A program made the position numbers and the translations under genes. A stretch of 64,000 nucleotides of DNA from a bacterium. GTDB lineage: Bacteria; Actinomycetota; Acidimicrobiia; Acidimicrobiales; CATQHL01. Shown here piece after piece: positions 1 through 64,000 of the stretch. The notes under the pieces were generated by a model. It was not told the origin of the DNA, did not search any database, and was given only the letters and a program-made list of their open reading frames with translations. The stretch is taken from positions 101,501 through 165,500 of the forward strand of contig JAPOVS010000026.1 in assembly GCA_026708055.1 (NCBI GenBank), given 5' to 3'. Numbering within the stretch: position 1 is the first letter of the stretch; the number at the start of each line of letters is the position of its first letter.

Positions 1-252
1 CGCTTCGACGTCCACCCCGAACGCCACCGCCACGTCCGGTGCCACGACGACCCTCGGATCTCCCTCCTCGAAGTAGATGTTGATGTCGGTGCACACCCAC
101 GCCGACTCCCCGCCGGGACGACCCGCCAACCAGTCGCGCAACGCCGACACCAACTCCATGCGCCTGCGCGTCTGCAGGTCCCCCTCCGGCACTCGCGGCC
201 CCTCCGGGTACTCGACCGCCGCTCCGGGCGGGACGACGCTCACCGAACTCAC
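1..252 (-). CDS. Uma2-family (DUF820) nuclease-like protein, N-terminal part
   Basis: About 84 N-terminal codons are present and the gene continues past the left edge. The translation contains TDINIYFEEGDPRVVVAPDV followed by AVAFGVD, which matches the early core of Uma2/DUF820 proteins (a tyrosine-phenylalanine-acidic stretch followed by a PDV motif). These belong to the PD-(D/E)XK nuclease-like superfamily and usually occur as orphan genes of unknown target. The start is GTG at 252 or GTG at 243; neither has a strong Shine-Dalgarno. Its divergent neighbour is a truncated PLD protein, so this edge looks like accessory DNA. The C-terminal catalytic part is outside the window. Confidence 0.7.
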   Translation of the reverse strand, partial: MSSVSVVPPGAAVEYPEGPRVPEGDLQTRRRMELVSALRDWLAGRPGGESAWVCTDINIYFEEGDPRVVVAPDVAVAFGVDVEA

Positions 253-331
253 CGGAGCACACCCCCGATCACGCCGGCCACTCTAGCGACCCCAAACCAG
301 CGGCACAACTCCAACTATCACGAAATTACAT

Positions 332-1204
332 ATGATAACTAATCTGAGTAAGGTCGCAGAGCCGAAGCCGGAGTTGGCCACCAACCGGGCCGGGCGGACG
401 GTGGCGGAGGCGCTGAGCGGGTACATCACGCATGCAGCTACGGCGTTTGTGGGTGGGGCTCGCTTGGACATCGCGAGCGCCTATTTCAACGTCGGCGGGT
501 ACTCGCTGCTGGCCGACTCGCTGGATCACCTGACCGGGGCTCGGCTGTTGCTGGGGGCGGAACCGACGCCGCCGGAGAACCGGCCGCGGACGTTGGGCGA
601 CGAGTCGGCGCGGCCGGAGCGGGCAGCGGCCGCCCGTTTGCGGCGGGCGCTGGAGGGGCATGAACGCAACCTGACAACCGACCGGAATCTGCTCGGGTTC
701 TCGGCGGAGATCGACACGGCTGTGAAGCGTCTCGTGGGCTGGCTGCACTCGGGCAAGGTGCAGGTGCGGCGGTTGGAGGGGCGTTTCCTGCATGGCAAGG
801 CATTCGTGGTGGCTGATCGGTCGCATGGCGTGGTGGCCGGGTCGTCGAACTTCACCCACGCCGGGCTGGCCACCAACCTGGAACTCAACCTCGGCAACTA
901 TTCGCCACACGTCGTCGGGCAGGTGCAGGAGTGGTTCGAGGAGCTGTGGGCCGAGGCCGTCGAATACGACTTGGCTGCTCTGTTCGAGGGTCGTTTCGAG
1001 CCGCATCCGCCGCAGATCATCTACCTGCGGATGCTCCGGCAACTGTACGGCGACGACATCGACACAGCCGCCGACGGCAAACGCACCCTCCGCCACGCCG
1101 CCCGCCACCGCCCCCCGAACACCGGCCACCGCCACCGCGACGACACCATGCACAGCCGCCGCGGCAGCGCGGACTCCACCGACAACCAGCCACTCCGGCT
1201 CTGA
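332..1204 (+). pseudogene. PLD-domain protein, probably the truncated N-terminus of a PLD-helicase
   Basis: The first ~230 residues form a phospholipase-D-like domain with FLHGKAFVV and, about 20 residues on, GSSNFTHAGL, the HxK...GSxNxT signature. The segment ends with YLRMLRQLYGDD, which in large DEAD/SNF2 proteins with an N-terminal PLD domain sits just before the helicase part. After that point (~residue 240) the translation turns into low-complexity His/Arg/Pro sequence typical of non-coding high-GC DNA, and no helicase follows. I therefore read it as a truncated gene, possibly still making a PLD-only protein. The upstream 320-345 stretch is unusually AT-rich and includes TATGAT. Such PLD-helicases are often found near defence genes; this is context, not proof of role. 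Confidence 0.6.
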
Positions 1205-1344
1205 CGCCAGCACAGACCCCCAGTGAATGACGGCCCGCCACGGCGTTCCATCGAGGCGTCGGTGGGTCGTGGGCCGGCGACGGGCTTGCGGTGCCCGACC
1301 CGCGATCAGGGTTCGGAGAATCTCGGCGTCGATTTTCCCTCGGG

Positions 1345-1350
1345 TATACT
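1345..1350 (+). promoter_or_regulatory. Candidate -10 box for a leaderless toxin-antitoxin transcript
   Basis: TATACT lies 7 nt before the ATG of the antitoxin gene. The spacing places the transcription start at or next to the start codon, and no Shine-Dalgarno is present, so the mRNA is probably leaderless. Confidence 0.6.
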
Positions 1351-1357
1351 GTCAGAT

Positions 1358-1579
1358 ATGCCTGATTCGACTACCATCAAGGTCTCGGTCCGGACGCGGG
1401 ATGCCTTGCGGCAGCTTGCCGATCGTGAGGGGCTCACGTTCGACGCGCAGCTGGAGAAGCTGATCCGGCGGGAACGTCGACGCATCATCGGGGCTCAGAT
1501 CGCGAGCGCCCCACTCGAGGCCGACGAGCAGGCCGTGCTGGATGCGTCAGCAGGCGACGTGGCCGATGCGAGCGGGTGA
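1358..1579 (+). CDS. MazE/VapB-like antitoxin of a type II toxin-antitoxin pair
   Basis: A 73-residue protein beginning MPDSTTIKVSVRTRDALRQL. The short beta strand followed by two helices fits a ribbon-helix-helix DNA-binding N-terminus, and the acidic C-terminal tail (EADEQAVLDA) would be the toxin-wrapping segment. It overlaps the downstream MazF-type gene by 14 bp, the usual antitoxin-first arrangement with translational coupling. ATG 1358 is chosen over the upstream in-frame ATG at 1223 because a -10 box sits just before it and the upstream codons look non-coding. As in the family, it probably represses its own promoter together with the toxin. Confidence 0.75.
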   Translation: MPDSTTIKVSVRTRDALRQLADREGLTFDAQLEKLIRRERRRIIGAQIASAPLEADEQAVLDASAGDVADASG

Positions 1580-1880
1580 CGTCGTCCGCTGCGATTTCGG
1601 GACGCCGACGCGGGGCGAGCCGGGGTTCGTCCGACCGGCGATCGTCGTCACCTCCGACGACGTGCTCGAATTCCGGCAGCACGCAGTCCTGGTCGTACCC
1701 TGCACCACGACGCGGCGTGGATGGTTGAGCGAGGTCGACATCGGTGAGTTCGGCGTCGCCGCGGCCCATCTGCCGACGACCGTCAGCGTCGACCGCATCG
1801 TCGAGACGGCCGGCGCGAACGTCGGGCCCGTCGCGCTGGGTCAGATTCGAGAACTCATCGCCGATCTGCTCGGGCTCTGA
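1566..1880 (+). CDS. MazF/PemK-family endoribonuclease toxin
   Basis: A 104-residue protein starting MRAGDVVRCDFGTPTRGEPG and then RPAIVV, the conserved start of the MazF/PemK/CcdB fold. The middle has LVVPCTTTRR and the later part THLP-like TTVSVDRIVET, both in the expected places. Family members cleave single-stranded mRNA at short motifs and are neutralised by the antitoxin encoded just upstream. The start ATG 1566 lies inside the antitoxin gene. A second, unrelated MazF-type pair lies at 40.8-41.4 kb. Confidence 0.85.
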   Translation: MRAGDVVRCDFGTPTRGEPGFVRPAIVVTSDDVLEFRQHAVLVVPCTTTRRGWLSEVDIGEFGVAAAHLPTTVSVDRIVETAGANVGPVALGQIRELIADLLGL

Positions 1881-2000
1881 GCCGAATCCGCTCACCGCCG
1901 CCGACATCAGAGTTCTACTTCCCCGAGCGCATACTTCTATCCGGTCGGGAGTCTCCGCGCCGGTGGCCGACGGGGCGCCTGCTCGCACCGCCGGGCAGAT

Positions 2001-2660
2001 CTAGCGGCTGCGCAGGTTCAACTGTGCTCGGTCGAGAATGATGTAGTGGTTCCCCGAGCGGCCCAGCCAGCCGAGACGCACGAACTGCGATATGGCCTTG
2101 TTGACCCGCTCCCGCGACGCCCCGACCATAGCCGCCAACTCCTCCTGCGTGACCGGCAGGGTGAAGTTGTCCTCGTCACCCGCGAAGTTCAGCAACCGCT
2201 TTGCGGTGCGACCCACCACGTCCAGGAACACCGCATCGGTCAGGGCCGTGCCGGCGGCCCGCAGGCGTCGCACAAGCATGGACACGACCCGCCACAGATG
2301 GTCGGGGTTGTCGTGGTACAGGCGACCCACCGGGCCGTACGGCACCGCCAGCACTTCGCTGGCCTCGAGGGCGCGGGCGCTGGCCGAGCGGCCGCGGCCG
2401 TCGAACAGGCCCATCTCGCCGAACAGGTCGCCCTCCTCCATCAGCGAGATCACCGAGTCCCGGCCGTCTGGTGCCGTGGTGACGATGGCGATCCGTCCCG
2501 AGAGCACGACGTACATCGCGTCGGGGCGGTCGGCCGTCGCAAAAAGGGTGTCCCCACGCTCCAGCGTGCGGCACACCGAGTAGTCCGCAATGGAGGCCAG
2601 CAGCCCCTCGTCGAGGCCCTCGAAGATCTCCGTCTGCGAGAGCAACTTGGCGTCAACCAT
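2001..2660 (-). CDS. Crp/Fnr-family transcriptional regulator
   Basis: A 219-residue regulator with an N-terminal cyclic-nucleotide-binding beta barrel (LSGRIAIV, then LMEEGDLFGEMGLF with the GE motif of the phosphate-binding cassette, followed by RSASARA) and a C-terminal winged helix (LPVTQEELAAMVGASRERVN). This layout and length match actinobacterial cAMP-receptor-type regulators. No Fnr-type cysteine cluster is present, so oxygen sensing through an Fe-S cluster is unlikely. Starts at 2660 or 2672 are both possible; the divergent ispDF gene begins only about 5-17 bp away, so the promoters must lie inside the opposite gene. It ends tail-to-tail with the MazF-type gene. Confidence 0.9.
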   Translation of the reverse strand: MVDAKLLSQTEIFEGLDEGLLASIADYSVCRTLERGDTLFATADRPDAMYVVLSGRIAIVTTAPDGRDSVISLMEEGDLFGEMGLFDGRGRSASARALEASEVLAVPYGPVGRLYHDNPDHLWRVVSMLVRRLRAAGTALTDAVFLDVVGRTAKRLLNFAGDEDNFTLPVTQEELAAMVGASRERVNKAISQFVRLGWLGRSGNHYIILDRAQLNLRSR

Positions 2661-2676
2661 GACGAGCGCCATGCTA

Positions 2677-3948
2677 ATGAGCGTGACTGAGGTCGTGGTT
2701 CGCGACAGCACCGTCGTCTGGACCGTGCTCGTTGCCGCCGGGGAGGGCCGGCGCTTCGGAGCACCCAAGCAGCTGCAGCCCCTCGCCCGGCGCAGGGTGA
2801 TCGACTGGGCCTTCGAGGCCGCCGCCGCGGCGAGCCACGGCGTCGTCGTCGTGGCCGCGCCCGAACACGTTCAACTCCTACGTGGCGGTCCGGGTGCACT
2901 GGCGGAATCGCGGTCGGACGGCGCGCTCGCGGACCCCGAGGGCGGCGCCGGCCGCACTGTGGATTCCGGCCTCCGCCGGAATGACGAAGTCCGCGGCTCG
3001 GCATCGGGCGAACCTCCCCGGGTCGTCGTGACCGCGGGCGGCGCCACCCGGTCGGAGTCGGTGCGTGCCGGCATCGCCGAGGTGCCGGAAGGCGCGGAGG
3101 TCATCGTGGTCCACGACGCGGCCCGACCGCTGGCCGGCGGCGCACTCTTCACGGCGGTCACGTCCGCGGTCGTCTCGGGCGCCGACGGGGCGGTGCCGGC
3201 CGTCCCCGTCACCGACACCATCCGCCACACCGGCAACGGCCCGCTGGACCGCTCGCGGCTGCGGGCCGTGCAGACCCCGCAGGCCTTCCGGGCCGACGTG
3301 CTGCGTCGTGCCCATGCCGCCGGCGGCGAAGCCACCGACGACGCCACGCTCGTCGAGGCAGCCGGTGGGAAGGTCCGTCTCGTCGATGGCGAGCCCGACA
3401 ATCTCAAGATCACCACGCCCGGGGACCTGCACGTGGCCGAGGCACTCCTGGCGGCCCGGTCGCCGGGTCGACCCGCCGGGGTACCGCTGGTCGGCATCGG
3501 ATTCGACGTGCACCGGTTCAGTGACGACCCGCAACGGCCACTTGTGCTCGGCGGCGTGCGCTTCGAGGGCGAGCGGGGCCTGGACGGCCACAGCGACGCC
3601 GACGCCGTCGCCCACGCCTGCTGCGATGCCATCCTGGGCGTCGCCGGTCTGGGCGACATCGGCACCCTCTTCCCCGACGACGACGAGCGCTGGCACGGCG
3701 CCGACAGTCTTGCCCTGCTGGCCGAGGCGGCCGCCCAGGTACGAGGGACCGGGAGACGGATCGGCAACATCGACTGCAGCGTCGTGGCCGAGCGCCCCAA
3801 GCTGGCCCCGCGCCGGGCCGAGATGCAGGCCCGGCTCAGCGAAGCCGCGGGTGCGCCGGTGACCGTCCGGGGCAAACGCGCCGAGTCGCTCGGCGCGCTG
3901 GGTCGCGGCGAGGGCATCGCCTGCTGGGCAGTCGCCGTGCTGTTCTGA
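2677..3948 (+). CDS. ispDF: IspD-IspF fusion (MEP isoprenoid pathway)
   Basis: A 423-residue bifunctional enzyme. The N-terminal half is 2-C-methyl-D-erythritol 4-phosphate cytidylyltransferase: VLVAAGEGRRFGAPKQ nucleotide-binding loop, VTAGGATRSESV, VVHDAARPL and VQTPQAFR. The C-terminal half is 2-C-methyl-D-erythritol 2,4-cyclodiphosphate synthase: GIGFDVHRF and GLDGHSDADAVAH metal-binding residues, ending with RGEGIACWAV. The two steps flank IspE in isoprenoid-precursor synthesis. The IspD half carries an insertion of about 40 residues just before the VTAGGATRSESV strand. Nine to ten of those codons are a copy of the dispersed 27-bp palindromic repeat (2960-2986), read as VDSGLRRND. The start is uncertain (ATG 2677, or GTG 2683 or 2695). 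Confidence 0.9.
   Translation: MSVTEVVVRDSTVVWTVLVAAGEGRRFGAPKQLQPLARRRVIDWAFEAAAAASHGVVVVAAPEHVQLLRGGPGALAESRSDGALADPEGGAGRTVDSGLRRNDEVRGSASGEPPRVVVTAGGATRSESVRAGIAEVPEGAEVIVVHDAARPLAGGALFTAVTSAVVSGADGAVPAVPVTDTIRHTGNGPLDRSRLRAVQTPQAFRADVLRRAHAAGGEATDDATLVEAAGGKVRLVDGEPDNLKITTPGDLHVAEALLAARSPGRPAGVPLVGIGFDVHRFSDDPQRPLVLGGVRFEGERGLDGHSDADAVAHACCDAILGVAGLGDIGTLFPDDDERWHGADSLALLAEAAAQVRGTGRRIGNIDCSVVAERPKLAPRRAEMQARLSEAAGAPVTVRGKRAESLGALGRGEGIACWAVAVLF
2960..2986 (+). repeat. Dispersed palindromic repeat, copy A, inside ispDF
   Basis: A 27-bp imperfect palindrome of the form TGGATTCCGGC...GCCGGAATGACG. It is read in frame with ispD as nine codons. Five more copies lie at 7470, 18206, 29506, 29618 and 51942, all intergenic. 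Confidence 0.85.
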
Positions 3949-4101
3949 CAGCTCCGACCTCGTAGCCCCGACCTGACGGCTACGCGGCCCTCACAGCCTG
4001 CACCCTTGTCGGCCGCACCCTCGCCGGCCGCGACACTGGTGGCGCCGATGCCGGCGGCTGCAACCCACCGAAAGCGGCGACTGGCTCGTAGGGTTGCGCA
4101 G

Positions 4102-5628
4102 ATGGACGACGACGCGCCCTCACGCCCGGGGGGCCAAGGCCCGGCGGGCGGACCCCGCTCGGGAGGCGGCGGGCGCGGCGGACCCGGGGGACGCGGCGGC
4201 GGACCCGGGGGACGCGGCGGCGGACCCGGGGGACGCGGCGGCGGATCCGGCGGACCCAGCAAGGGACGCGGCGGCGGGCCTAACGGACGCGGCGGACGCG
4301 GCGGCGGCGACCGCGACGACTACGGCAGAGGGCGCGGCGGACCCCGCGGACCCGGCAGTGGAGCACGAGGACGCGGCGGCGGGCCCGGCGGACGCGGCGG
4401 CGGAGGGCGAGGACGCGGCGGACGCGACGGCGGCGACCGCGACGACTACGGCAGAGGGCGCGGCGGACCCCGCGGACCCGGCAGTGGAGCACGAGGACGC
4501 GGCGGAGGACGCGGCGGCGGCGACCGCGACGACTACGGCAGAGGGAGCGGCGGCGGATCCGGGGGACGCGACGGCGGATACAGCGGCGGGCCCCGGGGGC
4601 GCGGCGGGCCCCGGGGGCGCGGCGGCGGATCCGGCGGGCCGAGGGGTCGTGGCGGGCCGCCCGGCAGGGGTCCCGGACAGAGGGGGAGCACACCGGTGCG
4701 CCGGCGAGACCAGGACCGCGGCGAGACCCGCGGCCTCGGCGGCGACCGCGTCGAAGGACGGCACGCCGTCAAGGAACTCCTCTTGGCGGGCACCCGACCC
4801 GTTCGACAAGTGGTCCTTGCCGCCGATCAGGATGAGTCCTCGATCCTTGACGACATCATCGATCTCGCCGACGAGGCCGGCGTGGACATCCGTGAGCTGC
4901 CCCGGGGGCGCTTCGACCAGATGGCCGCCACCGAGTCGCCGCAGGGAGTGGTGGCGTTCGCCGCCCCGCTGCGAGAGTTCGCCGTCGAGGAGCTCGTGGG
5001 AGACCCGCACACGGGCGGGGACGCCAACCGCCTGTACCTGTCGGCGGGCGCCGAGCACGCCGAACACCGCACGCCGGCACCGGACGAAGCCGCCGCCGGG
5101 GACGCCGACCCCGATCCCGCCGCCGGGGACGCCGATCACGACGGGGCGGCTCCCCCGGCGGCGGGACCGACCCTGTTGCTGGTGGTGGACGGCGTCAACG
5201 ATCCGGGAAACCTCGGAGCGATTCTCCGCACCGCCGAGTGCGCCGGCGTCTCGGGCGTTGTGCTCCCGCGCCACCGAGCCGCCCGGATCACCCCGACGGT
5301 CGCCAAACGGGCTGCCGGCGCGATCGAGCACCTTCGGTTCGCTCCCGTCAGCGGCATTCCCACGGCGCTGGCAACGCTCGCCGAGCTGGGCGTCTGGACA
5401 GTGGGTCTCGAAGTCGCCGCCACCCAAACCGTCTGGGAACTCGACATCGCCGACGCGCCGCTGGCGCTGGTGCTGGGTGCCGAGGGGCGCGGACTGTCGC
5501 GCCTGGTCCGCAGGCGCTGTGACGTGACCGCGCGTATTCCGGTCACGGGGAGACTCGATGCTCTCAACGTGTCCGCGGCCGCCGCGGTGGCGCTCTTCGA
5601 GGTGCTCCGGCGCCGCAGCGCTGCCTGA
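4102..5628 (+). CDS. RlmB/TrmH-family RNA 2'-O-methyltransferase with a long RGG-repeat N-terminus
   Basis: A 508-residue SpoU-family protein. Residues ~10-205 are almost only Gly/Arg with Pro/Asp/Tyr, rich in GRGGG and GGRGG blocks and containing repeated DRDDYGRGRGGPRGPGSGAR units. Residues ~215-310 form the substrate-binding domain (VEGRHAVKELL, QGVVAFAAPL). An Asp/Ala/Pro linker follows. Then comes the SPOUT methyltransferase with motif 1 NDPGNLGAILRTAE, motif 2 LVLGAEGRGLSRLVRR and motif 3 IPVTGRLDALNVSAAAAVAL. RlmB methylates a guanosine ribose in 23S rRNA. The RGG tail could bind rRNA or drive condensation, but this is inference. ATG 4102 is preceded by TAGGGT 7 nt upstream (leaderless pattern); an upstream in-frame TTG at 4006 is less likely. 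Confidence 0.85.
   Translation: MDDDAPSRPGGQGPAGGPRSGGGGRGGPGGRGGGPGGRGGGPGGRGGGSGGPSKGRGGGPNGRGGRGGGDRDDYGRGRGGPRGPGSGARGRGGGPGGRGGGGRGRGGRDGGDRDDYGRGRGGPRGPGSGARGRGGGRGGGDRDDYGRGSGGGSGGRDGGYSGGPRGRGGPRGRGGGSGGPRGRGGPPGRGPGQRGSTPVRRRDQDRGETRGLGGDRVEGRHAVKELLLAGTRPVRQVVLAADQDESSILDDIIDLADEAGVDIRELPRGRFDQMAATESPQGVVAFAAPLREFAVEELVGDPHTGGDANRLYLSAGAEHAEHRTPAPDEAAAGDADPDPAAGDADHDGAAPPAAGPTLLLVVDGVNDPGNLGAILRTAECAGVSGVVLPRHRAARITPTVAKRAAGAIEHLRFAPVSGIPTALATLAELGVWTVGLEVAATQTVWELDIADAPLALVLGAEGRGLSRLVRRRCDVTARIPVTGRLDALNVSAAAAVALFEVLRRRSAA
4130..4690 (+). repeat. GC-rich tandem repeats encoding the RGG region
   Basis: The stretch consists of short GGNCGCGGCGGC-type repeats plus larger near-identical blocks of about 75 bp starting near 4301 and 4432, with a shortened third one near 4510. 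It explains the repeated DDYGRGRGGPRGPGSGARG peptide. The high internal identity suggests recent expansion by slippage or unequal crossing-over. Confidence 0.8.
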
Positions 5629-5662
5629 GCGCCGCGTCCCACCGGTCCGATCGGGCGCAGCT

Positions 5663-6817
5663 TCAGCGGGCTTCGGCGTCCTCGAACAGGGGCAAGTGAA
5701 GTAGAAGGTTCTGCAACAGCAGCTTCTCGTCGGGATTGCGCACCAGCGCAGCAGTCGCCTCCCTGAGCAACTCGAGCGCTCCGGCGGCCGGCCCTCCCGG
5801 TTGGGCTGGTTGGGCGGGGGCTGAGGCTCGGGAACCGGCCGAACCGCCGGTCGCGGCCTCCAACATTTCCCGGTAGCGCTCGGCCAGCACGGCGAACCCG
5901 AACCGCAACTCGGCGTCACGAACCCGACGCTGGCGCCGATCGCTCCGTTGACGCTCGACCCTGGCGGACGAGGTGGTCGGACCAGCCTCCCGACCACCCG
6001 GGTCCGCGTGAGCCGGACCTGGCGCAACCTGCCCCGCCGGGTCGGGGGTCGCCCCGGGAGCCTCCTCGGCGGCCGCGTCGATCAGCGCCCGCAACCCGTC
6101 CGCCATGGCCGCTGCTCGGGCCCCCGTGCCGTCCAGGCGTTCGGGAATCGACCACCAGGCGTCGAGCCGCTCGGCCAGATTGCCCCCGCCGACCAGGTCG
6201 CCGGCGCGCCCCGGATCGCCCCCCACGGCGCGTGCCGCCCGCCGGGCCACCGCAGGTGACACTCCGGACCCGACGAGCCATTCGTGCACCTCCTCGGACG
6301 ACGGAGCCGGGAACCGCACCGTCACGCAGCGGGAGGCCACCGTGACATGTCCGGGGGGCACATCATCGGCGAGCAACACGATGGTGGTGCCCGGCGGCGG
6401 CTCCTCGACGGTCTTCAGCAGGCTCGCCGCCACTGCAGGCGTGGCGGTGTGGAACCGGTCGCAAATGATCACCTTGCCGGCGCCCTCCAGCGGGCGGCGG
6501 GCCGCCTCGGTGATGATCGCCGTCGCCTCGGCCGCCAGCAGTGCCCGCCCCTCCGGCTCGACGAGCACCACGTCCGGATGCGTCGCCTGCCGGGCCCGGC
6601 GGCGATGCCGCTCGGCAACCTCCGGATCCGCCCGGGCCGAGCCCGCGCGCGCGGCGACCGCCAGCAGTTCGCCGGCGAAGGTGCGGGCCACGGCGCGCTT
6701 GTCGCCAGCCACGGTGCCGACGAGCAGGTAGGCGTGGACCGGCGCCGCCAGCGCCCCTTCGAGCTGGCGCAGACCGGCCCCGCCGCCGACGAGCGGCGGC
6801 CAGTCGGTCACGCCCAT
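5663..6817 (-). CDS. holB: DNA polymerase III delta' subunit (clamp loader)
   Basis: A 384-residue AAA+ clamp-loader subunit. It shows the delta'/gamma order: LVGTVAGDKRAVARTFA at the P-loop position, HPDVVLVEPEG, GAGKVIICDRFHTATPAVAA, LLKTVEEPPPGTTIVLLAD and SRCVTVRFPAP, which corresponds to the SRC sensor-1 motif. The P-loop lacks the GKT lysine, as is common for non-ATPase delta' subunits. The cysteines of the usual zinc module are not seen. A Pro/Ala/Gly-rich linker separates the AAA+ core from the C-terminal helical domain. The start ATG 6817 overlaps the end of tmk by 10 bp; tmk-holB adjacency is widely conserved. Confidence 0.88.
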   Translation of the reverse strand: MGVTDWPPLVGGGAGLRQLEGALAAPVHAYLLVGTVAGDKRAVARTFAGELLAVAARAGSARADPEVAERHRRRARQATHPDVVLVEPEGRALLAAEATAIITEAARRPLEGAGKVIICDRFHTATPAVAASLLKTVEEPPPGTTIVLLADDVPPGHVTVASRCVTVRFPAPSSEEVHEWLVGSGVSPAVARRAARAVGGDPGRAGDLVGGGNLAERLDAWWSIPERLDGTGARAAAMADGLRALIDAAAEEAPGATPDPAGQVAPGPAHADPGGREAGPTTSSARVERQRSDRRQRRVRDAELRFGFAVLAERYREMLEAATGGSAGSRASAPAQPAQPGGPAAGALELLREATAALVRNPDEKLLLQNLLLHLPLFEDAEAR

Positions 6818-7437
6818 CCCAGCCGCTCGGCCACCAGAGCAGCGATGCCGTCGCGCACCTCGGCAGGGGGGCGATCGGCGTCGACCACCGTCCAGCGGGC
6901 GGGGTCGGCCGAGGCGAGCTCGAGGTAGCCGGCCCGCACCCGGCGGTGGAAGTCCACCCCCATCGCCTCGAACCGGTCGGAGCCTCCGGCGCCCCGGATC
7001 CGTGCCCGCTGGGGATCCATGTCCAGCAGGATGATCAGATCGGGCCACAGGCCACCGGTGGCAACCTCTGACAGCAACTGGACCGTGGGGACGTCCAGCC
7101 CGCGCCCGTACCCCTGGTAGGCCAGCGACGAGCCGATGTACCGGTCGCACACCACGTCCCGACCCGCCTCGAGGGCGGGGCGAACCGTCTCAGCGACGTG
7201 CTGTGCCCGGTCGGCGGCCATCAGCAGAGCCTCGCTGAGGATGTCCAGGCGCGCACCGGGCCCGTCCAGCAGCAGCCGGCGCAACTCCTGGCCCAGCCGG
7301 GTGCCGCCGGGCTCGAAGGTGAGTTCGGCGCCTTGGCGCGTCGCCAGCCAGGCGGCCTGGGTGGACTTGCCGACCGACTCGCCGCCTTCGAAGACCACGA
7401 AGGCACCTCGCGCCGGACGAGCGTGCTCGCCGCTCAT
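6808..7437 (-). CDS. tmk: Thymidylate kinase
   Basis: A 209-residue dTMP kinase that phosphorylates dTMP to dTDP. It has the P-loop VFEGGESVGKSTQ, the DR(Y/H) substrate motif in VCDRYIGSSLAYQGYGRGL and the LID-adjacent LDMDPQRARIRG. ATG 7437 is chosen because the family starts a few residues before FVVFEGG, and the upstream reading frame runs through palindromic repeat copy B. It is cotranscribed with holB (10-bp overlap). Confidence 0.93.
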   Translation of the reverse strand: MSGEHARPARGAFVVFEGGESVGKSTQAAWLATRQGAELTFEPGGTRLGQELRRLLLDGPGARLDILSEALLMAADRAQHVAETVRPALEAGRDVVCDRYIGSSLAYQGYGRGLDVPTVQLLSEVATGGLWPDLIILLDMDPQRARIRGAGGSDRFEAMGVDFHRRVRAGYLELASADPARWTVVDADRPPAEVRDGIAALVAERLGWA

Positions 7438-7469
7438 GTCGATCCCCGGCGGCTCGACACGGCAGCCAT

Positions 7470-7496
7470 TGGATTCCGGCCTGCGCCGGAATGACC
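7470..7496 (-). repeat. Dispersed palindromic repeat, copy B
   Basis: A 27-bp palindrome in the 92-bp gap between the MFS gene and tmk. It matches copy A at 25 of 27 positions by eye. Confidence 0.85.
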
Positions 7497-7529
7497 GGAG
7501 CGCAGCACTCCCCCTGTCGGCACCACTGC

Positions 7530-8954
7530 TCAGCAGTCTTCCAGAGACTCGTCGCCGGTGGGAGCACCGGCCGGACCGTCGGATCCGGTGGCGGCCACCG
7601 CTCGCTGCGTGCGGCGGGCGAGCAGCCCGGCGACGATCACGGTCAGCCCGGCGAGCCACAGCGTCAGGCGCACGCCCGGTAGCTCCACGACCACGATGCC
7701 GATGTCGATCGAGCGGTCCCAGAGCACCTCGGACACTCGGTCGAAGAGGGCCGCCAGCAGGGGACCTACCACCAGCGCCAACACGACGCAGAGTCGCACG
7801 ATCGAGTAGAGCCCGGCGAAGACGCGTCCCCGCACCTCATCCGCGGTGTGCTCGTGCAGCAGGGTGAAGCCCAGGACGTACATGCCCCCGGCGCACGCGC
7901 CGACCGCGCCGGCCACCAGCATCACCCACGGCAGCGATCCCAGCGACGAGGCCACCAGCAGACACACACCGGCCCCCGTGAGCGAACGGGCGAACACGCG
8001 GTGCTTGTGGACGCGCCGCTGCAACAGCGACAGCACCACCACGCCGACGCCGACGCCGGCGCTCAGCCCGGTGACGATGTCGGCGAACCCCCCCTCGCCG
8101 ACCCGGAGCACCTCGATGGCGTACACCAGCGCCAGCGGGATCAGCATGCCGCCACCGATGAGGGCCGTCGCCAGGCCGATGTTGACCGAGCGCACCGTGG
8201 GGTTCACCACCACGTAGCGCCAACCCTCGCGATACTCCCGGAAGACCCCCTCCCACCGCACGGTGGGACGCTCCGCACGGGCCGCGTCGCGGGGGTGGCG
8301 GAGCGGCAACGAGAACACGAGCGCCGCCGAGACCACGAAGGTCAGCGCGTCGAGGTAGAAGATGGGCCCCTGCTTGTCCGGATAGAGCAGCCCGAGCCAC
8401 CCCTCCGGGTCGGCGCTCTCCAGGGCGCCCGCGACCCTGGCGAAGATGAGTGAGGCGATGGGGAACGTGGCGTAGGTGGCGAACATGGACAGCGAGTTGG
8501 CCGTGGTCAGGTGCGTTGCCGGGAGCAGGTTCGGGACCGAGGCCTCCTTGGCTGGGATCCACAGCAGCGTGAACGCCTCCAGCGCCAGCGACACCAGGAC
8601 GAGTTGCCAAACGCTGTTGACCAGCGGCACGACCAGCAGGATCCCCGCCCTTGCCAGGTCGCAGGTGACCATGAGCCGTCGGCGGTCGAAACGGTCGGCG
8701 AGCACGCCGGCCACCTGCGAGAAGAAGACGCCCGGCACCAGGCGGGCGGCGATCACCACGCCGATGGCGGCCTCGGGGGTGCCCGCGCCGAGGCGCGCCG
8801 CCACCACGGCGATGGCCAGGAAGCCCAGCCAGTCGCCCGTGGAGGTGACGACCTGTGCCGACCAGAGCCGGAAGAACTGGGGAGTGGCGAAGACCCGCCG
8901 CTGGAAGGCCGCCCACCTGCGGCGCTGCCCGGCAGCCGCTCCCTCAGCCGTCAC
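7530..8954 (-). CDS. Major facilitator superfamily transporter
   Basis: A 474-residue membrane protein with about 12 predicted transmembrane segments. The MFS signature region between TM2 and TM3 reads GVLADRFDRRRLMVTCD. The layout resembles the MFS_3/enterobactin-exporter-like group, which is mostly drug or siderophore exporters; the substrate is not predictable from sequence. GTG 8954 is chosen because it overlaps the topA stop by 11 bp, and the in-frame codons further upstream are the shadow of topA. The N-terminal cytoplasmic stretch is Arg-rich and contains FFRLWSAQVVTSTGDW. Confidence 0.85.
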   Translation of the reverse strand: MTAEGAAAGQRRRWAAFQRRVFATPQFFRLWSAQVVTSTGDWLGFLAIAVVAARLGAGTPEAAIGVVIAARLVPGVFFSQVAGVLADRFDRRRLMVTCDLARAGILLVVPLVNSVWQLVLVSLALEAFTLLWIPAKEASVPNLLPATHLTTANSLSMFATYATFPIASLIFARVAGALESADPEGWLGLLYPDKQGPIFYLDALTFVVSAALVFSLPLRHPRDAARAERPTVRWEGVFREYREGWRYVVVNPTVRSVNIGLATALIGGGMLIPLALVYAIEVLRVGEGGFADIVTGLSAGVGVGVVVLSLLQRRVHKHRVFARSLTGAGVCLLVASSLGSLPWVMLVAGAVGACAGGMYVLGFTLLHEHTADEVRGRVFAGLYSIVRLCVVLALVVGPLLAALFDRVSEVLWDRSIDIGIVVVELPGVRLTLWLAGLTVIVAGLLARRTQRAVAATGSDGPAGAPTGDESLEDC

Positions 8955-11616
8955 GGGCAGGAGGTCCCTTCCGGCGCCGGGATCCACCGGAACCTCCCTT
9001 GCGGGCCTGGCGCGGCGGAGCGTCGCGGCGGGCCGCCAGCAGGTCGGAGGCACGCTGGGGCGTCAGCGCCTCGGGCATGTCCCCGGAGCGCAGCGACGCA
9101 TTCGTCTCCCCGTCGGTGACGTACGGGCCGTAGCGACCGTCACGGATCACGAGGGGGCGGCCGGTGACCGGATCGTCCCCGAGGTCCCGCAGCGGCGGCT
9201 TGGGCTCCCGACCGCGCCCGCGGCGCGGCTGCGCCAGCAGCGTGAGGCACTCCTCGAGGCCGATCTCGAAGATCTGCTCCTCGGTCTCCAGCGAACGGGT
9301 CTCGGACCCCTTCTTCACGTAGGGCCCGAACCGCCCTGCCTGCGTCGTGATCTCGACGCCGTCGGCGGGGTCCGCCCCGACGGTCCGCGGCAGGCTGAGG
9401 AGCCGCAGCGCATCGGACAGCGTGACGTCCTCGAGAGTCATCGAACTGAACAGGGAGGCGAACTTCTCCGCCTTGGCGTCGGGCGTCTCGGGCGGCGGGC
9501 CGAGTTGCACGTAGGGCCCGTAGCGACCATCGCGAGCGGTGACCGGCAGGCCCGAAGCGGGATCGGTCCCCAGCGAGCGGCCGGTCGCCGGTCGGCTGAG
9601 CAGCTCCAGCACCAGATCCACCGTCACCTCGTCCGGTGAGGTGTCCTCGGGGAGCTGCGCGCGCTCGTCACCGCATGTGACGTACGGACCGAACCGCCCG
9701 AGCCGTGCTTCGATGGGCCGCCCGTCGGGGTGGGTGCCGATCGCCACGGCGTTGACCGCCCGCACATCGATCTCATCGAGATTGTCCGAGACCCGGCTCT
9801 TGAGGCCAGGATCACCGTCGGCGCCGAAGTAGAACACCGAGAGCCAGGGAAGGTACTCCTGGCGGCCGCGGGCGATGTCGTCGAGGTCGTCCTCCATGCG
9901 GGCCGTGAAGGCGTAGTCCACGAAGTCACCGAAATGGCCCTCGAGGAGGCTCACCACGCTGAAGGCGGTGAACGTGGGGATCAGCGCTGTCCCCTTCTTG
10001 CGGACGTACCCGCGGTCGGTGATCGTCGTGATGATCGTGGCGTACGTGGAGGGCCGGCCCACCCCCAACTCCTCGAGCCGGCGCACGAGCGTGGCCTCGG
10101 TGAATCGCGCCGGCGGCTGGGTCTCGTGACTGGACACCTCCGGGGCCGCGAGCGCCAGTACGTCGCCGGCCGCGACCTGTGGCAGGCGGCGCTGCGCCTC
10201 CTCCGCGCCCGCTCCGCCGTTCGCCCCGCCCGCGGCACCGGCCGGCTGGGGGTCCCAGACGCGCCTGAACCCCTCGTGGGCGATCACCGTGCCCGAGGTG
10301 GCGAGTCTGACCTCGGACCCGCTCGCGAGCTGCGCCGCAGCCTCGATCGTGACGGTCTCACCGGTGACGTCGGTCATCTGCGAGGCGAGCGTGCGGCGCC
10401 AGATGAGCTCGTAGACGTCCGCCTCCACCGGGGACAGCCGCCCGCGCAACGACTCGGGGGAGGCGAATTCCTCGCCGGCGGGCCGGATCGCCTCGTGCGC
10501 CTCCTGGGCGTTGCGGACCTTGCTGCGGTACTGGCGCGGCTTCGACGGCAGGAACTCCGTGCCGTGGCGCGCGGCGACCTCGGCACGGGCGGCCTTCAGG
10601 GCCACCTCCGCGAGGGTGACCGAATCGGTCCGCATGTAGGTGATGAACCCCTGCTCGTAGAGCGATTGGGCCACGCGCATGACCGCGGAGGCCGACAGGC
10701 GCAGCCGTCGCCCTGCCTCCTGCTGCAGCGTGGAGGTGATGAACGGCGGCGCCGGTCGGCGACGGTAGGGCTTGGCCGTCACCGACGCCACCTCCGCGGT
10801 CCCGCCGTCCAATTCCTCGGCCAGCCGGCGCGCCGCCGGCCCGTCGAGGGTGACGACATTCTCGGCGCGCGGCTTCCCGTCGGCGCCGAAGTCCCGCCCG
10901 GTCGCGATCCGGGCACCGTCGACGGCGGTCGCGGCCATACCGAACTGCTCACCGCCCCTCGTTGCCGCGGTGACGTCGAGCGTCCAGTAGCCGGCCGGCA
11001 CGAACGCCATGCGCTCGCGCTCGCGCTCGACGACGATCCTGGTCGCCACGCTCTGAACACGCCCGGCCGACAGTCGAGGGGCCACCTTCTTCCACAGCAC
11101 CGGCGAGACCTCGTAGCCGTAGAGCCGGTCGAGCAGCCGGCGGGCCTCCTGCGCGTCCACGAGCCGCCGGTCGATCTCCCGGGGGCTCGCCAACGCGGAG
11201 CGGATGGCATCGGGAGTGATCTCGTGGAACACCAGCCGGCGCACCGTCACCCGTTGCGGGGGCGAGAGGACCTGCAGCAGGTGCCAGGCGATGGCCTCGC
11301 CCTCGCGATCCTCGTCGGTGGCCAGATAGAGCTCGTCGGCCGTGGCGACGAGCTTCTTGAGCGACGCCACCGTCTTCTTCTTGTCGCTGTTCAGCACGTA
11401 GAGCGGCTTGAAGTCGTTCTCCACATCGATTCCCAGGCGCGCCCACGGCTCGGCCTGGTAGGCCTTGGGGATCTCCGAGGCCTTGGTCGGGAGATCGCGG
11501 ATGTGGCCGCGGGACGACTCCACGGTGTAGCTGTCGTCCAGGAAGCGGGCGATCGTCGTGGCCTTGGTGGGCGATTCGACGATGACGACCCGCTTCGGCG
11601 AGGTGGCTGAGGCCAT
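8944..11616 (-). CDS. topA: DNA topoisomerase I
   Basis: An 890-residue type IA topoisomerase that relaxes negative supercoils. The N-terminal Toprim domain shows VIVESPTKATTIARFL and ATDEDREGEAIAWHL. The catalytic tyrosine lies in FITYMRTDSVTLA. The C-terminus has four repeats of the form GR(F/Y)GPYV and ends in a basic Arg/Lys/Gly tail, the actinobacterial arrangement without zinc fingers. ATG 11616 is preferred over 11625 because TATCTT lies 7 nt upstream on the minus strand, so the mRNA is probably leaderless. The MFS gene overlaps its 3' end. Confidence 0.95.
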   Translation of the reverse strand: MASATSPKRVVIVESPTKATTIARFLDDSYTVESSRGHIRDLPTKASEIPKAYQAEPWARLGIDVENDFKPLYVLNSDKKKTVASLKKLVATADELYLATDEDREGEAIAWHLLQVLSPPQRVTVRRLVFHEITPDAIRSALASPREIDRRLVDAQEARRLLDRLYGYEVSPVLWKKVAPRLSAGRVQSVATRIVVERERERMAFVPAGYWTLDVTAATRGGEQFGMAATAVDGARIATGRDFGADGKPRAENVVTLDGPAARRLAEELDGGTAEVASVTAKPYRRRPAPPFITSTLQQEAGRRLRLSASAVMRVAQSLYEQGFITYMRTDSVTLAEVALKAARAEVAARHGTEFLPSKPRQYRSKVRNAQEAHEAIRPAGEEFASPESLRGRLSPVEADVYELIWRRTLASQMTDVTGETVTIEAAAQLASGSEVRLATSGTVIAHEGFRRVWDPQPAGAAGGANGGAGAEEAQRRLPQVAAGDVLALAAPEVSSHETQPPARFTEATLVRRLEELGVGRPSTYATIITTITDRGYVRKKGTALIPTFTAFSVVSLLEGHFGDFVDYAFTARMEDDLDDIARGRQEYLPWLSVFYFGADGDPGLKSRVSDNLDEIDVRAVNAVAIGTHPDGRPIEARLGRFGPYVTCGDERAQLPEDTSPDEVTVDLVLELLSRPATGRSLGTDPASGLPVTARDGRYGPYVQLGPPPETPDAKAEKFASLFSSMTLEDVTLSDALRLLSLPRTVGADPADGVEITTQAGRFGPYVKKGSETRSLETEEQIFEIGLEECLTLLAQPRRGRGREPKPPLRDLGDDPVTGRPLVIRDGRYGPYVTDGETNASLRSGDMPEALTPQRASDLLAARRDAPPRQARKGGSGGSRRRKGPPARDG

Positions 11617-11623
11617 GGACAGC

Positions 11624-11629
11624 AAGATA
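11624..11629 (-). promoter_or_regulatory. Candidate -10 box of topA
   Basis: TATCTT on the minus strand, 7 nt before the topA ATG. It fits a leaderless start and sits in the only non-coding gap (17 bp) between nhaA and topA. Confidence 0.5.
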
Positions 11630-11633
11630 CGGG

Positions 11634-13073
11634 CTAGCGGTGACCGGACGCCGCCAGCGTGCCGACAACGCGGCGACCGGCCAGCCGCAGCACCATCAGT
11701 CCGAGCACCGCAGCCACCAGGGACGCCACCAGGACGCCGATCTTCGCCTCGTCGCCCGCCGCGGAACCGTTGAACGCCAGCGCCGTCACGAACAGTGCCA
11801 CGGTGAATCCGATGCCCGCAACGATCGACACTCCGACGACGTGCAGTCTGGTGACGCCGGCCGGCAACGAACTGAGACCGAGTCGCGTGGCCAGCAGTGT
11901 GAATCCGGACACGCCGACGGTCTTGCCGACCAGCAGCCCCAGGGCCACGCCGATGGTGACCGACGAGGTCGCCGCGCCGCGCAGCGAGTCAGCGCTGAGC
12001 GTCACACCGGCGTTCGCCAGGGCGAAGACCGGCACGATGAGATAGCTGACGTACGGATGCAGTGCCACCTCGAGGCGCTCGGCCACCGAGCGCGACTCGG
12101 CGATGCCAAAGTTGGCTCGGCGGATGTCGGTGACCGAGATGGCCGACTTGTCCTGCAGCCAGCGGGCCACCGAACGGGCGTCGGTCTCCCGCTGCAGCGG
12201 CTTGGCCGGTGTCAGCAGGCCGAGTACGACGCCGGCGATCGTGGCGTGGACGCCGGAGTTCAGGGTGGCCCACCACACGAAGACGCCGATGAGCATGTAC
12301 ACCGGCCACTGCCAGACGCGGATCCGCGTCAGGGTGGCGATCAGAACGCACAGCAGCCCCGCCAGCCCGAGCCATCCCAGCGATATGTCGGAGCTGTAGA
12401 AGATCGCGATCACGAGGATCGCGCCGATGTCGTCGACGATCGCCAGCGTCAGCAGGAACAGGCGCAGCCAGCCCGGAACCCACTTACCGACGAGGGACAC
12501 GACCCCGACCGCGAAGGCGATGTCGGTGGCCATCGGCACACCCCAGCCGTTGAGGTTGTCACCCCCCAGGTTGAAGGCCACATAGACCAGGGCCGGCACC
12601 ACCATGCCCCCGAGCGCGGCGACGGCCGGAAGCAGCGCGTCGCGCGGCCGCCGCAACCGCCCGGTGACCAACTCACGCTTGATCTCCAGACCCACCACGA
12701 AGAAGAACAGCGCCATGAGCGCGTCGTTCACGAAGCCGTGCAGATCCTCGTCGAAGACCACGAAATCGCTCACCGAGATCTCGATGGGGGTGTGCCAGAA
12801 CTCCTCGTAGCTGTGCCCGACCGGGGAGTTCACCCAGATGAGGGCGGCGACGGTGGCGAGCAGGAGGAGGATTCCCCCTGAGGTCTCGATGTGCAGGAAG
12901 TGCAACAGCGGGCGGCCCACCGTGCGGGCCAGAGCGCTGTCGCGGCCGATGAACGTCAGGCTGCTGTCGGGCGGTGAGCCCGTCTCGCGGTGCTCGCCGT
13001 CCCCTTGGGGATTCCTGTCGAGAACCGGCGGTTCCGGGTCCTCGCCGCCCTCGATGTGCCCGTGATTCGACAT
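11634..13073 (-). CDS. nhaA: NhaA Na+/H+ antiporter
   Basis: A 479-residue antiporter. It has the NhaA hallmarks TDIAFAVGVVSL and LLTLAIVDDIGAILVIA (the Asp-Asp ion-binding pair), with LNSGVHATIAGVVLGLL later. The N-terminal ~45 residues are a hydrophilic extension before the first helix (LHFLHIETSGGILLLLA). It exports Na+ in exchange for protons at the cytoplasmic membrane, for salt and alkali tolerance. ATG 13073 is preceded by GGGGA at a proper distance. An Asp/Glu-rich N-terminal extension is common in actinobacterial NhaA. Confidence 0.92.
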   Translation of the reverse strand: MSNHGHIEGGEDPEPPVLDRNPQGDGEHRETGSPPDSSLTFIGRDSALARTVGRPLLHFLHIETSGGILLLLATVAALIWVNSPVGHSYEEFWHTPIEISVSDFVVFDEDLHGFVNDALMALFFFVVGLEIKRELVTGRLRRPRDALLPAVAALGGMVVPALVYVAFNLGGDNLNGWGVPMATDIAFAVGVVSLVGKWVPGWLRLFLLTLAIVDDIGAILVIAIFYSSDISLGWLGLAGLLCVLIATLTRIRVWQWPVYMLIGVFVWWATLNSGVHATIAGVVLGLLTPAKPLQRETDARSVARWLQDKSAISVTDIRRANFGIAESRSVAERLEVALHPYVSYLIVPVFALANAGVTLSADSLRGAATSSVTIGVALGLLVGKTVGVSGFTLLATRLGLSSLPAGVTRLHVVGVSIVAGIGFTVALFVTALAFNGSAAGDEAKIGVLVASLVAAVLGLMVLRLAGRRVVGTLAASGHR

Positions 13074-13248
13074 GACCGTCCCCGACAGACTCTCCCGACG
13101 ACTCTGGCACGCTAGCGGCTCGCCCGCCCCTCCAGCCTCGCAACCGCCGGACCGGACGGCGTCGCGTTCGGGCGCCGGAGGTGACAATCAGGTGCCGAGC
13201 GGGCAGCCGCGGCGCCGGGCGAACCGGGCGATCGGCCCCGCCCGCCGG

Positions 13249-13698
13249 CTAGCCCGAGGAGGTGTGGACCACCAGCCGGACTTCGGTCCCGCGACGGCTC
13301 GTGGCGATCGAATGGTCGTCGGACATGATCCGCATCAGCCACAGGCCCATGCCCTTCTCGGTCTCCAACCGGTGGGGATCGGTCGGTTCTGGAGGCTCGG
13401 GCACGCTCGCCGGGTCGAACCCACCACCCCGGTCGTAGACGCCGATCTCGACGCGTCCCGGACTGGGAACGCAGCAGATCCTGATCGGCGCGCCGGTCCG
13501 GCGTGCGGCGTGAGCGGCGATGGCGTTGGTGACAGCTTCGGAGACGGCGACCCGGAGGTCCTCGAGGCGCCGCGCATCCACCCCCGCCTGTCTGGCGACC
13601 GCCTCGGCGACGAAGTTCCGCACCATCGCCACGTACTCGGTTCGAGGCGGGATACTGATCTCCACCGCGTCGCCGCGGTCGTGCGCTGCTGCCGCCAT
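13249..13698 (-). CDS. RsbW/SpoIIAB-like anti-sigma factor kinase
   Basis: A 149-residue GHKL ATPase. The N-box reads LRVAVSEAVTNAIAAHA, the G1 box DRGGGFDP and the G2 box EKGMGLWLMRIMSDD. Such small HATPase_c_2 proteins bind a sigma factor or phosphorylate a STAS antagonist. A STAS-domain protein is encoded at 43.7 kb; whether the two are partners cannot be told from sequence. ATG 13698 gives the usual family length; the reading frame upstream is not conserved-looking. Confidence 0.8.
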   Translation of the reverse strand: MAAAAHDRGDAVEISIPPRTEYVAMVRNFVAEAVARQAGVDARRLEDLRVAVSEAVTNAIAAHAARRTGAPIRICCVPSPGRVEIGVYDRGGGFDPASVPEPPEPTDPHRLETEKGMGLWLMRIMSDDHSIATSRRGTEVRLVVHTSSG

Positions 13699-13795
13699 CG
13701 GCAATGGTCCCGGGTCGGAATGGGGCGAATTCCTGCGGGGTTCACAGTATCGGGACGGGGTACTCCCGCCGCGGCGCGTGCGGTCCGTGTCCCGG

Positions 13796-14191
13796 TCAGC
13801 GTTCGCTCCGCATGACCGCCTCCCCCGACAGCACCAGGTCGTCCAGCACAACCCCGAACGGGGCGACGCGCACCGGGGAGCGGTAATTCAGCCGGACCGA
13901 GACGTTGCCGGTGCCGGGACGTTCTTCGACGCGTACCCGCAGACGTTGCGGATCCAGGCGCGAAGCCGCCAGCGCGGCAGGCCGCGCCGCACTGGACTCG
14001 CCGCTGACAGCCACGGCACGAGCAGCCTCGCGGGCGCTGTGGATCACCATGATCTGGTCACGCGCGGTCAGCGCCAGTTGCACCAGCAACAGGGCCATCA
14101 ACATCAGGAGCGGCGTCAGCAGCGCCAGCTCCACGGTCGCCTGACCCTGTTGCGAGGGACACCGGCGACCACCTGGCTCGCCCGCTCTCAC
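13796..14191 (-). CDS. TadE-like pseudopilin
   Basis: A 131-residue protein with the prepilin-type motif GQATVELALLTPLLMLMALL, fitting G-X4-E-(Y/L) followed by a hydrophobic helix. The soluble C-terminal domain is mostly beta. TadE-like proteins are minor pseudopilins of Tad/Flp pilus systems and are cut by a prepilin peptidase, which is not in this window. The GTG start at 14191 overlaps the flp stop (GTGA). A much longer reading frame exists upstream in the same frame, but it is the antisense/frame shadow of tadC. Confidence 0.8.
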   Translation of the reverse strand: MRAGEPGGRRCPSQQGQATVELALLTPLLMLMALLLVQLALTARDQIMVIHSAREAARAVAVSGESSAARPAALAASRLDPQRLRVRVEERPGTGNVSVRLNYRSPVRVAPFGVVLDDLVLSGEAVMRSER

Positions 14192-14409
14192 GTGATGAGT
14201 TTGCTGATCGACCGGAACACGGCGTTCAACAGCCGGCTCACCATGTTCGTGTTCCGCGCCCAGTCCAGGACGAGCACCGCCACGAGGGCCACGCCGAGCA
14301 GCACGAGGGCGTACTCCGCGGTGGCCTGGCCGGCCTGGGTGGCACGCCGGCGCAGCCGGCGGCCGGACGAGAGTCTTCTCGGCTGAGCGATTGCTGATCC
14401 TGGGGTCAT
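14188..14409 (-). CDS. Flp-type pilin subunit
   Basis: A 73-residue pilin precursor. A basic leader (RRLRRRAT) precedes the cleavage motif GQATAEYALVLLGVALVAVL, the G-X4-E-Y signature of type IVb (Flp) pilins. A single transmembrane helix and a short amphipathic tail follow. It would be the major pilus subunit assembled by the TadA-TadB-TadC machine encoded just upstream. A strong Shine-Dalgarno (CCAGGAGGACACC) precedes ATG 14409, consistent with high expression. Its stop overlaps the tadE-like start. Confidence 0.82.
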   Translation of the reverse strand: MTPGSAIAQPRRLSSGRRLRRRATQAGQATAEYALVLLGVALVAVLVLDWARNTNMVSRLLNAVFRSISKLIT

Positions 14410-14463
14410 GGTGTGTCCTCCTGGTTGTATGTCGAACGGCGAACGAGTGAGTCGGCGGTGGCG

Positions 14464-15240
14464 TCAGAACCGCAGCAGTTCCAGCGACTGCGCCACCGTC
14501 GGCAGGATCGTCAGCAGGACGAATGCCGGAAGGACGCACAGGGTCAGCGGGAACAGCAGCCGCAGCGGGATCCGCCGGGCCACCGCCTCGGCCTGCCGCC
14601 GCCGCTCGGAGCGGGCCACGGCCGCGGCCCGCTCGAGCGCGGGTCCGAGAGCAGAGCCGTAGCGCAGGGAATCGGTCAGCGGGCGCACGAGCAGCCGCAG
14701 GGGCTCGCCCGCCGGCGTGCGGGTGAGTGCTTCGAGGGCCTCCGCCGTCTCGACCCCGAGCCGCATCTGCCGGACGGCCCGGTCGAGCGCGCTCCCGACA
14801 GGCCCGTCGAGACGGGGCGCCACCGCCTCGGCGGCGAGTCGCACGCTCAGTCCCGCGCTGGCGGCGAGAGCGAAGAGGTCCACCGCCTCGGGCAGTTCTG
14901 CCAGCAGCGTCGCCGCTTCCCGCTGTCGCTGGCGCGCGGCCCGGCGGCGGAGCACGAACCAACTCAGCGCGGCGACCGCCAGTCCCAGCGTGAGGTCGAC
15001 GGTCGCCCCGGCGAGCAGCGCGAGCGCCACCGACCCCGCCCGCCGGTCGGCAGCGGCATCGGGCCGGCGCCCCACCGTCGACCGCAGGATCCGCCCCAGC
15101 GATGCCACGGGCCGGGTCCGGCGACCGCGGCTCGCGACCGGCAGAGCACCGAGGCGCGCCCGGACTGCCGCCGAAGGGGTATGGAGCAGCAGCGCGCCCC
15201 ACAGCACCGCAAGTGCCCAGCCCGCTGCCAGCACGGTCAT
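14464..15240 (-). CDS. TadC-like pilus assembly membrane protein (GspF superfamily)
   Basis: A 258-residue protein with N-terminal membrane helices, a central T2SSF domain (LAELPEAVDLFALAASAGLS, ALDRAVRQMRLGVETAEALE) and C-terminal helices (LLFPLTLCVLPAFVLLTILP). It would form the inner-membrane platform with TadB. ATG 15240 overlaps the tadB stop in an ATGA arrangement. The longer open frame that extends to 15792 is a shadow of tadB. Confidence 0.83.
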   Translation of the reverse strand: MTVLAAGWALAVLWGALLLHTPSAAVRARLGALPVASRGRRTRPVASLGRILRSTVGRRPDAAADRRAGSVALALLAGATVDLTLGLAVAALSWFVLRRRAARQRQREAATLLAELPEAVDLFALAASAGLSVRLAAEAVAPRLDGPVGSALDRAVRQMRLGVETAEALEALTRTPAGEPLRLLVRPLTDSLRYGSALGPALERAAAVARSERRRQAEAVARRIPLRLLFPLTLCVLPAFVLLTILPTVAQSLELLRF

Positions 15241-16190
15241 GGCAGCCGCGTGATCCGGTGCATCCAGGCGAACGCCACGAGGTTCAGGACGACGCCGGCG
15301 ACGAGGCAGATCATTCCCAGGGGCGTCCCGTAGAGCGCCAGTACCGAGCCGCTGTCGAGCATCGCCGACATCCCCAGGAAGCAGAGCGGCAGCAGTGCGA
15401 TCAGCAGCCCCGACAGGCGCCCCTGCTGGGCCAGCGAGGCGACCTCGCGTTGGGTTGCCCGCATGCCGCGCAACGTCGCCGCCACACCGTCCACCGCCGG
15501 AGCACGCCGGCCACCGGTGCTGGCGCCGATGGAGAGCGCCGCGGCCGCCAGGTTCACCTCGGGAAGGGGGCAGCCGGAGCGCCAGTGGTCCAGCGCTGCC
15601 GGCAGCGGGCTGCCCGCCCGAACATCCTCCAACACTCTGCGGAGCTCCGCGCCGAGCGGGCCGCTTGCGGGGAGGACCTCCTCCAGAGCGGTGACGGTGG
15701 ACACGCCGGCCCGCAGCGAGCGGGCCACCCGCTCCAGGAAGTCCGGCAGCGCCCCGACGATGAGACGCGCCCTGCGGTGGCGCGACGCCCACAGTGCCGC
15801 GGGCGGTCCGAGCAGGCCGGCCCCGGCCCCTGTGGCGGCTCCGGGCACTCCCGCCAGAACCAGACCGCCCAGGGTCCCCACCCCCAGGGCCGCGCCCCAG
15901 ACGGCGACGGCCTGGGACTCGCCGGACGGAACGGCGGCGTCATCCATGGCGCGCCGCAACCTTCGCCGCGCCCGGCCGAGGGCGCGCCCGGCGAGCGACC
16001 CGCTGGGGGTGTCAGGCGGTCCGCCTTTGGATGGCACCGCCGGTGCGCCAGGTGCCCCCGCTGCGGCGGACCGCTCGGCGAGCAGCCGGCTGCGCCGCCG
16101 CACCCGCCAGCGCGCAACCTCCACCGGCACGCGCCGCAGAGCCAACGCCGCCACGACGATCGCCACCGTGTATCCGAAGGCGCCTGTCAC
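15237..16190 (-). CDS. TadB-like pilus assembly membrane protein (GspF superfamily)
   Basis: A 317-residue protein. After an N-terminal helix and a basic stretch comes a T2SSF domain (LIVGALPDFLERVARSLRAG, HWRSGCPLPEVNLAAAAL) and two or three C-terminal helices. GTG 16190 is preceded by AAGGGGG at 8 nt, which decides this start over longer frames that overlap tadA. It pairs with TadC as the platform for pilus assembly. Confidence 0.83.
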   Translation of the reverse strand: MTGAFGYTVAIVVAALALRRVPVEVARWRVRRRSRLLAERSAAAGAPGAPAVPSKGGPPDTPSGSLAGRALGRARRRLRRAMDDAAVPSGESQAVAVWGAALGVGTLGGLVLAGVPGAATGAGAGLLGPPAALWASRHRRARLIVGALPDFLERVARSLRAGVSTVTALEEVLPASGPLGAELRRVLEDVRAGSPLPAALDHWRSGCPLPEVNLAAAALSIGASTGGRRAPAVDGVAATLRGMRATQREVASLAQQGRLSGLLIALLPLCFLGMSAMLDSGSVLALYGTPLGMICLVAGVVLNLVAFAWMHRITRLP

Positions 16191-16203
16191 GACCCGCACC
16201 CCC

Positions 16204-17421
16204 TTACAGGTCAAGCCATGCCGGATCGGCCGGCGGTGCATCGAAGGCCCGTGGAGGTGCCTCCGGCAGGGCCCGTAGCGCCACGGCGTCCGCCAGCGTC
16301 GCCAACCGCTCCGGACCGCCGCGCACCTCGGCCACCGCCACGACGCGCCGGGAGCCCGCCGGACCTCGGGCCAGATGCACGACGAAGTCCACCGCGGCGC
16401 TGATCTGATCGCGTACGGCCTGCAGCGGCAGCCCGGCGCCGGCCATGAGGACCATTGTCTCCAGACGCCCGAGCGCATCGGGCGGGCTGTTCGCGTGACA
16501 GGTGGACAGGCAACCGTCGTGACCGGTGTTCATCGCCTGCAACATGTCGAAGGCCTCCGATCCCCGGACCTCGCCGACGAGGATCCGGTCGGGCCGCATG
16601 CGCAACGCGTTGCGCACCAGGTCGCGCACGGTGACCGCCGCCAGACCCTCGATGCTGGGTGGGCGCGCCTCCAGACGGACGACGTGTGCGGCCTGCAGGT
16701 CCAGTTCGGCGGCGTCCTCGACGGTGACGATGCGCTGATCCGCCGGGATGTGCGCCGCCATGGTGTTCAAGAAGGTGGTCTTGCCGGCACCGGTTCCGCC
16801 GCTCACGACGATGTTCGCCCGGGCCGTCACCAGCCAGCGCAGCAAGGCCGCGACCGGCGGCGAGGCAAAGTCCTCCAGCCGCAAGGCGCATGCCCGGAAG
16901 CGGCGGATGATCAGATAGGGACCGTCGACGGCCACGGGTGGCATGACGACGTTGACCCGCGAGCCGTCCGGAAGCCGGGCGTCGGTCAGCGGCGACGTGC
17001 GATCGGCTCGCAGACCCAGCGGCGCCACCACCCGCTCGATGAGCTGGTGCAGCGTTGCCTCGCCGACCGTGACCGCAGTGCGACGCAGCGTCCCGCCCTC
17101 CTCCACCCAGACGGCGCCGGGACCGTTGACCATCACGTCGCTCACCGCTTCGAGCGCTACCAACGCCTCCAGCGGGCCCAGACCGGCGAGGCGGGCCTCC
17201 ACTCGTTGCGCCAGAGCGTCCTGGAGCTCGGGGCTCAGCAGCGGCGCGCGCTGGCGCACCAACTCCCTGATCTGCTCGATGCCCACCGGCTCGCCGGCGA
17301 GGCAGGCCTCCACGACGAGACCGTGCAGATCGCGCTCGACGGTCGCGAGCGGCTCGGAGCTCGCGACCGCGGCGGACTCAGTCATCTCCCCTGCCGGGTG
17401 CGGTCCCGCGGGCGGGCTCAC
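16204..17421 (-). CDS. TadA/CpaF-family secretion ATPase
   Basis: A 405-residue hexameric ATPase that powers Flp pilus assembly. It shows [16 protein letters not shown], the Walker [17 protein letters not shown], the Asp box [10 protein letters not shown], the Walker B-region [20 protein letters not shown] and the His box [15 protein letters not shown]. These are the order and motifs of CpaF/TadA (VirB11-PulE family). The GTG start overlaps the tadZ stop by 4 bp. Confidence 0.92.
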
Positions 17422-18128
17422 GCCGGGCAGACCTGCGCCAAGGCCCGGTCCAGCGCCGCAGGGACACGACTGGCCAGCAGCCCGGCGTCCACTGCCCGCG
17501 CCACGGACGGGTCGACCTCGAGGCGGAGCACCACCGGGGCACCCACCACGTCCTCCACGTCGCCGGCGGTCAGCGGGCGGCCCGGCTCAACCAGCAACAC
17601 GACACCGGTCGGCTGCAGAGGCGCCCGCGCCGCCCTGCGCAACGCCAGGAAGCAGGCCCGAGTCACCAGCCAGGACCTGTCGGCTCCGGCCACGATCCGG
17701 CGCCGCACGTCGATGTCGTCGGGAGCCGCCCCGGCCGCGACGCCCCCGGCTTCCTCGCCACCGGCTCGCCACAGGCAGCCGCCGTCGATGATCGCCACGC
17801 GGTGGTCGGCGACCAGCTCGCGCGCCATCAACTCGGCCCGGTCGGTCCGGGACAGCGGCCCGGCGCCGCGGTGCAGCAGCGAGAGCCCCGAGGCGACTTC
17901 ACGCTCCAGGCGACGCAGTGCATCGATCTGCACCTCGTCGCCCACGTTCAACCAGTCGGCAACACCGGGCGTGGCGGGCTCGGGCACACCCAGCAGCCCG
18001 GCCGAGTCGCCACAGAGGTCGACGAGCAGGGATCCGGCGTCGGTGGTGGCCGCCCACCGCCGAGCCGCCAGGGCCGCAACGACCGACGTCCCCGATCCTC
18101 CCTTGACCGACCAGCACGCAACGTACAT
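17418..18128 (-). CDS. TadZ/CpaE-like MinD-family protein with a degenerate P-loop
   Basis: A 236-residue protein whose N-terminus reads YVACWSVKGGSGTSVVAAL, matching the deviant Walker A of MinD/ParA proteins (KGGxGKT) but with Thr in place of the nucleotide-binding lysine. An LLVDLCGDSAGLLG segment corresponds to switch I (the DxDxxG-like position). TadZ/CpaE proteins place the pilus machine at a pole. Loss of the lysine suggests a non-hydrolysing scaffold. ATG 18128 has an excellent Shine-Dalgarno (AGGAGGAGGC), and a 7-bp GC hairpin (18147-18153 with 18160-18166) lies just before it. It is the first gene of the tad operon. Confidence 0.75.
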   Translation of the reverse strand: MYVACWSVKGGSGTSVVAALAARRWAATTDAGSLLVDLCGDSAGLLGVPEPATPGVADWLNVGDEVQIDALRRLEREVASGLSLLHRGAGPLSRTDRAELMARELVADHRVAIIDGGCLWRAGGEEAGGVAAGAAPDDIDVRRRIVAGADRSWLVTRACFLALRRAARAPLQPTGVVLLVEPGRPLTAGDVEDVVGAPVVLRLEVDPSVARAVDAGLLASRVPAALDRALAQVCPA

Positions 18129-18205
18129 CTCTGCCTCCTCCTGTTGGCGCGCCCGCCAAGGCGCGCTTCGTGGCTTTCAGGGGGAAGCCGGGAACGTTTC
18201 ACGAC

Positions 18206-18232
18206 TGGATTCCGGCCTGCGCCGGAATGACG
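18206..18232 (-). repeat. Dispersed palindromic repeat, copy C
   Basis: A 27-bp palindrome upstream of the tad operon. It is identical to copy B over the shared core. Confidence 0.85.
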
Positions 18233-18339
18233 ATGGCGACACATCAGCAGGTCGCCGGTCGGCGCTGGAGTTGACGGGCACCTGCGGCGCCGAGTTGGGA
18301 TCCGGGCCCGGCCGAGCCGGGTGCCGGGAAATCAGTGGG

Positions 18340-18414
18340 TCAGACTTCGCGGACCTTCTTGGCCACCCAGGCCACGAGTACCGCCACCAAGACGAAGAGG
18401 AAGAACTTCTTCAT
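18340..18414 (-). CDS. 24-residue single-helix membrane peptide
   Basis: A short gene encoding MKKFFLFVLVAVLVAWV followed by AKKVREV: a basic start, one hydrophobic helix and a basic end. It resembles the N-terminal half of the small actinobacterial DLW-39 family, but it lacks that family's acidic C-terminus, so the assignment is tentative. A good promoter lies directly upstream (TTGCGA, 16 bp, TATACT), 8 nt before the ATG, pointing to a leaderless message. The quality of the promoter is the main reason to believe this tiny gene is real. Confidence 0.55.
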   Translation of the reverse strand: MKKFFLFVLVAVLVAWVAKKVREV

Positions 18415-18422
18415 TGCACCGA

Positions 18423-18449
18423 AGTATACGACCGCGATCTCAAGTCGCA
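18423..18449 (-). promoter_or_regulatory. Promoter of the 24-residue membrane peptide
   Basis: On the minus strand, TTGCGA (-35) is followed after 16 bp by TATACT (-10, 18423-18428), which lies 8 nt before the ATG at 18414. It is one of the best sigma70-type matches in the window. Confidence 0.6.
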
Positions 18450-18462
18450 AGCTCGCGCGATA

Positions 18463-18500
18463 GCGGAGGTGGACGGGAATCGCGGAGGTGGACGGGAATC
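18463..18500 (-). repeat. Two tandem copies of the tRNA-Sec 3' end
   Basis: The 19-bp GCGGAGGTGGACGGGAATC occurs twice head to tail (18463-18481 and 18482-18500). It occurs a third time as the 3' part of the tRNA-Sec gene (18568-18586). Copies of a tRNA 3' end beside the tRNA are typical scars of site-specific integration, although no integrase is visible nearby. Confidence 0.8.
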
Positions 18501-18568
18501 CCGCGTCATCGGGCAGCCACCGCACGACGGCGGCCGCTGCCGGACGGCGACCGCACATGGGAGAACAG

Positions 18569-18661
18569 CGGAGGTGGACGGGAATCGAACCCGCCGGACG
18601 GGGATCGCCCGTCCCGCCCGCTTTGAAGGCGGGGGAGCCCACCAGGCGCTCGGACACCTCC
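18569..18661 (-). tRNA. selC: tRNA-Sec (anticodon UCA)
   Basis: A 93-nt gene with the anticodon loop CTTCAAA (UCA) on a GC-rich stem. It has a long extra arm, a GGTTCGATTCC T loop, an extended acceptor stem (GGAGGTG/CACCTCC plus one position) and a G discriminator; CCA is not encoded. These are the marks of bacterial tRNA-Sec, which SerRS charges with serine and SelA converts. selA and selB follow 9-11 kb further on, so the genome can insert selenocysteine at UGA; selD is not in the window. Confidence 0.93.
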
Positions 18662-18726
18662 GCCTGCGACCCTAGCGGGCGGCGGCCGCCGCACCGCAGG
18701 CGATCAGACTCGGACGGACAGAGCGC

Positions 18727-19662
<936 letters not shown>

Positions 19663-19780
19663 TGACGATGTCTCCCCGAAAATCAACAGGCGGCCGAGTG
19701 CCGGCCGCCCGAGCCTCCCCTGAACGAGAGCCGCGAACTCACACTACAGAGCGAGCCGGCTCGTTCAACCGCGCGGCCTG

Positions 19781-20290
19781 TCAGCACGACAGGTCGGCGA
19801 GGCGCCGACCGAGCCTCGCCGCCATCCGGCGCTGGCTCGGCGCCGTGGCCCGCTCGTCGAGCAATGCCAGTCCTCGCGCCTCGATCCCCTGAAGGTCCCC
19901 CGCCACGATGGCGCAGAAGCGACCCTCGGCGGCCTCGGCCACGTCGCCGAGTTGGGCGGCGAAACGTTCCAGCGAGGAGCGCAGCCGCGGCAGCACCACG
20001 TGCAGGAGCACGACGAGGCGGTCGGAGGTGCCCGTGGCGGCCCCCCGGAACAGTTCCTCCCAGCCCGGCGACGGCGCACGGACCCGCTCGGTGGCCCCCA
20101 GAGCCGGAGAGTCCGCCAGTAGCGCCTCCCAGTCGGTACCGTGCTCAGCGAAACGGCGCGCCGTCTGGTGCAGGTACACAGCCACGGCGCCATCCTTCTC
20201 GCCGACGCCCCAGAGCCTCAACGACTCCGCCAGGTGCCGCTGCAGCCAGACGTAGCGCCCGACCGAGTCGGTGAGATCTTCGATCATCAT
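19781..20290 (-). CDS. All-alpha hypothetical protein, ferritin-like fold possible
   Basis: A protein of about 169 residues that I do not recognise as a named family. It is rich in predicted long helices (DLTDSVGRYVWLQRHLAESL, VVLLHVVLPRLRSSLERFAA) with spaced His and Glu residues, suggesting a four-helix or ferritin-like bundle. ATG 20290 or 20287 is the likely start; longer starts run toward nadE. It sits between the sigma factor and nadE on the same strand. No function is claimed. Confidence 0.55.
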   Translation of the reverse strand: MMIEDLTDSVGRYVWLQRHLAESLRLWGVGEKDGAVAVYLHQTARRFAEHGTDWEALLADSPALGATERVRAPSPGWEELFRGAATGTSDRLVVLLHVVLPRLRSSLERFAAQLGDVAEAAEGRFCAIVAGDLQGIEARGLALLDERATAPSQRRMAARLGRRLADLSC

Positions 20291-20363
20291 GGCACTGGCT
20301 CCAGACGACTCGGTCCGCCGGTGAGCCAGATCCTGCACCTGCTGTGCTTTCCCGGCATGCCGC

Positions 20364-22067
20364 TCAGTCTCGGGCCTCGCCCCGGTAACGGTTCGTGATT
20401 GGCATGCGGCGATCCTTGCCGAAGGCCTTGGGCGTCACCCGCACCCCCGGCGGCCCCTGGCGGCGCTTGTACTCCGCCACGTCGACGAGCCTGCCGACCC
20501 GCCGCACCAGTTCGGGGTCCGCACCGGCCGCAATGAGCTCGCCGACGGTCTTGTCCCCCTCCACGAAGGCACGGGCAACGGGGTCCAGCGACTCGTACGG
20601 CGGCAGGCTGTCCGAGTCGCGCTGGTCGGGCCGCAGTTCGGCCGACGGCGCCTTGGCAAGCACCCGCTCGGGGATGAGCGCCCGGCCGGCGGTGGCGTTG
20701 CGACGACGGGCCAGTTCGTAGACCTGCATCTTCCAGATGTCCGCGATCGGCGCGAAGGCGCCGGCCGAGTCGCCGTAGAGCGTGGAGTAACCCACCGCGG
20801 CCTCGGACTTGTTGCCGGTGGTGAGAACCAGCCAGCCGAACTTGTTGGCCAGCGCCATCAGAACGATTGCGCGGATGCGCGACTGCACGTTCTCCTCGGC
20901 CAAGCCGGGCGGAAGGTCCGCGAACTCCGGTGCCAGCATGGCCTCGAAGGCGCTGTGCGCCGCCTCGATCTCGATGATCCGCCCCTCGATCCCCAGATTG
21001 GCACAGAGCGCTTCGGCGTCGGTGACGGAGTGGGCCGAGGAGTAGCGCGACGGCATGAGCACACCGTGCACCCGATCGGCACCGAGGGCGTCGGTGGCCA
21101 CGGCGGCGACGAGGGAGGAGTCCACGCCGCCGGAGAGACCCAGGCACACATCGGTGAACCCGCTCTTCCGCACGTAGTCGCCGGTGGCGAGGACGAGGGC
21201 GGCATAGATCTCATCCAGTGGATCCAGTGGCGACGGCGGCGGAGCCGGCGGCAGTCCGTGCGGGGCAACGGCCGGCGGGGCGCTCACGACGATCGTCGCC
21301 AGCGGGCCGACATCGCCCGCGTCCGTCGGCACCTGCCGGGGGACGACGTCGACGAGGAGGATCTCCTCCTCGAACGCCTTCGCCTGCGCCACGACCTGCC
21401 CGGCGGTATCGAGGACAACGGATCTGCCGTCGAACACCAGCTCGTCCTGCCCCCCGACCAGGTTGACATACGCCACCGGGCAGTCGATCCGGCCGATGCG
21501 CCTCCTGAGAACGCCGAGCCGCTCATCGAGCTTGCCGACGCTGTACGGCGAGGCGTTGATGTTGACGATGACCTCGGCGCCCCCTGCCGCCAACTGCTCG
21601 ACGGCGCCACCGTCGATCCAGACGTCCTCGCAGACGGAGACCCCCACGGCCACCCCGGCGATCTCGAAGAGCGCTTCCGGCGTGCCCGGCGTGAAGTGGC
21701 GGTGCTCGTCGAAGACCCCGTAGTTGGGCAGGTGTGCCTTGCGCGCCATGCCGGCGATGGCGCCGTTGGCACAGACCGCGGCCGCATTGAACAGTGCTCC
21801 GTCACAGCCGGCCACGGGCAGCCCCACGACCGCCGCGCAGCGACCGGTCGCGGCGGCGATCTTCTCGAGGGCCGCCTGGCAGTCCGTGGCGAAACGCGGC
21901 TTCGCGAGGAGATCCTCCGGCGGGTAGCCGCAGACGGCCAACTCGGGGAAGACGGCCAGATCGCCGCCGCTATCGGACACGTCCGCCAGCGCCGCGAGCA
22001 TGCGCTCGACGTTGCCGTCGAGGTCGCCGACGGTGAGGTTCAGCTGGCAGATGCCGACGCGGAGCAT
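20364..22067 (-). CDS. nadE: Glutamine-dependent NAD+ synthetase
   Basis: A 567-residue two-domain enzyme. The N-terminal nitrilase-type glutaminase shows the Glu-Lys-Cys triad contexts VFPELAVCGYPPEDLL, RKAHLPNYGVFDE and VGVSVCEDVWIDG. The C-terminal ATP-pyrophosphatase domain has CLGLSGGVDSSLVAAVATDA and VLTTGNKSEAAVGY. It converts deamido-NAD, ATP and glutamine to NAD+. The length is typical for the short bacterial two-domain form. It is followed by the helical hypothetical gene after 73 bp and lies 50 bp downstream of glnA, which would supply glutamine. Confidence 0.94.
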   Translation of the reverse strand: MLRVGICQLNLTVGDLDGNVERMLAALADVSDSGGDLAVFPELAVCGYPPEDLLAKPRFATDCQAALEKIAAATGRCAAVVGLPVAGCDGALFNAAAVCANGAIAGMARKAHLPNYGVFDEHRHFTPGTPEALFEIAGVAVGVSVCEDVWIDGGAVEQLAAGGAEVIVNINASPYSVGKLDERLGVLRRRIGRIDCPVAYVNLVGGQDELVFDGRSVVLDTAGQVVAQAKAFEEEILLVDVVPRQVPTDAGDVGPLATIVVSAPPAVAPHGLPPAPPPSPLDPLDEIYAALVLATGDYVRKSGFTDVCLGLSGGVDSSLVAAVATDALGADRVHGVLMPSRYSSAHSVTDAEALCANLGIEGRIIEIEAAHSAFEAMLAPEFADLPPGLAEENVQSRIRAIVLMALANKFGWLVLTTGNKSEAAVGYSTLYGDSAGAFAPIADIWKMQVYELARRRNATAGRALIPERVLAKAPSAELRPDQRDSDSLPPYESLDPVARAFVEGDKTVGELIAAGADPELVRRVGRLVDVAEYKRRQGPPGVRVTPKAFGKDRRMPITNRYRGEARD

Positions 22068-22117
22068 CCCGTCAGGCTACCGAGACCGCCCTCCGGTCGA
22101 TCCGGGGGATGTTCGGG

Positions 22118-23545
22118 TCAGATCGAGTAGTACAGCTCGAACTCCATGGGATGCGGGCGCAGGCCGACCGTGTCGATCTCCTCCCGCTTGGCCTCGATGT
22201 AGGACTCCAGGAGCGACTCGCCGAAGACCCCGCCCACTCGCAGGAAGTCGTGATCCTCCTCGAGCGCGTCGAGCGCCCGGCCGAGCGAGCCGGGAACCGT
22301 CGCCACACCCGCCAACTCCTCCGGCGACAGCGAGTAGATGTCCTTGTCGAGAGGATCCGGCGGCTCGATGCCGTTGAGCACGCCGTCGAGACCGGCGAGC
22401 AGGATGGCGGCGAAAGCCAGATAGGGGTTGGCGGAGGGGTCGGGGCACCGGAACTCGATGCGCTTGGCGGCGGGACTCTCCGAGACCAGCGGCACACGGA
22501 TGGCCGCGGAACGGTTCCGCTCGGAGTACACCAGGTTCACCGGCGCCTCGTATCCCGGGACGAGTCGCTTGTAGGAGTTGACGGTCGGGGCCGCGAACAC
22601 CAGGATCGCCGGGGCGTGGGCCAGCACGCCCCCGGTGAAGTGGCGCGCCAACTCCGAGAGGCCGGCGTAGTTGTCGCGGTCGTAGAACAGCGTCTCGCCG
22701 TCCTTCCACAGCGACATGTGCACGTGCATGCCCGACCCGTTGTCGCCGTAGATGGGTTTCGGCATGAACGTGACGGTTTTCTGCGCCCGCGCCGCCACGT
22801 TCTTGCACACGTACTTGTAGAGCTGCACCTTGTCGGCCATCGCCAGCAGGTGGTCGAAGCGCATGTCGATCTCGGCCTGCCCGGCCGTGCCGACCTCGTG
22901 GTGGTGCAACTCCACCTCCACCCCGCACGCCTCGAGGGTGGCGACCATCTCGGCCCGAAGATCCTGGTGGCGATCCAGGGGCGGCAGGGGGAAGTAGCCC
23001 GACTTGTAGCGGATCCTGTGGCCGAGGTTCGGATCGTCACGGGCATCGAGCGTGTCGCCACTGGTCCAGATGCCCTCCACCGAACGCACCTCGTACGCCG
23101 ATCCGTAGGGCTCGTTGTGGTAGTTCACCCCGTCGAAGATGAAGAACTCGGCCTCGGGCCCCACGTAGCAGGTGTCGGCGATACCGGTGCCGTGCAGGTA
23201 GCGCATCGCCCGCTTGGCCACGACGCGGGGGTCCTTGAAGTACTCGAAACCGGTCACCGGGTCGTAGACGGTGCACAGCAGGGCCAGGGTCCTGTGCTTG
23301 TAGAACGGGTCGATGAAACCGGTGTCGGGATCGGGGATCAGGAGCATGTCCGACCGGTCGATGGTCTGGAAGCCGGTGATCGAGGAGCCGTCGAAGCCCA
23401 GCCCCTCGGCGAAGACGTCCCCGGTCAGTTCGTGCGCCGGCAGCGTGTAGTGATGCTGCGTGCCGGGAACGTCCGTGAACCTCATGTCCACGAACTGAAT
23501 GTCCTCGACTGCCAGGCGCGAAACAACTTCAGCGGGAGTTGTCAT
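22118..23545 (-). CDS. glnA: Glutamine synthetase, type I
   Basis: A 475-residue GSI enzyme making glutamine from glutamate and ammonia. It shows FDGSSITGFQTIDRSD, VGPEAEFFIFDG, the ATP-binding IYGDNGSGMHVHMS and KRIEFRCPDPSANPY. Near the C-terminus KDIYSLSPEEL occupies the position of the regulatory adenylylation tyrosine of GSI-beta enzymes, so control by GlnE-type adenylylation is possible. ATG 23545 has a clear GGAGGG Shine-Dalgarno. Confidence 0.96.
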   Translation of the reverse strand: MTTPAEVVSRLAVEDIQFVDMRFTDVPGTQHHYTLPAHELTGDVFAEGLGFDGSSITGFQTIDRSDMLLIPDPDTGFIDPFYKHRTLALLCTVYDPVTGFEYFKDPRVVAKRAMRYLHGTGIADTCYVGPEAEFFIFDGVNYHNEPYGSAYEVRSVEGIWTSGDTLDARDDPNLGHRIRYKSGYFPLPPLDRHQDLRAEMVATLEACGVEVELHHHEVGTAGQAEIDMRFDHLLAMADKVQLYKYVCKNVAARAQKTVTFMPKPIYGDNGSGMHVHMSLWKDGETLFYDRDNYAGLSELARHFTGGVLAHAPAILVFAAPTVNSYKRLVPGYEAPVNLVYSERNRSAAIRVPLVSESPAAKRIEFRCPDPSANPYLAFAAILLAGLDGVLNGIEPPDPLDKDIYSLSPEELAGVATVPGSLGRALDALEEDHDFLRVGGVFGESLLESYIEAKREEIDTVGLRPHPMEFELYYSI

Positions 23546-23677
23546 TGTGACCCTCCAGTCGGTCCGGTGCCGCTCGTGCGCGTCCCCCGGCGACATTGGC
23601 TGGAGACTGCCGGAAGTCTAGGAGTATGTTGCCCGGAGCGGGTACCGGTCGTCCCGGATCGCGCAATCCGGCGGCAT

Positions 23678-25225
23678 TCAGGATCGCCGGTCGGTGGGCC
23701 AGGTCGGCGGGCAGCCCCTCGCCAACCAGGTGGCGGCGGCGACCGCCACGAACACCGCGTCCGAACCGTTCACCGGCTCGTCATCGCTGCCGACGATCCG
23801 CACGTCCACCGCAGGCATCCGCGACGCCGGAACCACGCCGAAGGATCGCACCGTGAGATCCGCCACCGCGCCGGACTCGTCGGTTGCGATGGCCTCGGCG
23901 GTCACGAGGCTGTAGGCCATGTGGGCGGCGCCGATGCAGTAGGACCGCAGCACGACCTCGTCCAGCGGCTGCCCGCAGTCGACCTCCACGGCGATGACCT
24001 CGCCGACGTGCGCGGTGGCCACCCCTCCTCCGGGCAACCGGACCGCATCCGCCGTCCCGCGGGCGCCGGCCAGCAGGGCCAGCGCCTCGAGCACACCGGC
24101 GGCGCGCAGGTCCGCCGACGTGGGCGGTCCGGCGATATCCACCTCGGTGACCTCCAGGCCGGGTGCGACCGCGGCGACGGCCTCGACGATTCCCGGTGTC
24201 CGCGCCACGGCCAGCCGACCGGTGCCGTCGGCGTTGGCCCCACCGGCAACCGGCGGGCGCTTGGGCCCCAGGCGGGTGGCGTCGGGACGGGAGTACAGGA
24301 CTCGCACCGGCCGGCCCGTCTCCCCCGCGAGCCGCCGAGCCGCCGCCGGGGCCTCCGACCGAGCCTTGGCACCGAAGGCTCCGCCGTTGGCAAGTGGGTC
24401 GGCCGGTGTGCCGCCGGGGACGCACCACGAGGCATCGAGCTCCAGGTAGGCCGGCTCGCTCCAGCAGGTCTGCAGGGTGCGGTCCCAGGTGCCCGGCGGC
24501 AGCTCCAGCGGCGGGGTGGGGCGCAGCGTGCTGCGCCGTCCCTCGGCTGCCCCCGCCGCCTGGCGTGCCTCAGCCAGCGTCTCCCCCAACACCCAGTCAC
24601 CATCCGGCGCCGGGACCGCCACCAGGGCGTCGGGTGGGGCCGAGTCGTCGGCGAACCCTCCCTCGCCGCACGCCACATGCGGGCCGGCGACCTGCGATCT
24701 CCCACCCTCGATGACCGCTCTGCGGGCGGCGGCAACCAGGTCGCGCGATCCGCCGGGCACCTGTGCCCCCTCTTCGACTGCCCGGGCGGCCTCCAGGATC
24801 GTCTGCCAGCCGGTGCAGCGGCACAGGTGGGCGGCCAGAGCCCTGCTGGGATCAGCACCCGGCGAGCGCCGTGTGTGGCTCTCGAGCCTCAGGATGATGC
24901 CCGGTGTGCAGAACCCGCACTGGCTGGCGCCGGTGGCGCAGAAGGCATCCGCCCAGACCTCCCTCCGGGCGGGATCCAGGCCCGCCAGCGTCGTGACCCG
25001 GCGACCCGCCACGCGCCGGGCCGGTGTGACGCAGGCCACCCGGGCGGCGCCGTCCACCAGCACCGTGCAGGCGCCGCACTGCCCTTGCGGGCTGCAGCCG
25101 TCCTTGACCTCGCGGATACCGAGGTGCTCGCGCAGCAGCGTCAGCAGCGAGAAGTCACCGGCGGGCGCGCTGACGGGGCGACCGTCGACAGTAAGGCTGA
25201 TGTGGTCGCCGGCGGACGCCGGCAA
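23678..25225 (-). CDS. 2Fe-2S protein fused to a short molybdopterin-subunit-like domain (xanthine dehydrogenase family)
   Basis: A 515-residue protein. Residues 1-160 match the small subunit of molybdenum hydroxylases: DGCSPQGQCGACTVLVDG for the plant-type 2Fe-2S site and SQCGFCTPG...HLCRCTGWQ for the helical site. The rest carries fragments recalling the large molybdopterin subunit (NGGAFGAKARSEAPAAARRL, VLYSRPD, GEVIAVEVDCGQPLDEVVL) in only ~350 residues instead of ~750. No separate large or FAD subunit lies next to it. It could be a streamlined oxidoreductase or a deletion product that stayed in frame. TTG 25225 is the only start near the domain boundary; it lies 5 bp after the iscA stop. 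Confidence 0.65.
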   Translation of the reverse strand: MPASAGDHISLTVDGRPVSAPAGDFSLLTLLREHLGIREVKDGCSPQGQCGACTVLVDGAARVACVTPARRVAGRRVTTLAGLDPARREVWADAFCATGASQCGFCTPGIILRLESHTRRSPGADPSRALAAHLCRCTGWQTILEAARAVEEGAQVPGGSRDLVAAARRAVIEGGRSQVAGPHVACGEGGFADDSAPPDALVAVPAPDGDWVLGETLAEARQAAGAAEGRRSTLRPTPPLELPPGTWDRTLQTCWSEPAYLELDASWCVPGGTPADPLANGGAFGAKARSEAPAAARRLAGETGRPVRVLYSRPDATRLGPKRPPVAGGANADGTGRLAVARTPGIVEAVAAVAPGLEVTEVDIAGPPTSADLRAAGVLEALALLAGARGTADAVRLPGGGVATAHVGEVIAVEVDCGQPLDEVVLRSYCIGAAHMAYSLVTAEAIATDESGAVADLTVRSFGVVPASRMPAVDVRIVGSDDEPVNGSDAVFVAVAAATWLARGCPPTWPTDRRS

Positions 25226-25230
25226 GGAGG

Positions 25231-25551
25231 TCAGCTGAAGGACTGCCCGCAGCCGCAGGTGCGCTGGGCGTTGGGGTTGTCGATGGAGAAGCCGGCGTTC
25301 TGCAGGCTGTCGCTGTAATCCAGGGTGGCGCCCTGCAGCAGCATGGCGCTGGATTGATCCACAATGACGTCAACACCCTCGAACTTGGCGCTCTGGTCGT
25401 TGTCGTTGACCTCGGTGTCGAAGTACATCTCGTAGCTGAACCCCGAACAGCCACCCGGGCGGACGGCCACTCGCAGTGCCAGACCTTCTTCGCCCTCCTG
25501 GGAGAGCAACTCGCCGACCTTGCTCGCCGCCTCGGAAGTGAGCGTGATCAT
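25231..25551 (-). CDS. HesB/IscA/ErpA-type iron-sulfur carrier
   Basis: A 106-residue A-type carrier. The three conserved cysteines are in RPGGCSGFSYEMYF and TCGCGQSFS at the C-terminus. Such proteins receive Fe-S clusters from the assembly machinery and pass them to apo-proteins. ATG 25551 has AAGGAG upstream. It is upstream of the 2Fe-2S protein on the same strand and divergent from mrp, another Fe-S carrier, so the three genes form an Fe-S-related neighbourhood. Confidence 0.92.
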   Translation of the reverse strand: MITLTSEAASKVGELLSQEGEEGLALRVAVRPGGCSGFSYEMYFDTEVNDNDQSAKFEGVDVIVDQSSAMLLQGATLDYSDSLQNAGFSIDNPNAQRTCGCGQSFS

Positions 25552-25690
25552 GAAACACTCCTTGGTCGATTGCCTCGCCTCATCGTTGCCTCCGGAGGGG
25601 CTCCGATCCGCAGATCCGTGCATGGACCGGCCCAGTCAGCCTACCCGAGGCGGCTCGTGGCCGGCACGGCCCCGGCCGCGGACCGCCCCG

Positions 25691-25696
25691 TAGACT
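25691..25696 (+). promoter_or_regulatory. Candidate -10 box of mrp
   Basis: TAGACT lies 7 nt before the GTG at 25704, with no Shine-Dalgarno between them. This fits a leaderless transcript. Confidence 0.5.
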
Positions 25697-25703
25697 TCGC
25701 GGC

Positions 25704-26885
25704 GTGACGGTCGCCCCGACACACGACCCGCAACCGCCGACGACCGAGGCTGTCATGGCGTTGCTGAGCGACGTCATCGACCCCGAACTCGGCAGCAACA
25801 TCGTCGAGTTGGGGATGGTGGCCGGAACCGAGGTCGACCCGAACGGCCAGGTCACCGTGACCGTCGCCCTCACCACGATGGGTTGCCCGCTGCGGGCGCA
25901 GATCCAGCGCGACGTGCGCAATCGGGTGGCATCCCTGCCGGGCGTTTCCGGCGTGGACATCTCCTGGACCGAGCTCTCCTCCGCGGGCAAGGCCAAGGCC
26001 ATGGCCATCGCCCGGCGCAACGTCGCAGAGAACGCGCCCGACACCGAGATCCCGATCACCACCAAGGTGCTGCTGATCGCCTCGGGCAAGGGCGGCGTCG
26101 GCAAGTCCTCGATCTCGGTGAACCTCGCCATGGCGCTGGCCACCGAGGGGATGACCGTCGGGCTGCTCGACGCCGACATCTGGGGCTACTCGGTGCCTCG
26201 CATGCTGGATCTGACCGGCCGCCTGGAGGGAGCCGAGACCGAACGCAAGATCCTGCCGCAGACCCGGGAGGTCGGCGAGGGCACGCTGAAAGTCGTCTCG
26301 ATGGGCCTGCTGGTGGACGACGAGCAGACGGCGCTGATGTGGCGCGGCCTCATCCTGAACCGGGCGGTGCGTCACTTCCTGGAGGACGTGCTGTGGGGAC
26401 CCATGGACTTCCTGGTGGTGGACATGCCGCCGGGCACCGGCGACGTGCAGATGGGGATCGCCAAGCTGCTGCCCCGGTCAGAGATGATCATCGTCACGAC
26501 GCCGTCGCGCAGCGTTCAGAACGTCGCGGCGCGCGCCGCCAACATGGGCCGCAACAACTACCTGCGCATCGCCGGCGTCATCGAGAACATGACCGCCTAC
26601 GAGAATCCCGACGGCACGCGGCATGCGCTCTTCGGCGAGGGCGGCGGCGAGGCGCTGGCCACCGAGATCGGGGCACCCCTGCTGGGCAAGGTTCCGATCG
26701 ACCCGGTCGTGTCGCCTTCCAGCGACGCCGGCGAGCCGTTCGTGCTCGGCGATGGTCCCGCCGCCGAGGCCATTCGCGGCATCGCCAAGAAGCTCGTGGA
26801 GGAGTTGGTACCGGCCGGCGCGCTCGCCGGCTGCAGCGCGCACGTGGCCGGGACTCCCGTCAGCCTGCAACGACGCACTTCGTGA
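25704..26885 (+). CDS. mrp: Mrp/ApbC-family Fe-S cluster carrier ATPase
   Basis: A 393-residue protein. Residues ~15-95 are a MIP18/DUF59 domain (VIDPELGSNIVELGMV). A MinD-type ATPase follows with IASGKGGVGKSSISVNLAMA, LLDADIWGYSVPRML and DFLVVDMPPGTGDVQ. Mrp/ApbC proteins bind and transfer 4Fe-4S clusters. The CxxC pair often seen near the C-terminus is not present (only one cysteine in LAGCSAH), so cluster binding may differ. The stop overlaps the start of the acyl-CoA dehydrogenase gene (GTGA). Confidence 0.9.
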   Translation: MTVAPTHDPQPPTTEAVMALLSDVIDPELGSNIVELGMVAGTEVDPNGQVTVTVALTTMGCPLRAQIQRDVRNRVASLPGVSGVDISWTELSSAGKAKAMAIARRNVAENAPDTEIPITTKVLLIASGKGGVGKSSISVNLAMALATEGMTVGLLDADIWGYSVPRMLDLTGRLEGAETERKILPQTREVGEGTLKVVSMGLLVDDEQTALMWRGLILNRAVRHFLEDVLWGPMDFLVVDMPPGTGDVQMGIAKLLPRSEMIIVTTPSRSVQNVAARAANMGRNNYLRIAGVIENMTAYENPDGTRHALFGEGGGEALATEIGAPLLGKVPIDPVVSPSSDAGEPFVLGDGPAAEAIRGIAKKLVEELVPAGALAGCSAHVAGTPVSLQRRTS

Positions 26886-28045
26886 ACTTCCGCTTCAGCG
26901 AGGAGCAACTCGCCTTCCGCCGGATGCTGCGTGACTGGGTGGAGCGGGAGTGCCCCAAGTCGGTCGCCCGCGACCTCGAGGCCGCCGAGGGACAGTACCC
27001 GTTCGAACTCTGGGACAGGATGACGACGGCCGGACTGCATGCCATCGGCATCGATCCCGCCTACGGCGGCCAAGGGGGGACGGCGGTGGATCAGGCGCTG
27101 CTGTGCCAGGAACTCGGACGGTCGCTCGCCGGGCTGACTTGGATCTGGGGCATCTCCTCATTCGCCGGGGCGAAGTCGCTCAGCACCTTCGGATCCGACG
27201 AGCAGAAGGAGCGCTTCCTCCCCGACCTGGCCGCGGGCAGGCTGCGCTTCGCCATCTCGGTGACCGAACCCGGCGGCGGCACCGACCTGCTGGGCGCACT
27301 GCGCACCACCGCCGAGCGCTGCGACGGCGGCTGGCGCATCTCCGGACGCAAGATCTGGTGCACGGCGGCGGCGCAGTCCGACTACCTGCTGCTGCTGGCC
27401 CGCTCGGACCCCGACCCGCCGCGCCCGAGTATGGGTACCACGGTGTTCCTGGTCCCCCAGCCCACGAGCGGTCTCGAACTCACGTCGATCCCCAAGCTGG
27501 GCATGCGGGCCGTGCCCTCCTACGAGGTCTATCTCGACGAGGTCTTCGTGCCCGACGAGTTGGTGCTGGGCGAGGCCGGGCGCGGCTGGCACCAGCTGCT
27601 GGCCTCGCTGAACAACGAGCGGATCCTGGTGGCGGCACTGTGCTGTGGCGTGCTGGAAGGCGTGCTGGAGGAGGCGGTGGCCCACCTCACCGAGCGGGAG
27701 GCGTTCGGCCGCCGGCTCGGCGAGTTCCAGGCTCTGCAGCACTACGTTGCCGACATCAGGATGTGGCAGCGGCAAGCGGAACTGGTCACCTACGAGGCCG
27801 CCTGGCTGCAGTCGATCGGCGAGCCCTGCGGGACCGAGGCCACGATGGCCAAGGTGCTGGCCTCGGAGTACGCCGTCGGCGCCGCTGACCTGGGCATCCA
27901 GATGCTCGGCGGCATGGGCTACGCCGCCGAGACGCACATGCAGCGCTACTGGCGCGACACCCGCATCTACCGCATCGCCCCCATCAACAACGAGATGGCC
28001 CGCAGCCTCATCGCCGAGTCCTGCGGCCTGCCGAGAGGTCTGTGA
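26882..28045 (+). CDS. Acyl-CoA dehydrogenase
   Basis: A 387-residue flavoenzyme. It starts VNFRFSEEQLAFRRML, typical of the family, and shows ISVTEPGGGTDLLGALRTTA, RKIWCTAAAQSD, RGWHQLLASLNNERIL and the C-terminal GGMGYAAETHMQRYWRDTRI. It oxidises an acyl-CoA thioester to the enoyl-CoA; chain length cannot be told. GTG 26882 overlaps the mrp stop, so the two are translationally coupled despite unrelated roles. A long frame that appears to fuse it to mrp is caused by the lack of stops in the alternate frame of mrp. Confidence 0.92.
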   Translation: MNFRFSEEQLAFRRMLRDWVERECPKSVARDLEAAEGQYPFELWDRMTTAGLHAIGIDPAYGGQGGTAVDQALLCQELGRSLAGLTWIWGISSFAGAKSLSTFGSDEQKERFLPDLAAGRLRFAISVTEPGGGTDLLGALRTTAERCDGGWRISGRKIWCTAAAQSDYLLLLARSDPDPPRPSMGTTVFLVPQPTSGLELTSIPKLGMRAVPSYEVYLDEVFVPDELVLGEAGRGWHQLLASLNNERILVAALCCGVLEGVLEEAVAHLTEREAFGRRLGEFQALQHYVADIRMWQRQAELVTYEAAWLQSIGEPCGTEATMAKVLASEYAVGAADLGIQMLGGMGYAAETHMQRYWRDTRIYRIAPINNEMARSLIAESCGLPRGL

Positions 28046-28057
28046 GGGGGACATAGC

Positions 28058-29485
28058 GTGGGCGCGGTGAGCGACAGCCGGAGCACGGCGCCGCAATCGG
28101 TGACCGGGGACGGGGCCCGGCCTCCCAGCGTCGACTCGCTGGCGCAGTCCCTGGCCCCCAGCGGCCTGCCCCACGGGTTGCTGGTTGACGCCGCCCGTGC
28201 CGCCATCGCCGCCGGCGACCCGGGCAGCGCCGCCGAGCGCGCCGAGGCCATCGGGCGATCGCTGCTGCGCCCCGTCATCAATGCGACGGGAGTTCTGCTG
28301 CACACCAACCTGGGTCGGGCGCCGCTGGGCGCTGCCCCGGGCGGGGCTGTCGGGCCGGTCGGGGCGCCAGTCCCCCCGACCCGCTACAGCAACCTGGAGT
28401 CCGACGGCGAGGACCGGCAGGCGACCACCGCGGTCAAGCACCCGCCCCCGATCCGCTACAGCAACCTTGAGTTCGACACCGAGCGCGGCGCCCGCGGCGA
28501 CCGTCACAGCCATGCCGGGGGCCTGCTGGCGCGGCTCTGCGGGGCCGAGGCCGCCCTGGTGGTGAACAACTGCGCCGCCGCGGTCACCTTGGTGCTGGGT
28601 GCGCTCGCAGCAGGGCGCGGCGTGGCGGTCAGCCGCGGCGAACTGGTGGAGATCGGCGGCGGCTTCCGGGTGCCGGAGATCGTGGCGCAGTCCGGGGCGC
28701 GGCTGGTGGAGGTCGGCACCACGAACCGCACCCGGCGTCGGGACTACACGGCCGCCACCGAGGCCGGCGAGGTGGCGCTGTGCCTAAGGGTGCACCAGTC
28801 CAACTACCGCATCGTGGGCTTCACCGAGGCGCCCAACGTCGCCGAGCTGGCCGACCTGGGCGTGCCGCTGGTGGTCGACATCGGCTCGGGTCTGCTGGAC
28901 GAGGCCTGCCAGTGGCTGGCGGGAGGGCCGCCGGCGTGGCTGCGCGGCGAGCCCGCTGCCCGCCAGACCCTCGCCGCCGGGGCCGACCTGGTGACCTTCT
29001 CGGGCGACAAGCTGCTCGGCGGTCCGCAGGCGGGCATCATCGCCGGCAGCGCCGAGTCGGTGGCGCGCTGCGCCCGCCATCCCCTCGCCCGGGCCTTCCG
29101 GGCCGGCGGCCTGGTGCTGGCCGAGTTGCAGACCCTGGCCCTCACCTACCTGCACCGGCGCGGCCAGGACATCCCTTTCTGGAATATGGCCACACGCCCG
29201 GTGGCGGAGCTGCGGGCCCGCGCCGAGGCGCTCGGCGTCGGCGAGGTGTGCGACATGGCGGCCACCACCGGCGGCGGCACCCTGCCGGGCACCGAGATCC
29301 CCTCGGCGGGCATCGTGCTGGACGGCGACCGGGCCGCGGCCCTGCGCGACAACGAGGTTCCGGTCATCGCCCGCGTCGCCGGGCAGCGCACCTACCTGGA
29401 CCTGCGCACCGTCGACCCCGCCGACGACGCCATCGTGGCCGCCGCCGCCCGCCGAGTCTGCGCCACCGTGGAGACTCCCGCGTGA
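28058..29485 (+). CDS. selA: L-seryl-tRNA(Sec) selenium transferase with an internal duplication
   Basis: A 475-residue PLP enzyme that turns Ser-tRNA(Sec) into Sec-tRNA(Sec) with selenophosphate. It has INATGVLLHTNLGRAPL, ALVVNNCAAAVTLVLGAL, CLRVHQSNYRIVGFTEAP and the PLP lysine in TFSGDKLLGGPQAGII. Between HTNLGRAPL and the normal RYSNLEFD...HSHAGGLL block lies an extra 24-codon copy of that block (RYSNLESDGEDRQ) in which the conserved DRHSH part is lost. GTG 28058 is the likely start. selB follows, with tRNA-Sec 9.4 kb away. Confidence 0.9.
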   Translation: MGAVSDSRSTAPQSVTGDGARPPSVDSLAQSLAPSGLPHGLLVDAARAAIAAGDPGSAAERAEAIGRSLLRPVINATGVLLHTNLGRAPLGAAPGGAVGPVGAPVPPTRYSNLESDGEDRQATTAVKHPPPIRYSNLEFDTERGARGDRHSHAGGLLARLCGAEAALVVNNCAAAVTLVLGALAAGRGVAVSRGELVEIGGGFRVPEIVAQSGARLVEVGTTNRTRRRDYTAATEAGEVALCLRVHQSNYRIVGFTEAPNVAELADLGVPLVVDIGSGLLDEACQWLAGGPPAWLRGEPAARQTLAAGADLVTFSGDKLLGGPQAGIIAGSAESVARCARHPLARAFRAGGLVLAELQTLALTYLHRRGQDIPFWNMATRPVAELRARAEALGVGEVCDMAATTGGGTLPGTEIPSAGIVLDGDRAAALRDNEVPVIARVAGQRTYLDLRTVDPADDAIVAAAARRVCATVETPA

Positions 29486-29506
29486 GTGAGGCAGCAAGCT
29501 CTCTCA

Positions 29507-29695
29507 TCATTCCGACGAAAGCCGGAATCCAGGACTCTCGCCACCCAGCCGGCGCTGCCCGTGGATCACGCAGCACGCTCCTGGGAGACTGCTGAACAAT
29601 GCGGCATTTCCAGTATCCGTCATTCCGGCGCAGGCCGGAATCCAGGACTCTCGCCACCCGGCCGGCGCTGCCCGTGGATTACGCAGCACGCTCCT
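29507..29695 (+). repeat. Direct repeat of 76 bp (two units) carrying palindromic repeat copies D and E
   Basis: Units 29507-29582 and 29620-29695 are almost identical (about 70 of 76 positions by eye), 113 bp apart. Each begins with the 27-bp palindrome in inverse orientation (29506-29531 and 29618-29644) and continues with GGACTCTCGCCACCC and a shared tail ending GCAGCACGCTCCT. The region fills the gap between selA and selB. This shows that the palindrome can spread or duplicate together with a longer flank. Confidence 0.85.
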
Positions 29696-29718
29696 AGTCC
29701 TCCCGAGTCGAGGCCACC

Positions 29719-31476
29719 GTGCACGTCGTCGCCACCGCCGGCCATGTGGACCACGGCAAGTCCACGCTGGTCAAGGCCCTGACCGGCACCGACCCCGACC
29801 GCTTCGAGGAGGAACGCCGCCGCGGGCTGACGATCGACCTGGGTTTCGCCGCCGCCGAACTGCCCAGCGGGCGACGCTGCGCCATCGTGGATGTGCCGGG
29901 TCACATCAGGTTCATCAGGAACATGCTTGCGGGCGTGGGCGCGGTGGACGCCTGCATCTTCGTCGTCGCCGCCACCGAGGGCTGGAAGCCGCAGTCGGAG
30001 GAGCACCTGCGCATCCTCGAGTTGCTGGGCATCGCCAGCGGACTGGCAGTGCTCACCAAAGTGGACCTCGTCGACGAGGAACTCGTCGAGATCGCCCGCC
30101 TCGACGTCTCCGACCACTTGGCAGGCACGTTCCTGGAGGGCGCCGAGACCGTGGCGACCGACAGCGTCTCGGGGACCGGCATGGACGGCTTCGCCGCGGC
30201 TCTGGACCGCTTGCTGGCGCGCACGCCTACGGCTGCCGACACCGGCCGTCCGCGCTTGTGGGTGGACCGCTCGTTCGTTGCGCCAGGGGCGGGCACCGTG
30301 GTCACCGGCACCCTCACGGGCGGAACCGTCGCCACCGGCGACGAGTTGGTCGTCCGGCCGGGACGTCGGCGCGTGCGGGTGCGCGCCATCCAGAGCCTCT
30401 ACGCCACCCAACCCAGCGTGGGTCCCGGCCGTCGGGCCGCCCTGAACCTCGTCGGCGTCAGCCACGGCGACCTGGGGCGCGGCCATGTGGTCGTCCGGGA
30501 GGATCAGTGGCACCTGACCCGCACCGTGGACGCCTCCCTGGCCGTGCTCGAATCGCTGGACCACGAGGTGAGCCGGCGAGGCGCCTACGTGGCCTACCTG
30601 GGCGCGGGCGAGTTCAGCGTGCGCATGCGCATCCTGGGAGGCGAGTCGCTGCGGCCGGGCAGCCAGGGCGCAGTGCGCCTGCACCTTCCCTGCCGGCTGC
30701 CGCTGCGGCCCGGTGACCGCTTCGTGCTGCGCGAGAGCGGGCGGGCCGAGACGGTCGGCGGCGGTGAGATCCTCGACGTGGACCCGCGCCTTCCCGCCGC
30801 GGTCGCTCGGCCCGATCGCTCGGTGGACCGGGTCATCGCCGAGCGCGGCTGGGTGCGCCCCGACGACCTGTGGCGCCTGACCGGCGAGCGGCGGGCACCG
30901 AACCTCGCGGGCTGGGTGGTCGACCCTGTGACGCTGCAGGAAACGCAGGACGAGATCCGGGCGCGGATCGCCGACGCGGCGGGCCTGGGGCTCGACTTGG
31001 CCGGCCTCAGCGAGCAGGAGCGCGCCGTGGCCGAGCACCTCGACGACGTCGTCGTCGAAGCCGGACGGGCGCACCCCGCCCGTCGGACCGACACGCTGGC
31101 CGAGCACCCGTTCCTGGCCGCGCTGGCTCAGCAGCCCTTCTCGCCCCCCGAACCGGCCGCGCCGGGCGTCCCCGCGGTGGCCCCGGAGGAGTTGCGGGAG
31201 ATGCTGCGACGGGGGCTGGTGGTGTCACTGGACGGTGTGATCTTCCCGGCGGTCGCCCTCGACCGGGCCACCGAGGAGGTCACCCGGCTGCTCGAGACGT
31301 GTCCTGAGGGTTTCACCGTGGCCGAGTTCCGCGACGCCGTCGGGACGACCCGGAAGTACGCCCTGCCGCTGCTGGCGGCTCTGGACGCCGGCGGCATGAC
31401 CCGCCGCCGCGGCGACCTCCGCATAGCCGGCCGCCGCCTCCCCGGCCGGCAAGCGCCACATGGGGGCATCGACTGA
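29719..31476 (+). CDS. selB: Selenocysteine-specific elongation factor
   Basis: A 585-residue translation GTPase that delivers Sec-tRNA(Sec) to UGA codons. G1 is [17 protein letters not shown]2 [12 protein letters not shown]3 [12 protein letters not shown] and G4 [10 protein letters not shown]. Beta domains follow ([18 protein letters not shown]). The C-terminal ~220 residues form winged helices that read the SECIS hairpin ([20 protein letters not shown]). GTG 29719 matches the family start. No selenoprotein gene is obvious in the window. Confidence 0.95.
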
Positions 31477-31576
31477 CAGACGCTCCCCGCCGCTACGCCA
31501 AGTGGAAAACGAATCCACTCCGCGGCTCGCTCCGCTCGTTGCCGTTAGGTGTGTGCGCGGCCGCGCGGAGTTCGCC

Positions 31577-32356
31577 TCATCGGATGTCGGCGCTCGGCGG
31601 GGAGGGACCGTCGCCGCCGCTCGGTAAGTCTGGTTGGGCATCAGGAGCCGCCAGCGCCGGGGGCAGGGATCTCACGATGTTCGTGGTCTCCACTGCGACG
31701 GTGATCAGGCGCCGCAGGTGGCGGATCAGGTTGAACGGCTCGTCGGCCCAGACGTGCCAGCCGTTGGGATCGTCGCTGATGCCCGACGGCTTGTCGTGCT
31801 TCCGGCGGAGACTGTCGATGGCCCAGGCGAGCGGCGAGCGGCCCGACACGGTGTAGATGTGCGCGTCCGGAGGAATCTCGACCAGACGGCACCGTCCGTT
31901 GACCTCCAGGGTGCTGCGGTCCTCGGTTCTGCCTTCGCCCCGGCCCCAGCGCATCCGACCGTCGATGCGGTAGGCGTCGGGGTCGGCGCCACCCTCGTCC
32001 GGCTTTCCGTCCACGAGACAGGCCACCGGCCATTCCGGCACGGTCTCGTAGCCGATGTGCAGGTCCATCAGGGCGCGGCCGGCGGCCCGGAACGCCTCGA
32101 AGTCGGGGGCGAACGGCACCCGCGGCAGGTTGCGCTGCAGGTCGTGGCGGTACCGCTCCCGCCAGTCGGGGGCGTGCATCACGCCGTACAGGTACTCCCA
32201 GATGTCGTCCTTGCTGATGGAGTCGTCGCCGTAGTGGGATCGGAACCGTTCGAGGCACCAGTCGGTGATGTTGTCCTCGTCGGGCTGCGGTTCGTCGAGA
32301 TCGAACCCCAGAGCAAGCGTGTCGGCCACCGCCCTGCTCCCCTCAGACCGGTCCAC
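31577..32356 (-). CDS. C-terminal specificity-type domain of the type ISP enzyme, encoded separately
   Basis: A 259-residue protein matching the last part of single-chain type ISP/LlaGI-like restriction enzymes: DEDNITDWCLERFRSHYGDD, SKDDIWEYLYGVMHAPDW, RERYRHDLQRNLPRVPFAPD, LMDLHIGYETVPEWP and a final LIRHLRRLITVAVETTNIV. In relatives this follows the F..LAT..LPDL segment in the same chain. Here an upstream stop (TGA of GATCTGAACG) closes its frame. The GTG at 32356 overlaps the end of module 5 by 14 bp, so coupling to translation of module 5 is possible. No Shine-Dalgarno is seen. The extreme 3' end is duplicated at 40.65-40.74 kb. Confidence 0.7.
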   Translation of the reverse strand: MDRSEGSRAVADTLALGFDLDEPQPDEDNITDWCLERFRSHYGDDSISKDDIWEYLYGVMHAPDWRERYRHDLQRNLPRVPFAPDFEAFRAAGRALMDLHIGYETVPEWPVACLVDGKPDEGGADPDAYRIDGRMRWGRGEGRTEDRSTLEVNGRCRLVEIPPDAHIYTVSGRSPLAWAIDSLRRKHDKPSGISDDPNGWHVWADEPFNLIRHLRRLITVAVETTNIVRSLPPALAAPDAQPDLPSGGDGPSPPSADIR

Positions 32357-32970
32357 GACGGCCCGAGCGGGGCGACGCTCGCCCGCCGCCGTCGAGCACG
32401 TTCAGATCGGGCAGGTTCGCCGTCGCGAGGACTGCGAACCTGGTCCGGTTCGCCGGGCTGCTCACGAGGATCGCCTCCGGCGGGGGACGGCCCTGGTCTG
32501 CTGCGATCCCTTGATCGAAGCCAGGTCCGGCAGCGTCACGGTCGCCAGCGCCTGGAAGGTCATGTTCGACGTCCCCGAGATGAGGATCGCCTCCGTCTCG
32601 GTAGGCCGCGGGTCTGCCGCCCGGTGGCGCAGAGATCGAAGAGCCGGTCGGCGGCGACGATCCCGAACGGGAGCTGCTGCGTGAGATTGATGAGCACTGA
32701 CGGCCCCCCCCCCCGGTCAGGTTGGGCGCACCGCTTGACGCGGGATCGATCGGCAGGCCGGATCGATCGCGTGGAGGTCCGGGAGGCTCATCGCCGCGAG
32801 AATCGCGAACCTTGTTCGATTCGAGGGGCTGCTCATCAGGATCGCCGTGACCGGGGGACGAGCCGGGTCGGCTGGTTCGTCCCGGCTGCGCTGAGATCGG
32901 AGGGGATAGCTGTGGCGATCGTGCCGAAGATGGCTCGATTGTTCGGTGACGCCACGCAGAGGAACTCGTT
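32343..32970 (-). other. Array of five frame-offset homologous C-terminal modules (M1-M5)
   Basis: Reading the minus strand in all frames gives five related segments. M1 is 32970-32836 (FLCVASPNNRAIFGTIATAI...DLSAAG...VPRSRRS, stop). M2 is 32851-32717 (AILMSSPSNRTRFAILAAMS, LPDLHAID, stop). M3 is 32703-32560 (VLINLTQQLPFGIVAADRLF, DLCATG...GLPRRRRSS, stop). M4 is 32602-32462 (AILISGTSNMTFQALATVTL, PDLASI...AVPRRRRSS, stop). M5 is 32480-32343 (AILVSSPANRTRFAVLATAN, LPDLNVLD, stop). By codon phase (start position modulo 3) they are 0, 1, 0, 1 and 2. The end of one module overlaps the start of the next around a shared GGCGATCCT, read as Arg-Arg-Ser in one frame and Ala-Ile-Leu in the next. Confidence 0.8.
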
Positions 32971-34427
32971 CCGGGATCGGCGCGGGGGAATAGACTCCCG
33001 GACTGTTCGTTCGTTCGTTCGTTCGTTCGTTCGTTCGTTCGTTCGTTCGTTCGTTCGTTCGGTCGGTCGGTCGGTCGGTCGGTCGGTCGTTCGTTCGGTC
33101 GGTCGGTCGGTGCCTCTCTGTCTCGTGGGAACATCGCTGAGACGGTCCTGACCGACGACAGGATGCGATCGTCCTCGTAGAGCCAGAGCTTGGTGAACGG
33201 TCGGTAAAGCACTTCCCGGATGCGGGATTCATCGAACTCGATGCGGTGGCCGCGCTTCAGGGATTGCTTGAGGGTGCCGGTCCACTTGATCCTGTCGAGT
33301 TGATAGTTCTCTGTCGCCTCATCAATCGGTACACCCAGCTGCACGAACTCTCGGGCCTCCTCGTAGGCATCGATGAACTCATTGATGCGGGCAACGAGGT
33401 CGGTCCGGCTGAAGGAGTAGACGTACACGTCGCAGTTGGTAGCGAGGCCGAGTGCATGGACGTCTACTGCGGTGTCGCCCCTCTGATCTCGCGATCCAAG
33501 GGCGCAGACCGGCAGCAGTTGCTCGAACGTGCCGTCGGTCAGATTGACCCAGTGGTGCTCGTCGTTGAGGGGCACCGTCTGGAACTCGTCGCCGGTCACG
33601 TCGCCGAGTTGATCCAGCCACGCCAGCTTGGAATCGAGATTGGAGTACTCGGGCACCTCGGCGTAGTGGAGGGTCGCCAGCTGCGACAGGTCCCTCTCCG
33701 GGTTGCGGACCAGCACTGTGATCTGCACACCGTTGCGGGAGCCGGCACCGAAGATCTTGTCGCCCTCCCGGCGGAACTCGTCGCCGGACTTCATGGCGTC
33801 ACCGCGGAGGTTGACGACGTAGATGTCGCTGAACTCGTCCCGGAGGGCGGCTCGAATCCCCGCCAGGGACGTGCCGTTGCACAGCGAATTGGGGTGGACG
33901 AACGCCACGACACCCGGCCGAGCGGACTCGTCACCGACACCGTTCAAGCGGTCGGACGCCCAGCGGATGGCCTGGACGTAGAGGTTGCCGGCGCTCTTGC
34001 CCGCGCCACGCCCCGTGACCGCCCTGTGACGCTGCCCGTATGTCTCACGCACCCGGGCAGCCAAGGCCGGGTAGTCGATGTTGGGGTTGTCGTCGCCGGC
34101 TGACTTCTGGCCCGCCGACCACGGCGGGTTACCGACGATTACCTCGATGGGCAGGTCGTTCTGGCGCTTGACCCGCGTGGAGTTTCGGCCCATCGGCCCG
34201 AAGGTGGGCAGACGGGTGTTGTCGTTCATCAGGAACGTGTCGGTGAGGACGATCCCCTCGAACGGCTCGTAGTCGCCGGTGCGCTCCCTGTAGCCCTCCT
34301 CGATCTTGAGGGCCGCGAGGTAGTAGGCGAGCAGCACAATCTCGTTGGCATGGATCTCCGGTGCCTCGCCGGCCGCACCGATGAACTTGCGGGCGAGGTC
34401 CTCGTGGCGCACGAGGAAGTCTTCCAC
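32343..34427 (-). CDS. Methyltransferase core of the type ISP enzyme plus hypervariable tail (second frame segment)
   Basis: This 694-codon segment continues the enzyme after the G11 tract. It begins VEDFLVRHEDLARKF, then HANEIVLLAYYLAALKIEE, the N6-adenine MTase motif IV IEVIVGNPPWSAGQ, and FVHPNSLCNGTSLAGIRAAL and RIEFDESRIREVLYRPFTKL, all standard for the ISP MTase region. After AMFPRDREAP it enters the tetranucleotide tract (TDRP/TNER repeats). In the assembled state it then runs open for ~240 codons in a frame that does not encode modules 1-4, and reaches module 5 (AILVSSPANRTRFAVLAT, ANLPDLNVLD) before stopping at 32343. It needs a frame change at 34429-34439 to join the nuclease-helicase part. 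GTG 34427 is where the frame becomes meaningful, not a believable start. Confidence 0.8.
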   Translation of the reverse strand: MEDFLVRHEDLARKFIGAAGEAPEIHANEIVLLAYYLAALKIEEGYRERTGDYEPFEGIVLTDTFLMNDNTRLPTFGPMGRNSTRVKRQNDLPIEVIVGNPPWSAGQKSAGDDNPNIDYPALAARVRETYGQRHRAVTGRGAGKSAGNLYVQAIRWASDRLNGVGDESARPGVVAFVHPNSLCNGTSLAGIRAALRDEFSDIYVVNLRGDAMKSGDEFRREGDKIFGAGSRNGVQITVLVRNPERDLSQLATLHYAEVPEYSNLDSKLAWLDQLGDVTGDEFQTVPLNDEHHWVNLTDGTFEQLLPVCALGSRDQRGDTAVDVHALGLATNCDVYVYSFSRTDLVARINEFIDAYEEAREFVQLGVPIDEATENYQLDRIKWTGTLKQSLKRGHRIEFDESRIREVLYRPFTKLWLYEDDRILSSVRTVSAMFPRDREAPTDRPNERPTDRPTDRPNERTNERTNERTNERTNEQSGSLFPRADPGTSSSAWRHRTIEPSSARSPQLSPPISAQPGRTSRPGSSPGHGDPDEQPLESNKVRDSRGDEPPGPPRDRSGLPIDPASSGAPNLTGGGGRQCSSISRSSSRSGSSPPTGSSISAPPGGRPAAYRDGGDPHLGDVEHDLPGAGDRDAAGPGFDQGIAADQGRPPPEAILVSSPANRTRFAVLATANLPDLNVLDGGGRASPRSGRRGPV
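32704..32714 (-). repeat. G11 homopolymer tract between modules M2 and M3
   Basis: Eleven consecutive G on the coding strand, directly after the M2 stop (32719-32717). With 11 G the methylase frame continues to M5. By arithmetic, 10 G would lead to M4 and 12 G to M3, because all three frames after the tract are open. Confidence 0.85.
33005..33108 (-). repeat. Tetranucleotide tract, 26 units
   Basis: On the plus strand the units are GTTC x14, GGTC x7, GTTC x2 and GGTC x3 (104 bp). On the coding strand these are GACC/GAAC units with no stop in any frame, encoding TDRP and TNER repeats. Each gain or loss of one unit shifts the frame. By arithmetic 26 units keeps the methylase frame on the path to the second G tract, 25 leads to M2 and 27 to M1. 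Confidence 0.9.
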
Positions 34428-37215
34428 GCCCCCCCCCCCGCGAACTCTTCTGCGTCAGGAGACGGTTGACGAACGTACCGGTTCCGGTGAACGGGTCGAG
34501 CACGTGTACGCCCCGGTCGGTGAGGCCGCGCCCGAACTCCTTGCGCAGCACAGCGTCGGCCGAGCGGAGCACGAAATCCACGAGCGGCGGCGGGGTGTAG
34601 ACGATGCCGAGGCGCTTGACCTCCGCGGGCATGGCCTCGGCGAAGAACGTCTCGTAGACCTCCAGCATCACATCGAGGCGGGCGTCGGAGTCGGTGGCGC
34701 CGGCCAGCCGGTTCGCGACGCTGCTGTAGAAGCGGTCGAGGTCGCGGGTCTCGTCGCGCAGGCGGACGTCCTGGCTCTTGAACTCGTCGAGCAACTCGTT
34801 CAGGGCCTTGGAGATGGGATTTCGGTCGGCGAACCCGCTGCCGGAGAACAGGGCGTCGAACACCGGCATCGTCACCACATGCTGCGCCAGCATCGTGACC
34901 AGCGCCGGCTGCGTCAGGTGCGCGCCGACCGTGGCGCGCATGGCGTCACCGAACCGACCGAACGCCTCGGCGAGCATCTCGTCGGAGTCGAGCACGATGC
35001 GGACCCGCGTGATGATCCGTCCGGTGATCGCGGCGACCTCGCGGCCCCAGCGGTCCCAGTACTGGCGGTCGCCGCACACCTCCACCAGCTTCGAGGCGAT
35101 GGCGTTCTCGAACGGGAGCCGGCCCTGCACCGCGTCGCGCCCCGAGGTCCGGGCCGCGCATGCCTCGCCGCCGTCGCAGTCCGCCCGTGCGCACTGGTCG
35201 CAGAGACCGGCTGTGATGATCCTCAGCGGCACGGTGCCGCCGAGGTCCGCCGTGTTGATCGCCACGTCAAGGCGCTCGTCGTGGGACCGGAGCGCCTTCA
35301 GGACGTCCCAGACCTGTTTGAAGTCGGATCCCGACAGCACCCTGTCGTCGGCCAGGCTCGCCCCCGACGGCACCACGACCGGGAGCACGACGTAGCCGTA
35401 CTTCTTGGCCTCCGAGCGGCGCATGACCCTGCCGACCGCCTGCACCACATCGATCTGCGACCGCTTCGGTTCGATGAACAGGACCGCGTCGAGCGCCGGG
35501 ACGTCCACACCCTCGGTCAGGCACTTGGCGTTGGTGACGACCCGGCAGCCGTCGCCGTGGGCGGTGCCCTGCAGCCAGTCGATGGTCGTCTTGCGCTTGA
35601 AGGCATTGTCGCGGCCGTCCACATGGCGGACCGCGCAGTCCAGCAGTTCGGCCCCGGCGGTATTCCGAGCGGCCATGCTGTCGATCACCGGCTCCCAATA
35701 CCTCTCGAGCCGCTGCGAGTTCCTGATGGTGTTGGTGAAGGCGATCGCCCGCCGCGCCGCGAACTCCGGGTTGACCGCCCCGGTGACGCGCCCGGCGGCG
35801 CACCGGGTGGTTGGGTCCGCCAGGGCGTCCCAGCATCCGGCCAGCCGGACGGCCTCCCCCGCGTTGATCGGATCCCGGTCGTCACCGGCCTCTATGTAGT
35901 CGAACTGCTCGATCACGGGGTCCTCGGCCACGGCGATGACCAGTACCTGGTAGTCGGTGAGGTAGCCGCCCTCCACGGCGTCGCCGAAACCCATCCGGGA
36001 GAACTCCGGGCCGTAGACGTCCTCGTCGTCCATCGAGTAGACGTCGAAGTCCCGGACGTGCTCGTCGGCCTTGGCTTTCAGCCGGCTGGTGTACAGGCGC
36101 GGCGTGGCGGTCATGTAGAGCCGCTTATCGGCGCGGATCTCGTCGGGGTCGTGCACGAGCGTGAACGCCGTCGCACGGCTGACCTCCTGGACGCCCGTCG
36201 TGCGGTGCGCCTCGTCGCAGATCACCAGGTCGAAGCCGGGCGCGCCGGCGCGCTGAGCCGCGGCCACCAACTCCAGCGACTGGTAGGTGCAGAAGACCGT
36301 TGTCATCTCATCCTCGGCGGGCACCGAGAGCTGCTCGGTGATCCGCACAGGGTCGGTCGTGACCGGCATGGCCAGTTCGACCATGTCGGCATCCTCGTCG
36401 GCGCGCCCGGCCCGTGTGTCCGAGCAGACGCCGACGTAGCGATGCGGGATGTCGGGGCTGCGACGGCGGGCCCATTCCCGCATGATCTGGCCCATCAGGG
36501 CGATGGACGGCACCAGCAGCATCACCCGCCCGCCCCGGCCGGCGAGGCGCTCGGCGATCCACAGGGCCACCACCGACTTGCCCGTCCCGCAGGGAAGGAT
36601 CAGCTTGCCCCGATCAGACTCGACGAAGCCCGCGATCACCTTCTCGACGGCGGTGGCCTGGAACGGGTACGGCACGCAGCGCGCCGAGTCGAAGGACAGC
36701 CTGTCGGGCGCCTCGAAGAAATCCGACCACGAGACCGGCCAACCCTCGAGGTCGGGGCGCTGCACCACCTCGCAACGGGGCGACGCGTTGAGCACCATCG
36801 TCTCGGCGTTCGACGTGAGCGGCACCGTCACCACCAGGATGCGATGCGTGAACCACGGGGCGCTCGACGCCGAGAGGAACGAGTCCACGTCGGACTTGGC
36901 GATCCGAGAAGTCTCACCGTAGAACTTGGTCTGGATTGCGCACAGGCCGCCGCCCCATTGCTCGGTCTGCTCGGCCACGAGATCGATCCCGACGTCGGGG
37001 CCGTAGCCGTGCGCGGTCCGGCCCGGCCACTCCACCCAGCGCCAGACGTTGCGGAACCGCTGCGGACCGTACTCGCCCGGATGCCGCTCGAAGGCGTACC
37101 GCACGAGCCTCTCGAACACCCGGCCCCGCACACCGTCGTCGGAGTAGCGCTCCCGCAGGCTGTCGAACAGACCGTCGCCCGACTCGCCGGGGCGCGGGCG
37201 CAAATCACCATTCAT
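34129..37215 (-). CDS. Nuclease-helicase part of a phase-variable type ISP (LlaGI-like) restriction-modification enzyme
   Basis: A 1028-codon frame. Residues ~1-160 hold a restriction-endonuclease-like domain (PDVGIDLVAEQ...AIQTKFYGETS). The SF2 helicase follows: KLILPCGTGKSVVALWIAER, LVICDEAHRTTG, KRLYMTATPRLY and VVQAVGRVMRRSEAKKYG. Residues ~850-925 begin the N6-adenine MTase (RLGIVYTPPPLVDFVLRSAD, VHVLDPFTGTGTFVNRLL). At the G11 tract the frame switches, and the last ~100 residues are out-of-frame Arg/Pro/Gly sequence. Enzymes of this type cut unmodified foreign DNA after ATP-driven translocation and protect self by hemimethylation. ATG 37215 is preferred to GTG 37221. A HigBA pair is divergent upstream. 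Confidence 0.85.
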   Translation of the reverse strand: MNGDLRPRPGESGDGLFDSLRERYSDDGVRGRVFERLVRYAFERHPGEYGPQRFRNVWRWVEWPGRTAHGYGPDVGIDLVAEQTEQWGGGLCAIQTKFYGETSRIAKSDVDSFLSASSAPWFTHRILVVTVPLTSNAETMVLNASPRCEVVQRPDLEGWPVSWSDFFEAPDRLSFDSARCVPYPFQATAVEKVIAGFVESDRGKLILPCGTGKSVVALWIAERLAGRGGRVMLLVPSIALMGQIMREWARRRSPDIPHRYVGVCSDTRAGRADEDADMVELAMPVTTDPVRITEQLSVPAEDEMTTVFCTYQSLELVAAAQRAGAPGFDLVICDEAHRTTGVQEVSRATAFTLVHDPDEIRADKRLYMTATPRLYTSRLKAKADEHVRDFDVYSMDDEDVYGPEFSRMGFGDAVEGGYLTDYQVLVIAVAEDPVIEQFDYIEAGDDRDPINAGEAVRLAGCWDALADPTTRCAAGRVTGAVNPEFAARRAIAFTNTIRNSQRLERYWEPVIDSMAARNTAGAELLDCAVRHVDGRDNAFKRKTTIDWLQGTAHGDGCRVVTNAKCLTEGVDVPALDAVLFIEPKRSQIDVVQAVGRVMRRSEAKKYGYVVLPVVVPSGASLADDRVLSGSDFKQVWDVLKALRSHDERLDVAINTADLGGTVPLRIITAGLCDQCARADCDGGEACAARTSGRDAVQGRLPFENAIASKLVEVCGDRQYWDRWGREVAAITGRIITRVRIVLDSDEMLAEAFGRFGDAMRATVGAHLTQPALVTMLAQHVVTMPVFDALFSGSGFADRNPISKALNELLDEFKSQDVRLRDETRDLDRFYSSVANRLAGATDSDARLDVMLEVYETFFAEAMPAEVKRLGIVYTPPPLVDFVLRSADAVLRKEFGRGLTDRGVHVLDPFTGTGTFVNRLLTQKSSRGGGRGRLPRAPRGPRPQVHRCGRRGTGDPCQRDCAARLLPRGPQDRGGLQGAHRRLRAVRGDRPHRHVPDERQHPSAHLRADGPKLHAGQAPERPAHRGNRR
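34429..34439 (-). repeat. G11 homopolymer tract inside the type ISP gene
   Basis: Eleven G on the coding strand just after MTase motif I (LDPFTGTGTFVNRLL). In the assembled sequence the upstream frame runs on only to a stop at 34129, whereas the conserved MTase continues in another frame. Ten or thirteen G would join them, so the assembled state is OFF for the full enzyme. Confidence 0.88.
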
Positions 37216-37278
37216 CGGCACGGGCGTGAACAGTACGCGACCGCGGCCGCCGAGGCGAGCAACGATCCGTCAAGCGTG

Positions 37279-37298
37279 TGATATCATTTTTGATGTCA
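37279..37298 (+). promoter_or_regulatory. Candidate operator/promoter of the HigBA pair
   Basis: TGATATCATTTTTGATGTCA contains two near-palindromic half sites (TGATATCA, TGATGTCA) and a -10-like TATCAT (37282-37287) just before the toxin ATG. This AT-rich spot in GC-rich DNA suits autorepression by the toxin-antitoxin complex. Confidence 0.45.
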
Positions 37299-37636
37299 TG
37301 TGGTCGGTGGAGGTCGAACCGGAAGTCGAGCAATGGATCGAATCGCTCGCCGTGAGGGAGTTTGCACTAGTGCTGGCGGCCGTCGAGCGACTCGCCGAGG
37401 GCGGCAGCCGGCTTCGGTTCCCGGCTTCGCGTCCGCTGGGCGACGGCCTCTTCGAGTTGCGGATCGATCTCGCCCGTACAGCGCGACGGATCACGTTCTA
37501 CTTTGCGGACGACAGGCGGATCGTGCTCTTGACAACGTTCCGCAAGCAGAAGCAGAACGAGCGCACCGAAGTCCGGCGCGCTCGGAGGGCGATGCGCCGA
37601 TGCGTCGCTGAAGGACACGCAGTCGAGGAGGAATGA
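37298..37636 (+). CDS. RelE/HigB-like toxin (phage Gp49-like family)
   Basis: A 112-residue protein starting MWSVEVEPEVEQWIESL, then LRFPASRPLGDGLFELRIDL, ARRITFYFADDRRIVLLTTF and RKQKQNERTEVRRARRAMRR. This order (toxin first, HTH antitoxin second) and the GLFELR...R.TF...LL..F.KK pattern are typical of HigB/Gp49-like ribosome-dependent mRNA interferases. Its stop overlaps the antitoxin start. It is divergent from the type ISP gene and may stabilise the island. Confidence 0.88.
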   Translation: MWSVEVEPEVEQWIESLAVREFALVLAAVERLAEGGSRLRFPASRPLGDGLFELRIDLARTARRITFYFADDRRIVLLTTFRKQKQNERTEVRRARRAMRRCVAEGHAVEEE

Positions 37637-37941
37637 TGGCGCGCCCAACGATTGAAGAGATTCGAGATATGCGACTCGACGCGATGAGCGATGACGAGCG
37701 CGCCGAGTTCGACGCGGCGCTCGCGGCGGCCCGACTGGCTCTGGAGGTCGGGGAGCAGGTCCGCGATGCGCGAGAAGCTGCGGGCCTGACTCAGCGACAA
37801 CTGGCGACTCGCATGGCCACGAGCCAGGCGGCGGTAGCCCGCCTCGAGGCCGGCGGCACGAGCGCAACGCTCGCCACGCTTCAAAAAGTCGCCGCAGCGC
37901 TCGACATGACGATCACGGTCAACCTGGCTCCGGCGCACTGA
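37633..37941 (+). CDS. HigA-like antitoxin with HTH_XRE domain
   Basis: A 102-residue protein. The C-terminal half is a lambda-repressor-like HTH (VRDAREAAGLTQRQLATRMA, TSQAAVARLEAGG, TLATLQKVAAALD). ATG 37633 or 37636 follows a strong GAGGAGGA Shine-Dalgarno inside the toxin gene. It should bind the upstream toxin and repress the operon. Confidence 0.9.
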   Translation: MMARPTIEEIRDMRLDAMSDDERAEFDAALAAARLALEVGEQVRDAREAAGLTQRQLATRMATSQAAVARLEAGGTSATLATLQKVAAALDMTITVNLAPAH

Positions 37942-37979
37942 CAGCAACGCCTCGCCGCGCAGGCCGATTCGCCGCGGAG

Positions 37980-38335
37980 TCAACCTGTGTGAGCTCGGTG
38001 GTGATCTTCCGAAAGTTCACGGCGCGTGCGCAGCGTCTCAGCATCGTTCAGCAGGACCCAGTAGTCCCAGCCGTCGGAGCGCCTGTCGCCGTCGGCACGG
38101 GCCGCTCGCAGCGGCGAGTCATAGACATGCTCGTCCAGCGCTATGAGGGCGTCGTCTGTGATCTCGGCGATTGTGTCGTATCGCCGACCGGGTAGCCGCG
38201 GTAGATCGAGTCCACCAAGTCGCGGACCTTGACCTTCTCCCACACGAACGGACGCTAGATATCCGGAAGACGCAACGCTCCGGATTGCACCGCCGCGACG
38301 AGGTTCTGGGCAGTCCACGGCACAGGCTTGAACAT
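37980..38335 (-). pseudogene. Broken DUF262 (GmrS-like) gene, N-terminal remnant joined to another fragment
   Basis: From ATG 38335 the minus strand reads MFKPVPWTAQNLVAAVQSGA then LRLPDI, stop TAG (38257-38255), [20 protein letters not shown] and YPVG. This is the signature start of DUF262 proteins, where the stopped codon is an invariant Gln (CAG to TAG). After YPVG the frame is lost. A different frame carries [20 protein letters not shown] and SDGWDYWVLLNDAETLR to a stop at 37980. DUF262 nucleases of the GmrSD type act on modified phage DNA. Both the amber codon and the junction argue for a dead gene. Confidence 0.7.
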
Positions 38336-38345
38336 GTCGCTCACT

Positions 38346-39530
38346 TCAGAGCCCTCTCATCCCTCGCGCCGCCCGCCGATTGCCTGGATCCGCTGCTTCA
38401 GCACGTTGAAGCTCGGGCCACCAGCCGAGCATCTTGCTGCATATGTCCGCGTACAGGCGGGCGGTCGCGCCGCCTCCGAACGCCGCCTCCGGCGCGACGT
38501 CGAACGCGTGGTGCAGCAGTGTGGGCGTGTCAGTCTCAATCACCATGTCGACGACCAACGGATTGGGCGAGACGCCCGAGGTCTGATCGGTGTCGAACAC
38601 GAGAATCCATGCCGTCGCCTCCTCAGTCAGCCCGACGCCTTCCGGTCGAGGCAATGATCGGAGCGTCCGATCACGAGGATCGATCAGCAGTTCAGGTCCG
38701 CCGAGGTGTGGCTGCCAGGAGTTCCACACCGCACGCGGAAGCGCCAGCACGGTTCCTGCGCAACTCGCGTGGAGACCCAACTGGAACTTGAAGATCATCT
38801 GGTAGAAGGTCCGCTTGAACGTGTCGGCGATGCTTGGCCCCTGGATCGCCCTCCCCGCCCACTCGGGGTTCTCGCGGACTTGATCGGCGAAACTCGACTG
38901 ATGCAGGTCGAGCGCGTTTCTCAGCGCCGTCGTGGCCTGGCCGTACGATCCGTGGAACTCCATCGTCTGCACTTCCACGATTGCGTACCGGCCGATCTCG
39001 GGATCGCCCGAACCGCCCAGGAGTTCGACCATGGCGATGTCGAATGAGAGTTCCGGCGATCGATCAGTCGGTCTCAGCGAGATTTCCCCGCCAAGGCGGG
39101 CACGAAAGTAGACGATCACCGGTTCGTCGACAGCGAGCGCGGCTCGGATACGCAACCGCGACCTCGGATCGTCAAGCGTCACAGCGGCGACGATCAGCGC
39201 ATCGGCATCGCCAGCGACATCGAACAGGCGACGCGCAACCTCGTTGAGCAGTCCACCGTCGAGCGTGCGATACGGGCAAACCAGCCAGTCGATCGAGCCG
39301 TCGTCGACGCCATACCGGCGCGCGTTCCGGCTGGTGATCGTGCACACGCCCTGGGAAGGCGTCGCCTTGATGCATTCCTGGGCTTCACCGACCGCTTCGG
39401 TCAAGAACGGGCACAGATGTGCCCGCATCGCATCCAGCGAAGCGGCGCCGAGTTGAACTTCGGGGTAGATTCGCTGTCCGAACCACTCTCCCACGTAGTG
39501 ATTCGGCTGACGTGAGCTACGCCGAGCCAC
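38346..39530 (-). CDS. NotI-like type II restriction endonuclease
   Basis: A 394-residue protein that aligns from memory along most of its length with R.NotI: WFGQRIYPEVQ, four cysteines in CPFLTEAVGEAQECIK...GVCTI...DWLVCPYR (the NotI Fe-Cys4 site), LGGEISLRPTDRSPELSFD, the catalytic E-x-Q region VEVQTMEFHGSYGQATTALR, FKRTFYQMIFKFQLGLHASC and AGTVLALPRAVWNSW. NotI cuts GCGGCCGC; the same or a related 8-bp site is the natural guess. The start overlaps the end of the methyltransferase gene by 14 bp, as in many type II operons. Confidence 0.85.
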   Translation of the reverse strand: MARRSSRQPNHYVGEWFGQRIYPEVQLGAASLDAMRAHLCPFLTEAVGEAQECIKATPSQGVCTITSRNARRYGVDDGSIDWLVCPYRTLDGGLLNEVARRLFDVAGDADALIVAAVTLDDPRSRLRIRAALAVDEPVIVYFRARLGGEISLRPTDRSPELSFDIAMVELLGGSGDPEIGRYAIVEVQTMEFHGSYGQATTALRNALDLHQSSFADQVRENPEWAGRAIQGPSIADTFKRTFYQMIFKFQLGLHASCAGTVLALPRAVWNSWQPHLGGPELLIDPRDRTLRSLPRPEGVGLTEEATAWILVFDTDQTSGVSPNPLVVDMVIETDTPTLLHHAFDVAPEAAFGGGATARLYADICSKMLGWWPELQRAEAADPGNRRAARGMRGL

Positions 39531-40470
39531 GAAGTCGAGTGCTGATCACGCTTGCCAGATCCCGCGCGGCAACTTCCGCGAACGATTCGGCCGACTCGAA
39601 GCCGATCGCGGTTCGCCCATGCGCGGCTGCGATCGTGAGCGCACGTCCGGTGCCGCAGAACGGGTCGAGGACCACACCGCCGACCGGCGACGACGACAGG
39701 ACGCGGGGGCGAATCACCTCCGGCGGGAACGTCGCCGAGTGTCCGTGCGCCCCCGAGCGAGCGTTGACGGTCACCACGTCACGGGCGCCGGGCTCGACTT
39801 CGTCCAGGTCATAGAAGTAAGCGGCCCGACCCTCGCTCGGCCGGCGAACGAAGTGAAACAGGTGCTCGTGGGTCAGCCGGAGGCGATCCCTCTCGGGCCG
39901 GGGCGGAACATTCGGCTTCGACCAGATGAGATCGTTCCGCAGAATCCAGCGACGACCCTGCATCAAGATCGCGAACCGCGCCGGCACCATCAGCAACTGC
40001 TTCTCCTGCCGGTAGTCCCCCATCGGCGTGCGCCGTCTGACCCGGCGCGTGCCGCCGAGGCCTTGCCGGCCCCCGGGGCGGATGCTCGCCCAACGCGCGA
40101 AGTAGGTGTCGCCGATGTTGACCCAGACGTTCCCGTCGGCCTTTAGGACAGGGCGTGCCCGGTCGAACCACTCGGCCAGGTGAGCCACGTACCAGTCAGG
40201 CGTCGGTTCAAGACCCAACATGCCGCCGTTAGCGCGGTACCAGTCATACGGAGGGGCAACATCAAGCGACTCGCCCTCGCGCCGCCACGCATCCTGAACC
40301 GCCCAGTTGTGATCCTCCTGCCCCTCGTACACGCGCTGACACCAATACGGCGGGCTCGTCACGATCAAGTCCACCGACGACTCGGGCAGCTTCCCAATCA
40401 GATCGAATGCATCGCCGCAGTAGATCTCCGACTCTCGGGGCACCGAGGTTTTCGCGGGCCGGCCACTCAT
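39517..40470 (-). CDS. DNA methyltransferase (beta class, N4-cytosine or N6-adenine) of the NotI-like system
   Basis: A protein of about 317 residues with motif IV first (LIVTSPPYWCQRVYEG), the target-related middle (RFAILMQGRRWILRNDLIWS, KPNVPP) and motif I last (GVVLDPFCGTGRALTIAAAH, GRTAIGFE), the beta-class order. TSPPYW favours N4-cytosine methylation, which would suit a G+C-only site such as GCGGCCGC. The start is ATG 40470, with TATTGT 7 nt upstream (leaderless pattern), or ATG 40500. It is cotranscribed with the endonuclease. Confidence 0.85.
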   Translation of the reverse strand: MSGRPAKTSVPRESEIYCGDAFDLIGKLPESSVDLIVTSPPYWCQRVYEGQEDHNWAVQDAWRREGESLDVAPPYDWYRANGGMLGLEPTPDWYVAHLAEWFDRARPVLKADGNVWVNIGDTYFARWASIRPGGRQGLGGTRRVRRRTPMGDYRQEKQLLMVPARFAILMQGRRWILRNDLIWSKPNVPPRPERDRLRLTHEHLFHFVRRPSEGRAAYFYDLDEVEPGARDVVTVNARSGAHGHSATFPPEVIRPRVLSSSPVGGVVLDPFCGTGRALTIAAAHGRTAIGFESAESFAEVAARDLASVISTRLRGSA

Positions 40471-40640
40471 GCGACCAACAATAGGGTCGGGGTGTGACAT
40501 CGCAGCGGACCGGAGTCGGCTGGCGACGCGGACGAGGCTCGTCTGGGAACCGGCGGAAGGCACCATCAGGATCACCAACCATCACGGCTACTGCGCATCG
40601 ACGGTCGCCGCCGCGAGTGTCGAGGCGGCCGCCAACGTCG

Positions 40641-40745
40641 TCAGTCGCGGTAAGCGAGCGCCGGGGGCAGGGGCCTCACGATGTTCGTGGTCTCGACTGC
40701 GACGGCAACCAGGCGCCGTAGGTGGCGGATCAGAGGGAACGGATG
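40641..40745 (-). pseudogene. Relic of the 3' end of a type ISP gene
   Basis: The minus strand encodes PLIRHLRRLVAVAVETTNIV and RPLPPAL before a stop at 40641. This matches the end of the ISP C-terminal domain at 31.66-31.74 kb (LIRHLRRLITVAVETTNIV) at about 85-90% of bases by eye. The upstream ~120 codons in this frame do not resemble the ISP protein. The rest of 40471-40828 (about 358 bp) shows no other gene. Confidence 0.7.
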
Positions 40746-40828
40746 CCACCGGAGCGGCTCGCGGGCAGGCTCTCCGGTCGGAGACGTGTCTTGCGCGCCG
40801 GAAGCGAGGACCGCCGGAGTTCCGACGT

Positions 40829-41149
40829 TCAGCAGTCCACTGCGACACGCAACGCCGCACACGCCTCGTCGGTACGCAGAGCACCCAACTCACAGATTCG
40901 CTCGGTGAGGAACGCCTTCGGAACCACGCGAAGGTTGTCGAAGCCAGCGGCGCACTCGGTCCGCAGGCCGTCTTCGGGCCCCAGTCGCACCTCGGTCGGG
41001 ATGTTCCTGACCGTGCGGGTGACCGGTGCCGCCAGAACGCCGTTCAGCACCGGGATCGCCGACGACCGACTCATCACCAGGAACGGGCGCCTTCCGACGT
41101 CCTCCATCTCACCCCACCAGATCTCGCCACGGCGCGGCTCACTCACCAC
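40829..41149 (-). CDS. MazF/PemK-like toxin
   Basis: A 106-residue protein with VSEPRRGEIWWGEMEDVGRR, PFLVMSR, LAAPVTRTVRNIPTEVRL and ECAAGFDNLRVVPKAFLT, following the MazF/PemK pattern of strand order and the RPxL(V)xxR motif. GTG 41149 or 41146 overlaps the antitoxin stop and has GGAGGA upstream. It is distinct in sequence from the pair at 1.4-1.9 kb. Confidence 0.85.
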   Translation of the reverse strand: MVSEPRRGEIWWGEMEDVGRRPFLVMSRSSAIPVLNGVLAAPVTRTVRNIPTEVRLGPEDGLRTECAAGFDNLRVVPKAFLTERICELGALRTDEACAALRVAVDC

Positions 41150-41406
41150 GGTTCCTCCAGGATCGCATCGCGCAGCGATGCCGCCGCTGCGCGCTTGTCG
41201 CCGTCGGTCTGGGGAAACCGTCGGTAGCCCTCGGCGATCTCGGCGTCCAGCATCCGGGCCCGCTCCTTCGCAGCCAGCTCCTCGATTCCGGCTCGAACGA
41301 GCGCCGCGCGGCTGGGGTAGACGCCGACGCTCACCAAGTCGTCGACAGTCGACAGCAGCGAGGTCGGCAATCTGACCGCGACCTGCTCGGTCCGTTCGGA
41401 TCCCAC
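41143..41406 (-). CDS. Ribbon-helix-helix antitoxin paired with the MazF-like toxin
   Basis: An 87-residue protein beginning MGSERTEQVAVRLPTSLLST, then GVYPSRAALVRAGIEELAAK, a classic CopG/RHH dimerisation and DNA-binding core. An acidic and basic C-terminal tail follows. GTG 41406 is preceded by TAGGAT 6 nt upstream, another candidate leaderless promoter. Gene order (antitoxin, then overlapping toxin) is standard. Confidence 0.85.
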   Translation of the reverse strand: MGSERTEQVAVRLPTSLLSTVDDLVSVGVYPSRAALVRAGIEELAAKERARMLDAEIAEGYRRFPQTDGDKRAAAASLRDAILEEPW

Positions 41407-41543
41407 GGACTCATCCTACAGGAGAAACATCGATCGGATACCGTTCTCGACCATCGAACTGGTATGCGAGATCAATGTCGCTGTGCATGGCGACGCGATT
41501 GGCACCCAACGGCGCCGGCGATGCGCCCAGGGTGGCCGCCCGT

Positions 41544-41569
41544 CATGGTCACGAGTATGGTCACGAACT
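41544..41569 (+). repeat. Short direct repeat upstream of the Phd antitoxin
   Basis: ATGGTCACGA occurs twice in close tandem (CATGGTCACGAG then TATGGTCACGAA) a few bases before the antitoxin start. It could be an operator; TATGGT may also serve as a -10 box. Confidence 0.4.
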
Positions 41570-41575
41570 GCTCGC

Positions 41576-41884
41576 ATGGCCGGCATGACAAGCGGACCTG
41601 CGTTGACGAGGACCATACCGGCCGGGGAGTTCAAGGCGAAGTGCCTCAAGCTCATGGACGAGGTGAACGAGACGGGCGCGACCATCGTCATCACCAAGCG
41701 GGGCCGACCGGTATCCCGGCTCGTACCCGTCGAGCGCGAGGGGAGAGGGATCAGCGGGATCCTCCCGGAGTTCGGTGACTTCGTGGACGATCCCTCCGAG
41801 ACCGTCATCGGCCCCGAGGACGTGCGGGCGCTGGAAGCGGGCTGGGATGCCGGCCGGTCGCCCTCCGCGCGTCTTGGCGCATGA
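41576..41884 (+). CDS. Phd/YefM-family antitoxin without an adjacent toxin
   Basis: A protein of about 102 residues with TRTIPAGEFKAKCLKLMDEV, TGATIVITKRGRPVSRLVPV, the Phd/YefM DNA-binding core. The C-terminal half (LPEFGDFVDDPSETVIGPED) should bind a toxin, normally a PIN-domain VapC or Doc encoded directly downstream. Here the stop is followed by only ~30 bp before the convergent whiB gene, so the partner is missing or elsewhere. ATG 41576 or 41585 may be the start. Confidence 0.8.
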   Translation: MAGMTSGPALTRTIPAGEFKAKCLKLMDEVNETGATIVITKRGRPVSRLVPVEREGRGISGILPEFGDFVDDPSETVIGPEDVRALEAGWDAGRSPSARLGA

Positions 41885-41913
41885 TCCTGCGACAGCGCCC
41901 GTGCCGGGTCCGC

Positions 41914-42162
41914 TCAGAGGAGCCGGCGGCGCTCCTGCTCGTTGAGGCCGCCCCAGATGCCGTGGGGCTCGCGGATCCGCAGGGCGTACTCCAGACACTC
42001 GGTGATCACCGTGCACTGGGCACAGATGGCCTTGGCGCGGCGCTCGCGCTCGGATCTCTCTTCTTTCGCCTCCGCCACCGTCGGCGGGAAGAACACCGCC
42101 GACTGGGGGCCTCTGCAGGCCGCCCGCATCTGCCATTCGACACCGTCGGTGATCGCGCTCAC
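41914..42162 (-). CDS. WhiB-family Fe-S transcriptional regulator
   Basis: An 82-residue WhiB protein. The four cysteines are in ACRGPQ, ICAQCTVITEC (C-x2-C-x5-C) with the first ~35 residues earlier, followed by the G(I/V)WGG turn in HGIWGGLNEQERRRLL. WhiB proteins hold a 4Fe-4S cluster and work with the primary sigma factor in Actinobacteria. GTG 42162 is chosen because GGGGAGG lies at the right distance. This gene is one of the best taxonomic markers in the window. Confidence 0.93.
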   Translation of the reverse strand: MSAITDGVEWQMRAACRGPQSAVFFPPTVAEAKEERSERERRAKAICAQCTVITECLEYALRIREPHGIWGGLNEQERRRLL

Positions 42163-42257
42163 GCGGCCTCCCCTGTCACGGGGGCGACCATAGGACGGCA
42201 TTCGATCCAGCACAAGACGGGGTTCGGGATTCGTCGCAGGCGAGCCCGCCGACGCTG

Positions 42258-43703
42258 CTAGCCGGCCTCCTCGTCGGCCCCCGACGGCGCCGGCGCGCCA
42301 TCCTCGCCGTCTCCGGCCTGCTCGTCGGCGGTGCTCTCGGACTCGTCGAGGACCTCCGCCGGCGACACCTCCAGCAGCAACCCGTCGATGCCGGTGACCT
42401 CCACCGGCCCCCCCGGCGGGATCGGCGAGGCCCGGAAAGTGCGCGCCCGCCAGAGGCTATCGGCGATGCGCACCACCCCGAACGGGTGCAGAGACTCGAC
42501 GGCCTCGCCGCGCATCCCGATCATCCATTCGCGGCCGATGGTGGGCGTGGAGAAGCGGCTGCGTATGAGCGGCGGCATGCCACCCAGGATGCCGAGCATC
42601 AGCCCGACGAGCCCTCCCAGCATGGGCACCCACGACATGGAGACGCCGTCGTACAGCGTCAGCGTCCCGGCGACGACGGCGGCGGTCCCGATGGCGGTCC
42701 AGAGGCGCGGCACGCCGGTCTGGACGTCGATGGCGAAGGCGAAGAAGGCGAAGACGATGAGGGCGATGGCGAAGCCGTTGGTCGGCAGCACCGCCAGCCC
42801 GTACAGCGCCAGGATGCCACTGGCCGCGCCGGTGACGCCGGCGATGCCGACACCGGCGGTGTACAGCTCGAGCAGGATCAGTGCCAGCGATACGAGCAGC
42901 AGCAGGTATGCCAGCGGCGGGCTCGCCACGGTGTGCATGATCCCGCCGACGAACGGAAGGCTCACGAACTGCACCGAGGATCGTGGTTCGAGGCGGGTCT
43001 CGCCGGTCTCGGCGTCGGTGACCTCGACGGTCTCGAAGCCCAGGTCCTCGAGCGTGAACAGGAACTCACCGAGCGTCGGCGCGGCCGCGGGCGTAACGCC
43101 GGCGGTGGTGGCTTCGCTGTGGTTCACCGTGCGGTCGGCCAGGAGCGCCGCGTTCGATCCCCAGAGCCGGCCGAAGCGGTCACAGTCGAGCGCCTGGTCA
43201 CCGGTGTCCCCCAAGCGCGCTCCCGGTGCCACGCCCACCCGGTCGGCAAGCGCCAGGAGTTGTGCGACTTCGCCGGTGGCGCGGGCTCCCGAGGGGCCGA
43301 CCCAGGCAGTCACCGGCACCCGCGAGTCCACGATGGCATCGGCGATCGCCGCCAACTCCGCTTCGTCCACCACGGCGCGGCGGCTGTCTATCCGCAGGAC
43401 GATGAACAGCACGCCGCTGTCGGGCTGGGAGGCGCGGCTGATGCGATCGATCACGAAGTCGCTGAGCACCGGATCCATCAGGCCGACCACCTCGACGACC
43501 TGCACCAGGTCCGCACCGGGCTCCGGTGCCCGGGACACCGCGGGGGCGGCGGCGCTCTCGGGGCAGGCCTCAGCCTGTGCGGTGACCGGGCCCGAGGGTG
43601 CCAGGAGCCAGCCCGCCGTGGCGACGACCAACCCCAGCAGCACTCGGCGCGCCGTGGGAGCGCCACGGCGCGCGCCGGACGGCAGGGGAGAGCTCCGGCT
43701 CAT
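42258..43703 (-). CDS. NfeD-family membrane protein with ClpP-like protease domain
   Basis: A 481-residue protein with a signal peptide (RVLLGLVVATAGWLLAPSGP). A ClpP/SppA-like domain follows (VLFIVLRIDSRRAVVDEAEL, VPVTAWVGPSGARATGEVAQ, LALADRVGVAPGARLGDTG), then four or five membrane helices and a C-terminal OB-like NfeDC domain (GMRGEAVESLHPFGVVRIAD). The usual Ala-Ser-Ala-Gly serine motif appears as ATGE, so proteolysis is doubtful. NfeD proteins act with flotillins or stomatins in membrane organisation; none is seen here. An acidic tail ends the protein. Confidence 0.85.
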   Translation of the reverse strand: MSRSSPLPSGARRGAPTARRVLLGLVVATAGWLLAPSGPVTAQAEACPESAAAPAVSRAPEPGADLVQVVEVVGLMDPVLSDFVIDRISRASQPDSGVLFIVLRIDSRRAVVDEAELAAIADAIVDSRVPVTAWVGPSGARATGEVAQLLALADRVGVAPGARLGDTGDQALDCDRFGRLWGSNAALLADRTVNHSEATTAGVTPAAAPTLGEFLFTLEDLGFETVEVTDAETGETRLEPRSSVQFVSLPFVGGIMHTVASPPLAYLLLLVSLALILLELYTAGVGIAGVTGAASGILALYGLAVLPTNGFAIALIVFAFFAFAIDVQTGVPRLWTAIGTAAVVAGTLTLYDGVSMSWVPMLGGLVGLMLGILGGMPPLIRSRFSTPTIGREWMIGMRGEAVESLHPFGVVRIADSLWRARTFRASPIPPGGPVEVTGIDGLLLEVSPAEVLDESESTADEQAGDGEDGAPAPSGADEEAG

Positions 43704-43710
43704 AGAGTGG

Positions 43711-44058
43711 TCAGGAATCGTCGACGGGACCGAGCGCCTCGAGGGCCGCCTGCATGGTCTCCACCATCGGAACGATCCGGTCGAAGCCGGTCGTGTGCAG
43801 CAGTCGGGTGATCGCAGGTCGATCGCAGAGCACCGAGATCGTGCCTCCGCCGTCGCGCACCCGCCGGATGCCCCCGATGAGAGCCCCGAGACCGGCAGAG
43901 TCCATGAACGGGACGCCGCTCAGATCCACCACCAGGCGAGCCGTCTCGTCGACGCCGTTGAGGGCCTCGCGGAAGTCGCCGACGGTGTAGGCGTCCAGTT
44001 CGCCGATCGGCCGGCAGACGGTGTGGTCCTCCGCGACTTCCACCTGAACCTCGAACAC
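43711..44058 (-). CDS. STAS-domain anti-sigma factor antagonist
   Basis: A 115-residue protein of the SpoIIAA/RsbV type. VVDLSGVPFMDSAGLGALIG holds the phospho-acceptor serine in its usual place. The N-terminus EVAEDHTVCRPIGELDAYTV and the C-terminal beta-alpha units fit. Unphosphorylated STAS proteins free a sigma factor by binding its RsbW-like inhibitor; such a kinase is encoded at 13.2 kb. GTG 44058 follows GGGAGG. Confidence 0.88.
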   Translation of the reverse strand: MFEVQVEVAEDHTVCRPIGELDAYTVGDFREALNGVDETARLVVDLSGVPFMDSAGLGALIGGIRRVRDGGGTISVLCDRPAITRLLHTTGFDRIVPMVETMQAALEALGPVDDS

Positions 44059-44110
44059 CCGGCAACCTCCCGTCTCGCCGGGGATGCTACCGCCCCGGTA
44101 GCCTCACGGT

Positions 44111-44503
44111 ATGGCCGACGTGCTGCTGGCAACCGACGCCGATTGGACGTTCGACGAGGTTGCCGGCGCTCTCGCCGACGATGACACCCGCGTCAGCCGG
44201 GTTCGCTCGGGACGGGACTTGCTGGCCGTCACCGAGGAGTTGCAGCCCGAGTTGGTGATCGTGGACCTGCAGATCGGCAGCATGGGCGGAATGGCGTCGT
44301 GCCTGGAACTGCGGGCCGAGAGTGATGCCGGTCGGCTGCGGTACCAGAAGGTGTTGATGCTGCTGGACCGGTCCGCGGACGTGTTCCTGGCCCGGCGGGC
44401 GCGCGCCGACGGTTGGTTGATCAAACCCCTCAACGCCTTCCGCCTGCGCCGGGGGCGAGCCGCCCTCGCCGAGGGTGGGACCTTCTACGAGAGCGCCAGC
44501 TGA
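44111..44503 (+). CDS. Stand-alone response-regulator receiver-domain protein
   Basis: A 130-residue CheY-like fold. ATDADWTFDEV holds the acidic pair, VIVDLQIGSMGGMASCLELR the phospho-acceptor Asp, and GWLIKPLNAFRLRR the conserved Lys-Pro. There is no output domain. It is divergent from the STAS gene across ~50 bp, suggesting a partner-switch or signalling module. TAGCCT lies 6 nt before the ATG, another leaderless-like start. Confidence 0.8.
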   Translation: MADVLLATDADWTFDEVAGALADDDTRVSRVRSGRDLLAVTEELQPELVIVDLQIGSMGGMASCLELRAESDAGRLRYQKVLMLLDRSADVFLARRARADGWLIKPLNAFRLRRGRAALAEGGTFYESAS

Positions 44504-44547
44504 GCCGCCCGGCGCGGCGGGCCGGCCTTGGTATCCTCGGCCCGCAA

Positions 44548-44624
<77 letters not shown>

Positions 44625-44696
44625 TCGCCGAGCATCCCGGCGGGTGCTGGCGCGCCCGGATTCGAGGAACATGCCGCCCGCGATGAACCCCTCACA

Positions 44697-46668
<1,972 letters not shown>

Positions 46669-46856
46669 CAGCCCAGTCCACACCCGCCGCACCCAAGTAG
46701 GCTGCTGAGCAACCCCCGAATCAACCCCATGTCGGCTTCAAAGCCGCAGTTCAGGGGCCTGCGGTCTCGGCCGAACAGCCATTGCTCAGCACATCCGAGG
46801 CTCTCGACCGCACCTCCGCCCAGCCTGCCGCCAGCGACCTGCAGATTCGCCCGAGC

Positions 46857-46947
46857 CGTGAATCTGTACACTAATTGCCCAGTGATTTTAGACATCCATT
46901 ACCGCGTGAATCTCTACACCAATCGGTCGTGAATCTGTACATATTAG
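46857..46947 (+). repeat. Three direct repeats of about 20 bp upstream of the DUF4143 ATPase
   Basis: CGTGAATCTGTACACTAATT (46857), CGTGAATCTCTACACCAATC (46905) and CGTGAATCTGTACATATTAG (46928) are near-identical, spaced 48 and 23 bp. They sit in an AT-richer patch within the 360-bp gap between asd and the ATPase gene (46669-47028), which otherwise holds no gene. They may be binding sites for a regulator or scars of an insertion. Confidence 0.7.
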
Positions 46948-47028
46948 TGCGGGGTCGGCTACGATCCGTCCATCGACGGCCACGACGACTACATCGCGCG
47001 AATCTCCGACAGCACCCTGGCCCGCCAC

Positions 47029-48228
47029 ATGGAGGCATGGCCGGCGGAGTTCATCACGGGGCCGCGCGCGGTCGGCAAGACGACCACAGCGATGCGACAC
47101 GCTCGGTCGGTGCTACGCCTAGACGTCGAGGCGGAGCGGGGAATCGTCCTCGACGATCCCGACGCGGCCATCCGTGACGGCCCGTTCCCGCTGCTGATCG
47201 ACGAGTGGCAGCACGCCCCCGGCGTGCTCGGGGCCGTGAAGAGGGCGGTCGACGCCGCGCCGAGGCCGCCGGGGCGGTACCTGCTCACCGGATCGGCCCG
47301 CAACGACCTCCATGTGGGCCAGTGGCCGCTGACAGGTCGTGTCCTGACCACGCAGCTGTGGCCGCTGACGGGCCGTGAGCGCTTCGGCGACGCTACCGCT
47401 CCATCACTGTTCGAGCGCTGGGACAGCGACCTGCGCTTCGCCCTGCCGCCCGAGCGCCCCGATGTGCTCGGCTACGTCGACATCGCCCTCGACGGCGGAT
47501 TCCCCGGTGCGCTGGCGGCCGCCCGAGCCGGTGCCCGCGACGACTGGATGCGAACCTACGTCGACGTGGCAGTGACCCGCGACCTCGGCGAGTTCGCAGC
47601 CGGCAACGGCAGGCGACGCAGCCCCGAGCCCCTGCGACGCTGCCTCACCGCGTTCGCGTTGCATACGTCCGGGGTCGTTCCGGACACCGCGCTGGCACAG
47701 GCCGCCGGCCTGGATCGCCGCACGACACTCAGCTACCACGAGATGCTGACCGTGCTGCGCCTCACAGCCGACGTGCCCGCGTGGCACTCGAACCGGCTCA
47801 AGCGGCTCACCTCGATGCCGAAGCGATACATGACCGATACCGGGCTGGCAGCCTGGCTGATGGGAGTCGACCGCGAGAGCCTTCGGCGCGACAGCGACGC
47901 CAGAGGGCGGATCATCGACACCTACGTGGCCGCACAGCTTCGCGCCGAGGTGTCAGCGGCCGCCGGCCGCGCCCAGATGTTCCATCTCCGCACCCAGAGC
48001 GGCGAGCACGAGATCGACCTGGTCGTGGAGTTCGGGCGCCGGCTGGCCGCGTTCGAGATCAAGACGGCGAGCGCGCCGAGCGCCCGCGACGCCCGCCACA
48101 TCGCCTGGCTGCGCGACCGGATCCCGCCCGAGCGGTTCGCCGGCGGGGTCGTCTTCCACACCGGCCCGCACCGCTACAGCCTGGGAGACCGGATCGAAGC
48201 CGTGCCGATCGCCGGACTCTGGGGTTGA
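47029..48228 (+). CDS. AAA ATPase with C-terminal DUF4143 domain
   Basis: A 399-residue protein. The P-loop is FITGPRAVGKTTTAMRHARS, the Walker B LLIDEWQHAPGVLGAVKRAV and sensor 1 GRYLLTGSA. The C-terminal DUF4143 region contains LKRLTSMPKRYMTDTGLAAW, then EHEIDLVVEFGRRLAAFEIK, a PD-(D/E)XK-like E-D-ExK core. Such ATPases are common accessory genes of unclear role. Coding-like sequence in the same frame (YIARISDSTLARHM) extends upstream to a TAG at 46945 without a start codon, so the true N-terminus may have been lost by rearrangement at the direct repeats. Confidence 0.82.
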   Translation: MEAWPAEFITGPRAVGKTTTAMRHARSVLRLDVEAERGIVLDDPDAAIRDGPFPLLIDEWQHAPGVLGAVKRAVDAAPRPPGRYLLTGSARNDLHVGQWPLTGRVLTTQLWPLTGRERFGDATAPSLFERWDSDLRFALPPERPDVLGYVDIALDGGFPGALAAARAGARDDWMRTYVDVAVTRDLGEFAAGNGRRRSPEPLRRCLTAFALHTSGVVPDTALAQAAGLDRRTTLSYHEMLTVLRLTADVPAWHSNRLKRLTSMPKRYMTDTGLAAWLMGVDRESLRRDSDARGRIIDTYVAAQLRAEVSAAAGRAQMFHLRTQSGEHEIDLVVEFGRRLAAFEIKTASAPSARDARHIAWLRDRIPPERFAGGVVFHTGPHRYSLGDRIEAVPIAGLWG

Positions 48229-48340
48229 CGCCGAACTCAGCGGCTTGGCCCTGCCTCCGCGAGGGCCGGGACTCCACGAAACCTCCGTCGCCGGCGGCAC
48301 CGGGCTGACGCCGCTCCGGCGATCCGCGGCGCTCGGGGGC

Positions 48341-48718
48341 TCAGTCGCCGAGGTGCAGGACGACGTCCACCTCGATGCCGAATCCCGGCAGCGGCGTCTG
48401 GATAGTGGTGCGCGCCGGCAGCGGCTCGGGGAACGCCTCGCGGTAGATGGCGTTCATCTCGGCGAAATCCGCCATGTCGTCCAGGTAGACGCCCACCCGC
48501 ACGGCATCGGCCAGCGAACCCCCGGCCGCCTCGGCCACCGCCGCCAGGTTGGCGAAGACCTGCCGCGCCTGGGCGCCGAAGCCGCCCTCGGGCACCTCGC
48601 CGTCGGGCGTGAACGGCCCCTGCCCCGACAGGAACACGAACCCGCCGGCGGCGATGCCCTGCGAGTAGGCCCCCGAAGGCTGGGGCGCGGACGCACTGGT
48701 GATCGGCTGCTTCGCCAT
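48341..48718 (-). CDS. RidA/YjgF-family enamine/imine deaminase
   Basis: A 125-residue protein: SASAPQPSGAYSQGIAAGGF, VFLSGQGPFTPDGEV, VGVYLDDMADFAEMNAIYRE and the catalytic Arg in LPARTTIQTPLPGFGIEVDV. RidA hydrolyses reactive imines released by PLP enzymes, which fits the PLP-type enzyme encoded upstream in this operon. It is the last gene of the long minus-strand run. Confidence 0.93.
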   Translation of the reverse strand: MAKQPITSASAPQPSGAYSQGIAAGGFVFLSGQGPFTPDGEVPEGGFGAQARQVFANLAAVAEAAGGSLADAVRVGVYLDDMADFAEMNAIYREAFPEPLPARTTIQTPLPGFGIEVDVVLHLGD

Positions 48719-48759
48719 GATGACTCCTCCCTTGGATGGGCCTCTGACGGCGGCTCAGG

Positions 48760-51108
48760 CTACGCCAGGAAGTTGTTGAGCACGTTGGACGTGATGCGTG
48801 AGACGTTGTTGTCGTAGTCGTTGTGCGACAGGCCCGAGAACCAGTTGATGGAACTCACGGAGAACACGGCGCCGCCGTTGGCGGTCTCGAAGTACACCAT
48901 GTCGGCGCGGGCGTCGTCGTTGCGGGTCGCGTCGATTCTGGAGTGCATCACGTAGATGTCCTCGTGGCAGATCAGGTAGTAGGCCGAGTGCTGACCCGCC
49001 GAGGTTGCCAGGACCAGGGTGTGGGACGGCGTGCCGAGCGTGTGGTCCACCCGGTCCAGCTCGTCGCCGGCGCAGCCGTTCATCACCAGGCCGAAGTCGC
49101 CGATGATCTCGTCGTCGCCGACGCCCTCGAAGATGAACGCGGCCCGCGGGTCGAAGCTGCCGGGCAGGCGCCGGTAGCCGGGCGTGTGGGCATCCCATCC
49201 CTGGCAGGAGAATCCGGTGCCGACGATGGCGTTGGGCGGGCGGCCCAGGTGCCGCCAGATGCCGCACTGCTCGCCGGTTGAGGCGAACTGCGTCTCGCCG
49301 GGGTGTGACTCCCAGGCCCGGCTGCCGGCGAAGCCGCGCCGGATCTCGACGACGTGGCGACGCCCCGGGTCATATGTGGTGGCCCAGTAGAAGCCGTTGC
49401 CGCCCAGGTACATGAACCGCCCGCCGCCGTCCAGGTACGCCTCGAGGGCGTCCAGCATGGGGCCGGTCCAGTACTCGGGATGGCAGCCGGTCATGACGAC
49501 CTTGTACTCCGAGAGGCAGTCGAGGCCCTCGAAATGCAGGTCCTCGTCGGTGATGACGTCGTAGTCGGCGCCCTGGGTCTCCAGCCAGTCCACCAGGTAC
49601 AGGTCGAAGGCGTAGCCCCGGGGGGCACCGGTCACCCAGTGGCGGGCGGTGGCGCGCATCGACAGGAGCGGGCGGCGGGTGGTGGAGTGGCACACCCCGC
49701 TGCCGTCGGTGTGCACGTCGTAGACCGAGCCGCCGAGTTCCACCCGGGCGCCCAGGTAGTCGTCGTAGGGGTCCACGACGATGGGGATGTTGGTGAGGTC
49801 GCTGAAGTCGTGGCCCCCGCTGAACAGCACCCGCTCGTTGGCGTAGGCCAGGTAGCTGCAGGTTGGCGCCAGGTACGCCGCCTTCGCCCGGCGGGCGCCC
49901 GGGGCCGGCGTCACGAAGAACGGGATGTTGTCCTCCTCGCCGCCGGCCTCGTCGGAGGCCTGCAGGTGCACGGCGTAGTAGCCGCTGCGGGCGTCGTCGG
50001 GGACTGTGAACCTGAAGTCCTCCTCCCAGCGGCTGTCGTCGAAGTCGTCGTCGTGGAAATGGATGGCCCCGTACTGTTCCGGCGCCTCCTCGCGCGTGAA
50101 GGCCGTGGCGTCCCAGCTGTGGCCGGTGAGGCCGCGCATGGCGTAGTTGACGACGGTGCCGTCGTGGCCCGAGCCACCGACGTCGGCGATGTCGACACCC
50201 GAGGCGTCCGTGGCGGCGAAGTCCCACACCGCCGCCACGCCGTCCATCGCCAGCGGGTCGGCGCCGTCGGCCAGGGCTTCGAGTTCCTCGGCGCTGAGCG
50301 CCCGGTCGAACAGGCAGGGCCGCTCGATCTTGCCGTTGAAGCAGTGGTAGGCACCCACCTCGGTGCCGTCGATGCGCGAGCCGGCCGCCAGCAGCAGCGG
50401 TGCGTCGGGTTCTTCGGGAACGGGATCAACCTCGTCGCCGTCCGCTGTGCCGAGATTCGTCGCGGCCGTCAGCGAGGGCTCGGGGCCGCGCTCGCAGATC
50501 CTCTGCAGCAGGTGGGCCTCACCGGTGGCGGCGTCCCAGGAGCCGGCCACGAAGTGCCAGCGCTTCGCGACGGGCCAGGCGCCCAGGGAGAAGTGCCGGT
50601 TGTCGACTCTCAACGTGAGCCCGTCCTCCTCGTTCCCAGGAGGTATCACGCATCCGGCGCTGTCCACGTCCGGTCCTGTCGGCATGCCCCTCGGCAGGCC
50701 GAGTCCGAGGCTGTAGCCACCGAAGCTGCCGCGGCGGGCGACGATGGTCTGCGGTCCCACCTCTGGCACCGTCGGCCAGATCCACGCTGCGATCGTCAAG
50801 CTGCCGGAGATCTCGGGTGGGTCGGGCACCTCGACGTACGACCCGGCGTGAGTCTCCTGGCGCTGGCCGGGGTGCGTACCGTCGGCCGACGTCGCCACCG
50901 GCTCGGCCTTGAAGCCGGGGCTCTCCGGCGAGGTGTCCCCGTGGATGAGCCGCACCACCTGCGACTCGTAGGAGTCGAACTCGGAGCTGACCATGACCCG
51001 CACCTCGTCGCCCGGGTGGACGACCAGCGGGTCGGTGTAGCCCAGCAGCTCCCGGCGCCGGCGCTCCGACCTGTAGGGACTCTTCTCGTACCCTTCCGCT
51101 AACCGCAT
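48760..51108 (-). CDS. N,N-dimethylformamidase large-subunit-like protein with LamG domain
   Basis: A 782-residue protein. After an N-terminal beta region (DPLVVHPGDEVRVMVSSEFD) comes a LamG/concanavalin-like domain at ~80-280 (PPEISGSLTIAAWIWPTVPE, GAYHCFNGKIERPCLFDRAL). Then follows the DMFase beta-subunit C-terminal region (YLAPTCSYLAYANERVLFSG, YKVVMTGCHPEYWTGPMLDA, GGRFMYLGGNGFYWATTYDP). DMFase hydrolyses dimethylformamide at a mononuclear iron held by Tyr/Glu residues; related proteins probably act on other amides. The small DMFase subunit is not encoded nearby. A strong GGGAGGGA Shine-Dalgarno precedes ATG 51108. Confidence 0.8.
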   Translation of the reverse strand: MRLAEGYEKSPYRSERRRRELLGYTDPLVVHPGDEVRVMVSSEFDSYESQVVRLIHGDTSPESPGFKAEPVATSADGTHPGQRQETHAGSYVEVPDPPEISGSLTIAAWIWPTVPEVGPQTIVARRGSFGGYSLGLGLPRGMPTGPDVDSAGCVIPPGNEEDGLTLRVDNRHFSLGAWPVAKRWHFVAGSWDAATGEAHLLQRICERGPEPSLTAATNLGTADGDEVDPVPEEPDAPLLLAAGSRIDGTEVGAYHCFNGKIERPCLFDRALSAEELEALADGADPLAMDGVAAVWDFAATDASGVDIADVGGSGHDGTVVNYAMRGLTGHSWDATAFTREEAPEQYGAIHFHDDDFDDSRWEEDFRFTVPDDARSGYYAVHLQASDEAGGEEDNIPFFVTPAPGARRAKAAYLAPTCSYLAYANERVLFSGGHDFSDLTNIPIVVDPYDDYLGARVELGGSVYDVHTDGSGVCHSTTRRPLLSMRATARHWVTGAPRGYAFDLYLVDWLETQGADYDVITDEDLHFEGLDCLSEYKVVMTGCHPEYWTGPMLDALEAYLDGGGRFMYLGGNGFYWATTYDPGRRHVVEIRRGFAGSRAWESHPGETQFASTGEQCGIWRHLGRPPNAIVGTGFSCQGWDAHTPGYRRLPGSFDPRAAFIFEGVGDDEIIGDFGLVMNGCAGDELDRVDHTLGTPSHTLVLATSAGQHSAYYLICHEDIYVMHSRIDATRNDDARADMVYFETANGGAVFSVSSINWFSGLSHNDYDNNVSRITSNVLNNFLA

Positions 51109-51144
51109 CTTCCCTCCCGAATCCTTTCGCTGTACCCCTGTATG

Positions 51145-51912
51145 TCAGACGTAGTTGATCATCGCGCCGCCGTCTATCACCATCACCGCGCCGTTGGTCC
51201 AGCGCGACTCATCGGAGGCCAGGTAGAGCGCCAGGTCGGCGATCTCCTCGGGCTGGCCGAAGCGGCCGACCGGATAGCGGGCGAGTCGCATCCGGCTGCC
51301 CGCGTCGCCGTGGGCGTCGTGCACCAGGGCCATGGGCGTGCGGATCGTGCCGGGGGCGATGACGTTGGCGCGGATCCCCTGCGGCCCGTACACCACCGCA
51401 AGCGAACGGGTCAGCGAAATCAGCGCACCCTTGCTGGCCGTGTAGGCGTCGATCGGCTGGCTGCCGCCCACGAAGGCCCGGATCGAGGAGGTGTTGATGA
51501 TCGATCCGCCGCCGCGGCGCAGCATCTCTGGGATGGCGTGGCGGCAACCCAGCATCGGACCGGTGAGGTTCACCGCCAGGATGCGGTCCCAGGTGCCCAG
51601 CGGGACGTCGATCACCGAGCCGTCTTCGACGGGGGCGACGGCGGCGTTGTTGTAGAGCACGTCCACGCCCCCGAAGCGCTCCTCCGCGGCGGCCACGACC
51701 CGCTCCCAGTCGGACTCCAGGCTCACATCGATCTCGACGGCGACCGCCTCTCCCCCGGCCGCGCTGATCTTCTCGGCCACGGCGGCGCCGGCGGCCGTGT
51801 CGATCTCGGCGATCACGACGCGGGCACCCTCTTCGGCGAAGCGCAGTGCCGCCGCCCTGCCCTGGCCGGAGCCCGCCCCGGTGATGATGCAGACCTTGCC
51901 TTCGAGCCTCAT
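51145..51912 (-). CDS. Short-chain dehydrogenase/reductase
   Basis: A 255-residue classical SDR: cofactor motif IITGAGSGQGRAAALRF, VLYNNAAVAP, catalytic Ser in SIINTSSIRAFVGG, Tyr-x3-Lys in AYTASKGALISLTRSL, and VMVIDGGAMINYV at the end. An acidic residue after the second strand (VIAEIDT) suggests NAD(H). The frame upstream of ATG 51912 runs through palindromic repeat copy F and is not coding. It is 36 bp upstream of the dimethylformamidase-like gene. Confidence 0.92.
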   Translation of the reverse strand: MRLEGKVCIITGAGSGQGRAAALRFAEEGARVVIAEIDTAAGAAVAEKISAAGGEAVAVEIDVSLESDWERVVAAAEERFGGVDVLYNNAAVAPVEDGSVIDVPLGTWDRILAVNLTGPMLGCRHAIPEMLRRGGGSIINTSSIRAFVGGSQPIDAYTASKGALISLTRSLAVVYGPQGIRANVIAPGTIRTPMALVHDAHGDAGSRMRLARYPVGRFGQPEEIADLALYLASDESRWTNGAVMVIDGGAMINYV

Positions 51913-51941
51913 GGCGTCAGTACCAAGGGCCGCGGGGAGAC

Positions 51942-51968
51942 TGGATTCCGGCCTACGCCGGAATGACG
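51942..51968 (-). repeat. Dispersed palindromic repeat, copy F
   Basis: A 27-bp palindrome in the 105-bp gap between the SDR and the D-threonine-aldolase-like gene. It has a single base change in the loop relative to copies B and C. Confidence 0.85.
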
Positions 51969-52017
51969 ACATGGGGCGGATCGCACGGCATGACGAGGTG
52001 GGGCGGGGGGCATGGCC

Positions 52018-53166
52018 TCAGCGGCTCTCGCCGCGGCCGGTGGCGATCCAGGTGGCGACGTGCTCGCCGGCGTCGATGATCTCCGATTGGCCCAGCATGT
52101 GAAACGCCGAGCAGATGTGGTTGGGCAGGATCTGCACGCGCTGCCCGATCGTCAGCTCGCCGGGCGGACCGTCGCCCGTCCAGCGCAGCCAGCCGTGCTC
52201 CTCGGAGAGCTGGTACAGCTCCCAGCCCGGCAGGTCCACGACAAGGCCGTAGCCGCCGGGCGCGCCCGGCACGTGGATGCCGAGGCGGTCGTGGCTGACC
52301 GACTTGGAGCCGGCGTCCAGGATGGCCCGGTCCGGCTCGACGTGGCTGACCACCGTGGCCACCACCCGCGCCGCGCAGCGGTCGAAGCCCACCACGCCGC
52401 GCAGCACCTGCCCGTAGTCGTTGAAGGCGTAGATTCCGGGACGGACCTGCGTGATCCCGTCCACCGCGGTGGTGTGGCGGGCGGTAGCGCTGGAGCCCAC
52501 CGACACCACGTCGATGTCGAGTCCCCTGGCCCGCACCTCGTCGGCGGCGGCGACCATCAACTCCCCGGCGTCGACCGAGGCGTTGTGCAGGCCGTCGGTG
52601 CCGGGCTTGGAATAGGCGTGGCCCTCATGGGTGATCAGCCCCCGCAGGCGCAGCCCCGGGAGGGGCGCGATGGCGGCCCCGAAGTCGGCGGCCTCGCCGG
52701 CCGGCACGCCGCAGCGGTGATAGCCCGTGTCGGTGATCACCAGCACCTCCGCGGTCATGCCTTCGGCGGCCATGCCCGCCCCGAGCGCCTCGGCAGCGCC
52801 GAAGGAGTCCACCGACAGCAGGATGTTGGCCCTGTGCATGAGCCGCCGGGCGCGGGCGATCTTGGCGTCCCCCACGATCGGGTACGCCATGACGAAGCTG
52901 TCCAGACCTGCGTCGGCAAGGGCCTCCGCCTCGCCCAGCTTGGCGATGCAGAGCATCTCCGCCCCGGCCGCCATCTGCAGGCGGGCAATCTCGGGCGTGC
53001 GATGCGTCTTGGCGTGAGGCGCCAGGCCGATGCCTCTGCCGGCCGCATAAGCCGCCATGTCGGCGATGTTGTGCTCCATGCGGGCGCGGTCCACCACCAG
53101 GGAGGGCGTCTCGATGCTGGCGGGGATGTCCAGGAGGCCGCCGGCGGGGATCGTCCGATCAGCCAT
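52018..53166 (-). CDS. PLP-dependent D-threonine aldolase / alanine-racemase-fold enzyme
   Basis: A 382-residue fold-type III PLP enzyme. It shows ETPSLVVDRARMEHNIADMA, the PLP lysine in IGLAPHAKTHRTPEIARLQM, TDTGYHRCGVPAG, LITHEGHAYS, SVGSSATARHT and the metal-binding ILPNHICSAFHM. This pattern fits the DTA/D-serine dehydratase (DSD1) group rather than alanine racemase proper. It would act on beta-hydroxy-D-amino acids released by the upstream deacylase. Its start overlaps the RidA-like gene by 8 bp. Confidence 0.85.
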   Translation of the reverse strand: MADRTIPAGGLLDIPASIETPSLVVDRARMEHNIADMAAYAAGRGIGLAPHAKTHRTPEIARLQMAAGAEMLCIAKLGEAEALADAGLDSFVMAYPIVGDAKIARARRLMHRANILLSVDSFGAAEALGAGMAAEGMTAEVLVITDTGYHRCGVPAGEAADFGAAIAPLPGLRLRGLITHEGHAYSKPGTDGLHNASVDAGELMVAAADEVRARGLDIDVVSVGSSATARHTTAVDGITQVRPGIYAFNDYGQVLRGVVGFDRCAARVVATVVSHVEPDRAILDAGSKSVSHDRLGIHVPGAPGGYGLVVDLPGWELYQLSEEHGWLRWTGDGPPGELTIGQRVQILPNHICSAFHMLGQSEIIDAGEHVATWIATGRGESR

Positions 53167-53635
53167 CGTCTGCTCCTATCACGAACGTCGCCTCGGTGAC
53201 GATCGGGAGATCGAAGGGGAGGCTCGCCACGCCCACGACCGAGCGGGCGGGCCGGGCGTCGGGCCCGAACGCCGCCTCCAGCACCTCGCTCGCCCCGTCC
53301 AGGACCCGGGCGTGATCTTCGAAGCCTGCCGCGGCGTTGACGTACCCGGTCATCCGCAGCACGCCGCTGATCGCCGACAGGTCGCCGAGCGCACCGGCCG
53401 CCGACGCAAGCAGGCTGAGGGCGGTGGCGGCGGCGGCCGCGCGCCCCTCGCTGAGAGTGAGCGCGTCCCCCACGACGCCGCGGTGCGTGAACCCGCCGTC
53501 GGGACCGAGGGGTCCGTGGGCGCTCAGATGCAGAAGATCCCCGTGACGGCGGGCAGGCACGTACATGCCCTTCGGTTGGGGCGGGGGCGGCAGTTCCCAG
53601 CCGGCTGCCCGCAGCCGCTCGACGGGCGTGCTCAT
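53159..53635 (-). CDS. RidA-like protein (YjgF/UK114 superfamily, large form)
   Basis: A 158-residue protein starting MSTPVERLRAAGWELPPPPQ, then GDLLHLSAHGPLGPDGGFTH and ARSVVGVASLPFDLPIVTEA. The size and AGW...P start match the ~150-residue subgroup of the YjgF superfamily. The catalytic Arg of true RidA is replaced in context (PARSVVGV). Both ends overlap neighbours (ATGA with the deacylase, 8 bp with the aldolase-like gene), so it belongs to the same operon. Confidence 0.85.
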   Translation of the reverse strand: MSTPVERLRAAGWELPPPPQPKGMYVPARRHGDLLHLSAHGPLGPDGGFTHRGVVGDALTLSEGRAAAAATALSLLASAAGALGDLSAISGVLRMTGYVNAAAGFEDHARVLDGASEVLEAAFGPDARPARSVVGVASLPFDLPIVTEATFVIGADDG

Positions 53636-55230
53636 GCCGCCGTCCGCAGTTGGCTGCGCAGCACCCGGCCCGGCCGGGCACCGGTGTGGACGTCGTCGTC
53701 CTTCACCAGCTCGCCGTTCACCAGCACCCAGGGCATGCCCTCGGGATGTTGCCGGGGATTCTGGAAGGTGGCGGTGTCGCGTACCGCGTCGGGGTCGAAC
53801 ACCACGATGTCGGCCCAGTAACCCGGCCGCAGCAGTCCCCGGTCGAATTGCCGCAACCGCAGGTTCGGCAGCGCCGCCAGCTTGCGGACGATCTCCGGCC
53901 AGCCGAACATGCCCTCGTCGCGGGCGTAGTGGGCCAGGTAGCGGGCGAAGGTGCCCCAGGCCCGGGGGTGCGGGCGGGCGCCGGTCATGATGCCGTCGCT
54001 GCCGCCCATGTGGAACGGCAACTGCATGATGGTGCGCACGTTGTCCTCGTGGCCGACGTGGGTGAGGATGTTGACGTTCAGCCGCTCGTCGAGCATGAGG
54101 CGACGGACCGCCTCCCAGGGCGACACCGCCAGCTCGGCGGCGATCTCGGACACGCGCCGGCCGATCCAGCGCCTTCCTTCCTCGCTGCCCACCGAGGAGA
54201 CCTCGATGGCTGACCAGTCCATCAGCGCACCGTGGAAGCCGTCGGTGCCGACGTCCTCGAGTTCGTGGCGGATCCGCTCGGCCGCGCCGGGATCGGCCAG
54301 GTGCGCCAGCACACCCTCGGGACCCTCGGTCCACGCCCAGTTCGGCAGGAATGCGGCCATGTAGGTGGAGCCGGGCACGTAGCAGTAGCTGTCGGCGCTG
54401 ATCTCCAGCCGGCGTGGGTCGATGGCGGCCAAGCGATCGACCAGCTCGCCGGCGCGGCCCCCGTTGCCGGGGAAGCTGACCTGGCAGTGCGTGAGGTGCA
54501 GCGGCGCGCCCGAGCGCAGGCACACGTCGACCATCTCGTCGTAGGCCTCCATCACGCCGCGCCCGTAGCTGCGGGTGTGGGGCGAGAAGTAACCGCCGAA
54601 GGGCACGATCTCCGAACACAGCTCCACCAGCTCGTCGGTCCCGGCGTACATGGCCGGCGTGTAAGTGAGGCCGGTGGACAGGCCCAGTGCCCCCTCGGCC
54701 ATGCCCTGGCGGACCAGGGAGCGCATCTCGGCCAGTTCAGCCCCGGTCGCAGGCCGGTCGTCGGTGCCCACGGTCATCATGCGCAGGTTCCCGTGGGGCA
54801 CCAGGAACGCCACGTTCAGCGACGGCGGCGACGCCTCGAAGCGCTCCAGGTACTCCGCCACGGTGCGCCAGCCGTAGTCCAGACCGGGCGGATCCCCCAC
54901 CCAGCCGGCGGTCTGGGTGCGCACCGCCGCCAGGGTGAAGTCGTCGAAGGGCGCGTAGGCCAGCCCGTCCTGGCCGATCACCTCGCCGGTCACGCCCTGC
55001 ATCACCTTGGCCTCGGCGTCCGGTTCGGCCAGCAACGCCAGATCGGAGTGGGAATGCATGTCCACGAAACCCGGCGCCACCAGGTGGCCCGACACGTCGA
55101 TGACCCGCCGGGCCGATCCGGCCGGGCCGAGCGAGGCGATGCGCCCGTCGCTGACGGCGACGTCGGCGCGCAGCGGCGGCCCGCCCGTGCCGTCCACCAC
55201 GTGGCCGCCAGACAGCACCAGGTCATGCAT
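53632..55230 (-). CDS. N-acyl-D-amino-acid deacylase (amidohydrolase)
   Basis: A 532-residue metal-dependent amidohydrolase. It shows HDLVLSGGHVVDGTGGPPLR, the metal-binding LVAPGFVDMHSHSDLALLAE, EGALGLSTGLTYTPAMYAGT, HLTHCQVSFPG, the late GGSDGIMTGARPHPRAWGTF and a C-terminal small beta domain. These motifs and the length match D-aminoacylases, which hydrolyse N-acyl-D-amino acids. A GGAGGTGA Shine-Dalgarno lies before ATG 55230. Confidence 0.9.
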   Translation of the reverse strand: MHDLVLSGGHVVDGTGGPPLRADVAVSDGRIASLGPAGSARRVIDVSGHLVAPGFVDMHSHSDLALLAEPDAEAKVMQGVTGEVIGQDGLAYAPFDDFTLAAVRTQTAGWVGDPPGLDYGWRTVAEYLERFEASPPSLNVAFLVPHGNLRMMTVGTDDRPATGAELAEMRSLVRQGMAEGALGLSTGLTYTPAMYAGTDELVELCSEIVPFGGYFSPHTRSYGRGVMEAYDEMVDVCLRSGAPLHLTHCQVSFPGNGGRAGELVDRLAAIDPRRLEISADSYCYVPGSTYMAAFLPNWAWTEGPEGVLAHLADPGAAERIRHELEDVGTDGFHGALMDWSAIEVSSVGSEEGRRWIGRRVSEIAAELAVSPWEAVRRLMLDERLNVNILTHVGHEDNVRTIMQLPFHMGGSDGIMTGARPHPRAWGTFARYLAHYARDEGMFGWPEIVRKLAALPNLRLRQFDRGLLRPGYWADIVVFDPDAVRDTATFQNPRQHPEGMPWVLVNGELVKDDDVHTGARPGRVLRSQLRTAA

Positions 55231-55302
55231 CGGCCGGGTTCACCTCCGCCTTTCCTGCCGCACGGCGGACCGACGACTCGCCGCCCGCGGTTGCCGGAGG
55301 AC

Positions 55303-56397
55303 TCAACTCCGCAGGTTCTGGGAGTCGGCGCCAAAGATGTGGCTGCGAGCGGGGTCGAACGCCAGCCGAACGTTCGACCCGGTGTTCACCTGGGTGTCGG
55401 GGGGCATCCGCACCTGCACCGCATGTCCGGCCACCATCACGCTCACGAACAGGTCCGAACCGACCGGTTCCAGGAAACGGACCACGCCGGGGAGACCTTC
55501 GGCGTCGGGCGAGGCGAGCGTGAGATGTTCGGGACGGACCCCCAGTTGGGCGTCGCCGGCGGCTTCGGTCAGCACATCGGGCGCGATCCCCGACACTGCC
55601 GGATCCACCGCGAGTTCGTAGCCCTCCACCCGGAAGTACGTCTGCCCGTTGTCCCGCTCGAGCGCACCGCTGATGAGGTTCATGGGCGGGGCGCCCAGGA
55701 AGGTGGCCACGAACGTGTTGGCGGGTACGTCGTACACGCCGGTGGGGTCGCCCATCTGCTGAATGCGGCCGTCCTTCATCACGGCGATCCGCTGGCCCAT
55801 CGTCATCGCCTCCACCTGATCGTGGGTGACGTAGATGGTGGTGATGCCGAGCCGTTCGTGCAGGCCCATCAACTCCAGGCGCGTCTGCAGGCGCAGCTGG
55901 GCGTCGAGGTTGGAGAGCGGCTCGTCCATCAGGAATACCAGCGGTTGCCGCACGATGGCCCGGGCGAGGGCCACCCGCTGGCGCTGACCACCGGAGAGCT
56001 GCTCCGGCAGGCGCTTCAGCAGCGCCTCGATCTCCAGCATCTCCGCTGCCCGCTGGACCGCCTCGGCAACCTCGTCGCGGGCCATGCGGGCCGTCTCCAG
56101 CGGGAACGCCACGTTCTTGTACACCGTCATGTGCGGGTACAGGGCGTAGTTCTGGAACACCATCGCCACATTGCGCTTGGTGGGGTCCTTGAAATTGATG
56201 AGTTCGCCGTCGACCAGGATCTCGCCGCGGGTGGCGTCCTCGAGGCCCGCGATCAGGCGCAGGATGGTGCTCTTACCGCACCCCGACGGGCCGAGCAGCA
56301 CCAGGAACTCGCCGTCGGGGATGCGCAGGGTCACGTCCTCGACCGCCTCCACGCTGCCGAAGTGCTTGGTCAACTGGCGCAGGATCACCTCAGCCAT
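55303..56397 (-). CDS. ABC transporter ATPase, MsmK/UgpC type
   Basis: A 364-residue ATPase: Walker A LLGPSGCGKSTILRLIAGL, signature LSGGQRQRVALARAIVRQ, Walker B FLMDEPLSNLDAQLR and H-loop IYVTHDQVEAMTM. A C-terminal TOBE/regulatory domain follows (GVRPEHLTLASPDAEGLPGV). It energises the two permeases and the binding protein encoded upstream. GGAGG precedes the ATG. Confidence 0.94.
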   Translation of the reverse strand: MAEVILRQLTKHFGSVEAVEDVTLRIPDGEFLVLLGPSGCGKSTILRLIAGLEDATRGEILVDGELINFKDPTKRNVAMVFQNYALYPHMTVYKNVAFPLETARMARDEVAEAVQRAAEMLEIEALLKRLPEQLSGGQRQRVALARAIVRQPLVFLMDEPLSNLDAQLRLQTRLELMGLHERLGITTIYVTHDQVEAMTMGQRIAVMKDGRIQQMGDPTGVYDVPANTFVATFLGAPPMNLISGALERDNGQTYFRVEGYELAVDPAVSGIAPDVLTEAAGDAQLGVRPEHLTLASPDAEGLPGVVRFLEPVGSDLFVSVMVAGHAVQVRMPPDTQVNTGSNVRLAFDPARSHIFGADSQNLRS

Positions 56398-56437
56398 GGC
56401 GCCTCCGATTTCGTCTCTGCGTCATTGCTTCTCCGGG

Positions 56438-57403
56438 TCATTGCTTCAGGGCACCGGCCATCGACGCCTGCACGAACCACTTCTGGAAGAACAGGAAGAC
56501 GATGGTCACCGGCACGATCGTCAGGAGCGACGCCGCCGCCAGGATGCCCCAGTCGGTCACGAATTGCCCCTTCAGGGAGGCGATGCCCACCGTCAGGACC
56601 CGGAACTCGTTGTCGGTTGCCGCCACGAGCGGCCACAGGTAGCTGGCCCACGTGAGCATGAACACGAAGATGCCCAGCACCACGAGGGCCGGTTTGATGA
56701 GCGGCAGCACGATCCTGGTGAAGATGCGCCACTCGCCGGCGCCGTCGAGGCGTGCCGCCTCGTAGAGACCGTCGGGGAGGGTCTCGATGAACTGGCGCAT
56801 CATGAACACCCCCAGGGGGGACACGGCGCTCGGCAGGATCAGGCCCAGGTAGGTGTCGATGTCGATCCAGTTGCCGATGATGGGCCAATCCCCGATGGTG
56901 TTCACCGTCAGGTAGGTGGGCGCCAGCACCGCCGCCACCGGCACCATGAGCGTCGCCAGGACCACGAAGAACAGCACGTTGCGCCCCGGGAAGCGCAGGC
57001 GGGCGAAGGCGTAGCCGGCCATGGAGTTGGTGACGAGCGTGAGGAGGGTGGTGCTGCCGGCGAAGATCAGCGTGTTGATCGCCCAGCGCACGTAGCTGGT
57101 GCTGGAGAACAGGAAGCGGTAGTTCTCGAGCGTGGGCTCGCTGGGAATCCACTCCGGCGGGTAGGTGAACAGCGAGACGCTGTCGCGGAACGCCGGCGAG
57201 ATGAGGTAGAAGGCCGGACCGATGGCGATCACCACGAAGAGCGAGAGCACCACGTAGGCCAGGATCTTCCGGGTCCGGTCACTGGCGCGCTTGGCGCGGC
57301 CCGCCTCGGCGAGTCGCTCCGCCATGGCGTCGGCGTCGCTGATCTCGTCCGTCGCAGGGACCTCCTCGAGGGCCGGGGGATCGGGGGTCACGTCGCCGGC
57401 CAC
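56438..57403 (-). CDS. ABC sugar-type permease, MalG-like
   Basis: A 321-residue inner-membrane protein with six predicted helices. The EAA loop reads ETLPDGLYEAARLDGAGEWR then IFTRIVLPLIKPAL, the MalG family pattern. The N-terminal ~45 residues are acidic and cytoplasmic. The GTG start lies 1 bp after the stop of the MalF-like gene. Confidence 0.92.
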   Translation of the reverse strand: MAGDVTPDPPALEEVPATDEISDADAMAERLAEAGRAKRASDRTRKILAYVVLSLFVVIAIGPAFYLISPAFRDSVSLFTYPPEWIPSEPTLENYRFLFSSTSYVRWAINTLIFAGSTTLLTLVTNSMAGYAFARLRFPGRNVLFFVVLATLMVPVAAVLAPTYLTVNTIGDWPIIGNWIDIDTYLGLILPSAVSPLGVFMMRQFIETLPDGLYEAARLDGAGEWRIFTRIVLPLIKPALVVLGIFVFMLTWASYLWPLVAATDNEFRVLTVGIASLKGQFVTDWGILAAASLLTIVPVTIVFLFFQKWFVQASMAGALKQ

Positions 57404-57404
57404 G

Positions 57405-58382
57405 TCATGCCTCGCGCTGTCGTCGCTTGCCCAGCAGCCAGAACGACAGCGCGGTCAGGATCAGCACCACGACCAGCAGCCCGATGCTGGAGGCGTACGC
57501 CAGGCCGGTGTCCTGGAACTTGAACAATCGCTTGTGGATGAACCACACCACCGTGGCGGTGCCGAGTCTCGGGCCGCCGTCGGTGAGCACTTGCACCGAG
57601 TCGAAGAGCTGGAAGTTGAAGATGACGGCGATCACCAGGGCGAACAGCAGCAGCGGGCGCAGTGTCGGCACGGTTATGCGCCGGAACCGGCGCCACTTGC
57701 CCGCACCGTCGATGCGGGCGGCGGCCTGCAGCTCCTCGGGCACGCTCTGCAGGCCCGCCAGGTAGAACAGCACCCAGAAGCCCAGGCCGCGCCAGACCTC
57801 CACCGCCACGATGGTCAGCAGCGCGTGGGGGTTGTCCCCCAGGAATCTGATGCCCTCGCCCCCGAGGACCGACCGCTTCAGCAGGTTCAGGATCCCGAAG
57901 TCGAAGTTGACCATGAAGAACCACATGATCGCCCCGAGGATCGGCGGCGCCAGCAGCGGGAAGTACAGCGCGACCTTGTAGAAGTTGCTGCCCTTCTTGT
58001 AGTTGTTCAGCAGCGAGGCCAGGAAGATGGCCAGAGTGAACACCACCGCGATGGCGATGAGCACGTAGATGCTGGTGTTCTTGACCGCGGTACGGAGTTC
58101 GGAGTCGCTGACGGTGCGGGTCCAGTTCTCGAAGCCCACGAAGACCCGCGGGTCACCCCTGATCAAGCCACCCTGATTGAAGCTGAGGAAGATGCCCCAG
58201 ACGGCCGGGATGGCCAGGAAGACGCCCCAGACGATGAGGTACGGCGACAGGAAGCCTGCGGCGCGCCTGACGGTGCGGAAGCGGTAACGGCGGGCACGCC
58301 AGCGGTACTCGGAGTCGCTGAGACTGGGCGCCGCCCACTCGTCGGGCACCACCTCCGGCACCGGTGCATCGACCGCGGTCAT
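57405..58382 (-). CDS. ABC sugar-type permease, MalF-like
   Basis: A 325-residue inner-membrane protein with six predicted helices. The EAA loop is QSVPEELQAAARIDGAGKWR then RFRRITVPTLRPLL. With the MalG-like partner it forms the transmembrane pore for the substrate captured by the lipoprotein encoded upstream. Confidence 0.92.
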   Translation of the reverse strand: MTAVDAPVPEVVPDEWAAPSLSDSEYRWRARRYRFRTVRRAAGFLSPYLIVWGVFLAIPAVWGIFLSFNQGGLIRGDPRVFVGFENWTRTVSDSELRTAVKNTSIYVLIAIAVVFTLAIFLASLLNNYKKGSNFYKVALYFPLLAPPILGAIMWFFMVNFDFGILNLLKRSVLGGEGIRFLGDNPHALLTIVAVEVWRGLGFWVLFYLAGLQSVPEELQAAARIDGAGKWRRFRRITVPTLRPLLLFALVIAVIFNFQLFDSVQVLTDGGPRLGTATVVWFIHKRLFKFQDTGLAYASSIGLLVVVLILTALSFWLLGKRRQREA

Positions 58383-58470
58383 GAAGTCCTCGCGGTGGTG
58401 TGTAACCCGGGAGGTCGCACCTTCACGTGCCTGCCTCGATGTCGAGATGTGCGAACAGATCGGTGTGCCC

Positions 58471-58563
58471 CGGGGGCCGGCAGCCCCTCACCGGTAGCTG
58501 CCGGCCCCCGGACCATCAGTGTCAGCGGCCGGCCCCGTGGCTCTCACCGTCGGGGCCGGCCGC
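58471..58563 (-). terminator. Two adjacent perfect GC-rich hairpins between the binding-protein and permease genes
   Basis: The first inverted repeat is 13 bp (58471-58483 with 58498-58510, 14-nt loop). The second is 12 bp (58525-58536 with 58552-58563, 15-nt loop). There is no U tract. Hairpins in this position usually stabilise the 5' binding-protein message or reduce read-through into the permeases, giving an excess of binding protein. Confidence 0.7.
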
Positions 58564-58571
58564 GGCGTTGG

Positions 58572-60353
58572 TTACCCGCGCTCGAGGATCTCCGCGGCGC
58601 GTTGCTGCGCTCCGGACAGGGCGTCGTCGACCGACACCTCGCAGGAGGCCGCCGCCTCGAGTGCCTGGCCGTACTCGTCCAGGATCTGGGCGATGTTCGG
58701 GTGCGTGACCAGGCCGTCCCAGGAGGCCAGGACCCACTCGAGGTTCCTCTGCAGCTTCTCGTTGCCGAGGAACGTCGTGATGTCGTCCCGCGGCGAGATC
58801 CAGCCGTAGACCTCGTTGTAGGCGGTCATGAACTCGGCCGAGCTCAGGAACTTGGCCAGCTCCCAGGCGGCGTCGGGGTTGGAGCTTCCCGCGGCGACCG
58901 ACCAGTGGCCCGTCGTGGAGAACATCGTCTGGGTGCCGTCGGGCGCCCCCACCGGGGGTGCGATGTCCCAGTTGAAGGGCAGGCCCTCGTCCTCGAAGGC
59001 GGTGACACGCAGTGGCTCGTCCAGCAGCATGGCCAGCTGGCCGCCCTTGAACAGCGAGATGCCCTCCTCACGGTTGTACTGGCCGATCGGCGGCTGCACC
59101 CCGTGGGTGCAGATGAGATCGGCGCCGAACTGCGTCGCCTGCCGCACCGCGTCGGAGTCGAGGGTCGCCGACGTGTAGTCGTCGGAGACGATGTCGCCGC
59201 CGAAGTTGTGGACGTTCTGCAGGTTGAAGTACCAGTTGAAGTCCACGGTCGTCATCGGCACATGGAAGCCGATGGCGTCGGTGTTCGCCTCCACGGCCTG
59301 GGCCGCGGCGATGAGCTCGTCGGTGGTGCTCGGGACCTCGCTGACGCCGGCCTGCTCGAGCAGGTCCAGGTTCACGAACATCACGGTGCTGCCGATGATG
59401 ATCGGGACGCCGTACAGCTTGCCCTGGTAGAGGCTGGCATCGATGGCGCTGTCGATGAAGTGGGCGCGCTCGGAGGCGTACTCCGGGGCGCTCATCAGCG
59501 GCAGCACGTCCATGAAGGCGCCGCGATCACCGAACAGCGTGAGGTGCGTGCTCACCTGGTAGGTCACGTCGAACGGGTCGTCGCCGGCGAAGCTGGCGGT
59601 GTACGTCGACTCGACGTCCTGCCACGGAACCACCGTGTGCTCGACGGTGATGCCGGTCCGCTCCTCGAAGGGCGCGAACCACGTCTCGAACAGTGCGATC
59701 TCGTCCGGGCCGTGCGGCGCCTTGCCGAACTTCAGCGTGACGCCTTCGAAGGGACGCGCGGTCGCCTCGAGCGCCGCCTCTGCCTCGGCCTGCGCAGCCT
59801 CCGCCTCGGCCTGCGCAGCCGCAGCCTCGGCCTGCGCAGCCTCCGCCTCGGCCTGCGCAGCCTCCGCGTCGGCGCGAGCCGCGTCGGCCTCGGCCTGCGC
59901 AGCGGCTGCCTCCTCGCGTGCCGCCGACGCTTCGGCCGCGGCCGCATCGGCCGCAGCCTGCGCTGCAGCCAGTGCCGCCTCTGCCTCGGCGGCGGCCGCC
60001 TCATTGCCCTCGGCCGTGGCCTGGGCAAGATCGGCCGCTGCCTGAGCCGCGTCCGCAGCGGCAAGCGCTGCCGCGGCATCTGCCGCCGCTGCCGCCGCGT
60101 CCGCAGCGGCTGACTGCGCCTCGGCACCAGCAGCAGCCGCGTCCGCGGACGCAGCCGAGGCCTCCGCAGACGCTGCTCCGGCGTCTGCGATCGCCACACC
60201 GGCGTCAGTTGCCGCCCCCTGGGCCGCACTCATCGCCGCGTCGGCCGACGCTTCGATGTCGCTCGTGTCAGCCGCGCAGGAGGCCGCTATGAGCCCCAGC
60301 ACCGCCAACAGCACCAGCCCAAGAGCCGATCCCCGTCTCCTAAACAGTTTCAT
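58572..60353 (-). CDS. ABC transporter substrate-binding lipoprotein with an Ala-rich coiled coil
   Basis: A 593-residue lipoprotein. The signal peptide ends in the lipobox LIAASC. Residues ~30-205 are almost only Ala, Glu, Asp and Gln in short repeats (AEAAQAEA, ADAAAA, AQAEAEAA), predicted as one long coiled-coil or helical stalk. The family 1 solute-binding domain follows (VTLKFGKAPHGPDEIALFET, VEHTVVPWQDVESTYTASFA, GQLAMLLDEPLRVTAF). Normal relatives lack the stalk, which may hold the receptor away from the membrane or within the wall. GAGGGGAAAG precedes ATG 60353. Confidence 0.88.
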   Translation of the reverse strand: MKLFRRRGSALGLVLLAVLGLIAASCAADTSDIEASADAAMSAAQGAATDAGVAIADAGAASAEASAASADAAAAGAEAQSAAADAAAAAADAAAALAAADAAQAAADLAQATAEGNEAAAAEAEAALAAAQAAADAAAAEASAAREEAAAAQAEADAARADAEAAQAEAEAAQAEAAAAQAEAEAAQAEAEAALEATARPFEGVTLKFGKAPHGPDEIALFETWFAPFEERTGITVEHTVVPWQDVESTYTASFAGDDPFDVTYQVSTHLTLFGDRGAFMDVLPLMSAPEYASERAHFIDSAIDASLYQGKLYGVPIIIGSTVMFVNLDLLEQAGVSEVPSTTDELIAAAQAVEANTDAIGFHVPMTTVDFNWYFNLQNVHNFGGDIVSDDYTSATLDSDAVRQATQFGADLICTHGVQPPIGQYNREEGISLFKGGQLAMLLDEPLRVTAFEDEGLPFNWDIAPPVGAPDGTQTMFSTTGHWSVAAGSSNPDAAWELAKFLSSAEFMTAYNEVYGWISPRDDITTFLGNEKLQRNLEWVLASWDGLVTHPNIAQILDEYGQALEAAASCEVSVDDALSGAQQRAAEILERG

Positions 60354-60517
60354 CCGTCTTTCCCCTCTCGGTGTGACGATGTCGTTCCCGCCAGTGGCCC
60401 TCCCCGCAGAACCGGCGAACCCCGACCGAGCGGGGGACGAACCCCCGCCGGGCCGGAACCCCCGGCGCTGTAGCATCGTTCGACGATCTCCACAGGAAGA
60501 CCCACAGGCGAATGCCG

Positions 60518-60525
60518 ACTATAGA
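60518..60525. promoter_or_regulatory. AT-rich candidate promoter between divergent genes
   Basis: ACTATAGA reads TATAGA on the plus strand and TATAGT on the minus strand, in the 235-bp gap between the transporter operon and an SDR gene. It is the only AT-rich spot there, so it may serve either direction. No clear -35 was found. Confidence 0.35.
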
Positions 60526-60588
60526 TCAATACCCGCGGGCGCATCCAAGGCGGATCCGAGTGCCCCCCAGGCCGGGGCTCCGCCCGTC

Positions 60589-61365
60589 GTGACCACGCCG
60601 GAACACCAGCCGAAAGTACTGCTCACCGGCGCGGCAGGGCACCTTGGGCGGCGGATCGCGACCCATCTGGCGTCGAGCGCCTGCCGTCTGGCTCTTTGCG
60701 ATGTCGACGCGGCGCGGCTGGCGGTTCTGGCCGCCGAACTCACCGGTGGAGCAACGGCGGAGGACGGACGGGTGGTGTCGATTCCGGTCGACGTGACCAA
60801 CGAAACCGACGCACGGGCCGCCGTCGGTAATGCGCAGGAGTCGCTGCGCGGCCTCGACGTGCTGGTCAACGCCCACGGGATCGAGGGCCCCACGGCCCCG
60901 GTGGAGGCGCTCGACCCCGACGAGGTGCGCCGGACGTTCGATGTGAACGTGATGAGCCTGTTCTGGCTCTGCGGTGCGGCTGCTGAGATCTTCAAGACCG
61001 CCGGCGGGGGTCGCATCGTGAACTTGGCCTCGGGCGCCGGGCTGGCCGGCGGTGCCTTCACCGGCGTCTACCACGCCTCCAAGCACGCCGTCGTGGGGCT
61101 GACGCGCTCGCTTGCCCGGGAGCTGGCGCCGGCTGGCATCCTCGTGAACGCTGTCTGCCCCGGCTTCGTGGAGTCGCCGATGGTCGACCGCATCGTCTCG
61201 TCCCTCGGTGATCTGGACCTGCCCACGGACTACCGGAGCGTCGTACCGCTGGGCCGCTACGCCGACCCCGACGAGGTAGCCGAGACGGTCCGCTACCTGG
61301 CCTGCGAGGCCCCCGAGTACATGACCGGCGCCTGCCTCGTGCTTGACGGGGGCCTCCGCGCCTGA
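60589..61365 (+). CDS. Short-chain dehydrogenase/reductase
   Basis: A 258-residue SDR. The glycine motif is LLTGAAGHLGRRIATHL, followed by CDVDAARLAVLAAEL, NAHGIEGP, the catalytic region RIVNLASGAGLAGGAF, VYHASKHAVVGLTRSLAREL and the C-terminal ACLVLDGGLRA. An Asp after the second strand suggests NAD(H). GTG 60589 is the best start; the frame upstream to 60256 lies in the shadow of the lipoprotein gene. It is divergent from the transporter operon and convergent with the acyl-CoA synthetase. Confidence 0.88.
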   Translation: MTTPEHQPKVLLTGAAGHLGRRIATHLASSACRLALCDVDAARLAVLAAELTGGATAEDGRVVSIPVDVTNETDARAAVGNAQESLRGLDVLVNAHGIEGPTAPVEALDPDEVRRTFDVNVMSLFWLCGAAAEIFKTAGGGRIVNLASGAGLAGGAFTGVYHASKHAVVGLTRSLARELAPAGILVNAVCPGFVESPMVDRIVSSLGDLDLPTDYRSVVPLGRYADPDEVAETVRYLACEAPEYMTGACLVLDGGLRA

Positions 61366-61386
61366 GACGCCGGGCTCAGCCGGCTC

Positions 61387-62940
61387 TCACTCGAGGAGGC
61401 TGAGCAGATCCTGCCTGCGGATCTTTCCGGTGGCGGTGCGCGGGAAGTCCTCGACGAAGACCACCTGGCGGGGTCGGCTGCGGCGGTCGAGTCGCTTCGC
61501 CACGAGATCGGCCACGCCGCCGGGCCGGAGCGCGCTGCCGGCGGCGGCTCTGACAGCCGCCACGGGCACCTCTCCCCACTCGGGGTCGGGCACACCGAAC
61601 ACGGCCACCTCCTCCACGTCGGGATGCGCCGCGATGGCCCGCTCGACCTGTGCCGCGTGGACATTGACCCCGCCCGAGATGATGATCTCCTTCGAGCGGC
61701 CGACGATCGTGATGTAGCCGTCACCGTCGACGGTCGCCAGATCTCCGGTCAGCAGCCAGCCGTCGCTGAACGCCGCTTCGGTGGCGGCTCGGTCACCCCA
61801 GTAGCCGGACATGGTTTTGGGAGTGCGGACGGTGATCTCACCGATCTCGCCGGGCGTCGTCGCGCTGCCGCCGGAGCGCCGCACGACCACTTCGGCGCCG
61901 GCGATGGCACGGCCGATCGAACCCAGCCGGGGATCGTCGGGCCCCGCCAGAGCAGCGTGGTCGGTGGCGGTGAGCGCGGTCACGACCCCCAGCGTCTCGC
62001 TCAGGCCGTATCCGTGGTAGAGGCCGCAACCCAGTGCCTGCCGCATCCGCCAGACCTGCTCCCGGGCGCTCGGCGCGGTCCCGTAGACGAGCAGGCGCAG
62101 CGAGACGAGTCGCTGGGGCGAGAATGCCTCGTGGTCCAGGATCCGCTGGATCTGCGTAGGCACGATGATGGCGCTCGTCACCCGGTTGGACTCCACGGCT
62201 TCGATCCAGGCGCCCGCTTCGAACTGCGGCATGACCACGTGGGTGTGCGCCCCGTCGAGCATCGTGAACACCCGCGCCGCCGCCGACGTGTGGTGCAGCG
62301 GGGTCGACGTGAGGTACACCTCGTGCGCGCCGAACTCCTGCGACCTGGCGTTCATCGCCGCGTTGGCGGTCACCGCCGCATGGCTCAGGCACACACCCTT
62401 GGGCTCGCCGGTGGTACCGCTCGTGTAGACGATCAGGACGACATCCGAGGACTCGGGCAGGGATGGCAGCCCGGCGGCAGCTGTCGCCAGGGCGGCGCCG
62501 TGGCGCCCGCTGCCGTCCACGACAACGTCGAGGCCGGCCGCGCGCAGCGCCCCGGCGCCGGCGGCGTCGGCGAACGCCAGGGCGGGGCGCGCGTCGGACA
62601 CCAGCCGGGCGACCTCCGCGTCCGCCAGTTCCGGCGCCAGCGGCACGCACGCCGCGCCGATTCGGGCTGCAGCCAAGTAGACGTCGATGTGCAGCCTGCT
62701 GTTGGCGGCGCGGAGGGCGACCCGATCGCCGCGGCCTACACCCGCCGCCGCGAGCCACGACGCAAGCCGGTCGACCCGGTCGGCCAGTTCGGCATAGGTG
62801 ACCGTCTCGCCGGCGGCGAGGACGGCATGCCGGCGGGGGGCGGACCGCACCGCGGTCGCGAGCAGGTCCGGGACGAGATCGACGGAGCGTCGTGGAACTG
62901 CGGCCGCGCCGGGGCCCGGCAGTTCCCCGGCGGTGCTCAC
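61387..62940 (-). CDS. AMP-dependent acyl-CoA synthetase/ligase
   Basis: A 517-residue ANL-superfamily enzyme: P-loop-like VVLIVYTSGTTGEPKGVCLS, LYHGYGLSETLG, DGWLLTGDLATVDGDGYITI, the hinge GRSKEIIISGGVNVHAAQVE and the C-terminal catalytic Lys in FPRTATGKIRRQDLL. It adenylates a carboxylic acid and joins it to CoA; the acid is unknown. GTG 62940 overlaps the formamidase stop (GTGA). Confidence 0.92.
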   Translation of the reverse strand: MSTAGELPGPGAAAVPRRSVDLVPDLLATAVRSAPRRHAVLAAGETVTYAELADRVDRLASWLAAAGVGRGDRVALRAANSRLHIDVYLAAARIGAACVPLAPELADAEVARLVSDARPALAFADAAGAGALRAAGLDVVVDGSGRHGAALATAAAGLPSLPESSDVVLIVYTSGTTGEPKGVCLSHAAVTANAAMNARSQEFGAHEVYLTSTPLHHTSAAARVFTMLDGAHTHVVMPQFEAGAWIEAVESNRVTSAIIVPTQIQRILDHEAFSPQRLVSLRLLVYGTAPSAREQVWRMRQALGCGLYHGYGLSETLGVVTALTATDHAALAGPDDPRLGSIGRAIAGAEVVVRRSGGSATTPGEIGEITVRTPKTMSGYWGDRAATEAAFSDGWLLTGDLATVDGDGYITIVGRSKEIIISGGVNVHAAQVERAIAAHPDVEEVAVFGVPDPEWGEVPVAAVRAAAGSALRPGGVADLVAKRLDRRSRPRQVVFVEDFPRTATGKIRRQDLLSLLE

Positions 62941-63848
62941 AAAGCCTGTACCGGCCAGGGGAGTTCGGCCCGGTCCACGACACAACGCGCCGTGGGCAGC
63001 GAGTTCGCCACCTGGCAGATGCCCACGTCGGCGATCATGCCCAGAACCAGCGCGGTGTCGGCACGCGACAACCCCGAGGTGGACTCGCACCACGCCAGCA
63101 TCTCGGCGAACGCCAGCTTGGATCCGTCGTCGATGCTTCGGGCCGACACCACCGTGACCAGTTGGGTGGCACTCAGGATGCGCGGCCAGCCCATCCCCGG
63201 CGGCCGTGGCCCCACCGCCACCGACACCTCCAGCCGGGTCCCCACCTCCGGCGACTGGACCACCTCGCCGTCGCCCATCCGGGCTTTGCTGTCGCCGAAG
63301 TAGAGGTAGGCGCCGTCCACCTCGACGGGCAGCACGACGGTCGCACCCTCGCGCACCTCGTTGCAGTCCATGTTCCCGCCGTAGCGGCCCTGCATCTTGG
63401 AGAAGACGGTCTCACGATCGGGCGCCGTGGCGATGCAGCCCACCAGCGGGCGGGCCGCGATGCGCAGCTCGCCGACATGCACGTGGCCGTCACGCACCTC
63501 GAGGCCGTCGCAGGCGTACCACTCGCCCCACCAGTCCACCGGCGAGTCGGCCCCGCAGGTGCTCCAGGCGACGCTCCCGGGCGTCGTGACCTCCACGCGG
63601 TGCAACGTCACCGCCACGGCGTCGCCGCGCTGCGCACCCGCCACCGCGATGGGGCCGGTGACCCCGTCGAGGTTCGACAGCACCCACGCCAGATTCTCCG
63701 GCGTGAAGCCGTCGGGATGCCGGAAGCGGCCTGTGAAGCAGTCCTCGGTCTCGACGACGAAGACTTCGCCGGCCTCGACGGTGCCGATGGGGGCGTGGTC
63801 GCCGCTGTAGGTGAACTTGAGGTTGTCAGCTTCGAAGGTCTGCACCAT
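62937..63848 (-). CDS. Acetamidase/formamidase family amidohydrolase
   Basis: A 303-residue protein of the FmdA/AmdA family. It shows VEAGEVFVVETEDCFTGRFR, GPIAVAGAQRGDAVAVTLHR, the conserved GRYGGNMDCNEVREGATVVL, PVEVDGAYLYFGDSKARMGD and a late DVGICQVANSLPTARCVV. Members hydrolyse formamide or acetamide to ammonia and the acid, which the adjacent acyl-CoA synthetase could activate. Shine-Dalgarno GGGAG precedes ATG 63848. Confidence 0.9.
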   Translation of the reverse strand: MVQTFEADNLKFTYSGDHAPIGTVEAGEVFVVETEDCFTGRFRHPDGFTPENLAWVLSNLDGVTGPIAVAGAQRGDAVAVTLHRVEVTTPGSVAWSTCGADSPVDWWGEWYACDGLEVRDGHVHVGELRIAARPLVGCIATAPDRETVFSKMQGRYGGNMDCNEVREGATVVLPVEVDGAYLYFGDSKARMGDGEVVQSPEVGTRLEVSVAVGPRPPGMGWPRILSATQLVTVVSARSIDDGSKLAFAEMLAWCESTSGLSRADTALVLGMIADVGICQVANSLPTARCVVDRAELPWPVQAL

Positions 63849-63856
63849 GGGACTCC

Positions 63857-64000
63857 CTAGTCCCTGCGCAGGGCCTTGCAGTTCTCGCGCACCATCCGGA
63901 GTTGCTCGGTGATGCCCAGATCGGCGTCCGGACGGCGAGTCGTGGGGTCGCCGCGCAGGCGGGTCCGCAGGTGGATGTCGGCGACTTCAGGGGCACAGAA
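63857..64000 (-). CDS. C-terminal end of an unidentified protein
   Basis: Forty-seven codons and a TAG stop (63859-63857) enter from the right edge, ending ITEQLRMVRENCKALRRD. The gene stops 8 bp before the formamidase start, so the two are likely in one operon. I do not recognise the family from this short piece. Confidence 0.5.
   Translation of the reverse strand, partial: FCAPEVADIHLRTRLRGDPTTRRPDADLGITEQLRMVRENCKALRRD

What the first reader, a model, noticed from the sequence alone, without database searches (positions are those of the whole stretch)
32343..33108. Two nested three-way frame switches choosing among five alternative C-termini of a restriction-modification enzyme
Seen in the sequence: downstream of the ISP methyltransferase lie a 26-unit tetranucleotide tract and, 290 bp later, a G11 tract. 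All three frames leaving the first tract are open. They lead to module M1 (phase 0), to M2 (phase 1), or through to the G tract (phase 2). All three frames leaving the G tract are also open and lead to M3 (phase 0), M4 (phase 1) and M5 (phase 2). The five modules are homologous to one another (pattern A-I-L-x-S...F-x-x-L-A-T...L-P-D-L). Open frames alone would be unremarkable at this GC content, but a homologous module in each frame is not expected by chance. Inference: slippage at the two tracts selects one of five C-termini, possibly changing DNA specificity or activity. I know of phase-variable R-M genes that switch on and off or shuffle target domains by recombination, but not of one that selects tandem alternative modules by frame.
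Basis: partly seen in the sequence, partly recalled or inferred. Interest (0 to 1): 0.95.

Follow-up and report, generated by a model that had tools for sequence, protein, structure and literature searches.

The report
Reading-frame switch picks DNA-recognition loops
In an uncultured bacterium's DNA-cutting defence gene, two stretches of repeated DNA are followed by five alternative versions of a predicted DNA-reading loop written in three overlapping reading frames, so a gain or loss of repeats would select a different loop and likely retarget the enzyme; the same layout was found in 24 related gene copies, some of them incomplete.

Summary
On the minus strand, a Type ISP restriction-modification gene (37221 to 31577) carries, after its methyltransferase, a tetranucleotide tract (33109-33005) and a G11 tract (32714-32704). 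Their exits read five homologous ~40-residue modules in all three frames, as described. It is not chance or decay. The same plan occurs in 24 further arrays with different repeat units (GA, AC, G, C, another tetranucleotide), 1-4 tracts and, where complete, 3-8 modules. Module spacing is 2 mod 3 in 67 of 68 pairs, dN/dS is 0.15-0.28, module classes hardly ever repeat within an array, and exits are far more open than synonymous recoding predicts. Corrections: the modules end chain 1, but the enzyme's C-terminal "guide" half is a separate gene (32329-31577), elsewhere relocated; and a third G11 tract (34439-34429) splits the gene upstream. The modules align to the beta-hairpin plus Loop VI of LlaGI, the loop that reads target position +3; the reading residue differs between classes. 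Near-identical genes ending in different modules exist. Inferred, untested: slippage in vivo and altered DNA specificity. Closest known: C-terminal phase variation and NgoAV HsdS; neither is described as selecting homologous recognition modules through chained tracts.

The parts
34440..37221 (-). chain 1, N-terminal part: Mrr-type nuclease, ResIII/DEAD and Helicase_C motor, ISP coupler, start of the methyltransferase
   Evidence: Pfam PF13156, PF04851, PF00270, PF00271, PF22240; PADLOC Type IIG/I RM models
34429..34439 (-). G11 tract inside the coding region; flanking coding frames differ as assembled (likely ON/OFF switch)
33110..34427 (-). chain 1, methyltransferase (NPPW motif seen in the ORF) and first part of the target-recognition domain
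   Evidence: PF18135 positions 5-106; 5ffj/4xqk/7lo5 matches
33141..33164 (-). Loop V equivalent (ILSSVRTV), constant, shortly before tract 1
   Evidence: alignment to LlaGI 1324-1331 (loop limits from PMC4872093; coordinates)
33005..33109 (-). tract 1, tetranucleotide repeat, 26 units, three-way frame selector
32836..32961 (-). module 1, class A (..DLSAAGTNQPTR..), with stop codon
32717..32842 (-). module 2, class C (..DLHAIDPACR..), with stop codon
32704..32714 (-). tract 2, G11, second three-way frame selector
32560..32697 (-). module 3, class F (..DLCATGRQTR..), with stop codon
32462..32587 (-). module 4, class B (..DLASIKGSQQTR..), with stop codon
32343..32471 (-). module 5, class G (..DLNVLDGGGR..), with stop codon; the one in frame with the methyltransferase in this assembly
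31577..32329 (-). chain 2: constant guide half of the target-recognition domain, separate gene, probable GTG start (VADTL.. aligned by eye with MADTL.. of relatives)
   Evidence: PF18135 positions 166-339; 530 homologues, 118 of the 120 listed are 224-291 aa

Best explanation
Downstream of the methyltransferase of a split Type ISP restriction-modification enzyme, two repeat tracts lead in three reading frames to five homologous ~40-residue modules, each predicted to be the beta-hairpin plus base-reading Loop VI of the target-recognition domain, and slippage in the tracts would select which module ends the protein and so likely which DNA sequence it recognises. Mechanism: chain 1 (nuclease, motor, coupler, methyltransferase, Loops I-V) is constant up to tract 1. 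The frame leaving tract 1 ends in module 1, ends in module 2, or runs on to tract 2; the frame leaving tract 2 ends in module 3, 4 or 5. Each tract thus adds two modules and passes the third frame on, so k tracts address up to 2k+1 modules. The finished chain 1 would pair with chain 2, the separately encoded guide half, to complete the DNA clamp. An upstream G11 tract would switch chain 1 on or off. Shown: the tracts, frames, modules, their conservation, homology to Loop VI, the separate guide gene. Inferred: slippage in living cells, assembly of the two chains, altered DNA target.
Against: No reads were mapped, so slippage inside one population is not shown; gene pairs that differ in module could reflect homopolymer miscalls or be paralogues, and one pair (L009/P0272) differs by module content, not only tract length. 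No methylome or assay. In the window, module 2 would be preceded by 54 residues of out-of-frame spacer, modules 3-5 by roughly 100-180, which may hinder folding. The PDB match of the module profile is weak on its own (15.4 bits). As assembled, the upstream G11 tract breaks chain 1 in the window. Exceptions: L017's second tract is only C7, L072 module 2 is damaged, one last exit of L077 is empty. Arrays are related, so the recoding probabilities are not independent.
Confidence: 0.8

Rival explanations
1. The tracts do not switch the genome; RNA polymerase or ribosome slippage at them makes all modules at once from one DNA sequence, giving a mixed set of enzymes per cell.
For: All exits are open at once and under selection, as a slippage-translation scheme would also need; G and C runs of 9-15 are plausible slip sites (recalled).
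Against: First tracts in 12 of 25 arrays are GA, AC or tetranucleotide repeats, a kind known for DNA slippage (tetranucleotides in Haemophilus: start of abstract; dinucleotides recalled); near-identical genes differ in tract state.
Confidence: 0.1
2. Genomic switching is real, but the modules change activity, subunit pairing or escape from phage inhibitors rather than the DNA target; some may be OFF states.
For: The hairpin part of the module contacts the DNA backbone and other loops in LlaGI/LlaBIII (PMC4872093 passage), so a swap could act on stability; no DNA target of any of these enzymes is known to me.
Against: Classes differ mainly in Loop VI, including the +3-reading position (H, N, A, S/C, K by class), and each class keeps its own signature across genomes, which fits a set of specificities better than OFF states.
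Confidence: 0.12
3. A tandem duplication of one gene segment decaying by frameshifts; the repeats are by-products.
For: As assembled the gene is frame-split at the upstream G11 tract; L072 has a damaged module.
Against: Purifying selection in all nine classes scored, fixed frame step, non-redundant classes, same plan in 24 other arrays, guide relocated as a separate gene.
Confidence: 0.02

Closest known systems
C-terminal phase variation (Helicobacter canadensis, PMC2823697; Neisseria gonorrhoeae, PMC5320596; passages seen)
   Same: A repeat tract near the 3' end switches the C-terminus among three reading frames; one frame may fuse to the next coding sequence.
   Different: In the passages and table parts seen, the alternatives are tails of differing length, mostly short, and are not described as homologous to one another; here every frame holds a homologous, conserved module and tracts are chained into a decision tree.
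NgoAV HsdS poly-G tract (passages of PMC6789123)
   Same: Slippage in a G tract alters the DNA motif of a restriction-modification system.
   Different: There truncation of HsdS, with an amino-acid repeat number, changes the specificity; no set of alternative modules and no nested tracts in the passages seen.
Type ISP enzymes LlaGI and LlaBIII (PMC4872093: abstract, sections 16 and 18, and passages; 5ffj, 4xqk)
   Same: Domain order, coupler, methyltransferase, specificity domain; module = beta-hairpin plus Loop VI.
   Different: They are single chains with one Loop VI; here the guide half is a separate gene and Loop VI is offered in 3-8 versions.
Recombination-shuffled HsdS specificity genes of pneumococcus (starts of abstracts in a search listing)
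   Same: One locus, several target specificities by reversible switching.
   Different: Switching by inversion or other recombination of target domains, not by frame choice at repeat tracts.

Membership tests
Type ISP restriction-modification enzyme | Mrr-type nuclease, SF2 motor, coupler, gamma N6-adenine methyltransferase and Type ISP specificity domain, in this order | tested here: met
   Pfam hits; PADLOC; LlaGI/LlaBIII matches
Type ISP restriction-modification enzyme | single polypeptide | tested here: not met
   specificity domain split: positions 5-106 in chain 1, 166-339 in a separate gene, upstream or on the other strand in nine other loci; so it is a split derivative
Simple-sequence-repeat phase-variable gene | hypermutable-type tract in the coding region with a unit that is not a multiple of 3 | tested here: met
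   units of 1, 2 or 4 nt in all 25 arrays
Simple-sequence-repeat phase-variable gene | tract length varies within a species or population | tested here: inconclusive
   near-identical genes end in different exits, but no reads, and homopolymer error or paralogy possible
C-terminal phase variation | tract towards the 3' end; three frames give different C-termini | tested here: met
Specificity-switching R-M system (as NgoAV) | the switch changes the methylated motif | not testable with these tools
   no methylome; only homology to Loop VI
Recombination-shuffled specificity locus (HsdS inversion) | inverted or direct repeats flanking exchangeable target domains | tested here: not met
   in 31500-33500 only two weak 20-21 nt inverted pairs (80-86%) and, as direct repeats, the tract, a 112-nt similarity between modules and one 30-nt pair at 70%

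The most novel reading that the evidence does not exclude
A frame-multiplexed specificity array: nested slippage tracts form a heritable decision tree in which k tracts address up to 2k+1 interchangeable DNA-reading loops (eight in L077), all overlapping in three reading frames, with a constant guide subunit supplied in trans. A single restriction-modification gene thereby rotates its target motif in a population without recombinase, inversion or donor cassettes, and arrays also exchange modules between genes.
Probability: 0.72. Interest if true: 0.96.

Novelty: new variant of a known kind. Interest (0 to 1): 0.93.

Why it matters
It would be a new way for bacteria to change a restriction-modification target: not ON/OFF and not recombination, but choice among pre-written recognition loops by reading frame. 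It gives natural sets of interchangeable Loop VI segments, which makes the open problem of re-targeting Type ISP/IIL enzymes directly testable. It also shows overlapping frames each kept for its own homologous product, and a candidate phase-variation system in uncultured environmental bacteria, whereas the phase-variation papers met in the searches deal mainly with cultured pathogens.

Tried and rejected
Decay of a tandem duplication: rejected. Recombination-shuffled specificity: no flanking repeats. Viral contigs: no relative. Phylum-wide search: of 396 genomes only the window's own and one 23-bit match; in the class, 14 of 395 genomes including the window's own, three of them weak. The tree shows that first-tract units change often (13 changes, 6 the least possible; AC and GA within one starred clade), though the label is still clustered (as low in 1 of 200 shuffles); three of its five canonical rows were badly cut, so nothing is drawn from their place. 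A note of mine says that the guide gene of L070, L072 and L075 lies downstream on the other strand; from the coordinates it lies upstream on the other strand.

Classes F and F2 are kin; if merged, within-array repeats rise from 2 to 6 (counted by eye, expectation not recomputed). The dN/dS script stopped at class J (two sequences), so J has no usable result. Five of 25 arrays (L009 contig end; L011, L013, L020, L074 N gaps) were left out of the exit tally; L017, L070, L072 and the fourth tract of L077 were left out of the recoding test. The module profile was trained on 13 loci; L069-L079 and the database proteins are out of sample.

No paper describing such an array was seen in the listings of searches (open-licence PMC only; no preprints; at most 20 papers listed per search).

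Full report
What is there. The gene lies on the minus strand. From 37221 it encodes an Mrr-type nuclease, a ResIII/DEAD-Helicase_C motor and the ISP coupler, then a methyltransferase (NPPW motif in the ORF) and the first part of the Type ISP specificity domain, PF18135 positions 5-106 of 342. It is cut by a G11 tract at 34439-34429, on whose two sides the coding frames differ as assembled. Shortly after the Loop V equivalent (33164-33141) comes the tetranucleotide tract of 26 units, then five modules with a G11 tract between modules 2 and 3. The rest of the specificity domain, PF18135 positions 166-339, is a separate ORF at 31577-32356, probably starting at GTG 32329 by comparison with relatives.

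The exits. In this assembly the methyltransferase frame runs through both tracts into module 5.

Relatives. A scan of GTDB genomes gave 14 loci, all titled Acidimicrobiia or Acidimicrobiaceae MAGs; 13 hold arrays and one contig (L014) ends inside the methyltransferase. Searches of unnamed relatives added 11 arrays after copies were removed, fetched. In all, 25 arrays with the window. By my labels the first tract is GA in 7, AC in 3, G in 11, C in 2 and a tetranucleotide in 2. One-tract arrays carry three modules, complete two-tract arrays five, three-tract arrays seven (L010, L073, L078) and the four-tract L077 eight. In six arrays (L070, L073, L075, second array of L076, L077, L078) the first tract lies inside the Loop VI of an additional first module, and the exit that stops after 8-15 residues completes that module. 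Counting these, 105 of 105 exits of 17 arrays and 120 of 123 exits of the 20 gap-free arrays lead to a module or to the next tract; the three others are a contig end (L070), a damaged module (L072) and an empty exit (L077). In L017 no tract of 8 or more lies between modules 2 and 3, so modules 3 and 4 looked out of reach; a C7 run lies there, and the frames then give the usual two-plus-three plan. Four loci, five arrays, come from contigs of 2.3-3.0 Mb (L073, L076, L077, L078).

Not chance. Adjacent modules without a tract of 8 or more between them are spaced 2 mod 3 in 67 of 68 cases; the exception is the L017 pair with the C7 run. Recoding the modules synonymously with each locus's own codon usage keeps all exits open in 4% of 400 trials for the window and in 0-13% for the other 16 arrays; with a floor of 1/400 the product is about 10^-34, though the arrays are related. 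dN/dS in the module frame is 0.28 (A), 0.16 (B), 0.19 (C), 0.19 (D), 0.20 (E), 0.18 (F), 0.15 (F2), 0.24 (G, main set), 0.24 (H); shifted frames that could be scored gave values from 1.04 up. Among 116 modules in 25 arrays only two class repeats occur within an array against 25.9 expected, never fewer than 14 in 20,000 shuffles. Arrays are repertoires, not fresh duplicates.

What the module is. Module 5 aligns without gaps to LlaBIII 1339-1371, not significant on its own, and the profile of 20 modules finds one PDB sequence at E up to 10, LlaGI, chain index 1183-1215, E 0.12. With an offset of 164, which places N1327 and R1329 as in the paper, this is LlaGI 1347-1379: the beta-hairpin (1347-1358) and Loop VI (1365-1374) of Kulkarni et al. 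2016 (PMC4872093; abstract, sections 16 and 18 and passages seen). H1368 of LlaGI and N1360 of LlaBIII read the base at +3, with G1372 and Q1373 of LlaGI. The residue at that place is S or C in class A, A in B, H in C, D, F2 and J, N in E and G, C in F, K in H (one read each in A and D caught an earlier D in the sequence and showed P). Framework residues are shared, loops are class-specific. Chain 2 aligns to LlaGI about 1392-1565 and LlaBIII 1402-1572, that is the end of the core and the guide (1440-1578).

Switching. Of 191 database proteins matching the chain 1 end (120 listed), 115 of 120 hold a module near their end, many behind linkers that read like translated repeats (RERE, THTH, GGGG, PPPP). 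Among the five pairs with at least 99% identical methyltransferase that are not from the same contig, all differ in module: P0300, P0338 and P0340 among themselves (contigs of 75,660, 1,775,320 and 147,641 bases; the last two differ by one gap of 33 residues); L073 and P0264, identical over 814 of 814 residues upstream and ending in two of the three exits computed for L073's first tract; L009 and P0272, where the module next to the tract has been replaced. The database is clustered at 90% identity, which hides genes in the same state, homopolymer miscalls are possible, and paralogues cannot be told from alleles, so this supports but does not prove slippage.

Upstream tract. The window's G11 at 34429 and G10-G11 runs in the nuclease-helicase part of L008, L010, L012 and L019, near which the long open frames change, suggest an additional ON/OFF layer. 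This is inference.

Known or new. Repeat-driven phase variation, C-terminal phase variation and an R-M system whose target shifts with a G tract are in print. An array of homologous recognition modules, one per frame behind chained tracts, was not seen in nine searches of open PMC papers. I rate it a new variant of a known kind, at the far end of that kind.

Noticed in passing
34429-34439: Third G11 tract inside the same gene, between coupler and methyltransferase; coding frames on its two sides differ as assembled.
   Followed up: partly
L080 (canonical Type ISP gene of genome G008): An otherwise unsplit Type ISP gene has a C16 run between the Loop VI segment and the guide, with the guide in another frame: a possible evolutionary intermediate of the split.
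   Followed up: partly
L076, two arrays 5.2 kb apart: Two ISP methyltransferase-plus-array units in one genome share several nearly identical modules in different order, which points to module exchange between arrays.
   Followed up: no
18568-18661; 28058-29485; 29719-31476: Selenocysteine machinery in the window: tRNA-SeC, SelA and SelB; the SelA reading frame has an internal repeat (RYSNLE..) of unknown meaning.
   Followed up: no
37226-37941 (+): Gp49-like/HTH gene pair that looks like a HigBA-type toxin-antitoxin module beside the restriction gene (type recalled).
   Followed up: no
39517-40578 (-), 38346-39530 (-): A Type II-like DNA methyltransferase next to a 394-aa protein without Pfam or PADLOC match at E 0.001, perhaps its partner nuclease.
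   Followed up: no
P0344: A chain 1 protein with module A labelled Candidatus Dadabacteria: possible transfer of the system outside Acidimicrobiia.
   Followed up: no
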